Shown one piece after another: positions 1-38,866 of a stretch of DNA of 38,866 nt. The DNA is from Modestobacter caceresii. Lineage in GTDB: Bacteria; Actinomycetota; Actinomycetes; Mycobacteriales; Geodermatophilaceae. Below the pieces are notes generated by a model that was given only the letters and a program-made list of their open reading frames with translations, ran no database searches and was not told where the DNA came from. Location of the stretch: assembly GCF_000761485.1 (NCBI RefSeq), contig NZ_JPMX01000118.1, forward strand, positions 147,136 to 186,001. Direction: 5' to 3'. Positions within the stretch are counted from its first letter, which is position 1. The number at the start of each line of letters is the position of its first letter. A program made the position numbers and the translations under genes.

Positions 1-2334
1 CTGGACCTGCATCAGGAACTCGATGTTGTTGCGCGTCTTGCGCATCCGGTCGAGCAGCAGCTCCAGGGCCTGCTGGGGCTCCAGGGCCGACAGCACCCGG
101 CGCAGCTTGATGATGATCGCCAGCTCGTCGGGCGAGAGGAGGATCTCCTCCTTGCGGGTGCCCGAGGCGTTCACGTCGACCGCCGGGAAGACCCGCTTGT
201 CGGCCAGCCGCCGGTCCAGCTTGATCTCGGCGTTCCCGGTGCCCTTGAACTCCTCGAAGATGACCGTGTCCATCGTGGAGCCGGTCTCGACCAGCGCCGA
301 GGCGATGATCGTCAGCGAGCCGCCGTTCTCGATGTTGCGGGCCGCACCGAGGAAGCGCTTGGGCGGGTAGAGCGCCGTGGAGTCGACGCCACCGGAGAGG
401 ATGCGCCCGCTGGCGGGGGCCGCCAGGTTGTAGGCGCGACCCAGCCGGGTGATCGAGTCCAGCAGGACGACGACGTCGTGGCCCATCTCGACCAGGCGCT
501 TGGCCCGCTCGATCGACAGCTCGGCGACCGTGGTGTGGTCGGCCGGCGGCCGGTCGAAGGTCGAGGCGATGACCTCGCCCTTCACCGAGCGCTGCATGTC
601 GGTGACCTCTTCGGGCCGCTCGTCGACCAGCACCACCATGAGGTGGACCTCGGGGTTGTTGGTCGTGATCGCGTTGGCGATCGACTGCAGCACCATCGTC
701 TTGCCGGCCTTCGGCGGGCTGACGATCAGCGCCCGCTGACCCTTGCCGATCGGCATGACGAGGTCGATGAGCCGGGTCGTCATCAGGTGCGACTCGGTCT
801 CCAGCCGCAGGCGGTCCTGCGGGTAGAGCGGGGTCAGCTTGGTGAACTCGGGGCGGTTGCGCGCCTGCTCCGGGTCCAGGCCGTTGACCGAGTCCAGCCG
901 CACCAGCGCGTTGTACTTGTCCTTCTTCTCGCCCTCACGGGGCTGACGGACGGCGCCGGTGATGGCGTCGCCGCGGCGCAGGCCGTAGCGACGGACCTGG
1001 GACAGCGAGACGTAGACGTCGTTCGGGCCGGTCAGGTACCCCGACGTGCGGACGAACGCGTAGCTGTCCAGCACGTCCAAGATGCCCGCCACCGGGAGGA
1101 GGACGTCGTCCTCGCTGACGGTGGGCTCGCCCTGGTCGAAGCGCTCGCGCCCACCGGCGCTGCCGCCGCGCCGGTTGCGGTCGCGGTACCGACGACCACG
1201 GCGACCGCGGCCGCCCTCGAAGTCGTCGTCGTCCTCGTCGTTCCGGGTGTCGTTGCGGCCGTCGTTGCGGTTGGCGCCCGCGTCGCCGCGGTTGCCGGGG
1301 CCGTCGTTCCGGTTGCCGGGGCCGTCGCTGCGGTTGCCGGGACCGTCGCTGCGGTTGGCGTCCCGGTTGTTGCGACCGGGACGACCGGACTCGCCGTCGT
1401 TGCGGTTGCGTCCGCCGCGCTGCTCCCCGTCACGGTCGGCACCCTCGCGGCTGCCCCGCTCGTCCCGGCCGGCGGAGTCCCGGTTGCGGTCCTCGCGGCT
1501 GCTCCGCTCCTCGCGGGTGCCGGAGTCGCGGTTGCGGTCCTCGCGCTCGCCGGAGTCGCGGCTCCCCCGCTCCTCGCGGGCGGCGGCGTCGCGGGTGGCG
1601 GAGTCGCGGTTGCCGGAGTCCCGGTTGCCCCGCTCCTCGCGCTCGCCGGCTTCCCGGGGCGCGCGCTCGGCGCGGTCCCGGTTGCGGCTGCGCTGCGGCC
1701 GGTCACCGTCGGGGCGGGTGTCGGACTGGGCCGGCTCGGCCGCCTCGACCGTGGCCGGCTCCGCGGTGTCGTCTGCGGCGACCGGGGCCGCGGGAGCGGT
1801 GACCGGGGAGTCGACGGTGGGCGCCCCGGCCGGACGGCTGGCCCCGCGGCGGCGACGCCCCGCGGGGGCCGTGTCGGCGGGAGCGGCGTCGGCGGGAGGG
1901 GCGTCGGCGGGAGCGGCGTCGGTGCTGGGGACGGTCGTCGGACCGCCGTTCGCACCGCCGCTGACCGGGGCCTCCAGGGGCGCGGCCGGAGCGGTGCTGG
2001 TCTCGTCGGCGCGGGGAGCGGTGCTCGTCTCGTCGGCGCGGGGAGCGGGCACGCTCGGGGCGCTGGCCGACGCAGCGGCGGAGGAGGCGGGTTCGGCGGC
2101 GGAGCCGGCGCCCACCTGCCGCTCGGAGATCGCGGCGACGAGGTCGCTCTTGCGCATCTTGCCGGTGCCGGGGATGCCCAGTTCGCCGGCCAGGCGCTGC
2201 AGTTCGGGCAGCAGCATGCCGGACAGTCCGCTGCCACGGCGGCGCGAACGGGGAGCCGTCCCACTGCCGGCAGCTGCCTCGTCGGACGGGGCGGCGTCGC
2301 GCTCGCCGTCGATGAGGTCGGTGCTCTCGCTCAC
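1..2334 (-). CDS. rho: Transcription termination factor Rho (3' end outside the window)
   Basis: Hexameric RNA-dependent ATPase/translocase that ends transcription. The frame is open from the GTG at 2334 to the window edge, giving 778 residues; homologues end only a few residues later. A Rho_N segment (MLLPELQRLAGELGIPG) starts near residue 40. Residues about 80-400 form a low-complexity insertion rich in Arg, Asn, Asp, Gly and Ser. The RNA-binding cold-shock-like domain starts near 405 (GILDVLDSYAFVRTSGYL), Walker A PPKAGKT lies near 540, and a Walker B-like VVVLLDSITRLGRAYN follows. An AAGGA sequence about 8 nt upstream supports the GTG start. The gene follows thrB on the same strand but has its own promoter. 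Long insertions are known in actinobacterial Rho proteins; this one is large. Confidence 0.96.
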   Translation of the reverse strand, partial: MSESTDLIDGERDAAPSDEAAAGSGTAPRSRRRGSGLSGMLLPELQRLAGELGIPGTGKMRKSDLVAAISERQVGAGSAAEPASSAAASASAPSVPAPRADETSTAPRADETSTAPAAPLEAPVSGGANGGPTTVPSTDAAPADAPPADAAPADTAPAGRRRRGASRPAGAPTVDSPVTAPAAPVAADDTAEPATVEAAEPAQSDTRPDGDRPQRSRNRDRAERAPREAGEREERGNRDSGNRDSATRDAAAREERGSRDSGEREDRNRDSGTREERSSREDRNRDSAGRDERGSREGADRDGEQRGGRNRNDGESGRPGRNNRDANRSDGPGNRSDGPGNRNDGPGNRGDAGANRNDGRNDTRNDEDDDDFEGGRGRRGRRYRDRNRRGGSAGGRERFDQGEPTVSEDDVLLPVAGILDVLDSYAFVRTSGYLTGPNDVYVSLSQVRRYGLRRGDAITGAVRQPREGEKKDKYNALVRLDSVNGLDPEQARNRPEFTKLTPLYPQDRLRLETESHLMTTRLIDLVMPIGKGQRALIVSPPKAGKTMVLQSIANAITTNNPEVHLMVVLVDERPEEVTDMQRSVKGEVIASTFDRPPADHTTVAELSIERAKRLVEMGHDVVVLLDSITRLGRAYNLAAPASGRILSGGVDSTALYPPKRFLGAARNIENGGSLTIIASALVETGSTMDTVIFEEFKGTGNAEIKLDRRLADKRVFPAVDVNASGTRKEEILLSPDELAIIIKLRRVLSALEPQQALELLLDRMRKTRNNIEFLMQVQ
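1291..1353. repeat. 21-bp tandem repeat inside rho, three copies
   Basis: Three near-identical 21-bp units start at 1291, 1312 and 1333. On the minus strand they encode repeated Gly-Pro-Gly-Asn-Arg-(Ser/Asn)-Asp units in the disordered insertion of Rho. Similar but degenerate Asn-Arg-Asp units continue on both sides. Confidence 0.85.
1991..2044. repeat. 27-bp tandem repeat inside rho, two copies
   Basis: Two 27-bp units (1991-2017 and 2018-2044) differ at one base. On the minus strand each encodes the nine residues APRADETST. They lie in the N-terminal linker between the Rho_N segment and the Arg/Asn/Asp-rich insertion, and look like recent slippage expansion in a tract under loose length constraint. 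Confidence 0.85.
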
Positions 2335-2357
2335 GTACAGGTCCTTCCCTGCGGTGA

Positions 2358-2377
2358 CCTGCGCCTACCAGCGCAGG
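2358..2377 (-). promoter_or_regulatory. Hairpin in the rho leader
   Basis: A perfect 7-bp stem (CCTGCGC / GCGCAGG) closes a 6-nt loop, and ends 24 nt upstream of the rho GTG, just before the AAGGA ribosome binding site. The heptamer GGTCACC occurs on both sides of it on the transcript strand. It could affect rho translation, since rho is autoregulated in other bacteria, but no function can be read from the sequence alone. Confidence 0.45.
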
Positions 2378-2530
2378 AGGTGACCCGGCCCCGGAACGCG
2401 AGAGCCAAGTGCTGGACTCGTCGGATCGATCGGGATGACGCGGGTCTGTGGAGTGCGAGGGGTTCAGCGGCGACGGGTCGACCGTCTGCAACGCCCCGCG
2501 TGAGGCTCGCCCGGAGGCGGCTACGTCGTC

Positions 2531-2560
2531 AGCCTAGACACAGACCGACACACCTTTCAA
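2531..2560 (-). promoter_or_regulatory. Predicted rho promoter
   Basis: On the minus strand a TTGAAA -35 box (2560-2555) is separated by 18 bp from a TAGGCT -10 box (2536-2531). Both lie in the gap after the thrB stop codon. The start point would be near 2525, giving rho a leader of about 190 nt. Confidence 0.65.
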
Positions 2561-2569
2561 CACAGTCCG

Positions 2570-3550
2570 TCACGGGTGTGTTCCAGGCGCCCCGGACGAT
2601 ACCGCATCGTGATCACCGGACAGCGGGGTGACGACCGCGCCGGTGGGGTCGACGGGCAGCGGCCGGCACTCCCAGCCCGCCGGCGTCGCCTCCCGCAGGG
2701 CCCTGACCTGCACGGCAGCATCCAGCGCACCGGCGTCCTCGTCGGGACCGAGCACCGCCAGCGCCAGCACGCACGGACCGGCGCCGGAGACGACGGCGGC
2801 GTGCCCGTCGGCCCGCAGCCGGGCCAGCAGGGCGGCGCTCTCGGGCATGGCCGGCGCCCGCTGCGCCTGGTGCAGCCGGTCCTCGGTGCCCTCGAGGAGC
2901 AGGGCCGGGTCGCGGGTGAGCGCGTGCACCAGGAGTGCGGAGCGACCGGCGGCGTGTGCGGCGTCGGCGTGCGGCACCGTCTCGGGCAGCAGCCCCCGGG
3001 CCAGGTGCGTGGCCAGCGTGGTGGCCGGGACGAACAGCACCGGGGCGATCCGCGGGTCGACGGCCAGCCGCGCGGCGCGTGCGCCGGAGGGCGTCGTCCA
3101 GGACAGCGTCGCCCCACCGAGCAGGCACGGGGCGACGTTGTCCGGGTGGCCCTCCAGCTCCGAGCACAGCCGCAGCACGGCCTCGGCGTCGACCTCGGCG
3201 ACGTCGGGGCACAGCGCCCACGCCGCCAGGACCCCCGCGGTCACCGCCGCGGCGGAGGAGCCCATCCCCCGGCCCTGCGGGATGGTGTTGCGCGCGGACA
3301 ACCGCAGGCCGGCCGGCGTCCACCCCAGCTCGGCCGTGGCCGCCCGGAACGCGCGCACCACCAGGTGCGACTCGTCGGTCGGCAGCTCACCGGCGCCGGC
3401 ACCCGCCACCTCCACGGTCAGCCCACCGTCGGTGACGGCGATGTCGAGGGAGTCCCAGCAGGACAGCGCCAACCCGGCACAGTCGTAGGCCGGACCGAGG
3501 TTCGCACTCGTCGCCGGGACGCGGATCCGGGCCGCGGCGGGCTGCTCCAC
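2570..3550 (-). CDS. thrB: Homoserine kinase
   Basis: Phosphorylates L-homoserine with ATP, the penultimate step of threonine synthesis in the cytoplasm. 326 residues, usual size for bacterial ThrB. It is a GHMP kinase: the N-terminal VPATSANLGPAYDCAGLAL is the family's first motif, and the Gly/Ser-rich phosphate loop IPQGRGMGSSAAAV follows near residue 90. The glycine-rich third motif appears as AAVVSGAGPCVLAL. The GTG start directly follows the thrC stop codon with no gap, so the two are probably translationally coupled. It is the last gene of the argS-lysA-hom-thrC-thrB run. Confidence 0.96.
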   Translation of the reverse strand: MEQPAAARIRVPATSANLGPAYDCAGLALSCWDSLDIAVTDGGLTVEVAGAGAGELPTDESHLVVRAFRAATAELGWTPAGLRLSARNTIPQGRGMGSSAAAVTAGVLAAWALCPDVAEVDAEAVLRLCSELEGHPDNVAPCLLGGATLSWTTPSGARAARLAVDPRIAPVLFVPATTLATHLARGLLPETVPHADAAHAAGRSALLVHALTRDPALLLEGTEDRLHQAQRAPAMPESAALLARLRADGHAAVVSGAGPCVLALAVLGPDEDAGALDAAVQVRALREATPAGWECRPLPVDPTGAVVTPLSGDHDAVSSGAPGTHP

Positions 3551-4648
3551 TCAGAGCCCCAGCTGCGCCGCGGCGGCGGCCGCGTCGACCGGGATGGTGA
3601 CCGGTGCCGGCGCACCGGAGATCGCCCACTCCGGGTCCTTGAGGCCGTTGCCGGTGACCGTGCAGACCACCCGCTGCCCCGGCTCGAGGCCACCGGCCTC
3701 GGCCACCTGCAGCAGACCGGCCACCGACGCGGCCGAGGCCGGCTCGACGAAGACCGCCTCGCTGCGGGCCAGCAGCCGGTAGGCGGCGAGGATCGCCCGG
3801 TCGGTGACCGCGTCGATCCGGCCACCGGAGGCGTCCCGGGCGTCCAGTGCCTTCGTCCAGGACGCCGGGTTGCCGATCCGGATGGCGGTGGCGATGGTCT
3901 CCGGCCGGTCGACCACCCGGCCGGTGACGATGGGCGCGGCGCCGGCGGCCTGGAAGCCCCACATCTTCGGGGTGCGGGTGGCCGGGCCGTCAGCGGCGTA
4001 CTCGCGGTAGCCCTGCCAGTAGGCGGTAATGTTGCCGGCGTTGCCGACCGGCAGGCAGTGCACGTCCGGGGCGTCGCCCAGCACGTCGACGATCTCGAAC
4101 GACGCCGTCTTCTGGCCCTCGATGCGGTACTGGTTGACGCTGTTGACCAGGCTGACCGGGTAGTCGATCGCCAGCTTGCTGGCCAGGGCCAGGCAGTCGT
4201 CGAAGTTGCCCTCGACCTGCAGCAGCTTCGCCCCGTGCACCAGCGCCTGGGCGAGCTTGCCGGTCGCGATCTTCCCCTGCGGCACGAGCACCGCACAGAC
4301 CAGCCCTGCGCGCGCGGCGTAGGCCGCGGCACTCGCGCTGGTGTTGCCGGTGGATGCACAGATCACCGCCTGCGCGCCTTCCTCCACGGCCTTGGAGATG
4401 GCCATGGTCATGCCGCGGTCCTTGAACGACCCGGTGGGGTTGGCGCCCTCGACCTTCAGCCAGACCTCGCAGCCGGTGCGGCGGGACAACTCCGGTGCCG
4501 GCAGCAGCGGGGTGGCGCCCTCCTGCAGCGTGACCACCGGGGTCGCGGGGCCCACCGGCAGCCGGTGCCGGTAGGCCTCGATCAGCCCCGGCCAGTACGG
4601 CGAGACGGGAGCGCGCAGCCCCGTCGGGAGTCCAGCGCTCATGACCAC
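3551..4648 (-). CDS. thrC: Threonine synthase
   Basis: PLP enzyme converting O-phospho-L-homoserine to threonine. 365 residues, the short class typical of Actinobacteria. The PLP lysine is K76 in [11 protein letters not shown]; the phosphate-binding and substrate motifs [18 protein letters not shown] and [12 protein letters not shown] are present. GTG at 4648 is taken as the start because GGAGG lies 12 nt upstream; an in-frame ATG two codons later (4642) is the alternative. It starts 31 bp after hom and abuts thrB, consistent with one transcript for homoserine-to-threonine conversion. Confidence 0.96.
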
Positions 4649-4679
4649 ATCACCCGTTCGCCTCCGCGGAACACTCCGC

Positions 4680-5975
4680 TCACAGCCCCTCCACCCGCAG
4701 CACGCTGGTCACGCCCCGCACGGCCGACATCTCCCGCAGCCGGGCCACGGTCGTGGCCAGGGCCGCGTCCGGAGCCCGGTGGGTCACGATCACCAGCGTG
4801 GCGGCGTCGCCGTGCCCGTCCTGGCGGACGGTGGCGATGCTGACGCCCTGCGCGGCGAACTCGTGCGCGACGGTCGCCAGCACCCCGGGCTTGTCGGCGA
4901 CGTCGAGGCTGACGTGGTACCGGGTGGGGGTGTCGGCCATCGGCCGCACGGTCAGGCCGGCGTACCCCGTCGTCCCCGGTCCGGCGACGCCGGCCACCCG
5001 GTTGCGGGCCACCGCGACCAGGTCGCCGAGCACCGCGCTCGCGGTCGGCTGCCCGCCGGCGCCCTGGCCGTAGAACATCAGCTCACCGGCCGCCTCCGCC
5101 TCGACGAAGACGGCGTTGAACGCGCCACCCACCGCCGCCAGCGGGTGGGTGGTCGGGATCATCGCCGGGTGCACCCGGACGGCGACGGAGTCGTCGGCGC
5201 CGTCACTGCCCGCGACCCGCTCGCAGATCGCCAGCAGCTTCACCGTGCAGCCGATCTCGGCGGCCCGGGCGACGTCGGCCGCGGAGACCGCGGAGATGCC
5301 CTCCCGGTACACGTCGGCGGCGGTGACCGGGGAGTGGAACGCCAGCGAGGCCAGGATCGCGGCCTTGGCGGCGGCGTCGAACCCGTCGACGTCCGCAGTC
5401 GGGTCGGCCTCGGCGAACCCGGCCTCGGTCGCTTCGGCCAGCGCCTCGCCGAAGCCGGCCCCGGTCTCCACCATCCGGGACAGGATGTAGTTCGTCGTCC
5501 CGTTGACGATGCCGACCACCCGCCGGAGCTGGTCACCGGCCAGCGACTCGCGCAGCGGGCGCAGCAGCGGGATCGCCCCGGCCACCGCGGCCTCGTAGTA
5601 GAGGTCGACGCCGGCCTCGGCGGCGGCGGCGTGCAGCGCGACGCCGTCCTCGGCCAGCAGTGCCTTGTTGGCGCTGACCACCGACTTCCCGGCGCCGATG
5701 GCGGCCAGCAGCAGCGTGCGGGCGGGCTCGATGCCGCCGATCACCTCGACCACCAGGTCGACGTCGGGCCGGGTGACCAGCTCCTCGGCGTCGGTGGTCA
5801 GCAGCTCGGCGGGCACCTCGGGGTGCCGGTCGGGACGGCGGACGGCGACCCCGGCGACCTCCACCCGCCGCCCGATCCGGGCGGTCAGGTCATCGGCCTG
5901 CTCGGACAGCAGCCGCAGGACGGCGCCGCCCACGGTGCCGCAGCCCAGCAGGGCCACCTTCAGGGAATCGCTCAC
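4680..5975 (-). CDS. hom: Homoserine dehydrogenase
   Basis: NAD(P)H-dependent reduction of aspartate semialdehyde to homoserine, the branch point to threonine and methionine. 431 residues. The Rossmann fingerprint GCGTVGGAV is at 11-19; the catalytic domain carries [12 protein letters not shown] and the family motif [22 protein letters not shown]-terminal ACT domain (about 350-431, beginning [21 protein letters not shown]) is the expected site of threonine feedback. The GTG start overlaps the lysA stop by 4 bp (GTGA), with AGGAG 7-8 nt upstream. Confidence 0.97.
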
Positions 5976-7465
5976 GACTGGGCTCCTGCGGCGTGCTCGG
6001 GCGCCGGCTGGTCGATCGCCGGGCTGGGGGCGGGCACGTCGGCGAGGACGGCATCGAGGGCGAACACGTCGGACAGTGTCTGACGCCGCACGATCTCGGT
6101 CGCCACCCCGTCCCGCACGGCGACCACCGGCGGCTTCAACAGGTAGTTGTAGTTGCTCGCCATCGACCAGCAGTAGGCGCCGGTGGCGGCGACCGCGAGC
6201 AGGTCACCGGGCTGGACGTCCGAGGGCAGCCACAGGTCGCGGACCAGCACGTCGCCGCTCTCGCAGTGCTTGCCGACCACCCGGCAGAGCGCCGGCGGGG
6301 CGTCGGAGCTGCGGTTGGCCAGCACGCAGGTGTAGCTGGCGTCGTAGAGGGCGGTGCGGATGTTGTCGCTCATCCCGCCGTCGACGGACACGTAGTTGCG
6401 CACCAGCGGGGTGCCCGGCGCGCCACTGGCCCCGAGCCGCACGGGCTTGATCGTGCCGATCTCGTACAGCGTGACGGTGCCCGGTCCGGCGATCGCGCGG
6501 CCCGGCTCGACGGCCAGCCGGGGCACCGGCAGACCCAGGGCGGCACACTCGGCGGCGATGACCGACCGCAGCTTCACCGCGACGTCCTCGGGGGTGACCG
6601 GGTCGTCCTCGGCGAGGTAGGCGATGCCGAACCCGCCGCCGAGGTTGAGCTCGCCGAGCACCTCACCGGTGGCCTGGTGGACCTGGCCGAGCAGGCCGAC
6701 GACCCGGTGCGCGGCGGCCTCGAAGCCGGCCGTGTCGAAGATCTGCGAGCCGATGTGGCTGTGCAGCCCGGCCAGGTGCAGGCCCGGCTCCCGGATCACC
6801 CGGACCGCCGCGGTGAGCGCGTCGCCGGTGGCCAGCGAGAAACCGAACTTCTGGTCCTCGTGGGCGGTGGCGATGAACTCGTGGGTGTGCGCCTCGATGC
6901 CCACCGTCGACCGGATGAGCACCGACACCGGCGCGCCGCCGGCGGCCACCCGGGCCTCCCCGAGCGGCACCAGCCGGTCGATCTCGTCGAAGGAGTCGAG
7001 CACCACGTGGCCGATCCCGGCGTCGACCGCGAGCTGCAGCTCGACCAGCGACTTGTTGTTGCCGTGCAGCGCGATCCGCTCGGCCGGGAAGCCGGCGGCC
7101 AGCGCGACCGCGAGCTCGTTGCCGCTGCAGGCGTCCAGGTGCAGGCCGTCGTCGGCGATCCAGCGGGCCACCTGGCCGCAGAGGAACGCCTTGGAGGCGT
7201 AGTGCACGTCGGCGTCGGTGAAGGCGTCGGCGAAGTCGGCGGCGCGGCCGCGGAAGTCGCCCTCGTCCAGCACGAACAGCGGCGTGCCGTGCGCGCGGGC
7301 CAGGTCGGTCACCCGGCGGCCACCCAGCTCCAGCTCGCCGTCGACCCGCCGGGCCGACCGCGGCCAGACCTGCGGGTCCAGCACGCCGAGGTCCGCCGGT
7401 GCCGGGCCGGCCGCCGGGGGCGGGGCGATGTTGCCGTGCAGCGGACCGGCCGGGTGCGCCCTCAC
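5972..7465 (-). CDS. lysA: Diaminopimelate decarboxylase
   Basis: Decarboxylates meso-diaminopimelate to L-lysine, the last lysine step. 497 residues from the GTG at 7465; the frame is open further upstream, but this GTG overlaps the argS stop by 4 bp and fits the family N-terminus. It is a fold-III alanine-racemase-like PLP enzyme: the PLP lysine is K92 (VHYASKAFL), and [10 protein letters not shown] and [12 protein letters not shown] bind PLP and phosphate. The C-terminal [10 protein letters not shown] carries the active-site Cys, and [11 protein letters not shown] is typical. It is coupled between argS and hom, as in mycobacteria. Confidence 0.96.
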
Positions 7466-9123
7466 ATCCGCTCCGGGGCGGAGACGCCGAGGACGGCCAG
7501 GCCGTTGCGCAGCACCGTCGCGGTCGCCGCGCAGAGCCACAACCGGGCCGTGGTCACCGGGGTGGCCTCCTCGTCACCGCGCGGCAGCACCCGGCAGGAG
7601 TCGTAGAACCGGTGGTAGGTGCCGGCCAGCTCCTCCAGGTAGCGGGCCACCCGGTGCGGGGCCCGCAGCTCCGCGGCCGAGGCGATCACCCGGGGGAACT
7701 CCCCCAGCGCCCGCAGCAGGTCGCCCTCCCGCTGGTGCGCCAGCGCCGCGGTGTCCACGTCGCCGGCCTCACCCAGCGGCAGGCCGAGGTCGGCGGCGCC
7801 GCGCAACAGCGAGGAGATCCGGGCGTGGGCGTACTGGACGTAGAAGACCGGGTTGTCGTTGGTCTGCCGGCTCCACAGGTCCAGGTCCAGGTCGATCTGC
7901 TGGTCGACCGAGGCCCGGGCGAGGGCGTACCGGGCTGCGTCGGCCCCGACGGCGGCCACCAGGTCCTCCAGCAGCACCACCGTGCCGGCCCGCTTGCTCA
8001 TCCGCAGCGGCTCCCCGTCGCGGACGAGGTTCACCAGCTGGCCGATCAGGATCTCCAGGTTGACGTCCGGGTCGTCGCCGAGTGCGGCGACCAGCGCCTT
8101 GTACCGGCCGATGTAGCCGTGGTGGTCGGCGCCGAGCATGATCACGACCTTGTCGAAGCCGCGCTCGCGCTTGTCCAGGTAGTAGGCGCAGTCGGCGGCG
8201 AAGTAGGTCGTCTCGCCGTCGCTCTTGACCAGCACCCGGTCCTTGTCGTCCCCGAAGGTCGTCGTCCGGAGCCAGACGGCGCCGTCGGCCTCGAAGACGT
8301 GCCCCTGCTCCCGCAGCCGGGCCACCGCCTTCTCCAGCGCACCGGTCTCGTGCAGCGTGCGCTCGCTGAAGTACACGTCGAAGACGACGCCGAAGTCCGC
8401 CAGCGTCCGCTTGATCTCGGCGAACATCAGGTCGACGCCGAGCACCCGGAACCGCTCCTGCTGCTCGGCCTCGGGCAGCTCGAGCACGCCGGGCTCGGCC
8501 GCCACCACCTGGGCGGCGATCTCACCGATGTAGTCGCCGGCGTAGCCGTCCTCCGGCACCGGCCGCCCGTGTGCCGCCGCCAGCAGGCTGAGCGCGAACC
8601 GGTCGATCTGCGCGCCGGCGTCGTTGAAGTAGTACTCCCGGGTCACCTGCGCGCCGCTGGCCGTCAGCAACCGGCCGAGGGCGTCGCCGACGGCGGCCCA
8701 CCGGGTGCCGCCGATGTGCACCGGGCCGGTCGGGTTGGCCGAGACGAACTCCAGGTTGAGCCGCTGCCCGGCCAGCACCTCGGTGCGCCCGTAGGCCTCG
8801 CCCGCGGCGACCACCCGGACGGCGATCTGCCCCAGCGCGTCCTTGGCCAGGGTGACGTTGAGGAAGCCGGGCCCGGCGACGTCGACCGCCGAGACGCCCT
8901 CGACACCGCGCAGTTCGGCAGCCAGCACCTCGGCGACCTCACGCGGCGGGCGCCCGGCGGCCTTGGCCAGCCGGAGCGCCACGTTGGTGGCGTAGTCACC
9001 GTGCTCGGGGTTCTTCGGCCGTTCGATCACCACCTCGTCGGGGACGGCGACGGAGAGCACGCCGCGCTCCACGGCCGCCGCGACTGCGGACCGGACGACG
9101 TCGCTGAGCTGCTCGGGTGTCAC
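7462..9123 (-). CDS. argS: Arginyl-tRNA synthetase
   Basis: Class I aminoacyl-tRNA synthetase charging tRNA-Arg. 553 residues from the GTG at 9123, normal length. The N-terminal tRNA-recognition domain contains [15 protein letters not shown]. The HIGH signature appears as [13 protein letters not shown] near residue 135; the KMSKS-equivalent is LRMSKRAGT near 373. The C-terminal anticodon-binding DALR domain ends near [11 protein letters not shown]. The frame stays open upstream, but the GTG at 9123 sits 6 nt after a TACGAT -10 box, suggesting a leaderless mRNA. First gene of the argS-lysA-hom-thrC-thrB operon. Confidence 0.96.
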
Positions 9124-9129
9124 CGTTCG

Positions 9130-9135
9130 ATCGTA
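9130..9135 (-). promoter_or_regulatory. -10 box of argS (leaderless)
   Basis: TACGAT on the minus strand ends 6 nt before the argS GTG, so transcription should begin at or next to the start codon. No Shine-Dalgarno sequence precedes the GTG. No convincing -35 box is seen. Confidence 0.6.
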
Positions 9136-9233
9136 CGGAGCCGGGCATCCCCGTTCCGACCTGCCCGCCGGGCTGTGGGCCGCGACACCTCCGCCGGGCC
9201 ACCGACGGCCAGGGGCCACACAGGTCCGCGACC

Positions 9234-9239
9234 TAGACT
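9234..9239 (+). promoter_or_regulatory. -10 box for the DUF3105 gene
   Basis: TAGACT lies in the 212-bp gap between the divergent argS and DUF3105 genes, about 96 bp upstream of the DUF3105 start. The -35 region is not convincing. Confidence 0.4.
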
Positions 9240-9335
9240 CGCACGCGCCGGACGGGAGCAGCCCGGGCCGGACGAGGGCATGCGCTGGCTCGCGAGACAG
9301 CGCGGCCCACGACGCACAGCGAGCGAGGAGCGGCA

Positions 9336-10133
9336 GTGGCCAAGGACCCCAAGCCCGAGAACGGCCGCGCGACCGGCGGCGCTTCCCGTGGGGGGTCACG
9401 GGTGCCCGGCAAGGGCTCCGGCGGCCGGGGGCGCACGCGCCCGCCGACCACCGTGGTCACCCAGCAGAAGCCGTGGGGCCTGATCGCCGCCGCCGTCGCG
9501 GTGGTCGTCTTCGCCGCGGCGATCATCAGCTACGCCGTCGTCCAGGTGAACGAGTCGAACGCGAACCGGGTCACCGAGGCCAGCCAGATCAGCGGCCTGG
9601 AGACCTTCGAGTACGCCGCCGGCCAGGAGCACGTCACCACGCCGGTGAGCTACACCGAGACCCCGCCGGTCGGTGGGCCGCACGACGGTGAGTGGGCCGA
9701 CTGCACCGGCACCGTCTACGACGTGGACATCCGGCACGAGAACGCCGTCCACTCCATGGAGCACGGCGCCACCTGGATCACCTACGACCCCGAGCTCATC
9801 GCCGACGGCGACCTCGCCACGCTCGAGGAGCTGGTCGAGGGCACGTCGGGGCTCATGCTCTCGCCCTACGCCGGCCTGGGCACGCCGATCAGCCTGCAGT
9901 CGTGGAACCACCAGCTCGCCGTCGACTCCGCCGACGACGTCCGGGTGCAGCAGTACGCCGACTTCATGACCTACAACGCCGACTTCTACCCCGAGGTCGG
10001 GGCCAGCTGCGAGAACCCGCTCTTCATCACCGACCCGCTGGTGGAGGACGGCAACAGCCGGGGCGCCGACGCCATGGTCACCGACGCGCCGACGACGTCG
10101 ACCCCGGCGGCGGAGACCACCTCGGCCCCCTGA
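9336..10133 (+). CDS. DUF3105 membrane-anchored protein
   Basis: 265 residues. A Gly/Arg/Lys-rich cytoplasmic tail (1-45) precedes one membrane helix (about 48-70, [20 protein letters not shown]). The extracytoplasmic domain is DUF3105, with the typical [33 protein letters not shown] and [12 protein letters not shown] stretches; conserved His residues hint at metal binding, but this is not proven for the family. The tail after 245 is a Thr/Ser/Ala/Pro linker. The GTG start has GAGGAG about 7 nt upstream. The next gene, DUF305, starts 49 bp on, and the two probably form one operon. Confidence 0.88.
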
Positions 10134-10182
10134 CCCACCTCCCGCCCGTCACGCCACCCGCCGCACCACCGGAGAGGACCCG

Positions 10183-10881
10183 ATGACCGATCCCGCGAAC
10201 GAGGACGGCCGTGGAGCGACGAGCTCCGGCCGGCCGCGGGGCTGGCTGACCGGCGTCCTGGTGGCGGTGATCGCCCTCGGGCTGCTGGTGGCCGGCGGGG
10301 GGCTGGCCGTGGCACTGGGCGTGGGGCGCGACGAGCAGCCCACCACCGACTCGGTGGCCGCCGGGTTCTCCCGGGACATGTCCCGGCACCACCTGCAGGC
10401 GGTGGAGATGGCGAACCTGGCGCTCACCGAGACCGAGGACCCGGAGATCCGCCAGCTGGCCTTCGACATCTCTGCCACCCAGACCAACCAGCTGGGCCGG
10501 ATGCAGGGCTGGCTGTCGCTGTGGGACCTGCCGTTCAACGGCGGGGAGACCATGGCGTGGATGTCGGACGGGGAGATGGCCGGACACGACATGGCCGGCC
10601 ACGAGGCGGCCGGCGCGGCCCTGATGCCGGGGATGGCGACCGAGGCGGAGCTCGCCGAGCTGCGCTCGCTGTCCGGGACGGCGTTCGACCGGATGTTCCT
10701 GCAGCTGATGATCCGGCACCACCAGGGCGGGCTGGCCATGGCCGAGTACGGCCGGGAGCACTCCGACGTCGACGTCGTGGAGCGGCTGGCCCGGTCGATA
10801 GCGGAGACCCAGGACGCCGAGACGGCCACCATGGCGGCGATGCTCCGGGCGCGTGGCGGGGAGCCCCTGCCGGCACCCTGA
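10183..10881 (+). CDS. DUF305 family protein with N-terminal membrane anchor
   Basis: 232 residues. One membrane helix (about 21-47, WLTGVLVAVIALGLLVAGGG) anchors an extracytoplasmic DUF305 domain, a four-helix ferritin-like bundle. Its two signature His pairs are visible: FSRDMSRHHLQAVEMA and LQLMIRHHQGGLAMAEYG. A Met/His-rich segment (MSDGEMAGHDMAGHEAA) between them suggests copper or other metal binding, as proposed for related proteins. The ATG has GAGAGGA upstream. Pairing of DUF3105 with DUF305 recurs in actinobacterial genomes; the joint role is unknown. Confidence 0.88.
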   Translation: MTDPANEDGRGATSSGRPRGWLTGVLVAVIALGLLVAGGGLAVALGVGRDEQPTTDSVAAGFSRDMSRHHLQAVEMANLALTETEDPEIRQLAFDISATQTNQLGRMQGWLSLWDLPFNGGETMAWMSDGEMAGHDMAGHEAAGAALMPGMATEAELAELRSLSGTAFDRMFLQLMIRHHQGGLAMAEYGREHSDVDVVERLARSIAETQDAETATMAAMLRARGGEPLPAP

Positions 10882-10932
10882 CCCGGTCGCCGCGGCCGCG
10901 GGGCCCCTGCCGGTGACGCATCCGTGGGCTGG

Positions 10933-10938
10933 TAACGT
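10933..10938 (+). promoter_or_regulatory. Possible -10 box for tRNA-Arg
   Basis: TAACGT lies about 64 bp upstream of the mature tRNA 5' end, in a gap without coding signal. A GTGACG at 10913-10918 could be a -35 box, but the 14-bp spacing is short. Confidence 0.35.
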
Positions 10939-11001
10939 GCCACGGGCGCCGAGCGGGAGCAGAGCGCAGCACGATCGCAGGACAACACGACACGCGGACG
11001 A

Positions 11002-11073
11002 GCCCCCGTAGCTCAGGGGATAGAGCACTGCCCTCCGGAGGCAGGGGCGCAGGTTCGAATCCTGCCGGGGGCA
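11002..11073 (+). tRNA. tRNA-Arg (anticodon CCG)
   Basis: The cloverleaf is complete: acceptor stem GCCCCCG/CGGGGGC, D stem GCTC/GAGC, anticodon stem CTGCC/GGCAG with loop CTCCGGA (anticodon CCG at 11035-11037), and T arm GCAGG-TTCGAAT-CCTGC. The discriminator base is A, and CCA is not encoded. It reads CGG codons, which are frequent in this GC-rich genome. Confidence 0.97.
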
Positions 11074-11100
11074 CACCAGCCCAGCTCGCACCGCGACTCC

Positions 11101-11135
11101 CCGCCCGCCCAGGACACCTCGTCCCGGGCGGGCGG
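11101..11135. terminator. Bidirectional hairpin terminator between tRNA-Arg and the ABC-F gene
   Basis: A perfect 10-bp stem (11101-11110 with 11126-11135) continues after an A/C mismatch into a 4-bp stem (GGAC/GTCC) around a 5-nt loop. It sits between the tRNA (plus) and the end of the ABC-F gene (minus), so it can serve both. There is no U-tract, as is usual in Actinobacteria. Confidence 0.7.
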
Positions 11136-11152
11136 CGTCGTTCCCGGCCCGG

Positions 11153-12790
<1,638 letters not shown>

Positions 12791-12850
12791 CCGCCCATGG
12801 TGCCGTCCGCCGGCCGGACGTCCGGTGAGCGGCCCCGGCGCGGACCGGGG

Positions 12851-13972
12851 TCAGTCGGCGAAGGGGCCGGCGCCGCCGGGCGGATCCTCGTCCTCGGGGA
12901 GCGCGAGGACGTCGTCGGCGATCTCGTCGAGCAGCTCCTCGAACGCGGCCACCCCCGGCGCCTCGTCGCCCGCGCCGCGCCGGCGGACCAGCCAGGGGCG
13001 CAGGTTGTCGTAGCCGCGCACCGACACCCGGCGCAGCGGCCGGACCCGGTACTCCCGGACACCGCGCAGCTCGCGCGCCAGCTGCTCGTCGACCAGCACG
13101 GTCGAGGGCCGGGCGAGCGAGGTGAGCCGGCTGGCCAGGTTGACCACCGGGGAGTACACGTCCCCGAGCCGGGTGAGCACCGCCCCGTGGGCAGCACCCA
13201 CCCGCAGCGGTGGACGGTCCGCGGCGGTCCACTCGTCGGGCAGCAGCAGCGCGATCTCCACGGCGTCCACCGGGTCGGCGCAGGTGAACAGCACGCCGTC
13301 CCCGACCGTCTTCACCACCCGGCCGCGGAACCGGGCGATGACGTCGGCGGCCAGCCCCTCGAAGTCCTCGACCATCGCGCCCAGCTCCCGCCCGCCCATG
13401 CCGCGGCTGCGCGAGGTGTAGCCGACCAGGTCGGCGAAGCCGACCGCCAGCTCCCGCCGGTCCCCGGACCCCGGGGTGGCGAGGAACAGCCGCCCGGCGT
13501 TGGCGGCCAGGTGCCGCCGCCAGACGTAGTCCTGCAGCTCGCGCATGAGCGGCAGCAGCCGCTCGGTGGACCGGACGGCGTCGGCCTCCACCGCCGCGCG
13601 GTCCTCCGGCGGGCCGCCGGGGGCGGCGAGCAGGGTGGCCAGCATGTCGGTCTGCCAGTCGGCCAGCCGGGACAGCGACTGCCCCATGGCGCGGGCGATG
13701 GACGCCTCGGCGCCGGGCTCGACGAAGCCCGAGTCGATCAGCGCCGACAGCCGGGCCAGGGCGGTGACGTCGGCGTCGGTGAACGCCGGATCGCCCTCGG
13801 GGACGTCGGCGAAGCCCAGGGCACGCCACAGCCGCTGCGTGCGCTCGGGTGGCATGCCGGCCAGCTCGGCCACCTGCCGGCGGGTGTACCGGCGTGGCCC
13901 CTCGAGCAGCAGCCGCTCCAGGGACTCACGCGGATCGGGACCGTCGGCGGGACCCGGCTCGGACGTCGGCAG
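12851..13972 (-). CDS. Class III adenylate/guanylate cyclase with N-terminal regulatory domain
   Basis: Makes a cyclic nucleotide from a nucleoside triphosphate, in the style of mycobacterial Rv1264. The cyclase homology domain (roughly the last 200 residues) shows the metal site in VGFADLVGYTSRSRGM, the catalytic loop VVKTVGDGVLF, and NLASRL with the transition-state Asn and Arg. The N-terminal half is a soluble helical regulatory domain. The start is uncertain. Family-like sequence (ESLERLLLEGPRRYTRRQVA) continues upstream of the first canonical codon, a GTG at 13873, and the frame is open to 13975 with only CTG (13972) available. An 18-codon in-frame ORF with an excellent ribosome binding site ends at the TGA 13978-13976 just before it. 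Confidence 0.82.
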   Translation of the reverse strand: MPTSEPGPADGPDPRESLERLLLEGPRRYTRRQVAELAGMPPERTQRLWRALGFADVPEGDPAFTDADVTALARLSALIDSGFVEPGAEASIARAMGQSLSRLADWQTDMLATLLAAPGGPPEDRAAVEADAVRSTERLLPLMRELQDYVWRRHLAANAGRLFLATPGSGDRRELAVGFADLVGYTSRSRGMGGRELGAMVEDFEGLAADVIARFRGRVVKTVGDGVLFTCADPVDAVEIALLLPDEWTAADRPPLRVGAAHGAVLTRLGDVYSPVVNLASRLTSLARPSTVLVDEQLARELRGVREYRVRPLRRVSVRGYDNLRPWLVRRRGAGDEAPGVAAFEELLDEIADDVLALPEDEDPPGGAGPFAD

Positions 13973-14239
13973 CGCTCAGCCCGCGCGGTGTGCAGCGGCC
14001 GGCCGGCCGCTGGTGCTGCGAGAGACGGTCACCGGACCTCCTCGGCGGGCGTTCGTCGGCCGCGTGCACGGCACTGCTGGGACATCCGTCGGTGTGCGAG
14101 CTCGCCCACCCGGGCGGAACCTACCGAACCCACGACCGATCGGGTGCCACCTCCCGCCGCCGGAGTCCTCGCGTCGGAGGGCGCCGGTGCGCTTGGATGG
14201 CCCCGGCGCCGGACCCGCCGGCGGAACGAGGAGGACGAG

Positions 14240-15202
14240 ATCAGCAGCGGCAGATCGGCCGCCGTCGACCCCGTCAGGGTCGAGGTGAACGGCCTCACGA
14301 AGACGTTCGGCAAGGTGCGCGCGGTCGACGACCTGAGCTTCACCGTCGAACCCGGGCAGGTGACCGGTTTCCTGGGGCCCAACGGCGCGGGGAAGACCAC
14401 CACGCTGCGGATGGCACTGGGCCTGATCACGCCCGACACCGGGACGACCACGTTCAACGGCGTCGGCTACCCGGGGCTGCCCGAGCCGATGCGCCAGGTC
14501 GGCGCGGTGCTGGAGACGGCGTTCCACCCGGCGCGCAGCGGTCGCGACCACCTGCGGGTGTACTGCCGCGCGACCGGCCTGCCGGTCGGCCGCGCCGACG
14601 AGGTGCTCGGCCTGGTCGGGCTCGGCACCGCAGGCCGACGCCGGGCCGGGGGCTACTCCCTGGGCATGCGCCAGCGCCTCGGGCTGGCCACGGCACTGCT
14701 GGGGGACCCGGCCGTGCTGGTGCTCGACGAGCCGGCCAACGGCCTGGACCCGGAGGGCATCCAGTGGCTGCGCGGGTTCCTCCGCCACCTGGCCCACGAC
14801 CAGGGCCGCACCGTACTGGTGTCCAGCCACCTGCTGTCCGAGGTCGAGCAGACCGCCGACCGGGTGGTGATCGTCGGCGCCGGCAAGCTCGTCCGCCAGG
14901 GGACGCTGGCCGAGCTGCGCTCCGGCAGCGCCGGCAGTGTGCTGGTGCGCAGTCCGCAGACCACCGCGCTGGCCGACCTGCTGCGCGCCGACGGGACGAC
15001 GGTGGCCCCGACCGACGCGACCTCCGACGGGCTGACGGTCACCGGGCTGAGCACCGACGAGATCGGCCGGCGGGCGTTCGCCGGCGGGATCGAGCTGCAC
15101 GAACTGCGGTCGCGCACCAGCGGGCTGGAAGAGGTGTACTTCCGGCTCACCGCCGGCTCGGAGCAGTACGCCGCCGTCCCCGCCGAGCAGGGAGCCGTCT
15201 GA
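14240..15202 (+). CDS. ABC transporter ATP-binding protein
   Basis: ATPase of a two-component exporter. Walker A GPNGAGKTTTLRMALG, signature YSLGMRQRLGLATALLG, Walker B AVLVLDEPANGLDPEG and H-loop VLVSSHLLSEVEQTADRV are all intact, so it should be active. The C-terminal extension (about 230-320) resembles drug- and bacteriocin-type exporters. The start is unusual: a strong GAGGAGG (14229-14235) sits 5 nt before ATC (14240), where homologues would have ATG; that reading gives 320 residues. The first canonical codon is GTG at 14285 (305 residues), which cuts into the first strand. The stop overlaps the permease ATG (TGATG), so the pair is coupled. Confidence 0.88.
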   Translation: MSSGRSAAVDPVRVEVNGLTKTFGKVRAVDDLSFTVEPGQVTGFLGPNGAGKTTTLRMALGLITPDTGTTTFNGVGYPGLPEPMRQVGAVLETAFHPARSGRDHLRVYCRATGLPVGRADEVLGLVGLGTAGRRRAGGYSLGMRQRLGLATALLGDPAVLVLDEPANGLDPEGIQWLRGFLRHLAHDQGRTVLVSSHLLSEVEQTADRVVIVGAGKLVRQGTLAELRSGSAGSVLVRSPQTTALADLLRADGTTVAPTDATSDGLTVTGLSTDEIGRRAFAGGIELHELRSRTSGLEEVYFRLTAGSEQYAAVPAEQGAV

Positions 15203-15969
15203 TGGGCACCGTCGTGGCACGACTGGTCCGCGCGGAGTGGACGAAGCTCTTCACCACCCGGGTGTGGATCGGGCTGCTGATCGGCGCCTGCGTGCTGTCC
15301 GGCGCCTTCGCGGCGCTGTTCACCGCCTTCGCCGGCAACCCGGACAGCGGGTTGCCGCCGCTGGACTCCCCCGCGTACGGCCAGCTGGCCTTCTCCCTCG
15401 CCACGAACGCGACGGTGATCTCGGTGGTCCTCGGCATCATCGGGATCACCCAGGAGTACCGGCACCGCACCGCGACGCCGACCTTCCTCGCCACCCCGCA
15501 GCGGGGCCGGGTGGTGATCGCCAAGCTGCTGGCCTACGCCCTGGTGGCGATCCCCTACGCGGTCATCGTCTGCGCCGTGACCGTGGCGGTGGTGCTGGTC
15601 TACGGCAACGCCCGGGGTGGCGCCCCGGAGCTGAGCGGCAACAACCTCGAGGTGCTCGCCTTCGCCGGTCTCGCGCTGGTCATCTACACGGTGATCGGGG
15701 TGGGCCTGGGCGCGCTGCTGAAGAACCAGGTCGGCGCCATCGTCGCCGCACTGATCTACCTCTTCGTCGTGGAACCGCTGCTGCGCAGCATCCCGGCGAC
15801 CTCGGGGGCCTACAAGTGGCTGCCCGGTGGCGCGCTGGAGGCGATGACGGCGACCTTCGAGGGCCCGGACCTGCTCGAGCAGTGGCAGGGCGCCCTCCTG
15901 CTGCTGGGCTACGGCCTGGCCGCCGCGCTGCTCGGCACGCTGCTGGCCGTCCGCCGGGACGTGGCCTGA
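15202..15969 (+). CDS. ABC transporter permease
   Basis: Membrane subunit of the exporter encoded with the upstream ATPase. 255 residues, ABC-2 type, with about six hydrophobic helices: around 20-42, 63-80, 105-130, 150-170, 178-197 and 228-248. N-terminal RAEWTKLFTTRVW and YRHRTATPTFLATPQRGRVV are the usual cytoplasmic coupling features of this permease family. The ATG overlaps the ATPase stop by one base. The substrate cannot be deduced. Confidence 0.9.
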   Translation: MGTVVARLVRAEWTKLFTTRVWIGLLIGACVLSGAFAALFTAFAGNPDSGLPPLDSPAYGQLAFSLATNATVISVVLGIIGITQEYRHRTATPTFLATPQRGRVVIAKLLAYALVAIPYAVIVCAVTVAVVLVYGNARGGAPELSGNNLEVLAFAGLALVIYTVIGVGLGALLKNQVGAIVAALIYLFVVEPLLRSIPATSGAYKWLPGGALEAMTATFEGPDLLEQWQGALLLLGYGLAAALLGTLLAVRRDVA

Positions 15970-16010
15970 GTGCGCACCCACCGGGACCCGACGACGCCGG
16001 AGGTCGCTGC

Positions 16011-16820
16011 GTGACGAGTCGGATGACCGTCCAGCGGCTCGGCCGACTGGTCACCGACGGCGAGCTCGGTGCCGTCCGGGCGGCCGTGCAGGAGCAGCCG
16101 CACCTGCTGTCGGCCACCGTCGAGCGGGACGGCGCGGACGGCTGGACCGCGCTGCACCTGGCCGTCCTCGCCGGGCAGGCCCCGATGGTCGCCGCACTGG
16201 TCGAGGCCGGGGCCGACCCGACCGCCCGGACCGAGGACGGCCGCACACCCCTGCACCTGGCCCTGGTGCACGCGCCGGCCCTGGTGGAGGTGCTCCGCGA
16301 GGCGGGTGCGCCCGTCGACGCCGCCTCCGCGGCGTTCCTGGGCGAGGTCGAGACGCTGTCCCGGGCGCTGGACGACGGCGTCCCGCTCACCGACCCGGCC
16401 ACCGACACCGACCTGCTGAGCTGGGCGGCGGCCGGTGGCCGACCCGGCACGGTCCAGGTGCTGCTGGACCGCGGCGCGGCACCCGGCCGGGCGCTGCACG
16501 CCGCGGCCGCCGGGGGTGCGCCGGCGGTCGTCCAGGCGCTGCTCGCGGCAGGCGCGGACGCCGACGAACGTGACCCGGTCACCGGCCGCACCCCCCTGCA
16601 CGCCGCCGTCGCCGGCGCCGCCTCAGGTGGCGATGTCCAGGCGGTGGTGCGGCTGCTGCTCGACGCCGGGGCCGACGTGGACGCCACCACCCACGACGGC
16701 GCCTCCGCCCTGGACATCGCCCGGGTGGCGGCCGCACGGCAGCGCGCCGAGGCCGCCGGGGACCCGCCGGTGGCCGACTCGCTCGCCGAGATGCTGGTCA
16801 CCGCCGGCGCGAGCGGATGA
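16011..16820 (+). CDS. Ankyrin-repeat protein
   Basis: 269 residues built almost wholly of ankyrin repeats, with no signal peptide or membrane helix, so a cytoplasmic protein-binding scaffold is expected. Clear repeats start GWTALHLAVLAGQAPMVAAL, GRTPLHLALVHAPALVEVL, GRTPLHAAVAGAASGGDVQA and GASALDIARVAAARQRA, with degenerate ones between. GTG at 16011 has GGAGG 7 nt upstream; an in-frame ATG four codons later is the alternative. It lies 41 bp after the permease on the same strand and may be co-transcribed. The binding partner is unknown. Confidence 0.88.
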   Translation: MTSRMTVQRLGRLVTDGELGAVRAAVQEQPHLLSATVERDGADGWTALHLAVLAGQAPMVAALVEAGADPTARTEDGRTPLHLALVHAPALVEVLREAGAPVDAASAAFLGEVETLSRALDDGVPLTDPATDTDLLSWAAAGGRPGTVQVLLDRGAAPGRALHAAAAGGAPAVVQALLAAGADADERDPVTGRTPLHAAVAGAASGGDVQAVVRLLLDAGADVDATTHDGASALDIARVAAARQRAEAAGDPPVADSLAEMLVTAGASG

Positions 16821-16940
16821 CGCCACGCCCGGGGGCGGACCGGACCGCACGGTGCCGGTTCTCCCCGGCCGGACGGCCCCAGTGACCCGGGACACGTGCG
16901 GCATCTCACGCAGGAGCGCTGCACCCCCGGATCGGGGGCG

Positions 16941-16946
16941 TAAAGT
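16941..16946 (+). promoter_or_regulatory. -10 box of kgd
   Basis: TAAAGT in the 174-bp gap before kgd, 48 bp upstream of its start codon. It is the most AT-rich hexamer there and leaves room for a leader of about 40 nt. Confidence 0.5.
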
Positions 16947-16994
16947 CGGCACCCGGTCCAACGACGTCCACCGACGAAGAAGGCACTCGACCCC

Positions 16995-19900
16995 GTGTCA
17001 AGCGTGAGCTCATCCCAGCCGTCCCCCGCCCACTCCGCCAACCCGGTGGCGGGCTTCGGCACCAACGAGTGGCTGGTCGAGGAGATGTACCAGCAGTACC
17101 TCGCCGATCCACGGAGTGTGGACCAGGCCTGGCACGACTTCTTCGCCGACTACCGGCCCGGCAGCCCCGTCGCCGACGGCCAGGACCGCTCCTCCGAGCC
17201 GGCCGAGCCCGCTGAGGCGGCCGAGCCCCCGGCGTCCGAGGCGGCGGCCGCGCCGTCGGCCACCACCTACGCCTCCCCCGCGCCCAGCCGAGAGGTCGCA
17301 CCGCAGATGACCCAGTCGGGTCCCGCCGCGCCGAAGCCGGCACCCGCCAGCACGAGCTCCGCCGAGGAGTCCGGGTCCGACAAGGGGTCCGCCGACAAGG
17401 GGTCCGCCGACAAGGGCGCCTCCGACAAGGGCGCCTCCGACAAGGCCGCCTCCGACAAGGCCGCCGCCCCGGCCGCCCGTGCCGCCCAGAGCGACGCCCG
17501 GTCCGAGGGCACCGTGGTGGCCCGGGCCGCCGAGCGCGCCTCGCAGCAGAAGCCGGCGGCACCGGCCAAGCCGGTCGTCAAGCCGGGGGCCGGTCGCGCC
17601 ACCGCCGACGAGGACGGCGGAGGCCCGAAGCGCACCCCGTTGCGCGGGGCCGCCGCGAGCGTCGTGAAGAACATGAACGCCTCGCTGACCGTGCCGACGG
17701 CCACCAGCGTGCGGGCGGTGCCGGCCAAGCTCATGGTCGACAACCGGATCGTCATCAACAACCACCTGGCCCGCGCCCGGGGCGGGAAGATCTCCTTCAC
17801 CCACCTGATCGGCTACGCGCTGGTCCGGGCACTGGACGACTTCCCGAACATGAACAGTGCGTTCGCCGAGGTCGACGGCAAGCCGGTGCACGTCCAGCCC
17901 GAGCACATCAACTTCGGCCTGGCCATCGACCTGCCCAAGCCCGACGGCACCCGCTCGCTGGTGGTGGCCTCCATCAAGGGCGCCGAGGCGATGGACTTCG
18001 CCGCCTTCTGGGGCGCCTACGAGGACATCATCCGGCGGGCCCGGGCCGGCAAGCTGACGATGGAGGACTTCTCCGGCACGACGATCAGCCTCACCAACCC
18101 GGGCACCATCGGCACCAACCACTCGGTGCCGCGGCTGACCACCAACCAGGGCACGATCGTCGGCGTCGGCGCGATGGACTACCCGGCCGAGTTCCAGGGG
18201 ATGAGCCCCGAGGCACTCGCCGAGATGGCCGTCTCGAAGATCATCACGCTGACCTCGACCTACGACCACCGGGTCATCCAGGGCGCGGAGTCCGGCGACT
18301 TCCTCCGCCGGATGCACCAGCTGCTGCTGGGCCAGGACGGCTTCTACGACGACGTCTTCCGCTCGCTGCGCATCCCCTACGAGCCGGTCCGCTGGGTGCC
18401 CGACAAGCGGATCAGCCACGAGGGCCAGATCGACAAGGAAGCCCGGGTCATCGAGGTCATCGAGGCCTACCGGCGCAACGGCCACCTCATGGCCGACACC
18501 GACCCGCTCGAGTTCAAGGTCCGCACCCACCCGGACCTGGACATCGTCCAGCACGGGCTGACCCTGTGGGACCTCGACCGGCCCTTCCCGGTCGGTGGCT
18601 TCGCCGGCGAGCGCACGATGCTGCTGCGCGACATCCTCGGCGTGCTGCGCAACTCCTACTGCCGCACCGTCGGCGTGGAGTACATGCACATCACCGACCC
18701 CGAGGAGCGCCGCTGGCTCCAGGAGCGCATCGAGGTCAAGCACGACCAGCCCAGCCGGGACAAGCAGAAGCGCGTGCTCGGGCGGCTCAACGCCGCCGAG
18801 GCGTTCGAGACCTTCCTGCAGACGAAGTACGTCGGCCAGAAGCGGTTCAGCCTCGAGGGCGGCGAGTCGGTCATCCCGCTGCTGGACGAGGTGCTGGTCA
18901 GCTCCTCCGAGCACGGCATCGAGGAGGTCGCGATCGGCATGGCCCACCGCGGCCGGCTGAACGTGCTGGCCAACGTCCTCGGCAAGAGCTACGCCAAGAT
19001 CTTCGGCGAGTTCGAGGGCAACATCGACCCGGGCACCGTGCAGGGCTCCGGCGACGTGAAGTACCACCTCGGGGCCGAGGGCACCTTCGAGCACGAGGGC
19101 CGTTCGGTCGCGGTCTCGCTGGCCAGCAACCCCAGCCACCTGGAGACGGTCAACCCGGTGCTCGAGGGCATCGTGCGGGCCAAGCAGGACATGATCGACA
19201 AGGGCGAGGGCGGCTTCACCGTGCTGCCGCTGCTGCTGCACGGCGACGCGGCGTTCGCCGGCCAGGGAGTCGTCCAGGAGACCCTGAACCTCTCCCAACT
19301 GCGCGGCTACCGCACCGGCGGCACCGTGCACGTGGTCATCAACAACCAGGTCGGCTTCACCACCAGCCCGGCCCAGTCCCGTTCGACCCTCTACTCCACC
19401 GACGTGGCGCGGATGATCGGCGCTCCGGTCTTCCACGTGAACGGGGACGACCCCGAGGCCTGCGTCCGGGTGGCCAAGCTGGCGGTCGACTACCGGCAGG
19501 AGTTCAAGAAGGACGTCGTCGTCGACCTCGTCTGCTACCGCCGGCGCGGGCACAACGAGGGCGACGACCCGTCGATGACCCAGCCGCTGATGTACGACAT
19601 CATCGACCGCAAGCGCTCGGTCCGGAAGCTGTACACCGAGGCGCTCGTCGGCCGCGGTGACATCACGCTGGCCGACGCCGAGGAGGCCCTGAAGGACTAC
19701 CGCGGGCAGCTCGAGCGGGCCTTCGCCGAGACCCACGACGCCCGTGACTCCTCCGCGCCCGAGCCGGTCATGGACCCGCGCTCGCCGCAGGAGGCCACGG
19801 TCGACACGGCGATCACCCCCGAGGTGCTCAAGGCGATCGGCGACGCACACGTCTCACTGCCGACCGACTTCACCGTGCACCCCAAGCTGCAGCGGATGCT

Positions 19901-20975
19901 GGAGCGCCGGGCGGCGATGGCCAGCGAGGGCGGCGTCGACTGGGCGATGGGCGAGCTGCTCGCCTTCGGGTCGCTGCTCATGGAGGGCGTGCCCGTCCGG
20001 CTGGCCGGGCAGGACTCCCGCCGCGGCACGTTCGTCCAGCGCCACTCCGTGCTCATCGACCGGGAGACCGCCGAGGAGCACACGCCGCTGCTGAACCTCA
20101 CCGAGGACCAGGCGAAGTTCTTCGTCTACGACTCGTTGCTGTCGGAGTACGCCGCGCTCGGCTTCGAGTACGGCTACTCGGTGGCCAACCCCAAGGCCCT
20201 CGTGCTCTGGGAGGCCCAATTCGGCGACTTCGTCGACGGCGCACAGATGGTCATCGACGAGTTCATCAGCTCCGGTGAGGCCAAGTGGGGCCAGCGTTCC
20301 GGCGTCGTCATGCTGCTGCCGCACGGGCTGGAGGGCCAGGGGCCCGACCACTCCAGCGGCCGGATCGAGCGCTTCCTGCAGCTGTCGGCCGAGAACAACA
20401 TGACGGTCGCCAACTGCTCGACGCCGGCGAACTACTTCCACCTCCTGCGCCGTCAGGCGCTGTCGGAGGTGCACCGTCCGCTGGTGGTGTTCACACCCAA
20501 GTCGCTGCTGCGCGCCAAGGCCGCGGTCAGCTCGGTGAGCGACTTCACCGAGCAGCACTTCCGTCCGGTGCTCCCGGACCCGGGTGTGGGCGGGCAGCCC
20601 CTGGACGGCTCCGCGGTGCGCCGCGTCCTGCTGTGCAGCGGGAAGATCAGCTACGAGCTGCTCGCCCAGCGGGAGAACGAGGGGACCGCCGACACCGCGA
20701 TCCTGCGGGTCGAGCAGCTCTACCCGCTGCCGGCCGAGGAGATCGCCGAGGCGCTGGATGCCTACCCGAACGCGACCGACGTCGTGTGGGTGCAGGAGGA
20801 GCCGGCGAACATGGGCGCCGCCCAGTTCATGGCCGTGAACCTGCCCGAGCACCTGCCGGCCGGGCGGACGCTCCGCGGGGTGTCCCGGAAGGCCTCGGCG
20901 AGCCCGGCCGTGGGGTCGGCCAAGGTGCACGAGGTCGAGCAGCGCCAGCTGGTCGCCCGGGCCTTCGCCGACTGA
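16995..20975 (+). CDS. kgd: Multifunctional 2-oxoglutarate metabolism enzyme (oxoglutarate dehydrogenase E1/E2-like, Kgd)
   Basis: 1326 residues combining an E2-like acyltransferase domain with a ThDP-dependent E1 2-oxoglutarate dehydrogenase/decarboxylase, the actinobacterial Kgd/OdhA layout that lacks its own lipoyl domain. The N-terminal [20 protein letters not shown] (about 16-40) is followed by a disordered Ala/Pro/Ser linker to about 205. The E2 catalytic motif is [11 protein letters not shown] near 424. E1 motifs include [20 protein letters not shown] and the ThDP site [14 protein letters not shown] near 749. In mycobacteria and corynebacteria this enzyme is inhibited by the FHA protein GarA/OdhI; no garA is in the window. 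Start GTG, with AAGAAGG about 11-12 nt upstream. Confidence 0.96.
17376..17466. repeat. 15-bp tandem repeat in the kgd linker, about six copies
   Basis: Units of 15 bp encode (Ser/Ala)-Asp-Lys-(Gly/Ala)-(Ser/Ala) pentapeptides six times in a row between residues about 128 and 157. They lengthen the flexible linker between the N-terminal helix and the E2-like domain. The near-identity of neighbouring units indicates recent slippage. Confidence 0.85.
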
Positions 20976-20998
20976 GCACGGCGCGGCAGGACACGACG

Positions 20999-21184
20999 AT
21001 GTACTTCACCGATCGCGGCATCGAGGAGCTGGCCGGCCGGCGGGGCGAGGAAGAGGTCTCGCTCTCCTGGCTGGCCGACCAGCTCCAGGCCTTCGTCGAC
21101 CAGCACCCCGACTTCGAGGTGCCGGTCGAGCGGCTGGCCACCTGGCTGGCCCGGGGCGGCACGGACGACGTCGACGAGGACTGA
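20999..21184 (+). CDS. DUF6104 small protein downstream of kgd
   Basis: 61 residues, starting MYFTDRGIEELAGRRGEEEV and containing FEVPVERLATWLARG, the hallmark stretches of DUF6104. It is acidic and soluble, with no signal or membrane segment. The ATG lies 23 bp after the kgd stop, so it is very probably on the same transcript. The same small gene follows kgd in Streptomyces. Function is unknown; a role with Kgd is inferred from location only. Confidence 0.85.
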   Translation: MYFTDRGIEELAGRRGEEEVSLSWLADQLQAFVDQHPDFEVPVERLATWLARGGTDDVDED

Positions 21185-21238
21185 CGGGCCACCGCGCGCC
21201 TCCGCGGGATGACGGCGACGCGGGGAGACGCTGCGTAG

Positions 21239-21943
21239 GTGCTCGGTCACTCACACGCTCTCTCCGGTCTGGCGGCCGGTGCCGCGACGCTCCCCTGGGT
21301 GCCGGTGCACGGCACGGTCGCCCAGGTCGCCTGGGTGTCCGCCGTCGGCGGGTTCGCCATGCTCCCGGACCTGGACCAACGCGGTTCGACGATCTCCGGG
21401 ATGTGGGGCCCGCTCACCGACGTCCCCTCCGGGCTCGTCAACACGATCGCGCGGGGACACCGCTGGGGCACCCACGACGCCGTCCTGGGCTCGCTGGCCT
21501 TCGGGCTGCTGGCCACGGCGGCGACCTGGCACCGCTGGTCCAGCCTGCTCCTGCTGGCCCTGGCGATCGGGCTGGCCCTGCGGGCCCTGCACTTCGTCAT
21601 CCCCGGTCGCGCGGAGAACACCGTGATCGGCAACCTCGTCCTCTCCTGGGGCGGTGCGTGGCTGCTGCTCGCGCACAGCCCGGCCCCCGGGTGGCTCCCC
21701 CTGGCCGTCGTCCTCGGCACCCTGACCCACATCGCCGGGGACTGGCTGACCAAGGAGGGGGTGCCGGTCCCGGTCTTCTGGCTGGTCCGGCGCAGCCGAC
21801 TGGCGCCGGTGCGCCTGCGCACCGGCGCGATCGTGGAGAAGGCGGTGCTCGTCCCGCTGTTCGTGGTGGCGACCGTCGTCCTGCTCTACCTGAACACCGC
21901 AGCGCACGAGCTCGTCGACCCGCTGCTGCAGCGGCTCGGCTGA
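21239..21943 (+). CDS. Metal-dependent hydrolase-like membrane protein (DUF457, YdjM-like)
   Basis: 234 residues and mostly hydrophobic. It starts MLGHSHALSGLAAGAATLPW, the typical GxxH..SG opening of DUF457. FAMLPDLDQRGSTIS and RGHRWGTHDAVLG carry the conserved Asp and His residues thought to bind metal, and THIAGDWLTKEGVPVPVFW is the third conserved block. About five or six membrane helices are expected. The start is GTG, with GGGGAG about 11 nt upstream. It ends 9 bp from the convergent sodX gene. The enzymatic activity is not established for this family. Confidence 0.85.
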   Translation: MLGHSHALSGLAAGAATLPWVPVHGTVAQVAWVSAVGGFAMLPDLDQRGSTISGMWGPLTDVPSGLVNTIARGHRWGTHDAVLGSLAFGLLATAATWHRWSSLLLLALAIGLALRALHFVIPGRAENTVIGNLVLSWGGAWLLLAHSPAPGWLPLAVVLGTLTHIAGDWLTKEGVPVPVFWLVRRSRLAPVRLRTGAIVEKAVLVPLFVVATVVLLYLNTAAHELVDPLLQRLG

Positions 21944-21952
21944 GCCGGGCGG

Positions 21953-22330
21953 TCAGCCGGGCGGCGCCACGGCCAGCCGCCCCGGCCGGGGCCACAGCCG
22001 GGCCACCACCCGCCCGACGACGACCGCCGTCCCGAACGCCCGCGAGTCGTCGGTGACCAGGGGGTTGTCCCCCTCCACCCAGTGCCCTCCGGGCACGTCC
22101 CGGCGCACCCGTTTGACCACCAGCAGCTCCGGCCGGGTCGGGAAGCGGGCGAGGACGACGGTGCCGGGCCGCACCGGCGCTCCGGCAGGCAGCCGGCGGA
22201 CCAGCAGCCGGTCCCCGTGCCGCACGGTCGGGGCCATCGACGGCCCGGCGACCCGGGCCAGCACCCAACGGGTCGGCAGCCCGGGGAGGCTCCCCGGACT
22301 GCCGCTGCTCGACGTGTTCTCGCTGATCAC
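21953..22330 (-). CDS. sodX: S26-family peptidase, probable nickel superoxide dismutase maturation protease
   Basis: 125 residues from the GTG at 22330. It is a small signal-peptidase-like enzyme: the nucleophile Ser is in VAGPSMAPTVRHGDRLLVRR, the general base Lys in LLVVKRVRRD, and GHWVEGDNPLVTDDSRAFG is the third S26 box. It lacks a long membrane anchor. Its neighbour sodN, divergent and 50 bp away, encodes a Ni-SOD whose N-terminal propeptide must be removed to expose His1, which fits the SodX role. The frame is open further upstream, but starting there would run into the sodN promoter and ribosome binding site. Confidence 0.88.
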   Translation of the reverse strand: MISENTSSSGSPGSLPGLPTRWVLARVAGPSMAPTVRHGDRLLVRRLPAGAPVRPGTVVLARFPTRPELLVVKRVRRDVPGGHWVEGDNPLVTDDSRAFGTAVVVGRVVARLWPRPGRLAVAPPG

Positions 22331-22336
22331 CGCGGG

Positions 22337-22342
22337 TAGGGT
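22337..22342 (+). promoter_or_regulatory. -10 box of sodN
   Basis: TAGGGT lies 38 bp upstream of the sodN ATG, in the 50-bp gap shared with divergent sodX. The resulting leader of about 30 nt includes GGAGG 8 nt before the ATG. No Nur or other operator could be recognised. Confidence 0.55.
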
Positions 22343-22380
22343 CGCAGAAGACCCATCCCCGCGAACCCGGAGGCACACCC

Positions 22381-22785
22381 ATGCGTCTGTTCCGCATGTT
22401 CTCCGCCGTGGAGGCCACCGCGCACTGCGACCTCCCCTGCGGCGTCTACGACCCGGCCCAGGCCCGTATCGAGGCCGAGAGCGTCAAGGGCATCCAGGAG
22501 AAGTACCAGGGCAACGAGGACCCGGTCTTCCGTACCCGGGCCGTCCTGATCAAGGAGCAGCGGGCCGAGCTGGTCAAGCACCACCTGTGGGTGCTGTGGA
22601 CCGACTACTTCAAGCCCCCGCACTTCGAGAAGTACCCGCAGCTGCACGAGCTGTTCAACAAGGCGACCAAGCAGGCCGGTGCCGCCGGCGGCAAGGGCAG
22701 CATGGACCCGGCCGAGGGCCAGAAGCTGCTCGACTACATCGCCGAGATCGACCGGATCTTCTGGGAGACCAAGGCCGCGGCCTGA
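22381..22785 (+). CDS. sodN: Nickel superoxide dismutase
   Basis: Cytoplasmic Ni-containing enzyme that dismutates superoxide. 134 residues, including a 14-residue propeptide. The nickel hook HCDLPCGVYDPAQARIEA starts at H15, giving His1, Cys2 and Cys6 of the mature enzyme after cleavage. The rest is the four-helix body with WVLWTDYFKPPHFEKYPQLH. A GGAGG lies 8 nt upstream of the ATG. The adjacent divergent sodX supplies the maturation protease. A strong hairpin follows the stop. Confidence 0.97.
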   Translation: MRLFRMFSAVEATAHCDLPCGVYDPAQARIEAESVKGIQEKYQGNEDPVFRTRAVLIKEQRAELVKHHLWVLWTDYFKPPHFEKYPQLHELFNKATKQAGAAGGKGSMDPAEGQKLLDYIAEIDRIFWETKAAA

Positions 22786-22803
22786 GAGTTCCCACGTTCC
22801 ACC

Positions 22804-22843
22804 GGCGCTGCCGGGCCGCCCCACGGGGCGGCCCGGCAGCGCC
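22804..22843 (+). terminator. Hairpin terminator after sodN
   Basis: Two 19-base arms (22804-22822 and 22825-22843) are perfect complements with only AC between them, so about 18 bp pair around a 4-nt loop. It starts 18 bp after the sodN stop and is followed by a weakly T-rich stretch. Confidence 0.8.
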
Positions 22844-22881
22844 GTCGTTCGTCATCCAGGTCCTCGGTGCGATCGTGCGCC

Positions 22882-22887
22882 TAGGGT
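22882..22887 (+). promoter_or_regulatory. -10 box of the SpoIIE-type phosphatase gene
   Basis: TAGGGT, the same hexamer as in the sodN promoter. It lies 7 nt before an in-frame ATG (22895) and 28 nt before the preferred GTG (22916), which has its own GGAGG. Confidence 0.5.
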
Positions 22888-22915
22888 CTGTCCCATGCGC
22901 GGCTCGGAGGATCAC

Positions 22916-24141
22916 GTGATCGACGTCGGCGCACTGCTGGAGAAGGTCGAGACGGCGGCGCCGATCGACGCCGTGGAAGCCGTGTCGGCTGCGCTGGGCG
23001 AGATGGTGGACGCGCGGGCGGTGACCCTGCTCGTCGCCGACTTCAGTGGCCGGGCCGTGGTCCGCCTCACGTCCGCCCACCAGGTCGCTGGAGCACGCAG
23101 CCATGGCGTGGAGCAGGCCGAGACGATCCCGTTGGCCGGCACCGACTACGAGCAGGTGCTGCGCACCCAGCAGCCGGACGTCCGGGCCCTCGACGACGGA
23201 GTCCGGATGATCGTCCCGGTCACCGACCGAGGCGACGCCATCGGGGTCATCGAGCTGCGGCTGAACCACCACCCCTCGGCGAAGGAGGTCGCCGACGTCG
23301 GGAGCGCCGCGCACGCGTTGGCGTACGTCATCATCGCCGCGCGCCGGCACACCGACGTGTTCGAGTGGGCCAGCGGTCCACGCCCTTCGCGCTGGCTGCG
23401 GAGATCCAACGCCGTCTGCTTCCCGCCTCCTACACGTGCGAGGCGGGTCAGTTCACCCTCGCCGGCTGGCTGGAACCGGCCAGCTCTGTCGGCGGAGACA
23501 CCTTCGACTACACCCTCGACCGGGATTCCCTCCAGCTGTCGATCACCGACGCCGTCGGCCACCAGGTGCCCGCGGCCCTCCTGGCCACCCTGCTCGTGGG
23601 CAGTCTGCGCAACGGGCGCCGGAAGGGCCTGGACCTCGCCGAGCAGGCCCGCTACGCCAACGACTCCCTGGCCGAGAACTCTGCTCCGGGACAGTTCGTC
23701 ACCGGCCAGCTCGTGCGGGTGGACCTGCACACCGGAATGGCACAGGTCGTCAACGCCGGACACGTCCTGCCGCTCCGGCTGCGCGCCGGCCGGGTGGAGG
23801 AGATCGACCTCCGTGTCGAGGCGCCGTTCGGCGTCCTTCCCGGCAAGTCCTTCGACGTACAGCCCTTCCCGCTGGAACCGGGTGACCGGATCGTCTTCCT
23901 CACCGACGGCATGCAGGAGCGCAACGCGGTGGACCTCGATGTCGCCTCGGCGCTGGCTGACTCCGCGGACCTGCACCCGCGGGAGGTCGTCCACGCCCTC
24001 GGCGCCGCCGTACTGCGCGAGACGGGAGGCGACCTCCGCGACGACGCCACGATGATCTGCCTCGACTGGTACGGCGGGCCCCCGCGCGGGCGCAGCACCG
24101 AACAGGGAGCCGACCCAGACCTCGCCTCGGCGCCCGCCTGA
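22916..24141 (+). pseudogene. SpoIIE-type PP2C phosphatase, frameshifted
   Basis: Family members are serine phosphatases of partner-switching regulation. The N-terminal GAF-like part (22916 to about 23366, MIDVGALLEKVETAAPIDAV through HTDVFEW) and the SpoIIE/PP2C part (QRSTPFALAAEIQRRLLPAS onward, ending 24141) lie in different frames. Inserting one G in the run at 23367-23369 rejoins them as ...FEW-GQRSTPF..., the expected junction. PP2C motifs look intact: SVGGDTFDYTLDRD, LSITDAVGHQVPAALLATLL, VFLTDGMQERN and LRDDATMICLDW. It is therefore a recent one-base deletion or a sequence error. GTG 22916 has GGAGG 5 nt upstream; ATG 22895 is the alternative start. Confidence 0.82.
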
Positions 24142-24174
24142 GCCAGCCGTCGGGGCACATCGCGGTCGTCCCGG

Positions 24175-24180
24175 TAACCT
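24175..24180 (+). promoter_or_regulatory. -10 box of psd (near-leaderless)
   Basis: TAACCT ends 9 nt before the psd ATG. No Shine-Dalgarno sequence lies between, so the mRNA probably starts at or within a few bases of the ATG. Confidence 0.55.
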
Positions 24181-24189
24181 CGGTCTGCG

Positions 24190-24855
24190 ATGCGCATCGA
24201 CCGGGCCGGCTGGCCCTTCCTCGCCGTTCCCCTGGCCTCTGCGGCGGTCTCCACCGTCCTGGGTCGGGGCAGCGGTCTCCGCTGGGCCCGCGCTCTGGCG
24301 TGGCCCCTCCTCGCCCTGTCGGCGTACATGGCCGTCTTCTTCCGCGACCCCGACCGGCGGTGCGACTCGGTCCCACCGTCGCCCGAGGACGTGCTCTCCC
24401 CGGCCGACGGCGTCGTCATGGTCGCCGGTGAGCCGCAGCCGGGCGTGGCCCCCGAGGGCGACTGGCAGCAGGTCAGCGTCTTCCTGTCCGTCGTCGACGT
24501 GCACGTGAACCGCGCGCCCTACGGCGGCCGGATCACGGAGTCCACGTACACGCCGGGCAGCTTCCTGGCCGCCTACCGCGCGGAGAGCGCGCACCGCAAC
24601 GAGCGCAGCGAGCTGTGGGTGCGCGACGGCGACCGCACGGTCGTCTTCCGGCAGATCGTCGGCGTGCTCGCCCGGCGGATCGTCACCCGTGTGGTGCCCG
24701 GGCAGGAGGTGTCCACCGGCGACCGGATCGGGTTGATGAAGTTCGGGTCCCGGATGGACGTCTTCGTGCCACCCGAGTGCACCGTCACCGTCACGAAGGG
24801 GCAGCGGGTGCGGGGCGGGGAGACCGTCATCGCCCGCTGGTCCCAGCCCAGCTGA
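24190..24855 (+). CDS. psd: Phosphatidylserine decarboxylase proenzyme
   Basis: Converts phosphatidylserine to phosphatidylethanolamine at the membrane. 221 residues, the short class. The self-cleavage site is MKFGSRMDVF, with Gly186-Ser187 giving the pyruvoyl group on Ser187; usual homologues have LKFGSR. SPADGVVMVAGEP and VFLSVVDVHVNRAPYGG carry the conserved Asp and His of the charge relay. Two N-terminal hydrophobic stretches (about 8-22 and 32-50) anchor it. pssA follows after 11 bp, making the classic two-step phosphatidylethanolamine operon. Confidence 0.95.
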   Translation: MRIDRAGWPFLAVPLASAAVSTVLGRGSGLRWARALAWPLLALSAYMAVFFRDPDRRCDSVPPSPEDVLSPADGVVMVAGEPQPGVAPEGDWQQVSVFLSVVDVHVNRAPYGGRITESTYTPGSFLAAYRAESAHRNERSELWVRDGDRTVVFRQIVGVLARRIVTRVVPGQEVSTGDRIGLMKFGSRMDVFVPPECTVTVTKGQRVRGGETVIARWSQPS

Positions 24856-24866
24856 GGAGCCGGCGG

Positions 24867-25664
24867 ATGCCAGGGAGGCGCACCACCACCGTCGAGTTCG
24901 TCCGTGGTTCGGTGCGCGGCGGGCGCCGGCGGGCTCGCTCGTGGCTGCCCAGCCTGTTCACCCTCGCCAACATGATGTGCGGCTTCGGCGCCATCCTGGT
25001 CGCGTTCCGCGGCGAGTACCGGCTGGCCTGTCTGCTGATCGCGCTCTCGGTCGTGTTCGACATCGCCGACGGCGCGGTCGCCCGGCTGGTCGGCGCCGTC
25101 TCACCGTTCGGCCTGCAGTTCGACTCACTGGCCGACCTGGTCTCCTTCGGCCTGGCCCCGGCCCTGCTGGCCTTCGCCCTGTTCTCCGACGGCCGGGACG
25201 AACTCGACGCCCTGGGCTGGGTGGTCTGCTTCCTCTGGGTGGCCTGCGCGGCCATCCGGCTCGCCCGCTTCAACACCACCATCGACCCGACGGCGGACAA
25301 GCGCTTCTTCACCGGCCTGCCCAGCCCCGGCGCGGCCGGCGTGGTGCTGGCCAGCGTGTACGCCTTCGCCGACGCGATGCAGGGCCGCGACCGGCTGTGG
25401 GTGCTGCTGGTGGTCGTCGTCCCCGGGCTGCTGATGATCAGCAACGTCCGCTACCGCTCGTTCCGGTCCCTGGTCAGCCCGAAGAGCGGCAAGCCCTACG
25501 GACTGGTCGTCACCGTCGTCCTGGTCGTCGTCGGCCTGATCACCGTGCCGACCGTGACCTGCCTCGTGGTCGCCTACAGCTACCTGCTCTCCCCGCTCGT
25601 GATGCCGGTGCTGTCCCCACTGGGCCGGCTCGTCCCGGCACGGGTGAAGGAGGTGCTGTCCTGA
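24867..25664 (+). CDS. pssA: CDP-diacylglycerol-serine O-phosphatidyltransferase
   Basis: Integral membrane enzyme making phosphatidylserine from CDP-diacylglycerol and serine. 265 residues with about six to eight hydrophobic helices. The CDP-alcohol phosphotransferase signature D-G-x2-A-R-x8-G-x3-D-x3-D is exact, running from DGAVAR to the Asp residues of FGLQFDSLAD. The ATG has GAGGAG 7 nt upstream and lies 11 bp after psd. Its stop codon overlaps the proposed start of the following acetyltransferase. Confidence 0.95.
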   Translation: MPGRRTTTVEFVRGSVRGGRRRARSWLPSLFTLANMMCGFGAILVAFRGEYRLACLLIALSVVFDIADGAVARLVGAVSPFGLQFDSLADLVSFGLAPALLAFALFSDGRDELDALGWVVCFLWVACAAIRLARFNTTIDPTADKRFFTGLPSPGAAGVVLASVYAFADAMQGRDRLWVLLVVVVPGLLMISNVRYRSFRSLVSPKSGKPYGLVVTVVLVVVGLITVPTVTCLVVAYSYLLSPLVMPVLSPLGRLVPARVKEVLS

Positions 25665-26152
25665 GCGTGCGCCGGGTCCGGCCGGACGACGTCCCGACGG
25701 TGCTGCGGCTGGTCCGTGAGCTCGCCGCCTACGAGGAGTCCGAGCACGAGGCCCGGATGACCGCCGACCAGCTGCACGCCGCGCTGTTCGGGGAGTCCCC
25801 GGCGCTGTTCGGGCACGTGGCCCTGACCGGAGCGGGGGACGACGCCGAGATCGCCGGCTTCGCCCTGTGGTTCCTCAACTTCTCCACCTGGCGTGGCACC
25901 CACGGGCTGTACCTCGAGGACCTCTACGTCTCCCCCGCGCACCGCGGCACGGGGCTCGGCCGTGAACTGCTCCGGACGCTGGCCGACGAGTGCGTGGCCC
26001 GCGGCTTCGCCCGGCTGGAGTGGTCCGTCCTGGACTGGAACACCCCGTCCATCGACTTCTACAGAGCCGCCGGTGCCGTGCCGATGGACGGGTGGACGGT
26101 CTTCCGGCTCACCGATGACGCCCTGACCAGGTTCGCGGCCGAACGTCGCTGA
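25661..26152 (+). CDS. GNAT family N-acetyltransferase
   Basis: 163 residues with a single GNAT fold. The acetyl-CoA pyrophosphate loop is [20 protein letters not shown], after the strand [31 protein letters not shown] is the C-terminal GNAT motif; the set resembles diamine/spermidine-type acetyltransferases, but the substrate cannot be fixed. Start: AAGGAGG (25647-25653) is 7 nt from CTG 25661, which overlaps the pssA stop as CTGA, just like the GTGA/ATGA couplings elsewhere here. The first canonical codon is GTG 25667, 13 nt from that site and two codons shorter. Confidence 0.87.
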
Positions 26153-26177
26153 CCCACCCGACCGACAGGAGAACGGC

Positions 26178-26960
26178 GTGACCACCGAACGCGGCGAGTC
26201 CGAGTGCTGGCTGACCGACATGGACGGCGTGCTGGTGCACGAGGGGAAGGCGCTGCCCGGCGCGGCCGACTTCCTGGCCCGGCTGGTGGAGCGCAACCGC
26301 CGGTTCCTGGTGCTGACCAACAACTCGATCTTCACCCCGCGCGACCTGTCCGCCCGGCTGGCCCGCAGCGGCCTGGACGTGCCGGAGGAGGCGATCTGGA
26401 CCTCGGCCCTGGCCACGGCGGACTTCCTGGCCTCCCAGCTGCCCGGCGGCTCGGCCTACGTCATCGGTGAGGCGGGCCTGACCACCGCGCTGCACGAGGC
26501 GGGGTACACGATGACCGACACCGACCCGGACTACGTCGTCCTCGGGGAGACCCGCACCTACTCCTTCGAGGCGATCACCCAGGCGGTCCGGCTGGTCGGC
26601 GCCGGCGCCCGGTTCATCGCCACCAACCCCGACGTCACCGGCCCCTCCCCGGAGGGCCCGCTGCCCGCGACCGGCTCGGTGGCGGCGATGATCACCAAGG
26701 CCACCGGGGCGGAGCCGTACTTCGTCGGCAAGCCCAACCCGATGATGTTCCGCAGCGCGATGAACCGCATCGAGGCGCACTCGGAGTCCACCACGATGAT
26801 CGGTGACCGGATGGACACCGACGTCGTCGCCGGCATCGAGGCGGGGCTGGACACCATCCTGGTGCTCACCGGCTCCACCCGCGCCGAGGACGTCAGCCGT
26901 TTCCCCTTCCGGCCCAGCCGGGTGCTGCCCTCGATCGCCGAGGTCATCGAGCTCATCTAG
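26178..26960 (+). CDS. HAD-IIA family phosphatase (NagD-like)
   Basis: 260 residues. Haloacid-dehalogenase superfamily, subclass IIA, which hydrolyses small phosphate esters in the cytoplasm. Motif I is [13 protein letters not shown] (nucleophile D14, acid/base D16); motif II is VLTNNS; the motif III lysine is in [10 protein letters not shown]; motif IV is [13 protein letters not shown]. The C2 cap lies between motifs II and III. The GTG start has AGGAGA about 5-6 nt upstream. The physiological substrate is not evident; nucleotide or sugar phosphates are usual for the group. Confidence 0.92.
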
Positions 26961-26968
26961 GGCGAGCC

Positions 26969-26990
26969 GGCCCCCGGGTCAGCGGGGGCC
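26969..26990. terminator. Bidirectional hairpin between convergent genes
   Basis: Perfect 8-bp stem GGCCCCCG/CGGGGGCC with loop GGTCAG, lying in the 34-bp gap between the HAD phosphatase stop (plus) and the stop of the small membrane protein (minus). Confidence 0.7.
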
Positions 26991-26994
26991 TCCC

Positions 26995-27477
26995 TCAGCG
27001 TTCGAAGAAGGCCAGCCGCGCCTCGGGGGTGGCCAGCAGCCAGAGCTCGGTCGCCACCAGGGCCAGCACCGGCAGGCCCAGCAGCGGCTGCTGCGCCTCG
27101 AAGGCCGCGTTGTAGCCCAGCAGGCCCAGCAGGATCTGCAGCACGATGACCGGACCGCGGGCCCAGCCGGACACCCGCCACAGCCCGACCGCGGCGGCAG
27201 CGAGCAGCCCCGCCCCCAGCCCGACGTAGACCACCTCGGCCAGCGCACGGCCCACGCTGTCCGGCGAGCCGGTCAGCGTCAGCACCAGCAGCACGAGCGC
27301 GAGGACCGTCAGCGCGAGCGCCTCCACGGCGACCACCAGGGCGGCCCGCCGGACGGCGGTCGGTGCCTCCTGGCGCTCCCGCTGCGGGCGCGGTGCGGTC
27401 GGCTGCGCCGCCCTCCCGAGCAGGCCCTCCGCCCTCGGCCGACGGCGGCCCGGGATCTGTCCGTCCTGACCTGACAC
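26995..27477 (-). CDS. Small integral membrane protein, unknown function
   Basis: 160 residues. A polar, Arg- and Gln-rich cytoplasmic N-terminus (1-45) is followed by four hydrophobic helices: about 47-69, 77-98, 105-122 and 128-150. No domain is recognised. GTG at 27477 is chosen because TAACCT on the minus strand ends 7 nt before it, an arrangement for a leaderless mRNA; the open frame runs further upstream but overlaps the divergent kinase promoter. It is convergent with the HAD phosphatase. Confidence 0.75.
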   Translation of the reverse strand: MSGQDGQIPGRRRPRAEGLLGRAAQPTAPRPQRERQEAPTAVRRAALVVAVEALALTVLALVLLVLTLTGSPDSVGRALAEVVYVGLGAGLLAAAAVGLWRVSGWARGPVIVLQILLGLLGYNAAFEAQQPLLGLPVLALVATELWLLATPEARLAFFER

Positions 27478-27484
27478 GCCGTCG

Positions 27485-27490
27485 AGGTTA
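27485..27490 (-). promoter_or_regulatory. -10 box of the small membrane protein gene (leaderless)
   Basis: TAACCT on the minus strand ends 7 nt before the GTG at 27477. No Shine-Dalgarno sequence is present between box and start. Confidence 0.55.
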
Positions 27491-27553
27491 CCCGCGGGCA
27501 CCGCGCGAGCCGCCGCACCGGACGTGCCGCGCGGCCGGCCCGGAGCCGCTGGA

Positions 27554-27559
27554 TATGTT
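27554..27559 (+). promoter_or_regulatory. -10 box of the diacylglycerol kinase gene (leaderless)
   Basis: TATGTT ends 7 nt before the ATG at 27567, with no ribosome binding site between. It is about 65 bp from the divergent TAACCT box of the neighbouring membrane protein gene. Confidence 0.6.
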
Positions 27560-27566
27560 GGGCGGC

Positions 27567-28532
27567 ATGCGTGCCCTGCTGGTGGCGAACCCGGCGGCCA
27601 CGACCACCACCCGCAAGGTCCGCGACGTGCTGGTCCGCGCACTGTCCAGTGAGCTGGACCTCGAGCTGGCCGAGACCGCCCACCGCGGTCATGCCCGGGA
27701 GCTCGCCGCCCAGGCCACCGCGGACGGGATCGACCTCGTCGTGACCCTCGGGGGCGACGGCACGGTCAACGAGGCAGCCAACGGGTTGCTCACGGCCGGC
27801 CCGGGGCCCGACGTGCCGATGCTCGCCGTCGTGCCGGGCGGCTCGACCAACGTCTTCGCCCGCGCGCTCGGCCGTTCCCGCGACCCGGTGGAGGCGACCG
27901 GGGAGATCCTCGACTCGCTGCGCGCCGGCCGCACCCGCCTGGTGTCCCTCGGGACCGCGGAGGCCCGCGCCGGCGGAGCGGGCGCGACGGAGGGCTGGAC
28001 CACGCCCCGGTGGTTCGTCTTCGCCGCGGGCATGGGCTTCGACGCCGACGTGATCTCCCGGGTCGAGGCCCAGCGCGCGCGGGGACGGCGGTCCACCGGC
28101 AGCCTCTACATCGGGGCCGGGGTCAACGCCTTCCTGCTGGGCCGGGACCGCCGTCGTCCGCCGATGACGCTCCAGCTGCCCGGCGCGGCCCCCGTCGACG
28201 GGCTGTTCCTCGCCCTGGTCTCCAACGTCAGCCCGTGGACCTACCTGGGGGCCCGGCCCATCGACCCGAGCCCCGAGGCGTCCTTCGACACCGGGCTGGA
28301 CCTCTTCGCGATGGGCCGCGTCGGCGTGGTGCGGATGCTGCACCACGTGCGCCAGACCATGGCCGCCCGGCCGGACGCCCGGGGCCGCGGGGTGCACCGC
28401 TGGCACGACCTCGGGGAACTGACCCTGACGTCGACCCGCCCGCAGGGGTGGCAGCTCGACGGTGACCACCTGGGCACCGCCACCGGGCTGCGCGTGCGGT
28501 CGGTCCCGGACGCGCTGCGCGTCGTCGTGTGA
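27567..28532 (+). CDS. Diacylglycerol kinase family lipid kinase (YegS/DagK-like)
   Basis: 321 residues. ATP-dependent lipid kinase, probably phosphorylating diacylglycerol or a related lipid. The N-terminal nucleotide-binding domain has VANPAA at 6-11 and the signature LGGDGTVNEAANGLL with GGDGT at 62-66; VVPGGSTNVFARALG is the second conserved block. The C-terminal beta-sandwich includes FAAGMGFDADVISRVE and ends with WQLDGDHLG. No signal or membrane helix. It starts leaderless at the ATG. It may recycle lipids together with the nearby psd-pssA genes, though this is only positional. Confidence 0.92.
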   Translation: MRALLVANPAATTTTRKVRDVLVRALSSELDLELAETAHRGHARELAAQATADGIDLVVTLGGDGTVNEAANGLLTAGPGPDVPMLAVVPGGSTNVFARALGRSRDPVEATGEILDSLRAGRTRLVSLGTAEARAGGAGATEGWTTPRWFVFAAGMGFDADVISRVEAQRARGRRSTGSLYIGAGVNAFLLGRDRRRPPMTLQLPGAAPVDGLFLALVSNVSPWTYLGARPIDPSPEASFDTGLDLFAMGRVGVVRMLHHVRQTMAARPDARGRGVHRWHDLGELTLTSTRPQGWQLDGDHLGTATGLRVRSVPDALRVVV

Positions 28533-28659
28533 CCGAGCGCTCGGTCCTGGCCCCCGCTGGGTGATGCAGGGACGCGCCGGGTGCGGTAGGACGGAGTGGC
28601 GAGGCCCCGCCCGGCGTGGTGAGGTTGCTCACGAGCCCCGCCGACGCCCGGCGAACTGC

Positions 28660-28819
28660 TTGACAGTGCGTCTACTCGTGAAAGCATCACAAGCAAGCAA
28701 CCTGCTGGTAACACAGCAGGCGGTCGTCGTTCTTCGTGCTGACATCAGCGCACGGACCTGCGGGGGCGGTCTTCGGACCGACGACCGGACACCCTGACGA
28801 GATCGAGGAGTACACCGCC
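28660..28819 (+). promoter_or_regulatory. whiB1 promoter and structured leader
   Basis: The 287-bp gap before whiB1 holds a consensus -35 TTGACA (28660-28665) with only a weak -10 (AAGCAT, 16 bp downstream), as in activator-dependent promoters. Further on are a 7-bp hairpin CCTGCTG/CAGCAGG (28701-28720) and a second hairpin CGGTC-TTCG-GACCG (28767-28780), which has a C(UUCG)G tetraloop. GAGGAG lies about 8 nt before the ATG. The part 28533-28659 shows nothing recognisable. Confidence 0.45.
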
Positions 28820-29071
28820 ATGGACTGGCGCCACCGCGCGCTCTGCCGGGACGAAGACCCGGAGCTCTTCTTCCCGATCGGGACGACGGGCCCGGCAGTC
28901 GTCCAGATCGAGCAGGCCAAGGCTGTGTGCGGCCGTTGCCCGGTCGTCGAGTCCTGTCTGGACTGGGCGCTGAGCTCGGGCCAGGACTCCGGGGTCTGGG
29001 GCGGGTTGTCCGAGGACGAGCGCCGTGCCTTGAAGCGCCGTACCGCGCGCACCCGGGTCCGCACCGCCTGA
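28820..29071 (+). CDS. whiB1: WhiB-family iron-sulfur transcriptional regulator WhiB1/WblE
   Basis: 83 residues. The four cluster ligands are C9, C37, C40 and C46 (CGRCPVVESC), spaced exactly as in M. tuberculosis WhiB1; the GVWGG turn and the basic tail RRALKRRTARTRVRT bind sigma A and DNA. WhiB1 is a nitric-oxide-sensitive [4Fe-4S] regulator, essential in mycobacteria. It is convergent with pdtaS, the same arrangement as Rv3219/Rv3220c. A palindromic repeat begins inside its stop codon. Confidence 0.95.
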   Translation: MDWRHRALCRDEDPELFFPIGTTGPAVVQIEQAKAVCGRCPVVESCLDWALSSGQDSGVWGGLSEDERRALKRRTARTRVRTA

Positions 29072-29127
29072 AGAAGGACCCCGTCCCCCTCTCCCTTCGC
29101 ACGCTCAGGGTGAGCCTCCGGACGGGG
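29070..29127 (+). repeat. Dispersed palindromic element, copy A
   Basis: Begins in the whiB1 stop codon with GAAGAAGGACCCC, has an outer stem CCCCGTCC/GGACGGGG (29079-29086 with 29120-29127) and carries the core TCGCACGCTC. Related copies lie at 30677-30733 (reverse orientation) and 32960-33017. It can act as part of the whiB1 terminator, but the family is not restricted to gene ends. Confidence 0.8.
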
Positions 29128-29181
29128 CTGAACGACAGCAGGGACCGCTCCGTGACCGGAGCGGTCCCTGCTGTCGTTCAG
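29128..29181. terminator. Perfect 25-bp inverted repeat between convergent whiB1 and pdtaS
   Basis: Arms 29128-29152 and 29157-29181 are exact complements around the loop TGAC. The right arm contains the pdtaS stop codon (minus strand, 29180-29178), so the pdtaS transcript enters the hairpin at its stop. It follows directly on palindromic copy A, giving two hairpins in tandem. A bidirectional terminator is the simplest reading. Confidence 0.85.
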
Positions 29182-30659
29182 CGGCGGGGCCGGCCGGCGC
29201 CCGGGAGGCTGAGCACCGCCTCGGTCCCCGGGCCGCCGTCCGCCGGCGGTCCCATCTCCAGCGTCCCGTGCAGCTCGCTGGTCACCAGCGTCCGCACGAT
29301 CTGCAGCCCGAGCCCGGTGCTGGCCGCCGGATCGAAGCCCGGCGGCAGCCCGCGCCCGTCGTCGCGGACCCGGACCACCAGGTCGTCGCCCGTCCGCTCG
29401 GCAGCGAGCACGATCGTCCCCGGCTCGCCGTCGTCGAACGCGTGCTCGGCCGCGTTGTGCAGCAGTTCGGTCACCGCCATCACCAACGGCGTCGCACACG
29501 CCGCGGGCAGCTCCCCGATCACGCCGTCGCGGGTGATCCGGGCGGCCGGCCCCACCGACGTCACGTCACCGAGCATCGGCAGCACCTGGTCGAGGACGTC
29601 GTCGACCTCGACGACGTCCTCCCGGCTGCCGGCCAGCGTCTCGTGGACCACCGCGATCGAGGCCACCCGGCGCACCGACTCCTCCAGCGCCGCCCGGGCC
29701 GCCGGCTCGGTCATCCGCCGGGCCTGCAGCCGCAGCAGCGCGGCCACGGTCTGCAGGTTGTTCTTCACCCGGTGGTGGATCTCCCGGATGGTGGCGTCCT
29801 TGGTCATCAGCGCGCGGTCCCGGCGGCGCACGTCGGTGACGTCGCGGACCAGCACCAGCGCGCCCTCCTCACCGCCGGGGGCCTGCAGCGGCAGGGCTCG
29901 GACCAGCATGGTGGCCGCGTCGTTCTCCACGTCCATCGGCTCGGGGAACCGGCCGGCCACCGCTGCGGCGATGCTCGCGGCCACGGCCTCACCGGCCACC
30001 CGGTCCGCCGAGACCTGCCGGGTCACCTCGCCCAGGTCGGACCCGACGACGTCCCCGGTCACCCCCATCCGCCGGTAGGCCGACAGGGCGTTCGGGCTGG
30101 CGTAGACCGCGTGCCCGGTGCCGTTCAGCCGGACCAGCCCGTCGCCCACCCGCGGGCTCATCTCCGCGTCGTCCAGCATGCGCGGCGGGAAGGTGCCGGC
30201 CGCCACCATCAACGAGAGGTCCGCGGCGATGTCGAGGTAGGTGAGCTCCAGGGTCGACGGCGACCGGGTCGCCGCCAGGTTGGTGTCCTTGGCCAGCACC
30301 GCGACCACCGCACCGTCGTGCCGGACGGGGATGACCTCCCGACGGCGGGGGCTCGCCCCCGACCAGTCGGGATCGCCGTCGGTGATCGGCCGCCCCTCCC
30401 GCTGCGCACGCACCAGCGGCTCGGCGTCCGCCCCGGTGGCCTCACTGCCCACCAGGTCCTCCGGCTGGCTCGTGGGCGCCGTCAGCGGGCGCACCTGGGC
30501 CACGCACCACCAGGCCCCGGTCTGCAGCGGCACCCACAGCGTGAGGTCGGCGAAGGAGAGGTCGGCCAGCAGCTGCCAGTCGGCCACCAGCCGGCGCGCG
30601 TGGTCGACCTGGGACGGGCTGGCCGAGCCACGGGTGAGACGTTCGGACAGGCTGCTCAT
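29178..30659 (-). CDS. pdtaS: Sensor histidine kinase PdtaS
   Basis: 493 residues and cytosolic, with no membrane helix. N-terminal GAF-like domain (about 30-160, with LTLWVPLQTGAWWCVAQVRP), a PAS domain (about 170-280), then the HisKA_2/HATPase module. The phosphoacceptor His is in TIREIHHRVKNNLQTVAALL near residue 295; N-box VMAVTELLHNAAEHAF and G-boxes VRDDGRGLPPG and STGLGLQIVRTLV follow. In mycobacteria PdtaS phosphorylates the antiterminator PdtaR (ANTAR domain), and responds to copper and nitric oxide. pdtaR is not in the window, and is unlinked in M. tuberculosis too. The neighbours whiB1 and a biotinyl protein match that species. Confidence 0.95.
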   Translation of the reverse strand: MSSLSERLTRGSASPSQVDHARRLVADWQLLADLSFADLTLWVPLQTGAWWCVAQVRPLTAPTSQPEDLVGSEATGADAEPLVRAQREGRPITDGDPDWSGASPRRREVIPVRHDGAVVAVLAKDTNLAATRSPSTLELTYLDIAADLSLMVAAGTFPPRMLDDAEMSPRVGDGLVRLNGTGHAVYASPNALSAYRRMGVTGDVVGSDLGEVTRQVSADRVAGEAVAASIAAAVAGRFPEPMDVENDAATMLVRALPLQAPGGEEGALVLVRDVTDVRRRDRALMTKDATIREIHHRVKNNLQTVAALLRLQARRMTEPAARAALEESVRRVASIAVVHETLAGSREDVVEVDDVLDQVLPMLGDVTSVGPAARITRDGVIGELPAACATPLVMAVTELLHNAAEHAFDDGEPGTIVLAAERTGDDLVVRVRDDGRGLPPGFDPAASTGLGLQIVRTLVTSELHGTLEMGPPADGGPGTEAVLSLPGAGRPRR

Positions 30660-30669
30660 CGTGAGCCGG

Positions 30670-30675
30670 AGCCTA
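30670..30675 (-). promoter_or_regulatory. -10 box of pdtaS (near-leaderless)
   Basis: TAGGCT on the minus strand ends 10 nt before the pdtaS ATG, so the leader would be only a few bases. Palindromic copy C abuts it upstream and occupies the -35 region. Confidence 0.5.
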
Positions 30676-30676
30676 C

Positions 30677-30733
30677 GGCCCTGTCCGGAGGCTCACCCGA
30701 GCCTGCGAGGGAGGAGTGGGACAGGGGCCTTTG
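30677..30733 (-). repeat. Dispersed palindromic element, copy C
   Basis: Read on the minus strand it starts AAAGGCCCCTGTCC, carries the core TCGCAGGCTC, and closes with GGACAGGGCC. The outer stem is 8 bp (30679-30686 with 30719-30726). It aligns along its length with copy A, but one stem pair is T-A where copy A has C-G. It lies between the divergent pdtaS and acetyltransferase genes, filling the space between their -10 boxes. Confidence 0.78.
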
Positions 30734-30735
30734 TC

Positions 30736-30741
30736 TACCCT
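30736..30741 (+). promoter_or_regulatory. -10 box of the GNAT gene (leaderless)
   Basis: TACCCT ends 6 nt before the GTG at 30748, with no ribosome binding site between them. The -35 region falls inside palindromic copy C. Confidence 0.6.
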
Positions 30742-30747
30742 GCTCCG

Positions 30748-31245
30748 GTGGCCATCCCCGCACCCGTCGTCGGCCCGGCCGGGCCCGCGGACCACGCCCG
30801 CATCGCCGAGCTCACCGTGGCCGCCTACGCAGCCGAGGACCTCGCACCGGCCGAGTACCTGCCCCAGCTGGCCGACGTGGCGGGGCGGGCGGACCGCGCG
30901 GAGCTGCTGGTGGCCCGCGACCACGACGGGCGCATCGTGGGCAGCGTGGCGCTGGTGCTGTCCGGGGACTTCGGCGAGGTCGTCGAGTCCCCGGACGAGG
31001 CGGCGTTCCGGATGCTGGCGGTCGACCCCGGAGCGCGCGGCCAGGGCATCGGGGCGGCGCTCGTGCGCGCCTGCCTGGACCGGGCCCGGTCCGCCGGCAA
31101 ACGACGGATGGTGCTGTCCACGGGCGAGCGGATGACCGCAGCGCACCGGCTCTACGCCCACCTCGGCTTCACCCGGCTGCCGGAGCGGGACTGGGCGCCG
31201 GTGCCCGGCATCGACCTCCGGGTCTACTCCCTCGACCTGGCCTGA
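30748..31245 (+). CDS. GNAT family N-acetyltransferase
   Basis: 165 residues, single GNAT domain. Strand 4 and the acetyl-CoA loop are FRMLAVDPGARGQGIGAALV (R/Q-x-x-G-x-G/A form), followed by KRRMVLSTGERMTAAHRLYA and a C-terminal LGFTRLPERDW, the usual order. The GTG start is leaderless. It lies between pdtaS (divergent) and the biotinyl-domain gene (convergent). The substrate is unknown; M. tuberculosis also has an acetyltransferase gene near sigH, but orthology is not claimed. Confidence 0.9.
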   Translation: MAIPAPVVGPAGPADHARIAELTVAAYAAEDLAPAEYLPQLADVAGRADRAELLVARDHDGRIVGSVALVLSGDFGEVVESPDEAAFRMLAVDPGARGQGIGAALVRACLDRARSAGKRRMVLSTGERMTAAHRLYAHLGFTRLPERDWAPVPGIDLRVYSLDLA

Positions 31246-31247
31246 CG

Positions 31248-31273
31248 GGCCCCGTCCTCCCCCGCCCGGGGTC
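31248..31273. terminator. Possible hairpin between convergent GNAT and biotinyl-protein genes
   Basis: GGCCCCG (31248-31254) can pair with CGGGGTC (31267-31273), with one G-T wobble and a 12-nt loop. It is the only pairing seen in the 29-bp gap and overlaps the end of the GNAT stop region only slightly. Confidence 0.4.
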
Positions 31274-31274
31274 G

Positions 31275-31499
31275 CTACGCCGGGACGACGGTGGCGATGA
31301 GGTCGCCCTCCTGGAGCACCTCGCCCTCGACCACGTGCAGCTCGCCGATCGTGCCGGCGCGCTCACTGAGCACCGGGATCTCCATCTTCATCGACTCGAG
31401 GATGACCAGCGTGTCACCGGCGGCGACCTCCGCACCGGGGGCCACGAGCACCTTCCACACGCTGGAGACCATCTCGGCGTGGATCTCCTCGACCGCCAC
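31275..31499 (-). CDS. Stand-alone biotin/lipoyl attachment domain protein (TB7.3-like)
   Basis: 74 residues consisting only of a biotinyl domain. The modified lysine is in LVILESMKMEIPVLSE (ESMKME is the biotin signature). The protein ends GDLIATVVPA. It matches the size and context of M. tuberculosis Rv3221c (TB7.3). GTG 31499 is preceded by GAGGGGG. Upstream on the same strand lies a biotin-carboxylase-like gene ending about 100 bp away, a suggestive pairing of carrier and carboxylase relative. The acceptor of any carboxyl group is unknown. Confidence 0.92.
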   Translation of the reverse strand: MAVEEIHAEMVSSVWKVLVAPGAEVAAGDTLVILESMKMEIPVLSERAGTIGELHVVEGEVLQEGDLIATVVPA

Positions 31500-31599
31500 C
31501 GGCGCCCCCTCTTCCCTGACCCGCCACGATCCGCCTGAGCCGACGGTGTGCTCATGAAAGCACGCATGGGGGCCTGCACCGCACCATGCCGAGCAGCGG

Positions 31600-32652
31600 T
31601 CAGGTGCAGTCGGGGACGAGCGCACCGGCGATGCGCTGCAGCACGTCGCAGACGGCCGCACCGTCGTGCGGGACGCCGGTCTCCGGGAGACCGGCGAGGA
31701 GCTCCGTCGCCGCCCGCGCGGCGCTCGCCGCATCGGGGCCGGCGGCGCTCACCGTGGCCAGCAGTGCGTCGTACCAGCCGTCGAGCCGGTCGCCTGCGTC
31801 GTAGCCGCTCACCGCGACCAGCTGGGCGTCCCCGGCCGCCCGCCGGTCAGCGACCACGACGTCGGGCAGCCGGCCGGTGACCCGTCCCGCAGTGCCCGGT
31901 GGCAGCGTCGACCGCAGCTGGACGGCGAGGCCGGCGTACGGCGGCCCCTCGGCAGCGTCCAGGGCCCCGCCCGCCGGCGTGCCGGACACCCTGCCCAGCG
32001 CGAGCGCGACGGCGTCCAGCCCGTGTGCCCGCTCGAGCACGGCCATGTCCAGGGAGAAGCCCGCCGCCACCTCGGCCAGCTCCCCGCCAGGGTCGATGCC
32101 CACCGTGACCAGCCCGCGCCAGCCGAGCTCGGGGAGCCGCCGGGCGGCCGCGGGCAGTGATCCCAGCCCGTCGGGGGGCGTCCAGGAGACCCGTGGGGTG
32201 CCGCCGGCGCGGTCACGCAGCACCGGGGTGACGTGGTGCAGCCCCTCGGCACTGACCCAGGCCAGGAAGCCACGCTCACTGGCCGGCTCGACGCCGTCAC
32301 CGCCGAGGCGCTCGAGCACCCCGGCCTCCGGCCCGATCCAGCCCAGCCCGGCGTCGGCCACCGCTGCGGCCAGCCGTGCGTTCCCGGCCAGGGCCGGGGG
32401 GACGGGCAGCACCGCGTCGACCCGCGTGCGGCGAGCGGCCTCCACCAGCCGGCGCACGTCCAGGTACGACTCCGCTGCCGGCGCAGGACCCAGCAGCACG
32501 GACTCGTCGGCCATCCGCACGTGCCGGGCGTCGCGTTCCGCCTCCGAGTACACGGCCACGGCCTTCACGCCCAGCCGGCCGCACGCCCGGATCACCGCGC
32601 AGGCCATCGGCCCCCGGCCGGCCACGAGCACGCTGTCGACTGCCTGGACCAC
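31600..32652 (-). CDS. Degenerate biotin-carboxylase-like protein
   Basis: 350 residues against about 450 for a true biotin carboxylase. The N-terminal domain (about 7-120) is recognisable from VLVAGRGPMACAVIRACGRL, VKAVAVYSEAERDARHVRMA and GLGWIGPEAGVLERLGGD. Catalytic features are lost: the usual GEIA is GPMA, the HPGYGFLSEN loop is LPVPPALAGN, GDK is GGD, and no glycine-rich ATP-grasp loop is seen. The middle is shortened; the C-terminal third (VVVADRRAAGDAQLVAVSGYD, then an alanine-rich helix and ELLAGLPETGVPHDGA) resembles the biotin carboxylase C domain. GTG 32652 has GAGGAG 5 nt upstream. It precedes the biotinyl protein gene. A non-enzymatic or altered role is inferred. Confidence 0.8.
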   Translation of the reverse strand: MVQAVDSVLVAGRGPMACAVIRACGRLGVKAVAVYSEAERDARHVRMADESVLLGPAPAAESYLDVRRLVEAARRTRVDAVLPVPPALAGNARLAAAVADAGLGWIGPEAGVLERLGGDGVEPASERGFLAWVSAEGLHHVTPVLRDRAGGTPRVSWTPPDGLGSLPAAARRLPELGWRGLVTVGIDPGGELAEVAAGFSLDMAVLERAHGLDAVALALGRVSGTPAGGALDAAEGPPYAGLAVQLRSTLPPGTAGRVTGRLPDVVVADRRAAGDAQLVAVSGYDAGDRLDGWYDALLATVSAAGPDAASAARAATELLAGLPETGVPHDGAAVCDVLQRIAGALVPDCT

Positions 32653-32666
32653 GTCGTCTCCTCTTC

Positions 32667-32713
32667 CCGGCTGCGCCGGCGTCCTGCGCTCACCGGCTGC
32701 GCCGGCCTCCTGC
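32667..32713. repeat. Direct repeat upstream of the carboxylase-like gene
   Basis: CCGGCTGCGCCGGC plus one variable base plus TCCTGC occurs at 32667-32687 and again at 32693-32713, a 26-bp period. Each half is also a small palindrome (CCGGC-TGC-GCCGG). It lies just upstream of the carboxylase-like start, in the 234-bp region divergent to bL37. The rest of that region shows no clear promoter box. Confidence 0.6.
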
Positions 32714-32886
32714 CGATGGCCCGTCCCACCGCTGGTCCCGACCGTGCACCAGCGCACGGTGCCGGGCCCACCCGTGAGAGCCTTGCAGGGTCAGCTTGGC
32801 CGGTGCCGGGGTGCTCTGCATCCCGCGCCGGGACCGATCAGCAGCCGGGCCCCCGCCCGGGTGGAGCACAGAGAGGAGGGGCAGCC

Positions 32887-32961
32887 ATGTCCAAGCGTGG
32901 ACGCAAGCGGCGCGCCCGCAAGAAGAGCGGCGCCAACCACGGCAAGCGCCCCAACGCCTGA
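32887..32961 (+). CDS. 50S ribosomal protein bL37
   Basis: 24 residues, MSKRGRKRRARKKSGANHGK followed by RPNA. It matches the actinobacterial ribosomal protein bL37, first seen in mycobacterial ribosome structures, in length, strongly basic composition and the NHGKRPN ending. GAGGAGG lies about 7 nt upstream of the ATG. It is easily missed because of its length. Palindromic copy B begins inside its stop codon. Confidence 0.9.
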   Translation: MSKRGRKRRARKKSGANHGKRPNA

Positions 32962-33017
32962 AGAAGGACCCCCTTGCCCCCACTCGCAAGCTCGCGGTGG
33001 GTCCCTGCAAGGGGGGC
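32960..33017 (+). repeat. Dispersed palindromic element, copy B
   Basis: Begins in the bL37 stop codon with the same GAAGAAGGACCCC as copy A. The outer stem is CCCCCTTGC/GCAAGGGGG (32969-32977 with 33007-33015), plus GG/CC beyond one mismatch. The inner stem is CCCAC/GTGGG (32979-32983 with 32997-33001), then CGC/GCG. The loop core is TCGCAAGCTC. It lies between the convergent bL37 and rsrA genes and can act as a terminator for both. Confidence 0.82.
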
Positions 33018-33037
33018 CGGAGAGCGCTCCGCCGCCG

Positions 33038-33433
33038 TCAGGCGGTGGGGCGCTCCTCCGGGAGCTCGCCGCGGGTCTCGAAGCTCGTCGTCTCGAAGGT
33101 CGTCGTCTCGATGCTGGCCTTCTCGACGCGCACCTGGGTGCCGTCCTCCTCGAACGAGACGGTCGTCAGCTGCACCTTGATCCGGTCGCGCAGGCCCATC
33201 GGCGTGGGGTCACCGCCACAGCGGCGGCGCACCAGCGCCTTGAACTCCTGCTCGATGCCGAACTGGCGCAGACAGGGCGAACAGTCCTCGAGGTGCTCGG
33301 CGATGACCGCGCGCCGGGCGTCGTCGGTCTCGTGGTCGAGGAACTCGAAGACGTGGGAGAGCACGTCGTCGCAGGAGGTGACCTCCTCGCCGTGGAGGTC
33401 GTGCCGGGCGCCGTCGTGAGCGTCGGTGCTCAT
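33038..33433 (-). CDS. rsrA: Mycothiol-system zinc-binding anti-sigma factor RsrA/RshA
   Basis: 131 residues. It binds and inhibits SigH/SigR, and lets it go on thiol oxidation. The zinc anti-sigma motif HxxxCxxC is [14 protein letters not shown] (H47, C51, C54); C21 ([15 protein letters not shown]) is the additional Cys found in RsrA near the N-terminus, and C72 is extra. The C-terminal half (about 75-131) is an acidic, Thr-rich tail longer than usual. The ATG overlaps the sigH stop by 4 bp, so sigma and anti-sigma are made together. Confidence 0.93.
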
Positions 33434-34122
33434 GAGCGGGTCGCCTCCTCAGCAGCTCCGGCCGCGACGAAGCCACGGTCCCGGGCGTAGTCGGCCAGCA
33501 GCTTCTGCAGACCCCGTCGACCGCGGTGCAGGCGGGACATCACCGTGCCGATGGGCGTGCCCATGATCTCGGCGATCTCCTTGTAGGCGAACCCCTCGAC
33601 GTCGGCGAGGTAGACCGCGAGCCGGAAGTCCTCCGGCAGCTGCTGCAGCGCCTCCTTGATGTCGGTGTCGGGCAGGTGGTCCAGCGCCTCCATCTCAGCG
33701 GAGCGCAGGCCGCTGGAGGTGTGCTCCTCGGCGGCGTAGAGCTGCCAGTCCTGCACCTGCTCGGTGGGGTACTGCTGCGGCTGGCGCTGCTTCTTGCGGT
33801 AGCTGTTGATGTAGGTGTTCGTCAGGATCCGGTACAGCCACGCCTTGAGGTTGGTGCCCTCGGCGAACTGGTGGAAGGCGGAGTACGCCTTGACGAAGGT
33901 CTCCTGCACCAGGTCCTCGGCGTCGGCGGGGTTGCGGGTCATCCGCAGCGCCGCCGGGTACAGCTGGTCCAGGTAGGGCAGGGCGTCGCGCTCGAAGCGG
34001 GCGTCGCGCTGGGCCCGGGTCTCGGCGAGCTCGGCACGACTGCCGTCAGCGCGCGCCTCCGGCGTCTCATCGGGCTTCGCCGTCTCGACGACGGGGCTGT
34101 CGATCGCGGGCTCCTCGGGCAC
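33430..34122 (-). CDS. sigH: RNA polymerase sigma factor SigH/SigR (ECF, oxidative stress)
   Basis: ECF sigma factor controlling the thiol-oxidative stress regulon. Region 2 is [20 protein letters not shown] followed by [20 protein letters not shown]; region 4 is [20 protein letters not shown] and [20 protein letters not shown]. 230 residues from the GTG at 34122, which has AGAGAGGA 6 nt upstream. The same frame continues upstream without a stop through another GTG at 34266, adding 48 residues; a sigma R-type promoter lies just before that codon. As in Streptomyces, the gene may give a short constitutive and a long stress-induced isoform. Confidence 0.94.
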
Positions 34123-34169
34123 CGACCGTCCTCTCTGCGGCGCCCGGGAACGGGCGACCACGTCGCTCG

Positions 34170-34175
34170 ATCCTA
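34170..34175 (-). promoter_or_regulatory. sigH housekeeping promoter -10 box
   Basis: TAGGAT on the minus strand, 47 nt upstream of the GTG at 34122. A transcript from here would have a leader of about 40 nt with the AGAGAGGA ribosome binding site, giving the short sigma form. No -35 box is evident. Confidence 0.5.
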
Positions 34176-34275
34176 GCCGGGTGCGGCCGGGGCGGCCGGG
34201 GGGACGGCGGGCGGGCGCGGAACTGCGCGCGATGCGCGCCGGGGCGCCCGGGACTGTGCTGCTCACGGTCGGTGC

Positions 34276-34301
34276 AACGGCACGCACCCGGGCTCGATTC
34301 C
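34276..34301 (-). promoter_or_regulatory. SigH/SigR-dependent autoregulatory promoter of sigH
   Basis: On the minus strand GGAAT (34301-34297, preceded by G) is followed after exactly 18 bp by GTT (34278-34276), the Streptomyces sigma R consensus GGAAT-N18-GTT. The in-frame GTG at 34266 begins 9 nt after GTT, so transcription would start on or beside that codon. Confidence 0.8.
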
Positions 34302-34354
34302 CCACCCGGGTCGGTCCGTCGGGGAAACCGCTCCCCGACCCGGCCGGGCCGCCC

Positions 34355-34360
34355 TAGGCT
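34355..34360 (+). promoter_or_regulatory. -10 box of ybaK (leaderless)
   Basis: TAGGCT ends 8 nt before the GTG at 34369, with no ribosome binding site between. Confidence 0.5.
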
Positions 34361-34368
34361 GCTGCGCC

Positions 34369-34851
34369 GTGGCAGCGACACCAGCGGTGCGGACCCTGGA
34401 CCAGGCGCGGGCTCGGTACTCCCTGCACGAGTACGACCCGGCAGACGGCGCGGACGGACACGGCTACGGCGAGGTGGCGGTGGCCGCCCTCGGCGCCGAT
34501 CCGGCCCAGGTGTTCAAGACCCTGGTCGCCCGGGTCGACGGGGCGCTCACCGTCGCCGTCGTACCGGTCAGCGGCCAGCTGGACCTCAAGGCACTGGCCA
34601 CCGCCGCGGGCGGGCGGAAGGCCACCATGGCCGACCCGGCCGACGCCGAGCGGAGCAGCGGCTACGTGCGGGGTGGGATCAGCCCGCTGGGTCAGCGGAA
34701 GGCGCTGCCGACCGTGGTGGACGACAGTGCGCTGACCTTCCCGACGGTGCTGGTCAGCGCGGGACGCCGCGGGCTCCAGGTGGAGCTCTCGCCGGCGGAC
34801 CTGGTGCGGCTGACCCGGGCCCGGACCGCCGCCATCGCCCGTCTCGGCTGA
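34369..34851 (+). CDS. ybaK: Cys-tRNA(Pro)/Cys-tRNA(Cys) deacylase, YbaK family
   Basis: 160 residues, single YbaK/ProX editing domain that hydrolyses mischarged Cys-tRNA(Pro). Family landmarks: ARYSLHEYDP, YGEVAVAALGADPAQVFKTL with the conserved catalytic-site Lys, LTVAVVPVSGQLDLKALATA, and GYVRGGISPLGQRKALPTVV. The GTG start is leaderless and divergent from sigH. The stop is followed by a hairpin shared with the convergent gene. Confidence 0.93.
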   Translation: MAATPAVRTLDQARARYSLHEYDPADGADGHGYGEVAVAALGADPAQVFKTLVARVDGALTVAVVPVSGQLDLKALATAAGGRKATMADPADAERSSGYVRGGISPLGQRKALPTVVDDSALTFPTVLVSAGRRGLQVELSPADLVRLTRARTAAIARLG

Positions 34852-34886
34852 CGGGCCTCCGCTCCCCCGCGGCTCGGGCGCGCCGC

Positions 34887-34910
34887 GGCCCCTGCCGGGG
34901 GCCGGCGGGG
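34887..34910. terminator. Hairpin between convergent ybaK and spermidine-synthase-like genes
   Basis: GGCCCC (34887-34892) pairs with GGGGCC (34898-34903) around a 5-nt loop; a longer alternative pairs CCCC and GCCG with CGGC and GGGG up to 34910. It lies in the 60-bp gap between the two stop codons. Confidence 0.55.
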
Positions 34911-34911
34911 G

Positions 34912-36477
34912 TCAGCCGTAGGGGGTGAGCAGCTGGTCGACCGGCGCGAAGTCGTCGGTGAGGACGTCGGCGTCCCCGATGAACCGGTCGAGCTCGGGTC
35001 CCTCGGCCACCTGCCAGGCGAGCCCACGCTCGGCCAGTGCGGCGGCGATCCCCGCCGACGGCAGCGGACGCTGCGAGGCGACCGCGACCACGTTCCCGCC
35101 GTCCTCCCCGGCCAGCACCGGCGCCCGGGCCAGCAGGAGCACGTGGTCGAACACCTGCTGCACGGTCGCCAGCTCCGCCCGCACGAACGACAGCGTCGGG
35201 TGGTCGATCAGGTTGACCGCGTAGACGCCGTCCTCGGCCAGTGCCCCGTCGACCAGGCGCAGCGCCTCCACGGTGGTCAGCTGCCACGGCACCGACAACC
35301 CGCCGAAGGCGTCACCGACGACGAGGTCCCGTTCCCCGGCTTCCTCCGCCTCCAGCCCGACCCGGCCGTCACCGACCTGCACCTCGAGCTCGTCGGAGGT
35401 CTCCAGCCCCAGCTCCTGCTCGTCGATCGCGACGACGCCGGGGTCGACCTCGAGCACCCGGCTCAGCGTGCCCGGCCGCACCTCGGCCAGGTAGCGCGGC
35501 AGCGTCAGCCCCCCGCCACCGACGTGCAGCGCCGACAGCGGTTCGCCCGCCGGGGCCAGCGCGTCGGTGACCGAGGCGATGGCCTGGACGTACTCGAACT
35601 CCAGGTACGTCGGGTCCTCGAGGTCGACGTAGGAGTGCCGCAGGGTGTCCAGCAGCAGCACCCGCCCGGTGTCGCGCTGGGGGTCGGCCACCACCCGGGC
35701 GCAGTGGTAGGCGGTCTCCCGTTCGCAGGGCGTCGGTGCCACCGCGGCCAGCACCGGGGCGGCCACGGCCAGGGCCAGCAGCCCGACGGGCAACCGGCCG
35801 GTCATCTCGGGGGTGCGGCGGCGCAGGAGCACCGCGAGGGCCACCCCGACCAGGACGACGAGCAGCCCGGTGCCGACCAGGATCACGCTGCTGGGGAGCA
35901 CCGCGATCAGCAGGAAGCCGGTGGAGAACGTCGCCACGATGCCGCCGATGGTGCCGATGCCCGACAGCCGGCCGACGACCGAGCCGGTCTGCGCCAGGCT
36001 GCCCAGTTGCAGCGCGACGATCATCGGCGGGACGGCGGACAGCAGCGCCGCCGGGACGACGACGGCCAGCGCGGCCAGCAGCAGCACGTTCCCGGCCGCG
36101 GCGCCGGTGAACAGCGCACCGGCGAACCGCACCAGGGGCAGCACCGCCACGATCAGGGCACCGCCGGCCACCATCAGCGGCGCGATCAGCCGGCGCGGGT
36201 CGGTGCGGTCGGCGGCGGCGCCCCCGGCCCAGGCGCCGACGGCGATCGCGGCCAGCGCGAACCCGATGACCGCGGTGCTGGTCTGCACGGTGATCCCGAC
36301 GTAGGGCGCGATCAGCCGCAGGCCGACGACCTCGAGCACGAGCACCGCCCCGGAGGACAGGAAGGTGACGCCGGCGGCGATCCAGTCGGGCAGCGCCCGG
36401 GAGCCGGGACGGGTGGGCTCCTCGGCCGTGTCCGGGGTCGTCGACGCGGTGGTCGGGTGGGGGTCCAGCGGGCTCAC
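34912..36477 (-). CDS. Fused membrane domain and spermidine-synthase-like methyltransferase-fold protein
   Basis: 521 residues. The N-terminal half (about 32-250) has about seven or eight hydrophobic helices resembling an MFS half, e.g. LPDWIAAGVTFLSSGAVLVL and IGFALAAIAVGAWAGGAAAD. The C-terminal half (about 270-515) has the spermidine-synthase fold: HSYVDLEDPTYLEFEYVQAI, glycine-rich ALHVGGGGLTLPRYL, acidic strand end SRVLEVDPGVVAIDE and VQVGDGRVGLEA. The polyamine-type catalytic Asp region reads LVVGDAFGGLSVP. Such fused proteins are common in Actinobacteria and are annotated as spermidine synthases, but activity is often unproven. GTG start, 19 bp after the SRAP gene stop, so probably co-transcribed. 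Confidence 0.88.
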   Translation of the reverse strand: MSPLDPHPTTASTTPDTAEEPTRPGSRALPDWIAAGVTFLSSGAVLVLEVVGLRLIAPYVGITVQTSTAVIGFALAAIAVGAWAGGAAADRTDPRRLIAPLMVAGGALIVAVLPLVRFAGALFTGAAAGNVLLLAALAVVVPAALLSAVPPMIVALQLGSLAQTGSVVGRLSGIGTIGGIVATFSTGFLLIAVLPSSVILVGTGLLVVLVGVALAVLLRRRTPEMTGRLPVGLLALAVAAPVLAAVAPTPCERETAYHCARVVADPQRDTGRVLLLDTLRHSYVDLEDPTYLEFEYVQAIASVTDALAPAGEPLSALHVGGGGLTLPRYLAEVRPGTLSRVLEVDPGVVAIDEQELGLETSDELEVQVGDGRVGLEAEEAGERDLVVGDAFGGLSVPWQLTTVEALRLVDGALAEDGVYAVNLIDHPTLSFVRAELATVQQVFDHVLLLARAPVLAGEDGGNVVAVASQRPLPSAGIAAALAERGLAWQVAEGPELDRFIGDADVLTDDFAPVDQLLTPYG

Positions 36478-36496
36478 CTCGGGGATCGGGGGACGG

Positions 36497-37243
36497 TCAG
36501 AACAGGGCGGGCTGGTCGGCGGGCTCGCTGACCGACTCCACCCGCGCGGTCAGCTGCGGCCCGTTGTTGGCCACGTTGCCCACGGCCGCGCCGACCGGGC
36601 GGATCTCCAGCCGCTCGACGTACTCCGGCGGCGTCGGGCCGGCCAGCTCGGTGACGTCCTCGCGGGCCGGGTCCAGCCACTCCGCCCAGCGTTCCGGCGG
36701 CAGCACCAGCGGCATCCGGGGGTGCACCTCGGTGAGCGCGCCGACCGCGGGGGCGGTGACCACGGTGCAGCTGTACAGCCGGTCCTCACCCCGGCCCCAC
36801 ACCTCCCAGAGCCCGGCGAAGGCGAGCCCGGAGCCGTCCTCCGGGGTGACGTAGAACGGCTGCTTCCCGGGGCGGTCGTGGCGGGGCGCCCACTCGTACC
36901 AGCCGTCGGCCGGGACCAGGCAGCGCCGGCTCGCCGCGGCGGTACGGAACGCGGGCTTCTCGGCGAGCGACTCGACCCGGGCGTTGAGCATCCGGTTGCC
37001 GACCGAGACGTCCTTGGCCCAGGAGGGCACCAGGCCCCAGCGCACGGCCCGGAGCTCGCGGTGCCCGCCGCCGGTGAGCGCCCCCTCGGCGTCGCGCTCC
37101 TTCTTGTGCCGCACCACGTACACGTCCTTGGTGGGGGCGACGTTGTGGTCGGCCGGCAACGGCGCCTGGCCCTCGACCGGGACGGCCTCGAACTCCAGCG
37201 CCAGGTCCTCCGGGCGGCGACTGGCGGCGTAGCGACCACACAT
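36497..37243 (-). CDS. SOS-response-associated peptidase / abasic-site sensor (SRAP, HMCES/YedK family)
   Basis: 248 residues. SRAP proteins crosslink through Cys2 to abasic sites in single-stranded DNA and protect replication. The mature N-terminus after Met removal is CGRYAASRRPEDLALEF, with the required Cys2. Other invariant motifs are present: DHNVAPTKDVYVV, RWGLVPSWAKD, LNARVESLAEKPAFR, RCLVPADGWYEW and HPRMPLVLPPERWAEWL. The ATG has GGAGGAG 7 nt upstream. The same family lies close to sigH in M. tuberculosis (Rv3226c). Divergent from the aldehyde dehydrogenase gene. Confidence 0.94.
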   Translation of the reverse strand: MCGRYAASRRPEDLALEFEAVPVEGQAPLPADHNVAPTKDVYVVRHKKERDAEGALTGGGHRELRAVRWGLVPSWAKDVSVGNRMLNARVESLAEKPAFRTAAASRRCLVPADGWYEWAPRHDRPGKQPFYVTPEDGSGLAFAGLWEVWGRGEDRLYSCTVVTAPAVGALTEVHPRMPLVLPPERWAEWLDPAREDVTELAGPTPPEYVERLEIRPVGAAVGNVANNGPQLTARVESVSEPADQPALF

Positions 37244-37274
37244 GCGGGGCTCCTCCCGGACGACGACCTCACCG

Positions 37275-37280
37275 AGCCTA
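37275..37280 (-). promoter_or_regulatory. -10 box of the SRAP gene
   Basis: TAGGCT on the minus strand, 31 nt upstream of the ATG at 37243, leaving a leader of about 25 nt that contains GGAGGAG. Confidence 0.5.
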
Positions 37281-37327
37281 GGTGCGCCCACCGACGACCC
37301 GCCGTGCGTCACCCGGGGTGAGCGGGG

Positions 37328-37333
37328 TAGGAC
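37328..37333 (+). promoter_or_regulatory. -10 box of the aldehyde dehydrogenase gene
   Basis: TAGGAC, 51 nt upstream of the GTG at 37385, in the 141-bp divergent gap. No good -35 box is seen. Confidence 0.4.
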
Positions 37334-37384
37334 GGGGACACAGACCCGACGCACCGCGACGAAGCACGACGGAGGGCACATCAC

Positions 37385-38854
37385 GTGACGACCACCCAGG
37401 CTCCCTCGACAGAGCAGCCGAAGACCGCCAGCGACGCAGGCGCACGCCCGTACGCGACGGTGAACCCCTACACCGGGAAGACGGAGAAGGAGTTCCCCTT
37501 CCTGGAGACCGACGCCATCGACGGCGTGGTAGAGCAGGCCCACGCCGCCTTCGGCGACTGGCGCCGCCGGTCGGTGGAGGAGCGCGCCGCCGTCGTCGGC
37601 CGGGCCGCCGAGCTGATGCGCGAGCGGCAGGACGAGTTCGCCGCCCTGATCACCCGGGAGATGGGCAAGCGGATCCAGGAGGCCGCCGGTGAGGTGCAAC
37701 TGGCCGCCAGCATCCTCGAGTACTACGCCACCAACGGCCCGCGCTTCCTGGAGCCGAAGCCGATCGACGTGATGGGCGGCGGCGAGGCCGAGGTGGTCAA
37801 CGAGCCGATCGGCGTCCTGCTGGCGATCGAGCCGTGGAACTACCCGCTGTACCAGGTGGTGCGGGTGGCCGGCCCGAACCTGACCCTGGGCAACACCGTC
37901 CTGCTCAAGCACGCGGAGAACAACCCGCAGTGCGCGCTGGCCCTGGAGCAGCTGTTCCGGGACGCCGGGGCCCCGGAGGGCGTCTACACCAACCTGTTCC
38001 TGCGGATCGCCGACGTCGAGCAGGTCATCGCCGACCGGCGGGTGCAGGGCGTGACGCTGACCGGTAGCGAGCGGGCCGGGGCGAGCGTGGCCCAGCTCGC
38101 CGGCAAGCACCTCAAGAAGTCGGTGCTGGAGCTCGGCGGCAGCGACCCGTTCATCGTGCTCGACGCCCCTGACCTGGGGCGCACGGTGAAGGCCGCGACC
38201 ATGGCCCGGATGGCCAACACCGGCCAGGCCTGCATCGCGGCGAAGCGGATCATCGTGCTCGACGAGGTCTACGACGACGTCGTCGCCGGCCTGCAGCAGG
38301 CCTTCGGCAGCTTCACCCCCGGCGACCCGGCCGACCCGGCCACGACGCTGGGCCCGCTGTCCACCGAGCGGGCCGCGCAGGACCTCGCCGCGCAGATCCA
38401 GGACGCCGTGGACAAGGGGGCCACCGTGCTGGCCGGCGGCAACCGCCCCGAGCACGACGGCGCCTTCGTCGAGGCCACGCTGCTGGCCGACGTCACCCCG
38501 GAGATGCGGGCCTACCACGAGGAGCTCTTCGGCCCCGCGGCCGTCGTCTACCGGGTGAAGGACGCCGACGAGGCCGTCGCGCTGGCCAACGACAGCGACT
38601 TCGGCCTGTCGGCAGCCGTCTACAGCGGCGACACCGAGCGCGCCCGGGCGGTCGCCGACCGGCTGGAGTCCGGGATGGTCTGGATCAACCAGCCCTCGGG
38701 CTCCTCCGCGGAGCTGCCCTTCGGCGGGGTGAAGCGGTCGGGCTACGGCCGTGAGCTCTCCGAGCTGGGCATGTTCGAGTTCGCCAACCGGCGGCTGGTC
38801 CGCACCATGCCGCCGAAGAAGCAGGCGGCACCGGCGCAGCACGTCGGAGGCTGA
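37385..38854 (+). CDS. NAD(P)-dependent aldehyde dehydrogenase, succinate-semialdehyde type
   Basis: 489 residues. Oxidises an aldehyde to the acid; closest in character to the short succinate-semialdehyde dehydrogenases of Actinobacteria. Landmarks: [20 protein letters not shown] (cofactor-site Asn), [14 protein letters not shown] (coenzyme loop), [12 protein letters not shown] (general base Glu), [14 protein letters not shown] (nucleophile Cys) and [13 protein letters not shown]. The first 20 or so residues are a polar extension. GTG start with GGAGGG about 8 nt upstream. If it uses succinic semialdehyde, it would feed succinate made beside Kgd, but the substrate is inferred only. Confidence 0.9.
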
Positions 38855-38866
38855 CGCACCGGCGCC

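Follow-up and report, generated by a model that had tools for sequence, protein, structure and literature searches.

The three hairpins present in a 38,866-nucleotide stretch of the Modestobacter caceresii genome (assembly GCF_000761485.1, contig NZ_JPMX01000118.1, positions 147,136 to 186,001 of the forward strand; referred to here as the window) are copies of an untagged, stop-codon-anchored REP-like family without a RAYT. Hairpins of about 58 bases, of which individual genomes from a group of soil bacteria harbor dozens to more than 100 copies, look like a new REP-like repeat. No repeat of such kind is described for Geodermatophilaceae in the titles and abstracts listed by searches of the open-licence literature, and in the accessible part of a Geodermatophilaceae genome paper (PMC9686282) the word "palindromic" refers to CRISPR only. 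We see about an even chance that the family is a dispersed REP-like element that acts at the site of ribosome termination, is mobile or otherwise turned over, and spread without RAYT. Its placement in sense directly behind stop codons, as a rule of the family, is absent from the sequence-only reading of the window that was followed up here.

Searching the window with cmsearch and a covariance model (R1), which was built from 22 copies of the own genome (alignment A2, with elements A and B included and C not), recovered element A with 78.1 bits (E 5.5e-15), element B with 63.5 bits (E 8e-12) and, from outside the training set, element C with 42.9 bits (E 2.3e-7), followed by a next-best match of 12.4 bits. 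The three elements with their stems and the shared loop core TCGCA-N-GCTC are thus present as had been noticed from the letters, with coordinates correct to a few bases (Table 1), and two labels have to be exchanged: the CGCCTGAAGAAGGACCCC lead at the TGA is common to the elements at 29072 and 32962, each of which is flanked by convergent genes, and the copy between divergent genes is the one at 30677, not 32962. An Rfam scan of the window gave a tRNA at 11002-11073 as the sole match above the gathering score and left the elements unmatched.

Table 1. Elements, neighboring genes, and a separate hairpin in the window (positions in the window)
Feature	Position	Strand	Remarks
whiB gene	28820..29071	+	5' of element A; PF02467, E 1.2e-27
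Element A	29072..29129	+	Directly 3' of the TGA (29069-29071) of whiB; 8-bp outer-stem class
Separate perfect 26-bp hairpin	29127..29182	+	Between element A and the 3' end of the kinase gene; -57.8 kcal/mol, z -11.15
PdtaS-like sensor histidine kinase	29178..30659	-	Convergent with whiB; PF12282, PF07568, PF02518
Element B	30677..30733	-	CCCTGTCC stem, without the bulged A; in the divergent spacer of the histidine kinase and GNAT genes
GNAT acetyltransferase	30748..31245	+	Divergent from the kinase gene; PF00583, E 2.7e-18
24-aa basic ORF	32888..32961	+	5' of element C; called by eye from the sequence
Element C	32962..33018	+	Directly 3' of the TGA of the 24-aa basic ORF; 9-bp outer-stem class
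RsrA-type anti-sigma factor	33038..33433	-	Convergent with the 24-aa ORF; TIGR03988, E 1.2e-25

The histidine kinase is 89 to 99% identical within its own genus, and its nearest named relatives (80 to 84% identity) are from Blastococcus, a genus of Geodermatophilaceae, on which grounds the family is taken to be Geodermatophilaceae; among 80 named loci around a relative of the kinase, it is two Blastococcus contigs (L175 and L176) that contain the element matches with E<0.001. The short ORF in front of element C is presumably the ribosomal protein bL37; the profile and database searches for its identity returned no match, and its end is conserved among orthologues. A comparison with genomes G017 and G018 showed that the inner part of element C is 4 nt shorter than theirs. 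The perfect hairpin next to element A is probably a terminator, and many orthologues have a hairpin in the corresponding position, whether or not they carry the element (by eye). Among the relatives within the genus, the stems of these hairpins differ and the pairing is still kept (by eye), which indicates that ordinary terminators may also change fast under preservation of pairing. Elsewhere in the window, in-register repeats with spacings of 15, 18, 21, and 30 nt (direct-repeat families D1, D3, and D5 at 1257-1657 and 17344-17468) probably encode low-complexity protein tracts.

The family reaches far beyond the window. A blastn search with element A gave 43 matches in the own genome (E<=10, self included), and the covariance model recovered at least 134 at E<=1 and at least 120 at E<=0.01. 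All 23 genomes of the genus carry the element, with 23 to at least 151 matches each, as do 101 of the 112 genomes of the family, in which the counts range from 0 to at least 49 per genome. The 11 genomes without a match are G023, G051, and nine from three further genera (g6 to g8), most of which consist of hundreds of contigs. G023 (sister genus g2) and G051 (genus g3) are near-complete, and many fellow members of their genera reach at least 49 matches. Outside the family, one of 295 other genomes sampled from the class gave one weak match of 37.5 bits, with the best 18 candidates scored in each. The element accordingly combines the attributes of a REP-like dispersed palindrome in the broad sense, i.e., high copy number, mostly intergenic location, palindromic structure, and lineage specificity.

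Structurally, the element is a bipartite hairpin that starts with GG and usually a bulged A, followed by an outer stem of 8 to 9 bp and an asymmetric internal loop; the inner stem of 7 bp contains a mismatch and is capped by a 10-nt loop with the core TCGCA-N-GCTC. According to the base frequencies of the 116 copies analyzed in the own genome, the leader reads N-GAAGG and mostly stands behind a stop codon. The outer arms vary strongly across these copies yet remain paired, and the constant terminal inverted repeats of a MITE are therefore missing. Variants include a copy from another genus (L389 409-464 in G046), which resembles element B in its CCCTGTCC stem without the bulged A. In L100, L124, L024, and L042, composite arrays result from a GTTCCAGCACGTCACC-like tail behind which the 3' half of the element is repeated; a looser form of the GTTCCAGCACGTCACC tail pattern is present in 22 of the 116 copies, at times in tandem (L100 and L124).

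The paired positions covary from copy to copy. In the training set of 22 copies, 98.7% of the cells are paired, and eight pairs changed on both sides compared with 2.2 in shuffles. For the 111 aligned matches of alignment A3, which was fitted to the model and is hence biased towards its pairing, 96.4% of the cells are paired versus 81.9% after shuffling, and 233 cells changed on both sides versus 59 in shuffles and at most 25 with slid partners; one pair of the outer stem is C-G in 52, U-A in 29, and G-C in 23 matches. Twelve pairs changed on both sides versus 8.9 in shuffles, a number that 5 of 500 shuffles attain; this frequency applies to two of the five covariation measures, and kinship among the copies can inflate such shuffle-based statistics. 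The probability that the hairpins arose by chance in GC-rich DNA is nevertheless close to nil. In its favor, elements A and B show no unusual stability, with folding-energy z values of -0.70 and -1.64 (element C, -3.09), and folding energy by itself is weak evidence for these two; the loop core alone is weak evidence as well, with three matches in the window versus 0.66 expected and 4 of 100 shuffles reaching three. Chance does not account for a 58-nt homology across more than 100 matches, for the covariation, or for a distribution in which other genomes of the class almost entirely lack the element, and the genome-wide model matches had already refuted it. It is thus the genome-wide family with its covariation that lifts the three elements beyond chance. 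Accordingly, the lineage-specific, REP-like family with paired stem changes proposed from the sequence is borne out, and neither of the two outcomes named beforehand as speaking against it, i.e., a restriction to these three loci or a lack of covariation, arose when the covariance model was run.

The most conspicuous property of the family is its position. A coding ORF ends in sense no more than 8 nt from the 5' end of the element in 93 of the 116 own copies, and the stops beside these copies comprise 83 TGA, 7 TAG, and 3 TAA codons. A simple gene caller based on codon usage placed a sense gene upstream of 97 copies, in 90 of which the stop lies within 7 nt of the element start. For the sister genome G019, 79 of 90 copies, situated in stretches that were chosen around model hits, are located between -7 and +8 nt relative to a sense stop, compared with 5.9% under uniform intergenic placement on either strand. 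The hairpin consequently follows the stop within 15 nt, the distance that characterizes REPs acting on terminating ribosomes, in 93 of 116 own copies and in 79 of 90 copies of G019. Since the share of TGA beside the elements is about that of the background (936 of 1,056 sampled genes of G019), it seems to be the position of the stop and not the TGA sequence that matters. The register of the stop is also variable: among the 116 copies, TGA is found at -3 in 58, TGA at 0 in 17, and TAG at -1 in 9, and in the two latter groups the leader's own GA or AG finishes the stop codon. Given the near-background stop use and the variable register, a TGA DNA target is unlikely as the sole cause. The genes upstream of the 93 copies are diverse, and many of them have housekeeping functions.

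A location at gene ends would also be expected of intrinsic transcription terminators, perhaps ones that serve convergent genes from the opposite strand, and 41 of the 116 copies were called between convergent genes. The remaining contexts are codirectional (56 copies), antisense to both neighbors (11), inside a called ORF (6), divergent (element B), and unresolved (1); element C was wrongly counted among the 11, because the 24-aa ORF escaped the caller. Past the hairpin, T makes up 36% (0.361) of 10 nt on the opposite strand versus 13% in the background, and 18 of 116 copies reach five T. In the sense direction, however, none of the 116 copies has five or more T within the 10 nt past the hairpin (mean T content 0.140 versus 0.132 in the background), and a canonical sense terminator was rejected for lack of a U-tract. 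The codirectional gene that comes next in 56 copies, the separate strong hairpin downstream at the whiB locus, the almost complete repression of terminators situated a few base pairs after a stop codon in Escherichia coli, as reported in the accessible part of PMC4824070, and the near-complete genome G023 that lacks the family all argue against this interpretation, which we consider quite improbable. The earlier caution that the family is "not simply a terminator" is hence justified by the codirectional copies and the missing sense U-tracts.

Comparison of closely related genomes showed that the element is present, absent, or swapped at orthologous sites, i.e., it is mobile or otherwise turned over, with a rapid turnover among close species. 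At the site of element A (site A), 22 genomes of the genus with whiB in the locus contain 18 sense copies, two in the opposite orientation, and two without an element (by eye), and 22 genomes of other genera have zero elements there; some of the sense copies are decayed, e.g., in G017 and G022, or internally deleted (by eye). The site of element C is occupied in sense in 8 of 20 genomes, in the opposite orientation in one, and empty in 11, and both orientations as well as empty alleles occur at the site of element B (site B). At site B of G062, one copy is nested in the loop of another (L392, minus-strand positions 3016-3123), a single case in the loci scanned, and 8 bp or more of the outer arms are still matched. 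Between the own genome (G000) and G019, 69 of the 116 sites were mappable in the portion covered and 47 were not; the flanks have a median identity of 96.6% (range, 88.6 to 98.8%), and five mapped sites were dropped for long unaligned stretches. The parser classified the remaining 64 sites as similar (34), diverged or replaced (11), and empty or lost (19); in several of the last class, the flank alignment simply extends into the element, and clean absences number at least eight (rows 9, 26, 34, 61, 92, 93, 94, and 101; by eye). The outer stem is altered at four pairs in row 96, three in row 55, and two in row 100, with pairing kept (and one additional one-sided change in row 100), between flanks that are 93.8 to 97.6% identical, and in row 59 a 9-bp class element has given way to one of the 8-bp class. 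These changes are read as replacement and not as point mutation.

Among 26 unswapped orthologous pairs, a set selected for similarity and hence biased against big changes, the outer stems show eight one-sided changes and one compensated change. The predominance of one-sided changes argues against strong selection on each copy and, together with the present, absent, and swapped sites, implies that covariation is a property of the family, not of slow compensation at each site. The earlier proposal of upkeep by selection on structure is doubtful at the level of single sites in view of the one-sided changes and the replacement of whole elements.

An alternative is a purely selfish element without any host function, which some enzyme or recombination route would insert or copy at gene ends, with selection purging insertions elsewhere and the copies decaying later. 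The range from 0 to at least 49 matches among near-complete genomes of one genus (g2), the empty and swapped sites, the decayed copies at site A, the one-sided changes, and the diversity of the host genes are compatible with such an explanation, which we regard as possible, at a probability well short of even. Purging of genic insertions would, however, leave the whole spacer open, whereas the copies hug the stop in sense, and an intact or decayed sense element at site A in most genomes of the genus represents a long persistence for a useless insert. In G023, no element match and no repeated stop-hairpin family were found at 305 sampled gene ends (338 kb); a substitute family with at least three similar gene ends is missing, and 16 of the 305 ends have one similar partner, the examples shown being mostly two gene ends that face each other. 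With a loose text pattern for the element, 3 of the 305 gene ends in G023 are recognized versus 88 of 1,056 in G019. Any function of the element must therefore be dispensable.

A linked RAYT-type transposase, as suggested from the sequence, was not found: PF01797 (RAYT/Y1) has no match at E<=0.001 in any of the 112 genomes of the family, in a search whose control recovered matches in 5 of 14 named genomes, and RAYT/Y1 was dropped as the mobilizer. From this absence we infer that spreading uses machinery other than RAYT, and mobility would then proceed through another enzyme or gene conversion. Among the 25 best-represented of 133 Pfam families in the 93 genes adjoining the copies, there is no transposase. 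Apparent duplications flank the element at site B (CTAG/CTA) and at site A (CTGA), and CTA repeats also occur in empty alleles of site B. The stop anchoring itself could result from targeting instead of use. A mobile hairpin that is steered in sense to the ends of translated genes by the position of the stop and not by a DNA target, with swapping of whole elements at fixed sites, is rather unlikely in our estimate. If true, it would imply a dispersal coupled to transcripts or translation, e.g., via an RNA or mRNA 3'-end intermediate, which to our knowledge has not been described for bacterial REPs.

Among the closest counterparts are the REPs of E. coli, which are likewise high-copy intergenic hairpins. 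According to the accessible part of PMC12306157, which cites Liang, Rudd, and Deutscher (2015), REPs stall ribosomes and reduce translation if they lie no more than 15 nt behind a stop codon, and 446 of 4,072 REPs, or 260 of 496 in an older count, are that close to a stop. In contrast to these partial figures, the stop lies within 8 nt in 93 of the 116 copies studied here, and PF01797 has no match in any of the 112 genomes. The REP types covered in the available text of PMC3733652, short dispersed palindromes as well, differ from the element in stem, internal loop, and loop sequence. That text reports that the ends of GTAG REPs often provide the TAG stop of the adjoining gene, that CGTC REPs lack a dedicated transposase and have stems of 8 to 9 bp, loops of 4 to 5 nt, and an unpaired CGTC tag, and that untagged REP-like families exist elsewhere; the strings "Actinobacter," "Blastococcus," and "Geodermatophilus" do not occur in it. 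An unpaired GTAG tag at the foot of the hairpin was not found in the 5' and 3' base frequencies of the 116 copies. The element differs from CGTC REPs in its two stacked stems, its 10-nt loop, and a consensus without an unpaired tag, and CGTC sits within the paired outer stem in the consensus of the 8-bp class. As tested, the element thus falls outside both the GTAG and the CGTC superfamily. The MIRU of mycobacteria are also short mobile repeats of actinobacteria placed by translation signals; as described in the part of PMC12548453 that was available, they carry an ORF and insert at start codons, which sets them apart from a 58-nt hairpin at stop codons.

With respect to function, if the element has any, it probably resembles a stop-proximal REP most closely and may affect terminating ribosomes or the 3' ends of mRNAs. 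By analogy with those REPs of E. coli that are 15 nt or less away from a stop codon, it might act at the site of ribosome termination by slowing release or by limiting re-initiation or 3'-to-5' decay. The genus and its relatives provide a natural experiment, with 23 to at least 151 matches per genome in the former, none in some near-complete relatives, and many filled, empty, and swapped orthologous sites. The family could therefore reveal how structured repeats disperse if RAYT is missing and what ties them to stop codons. It also offers a second phylum in which to test the role that has been proposed for REPs at terminating ribosomes.
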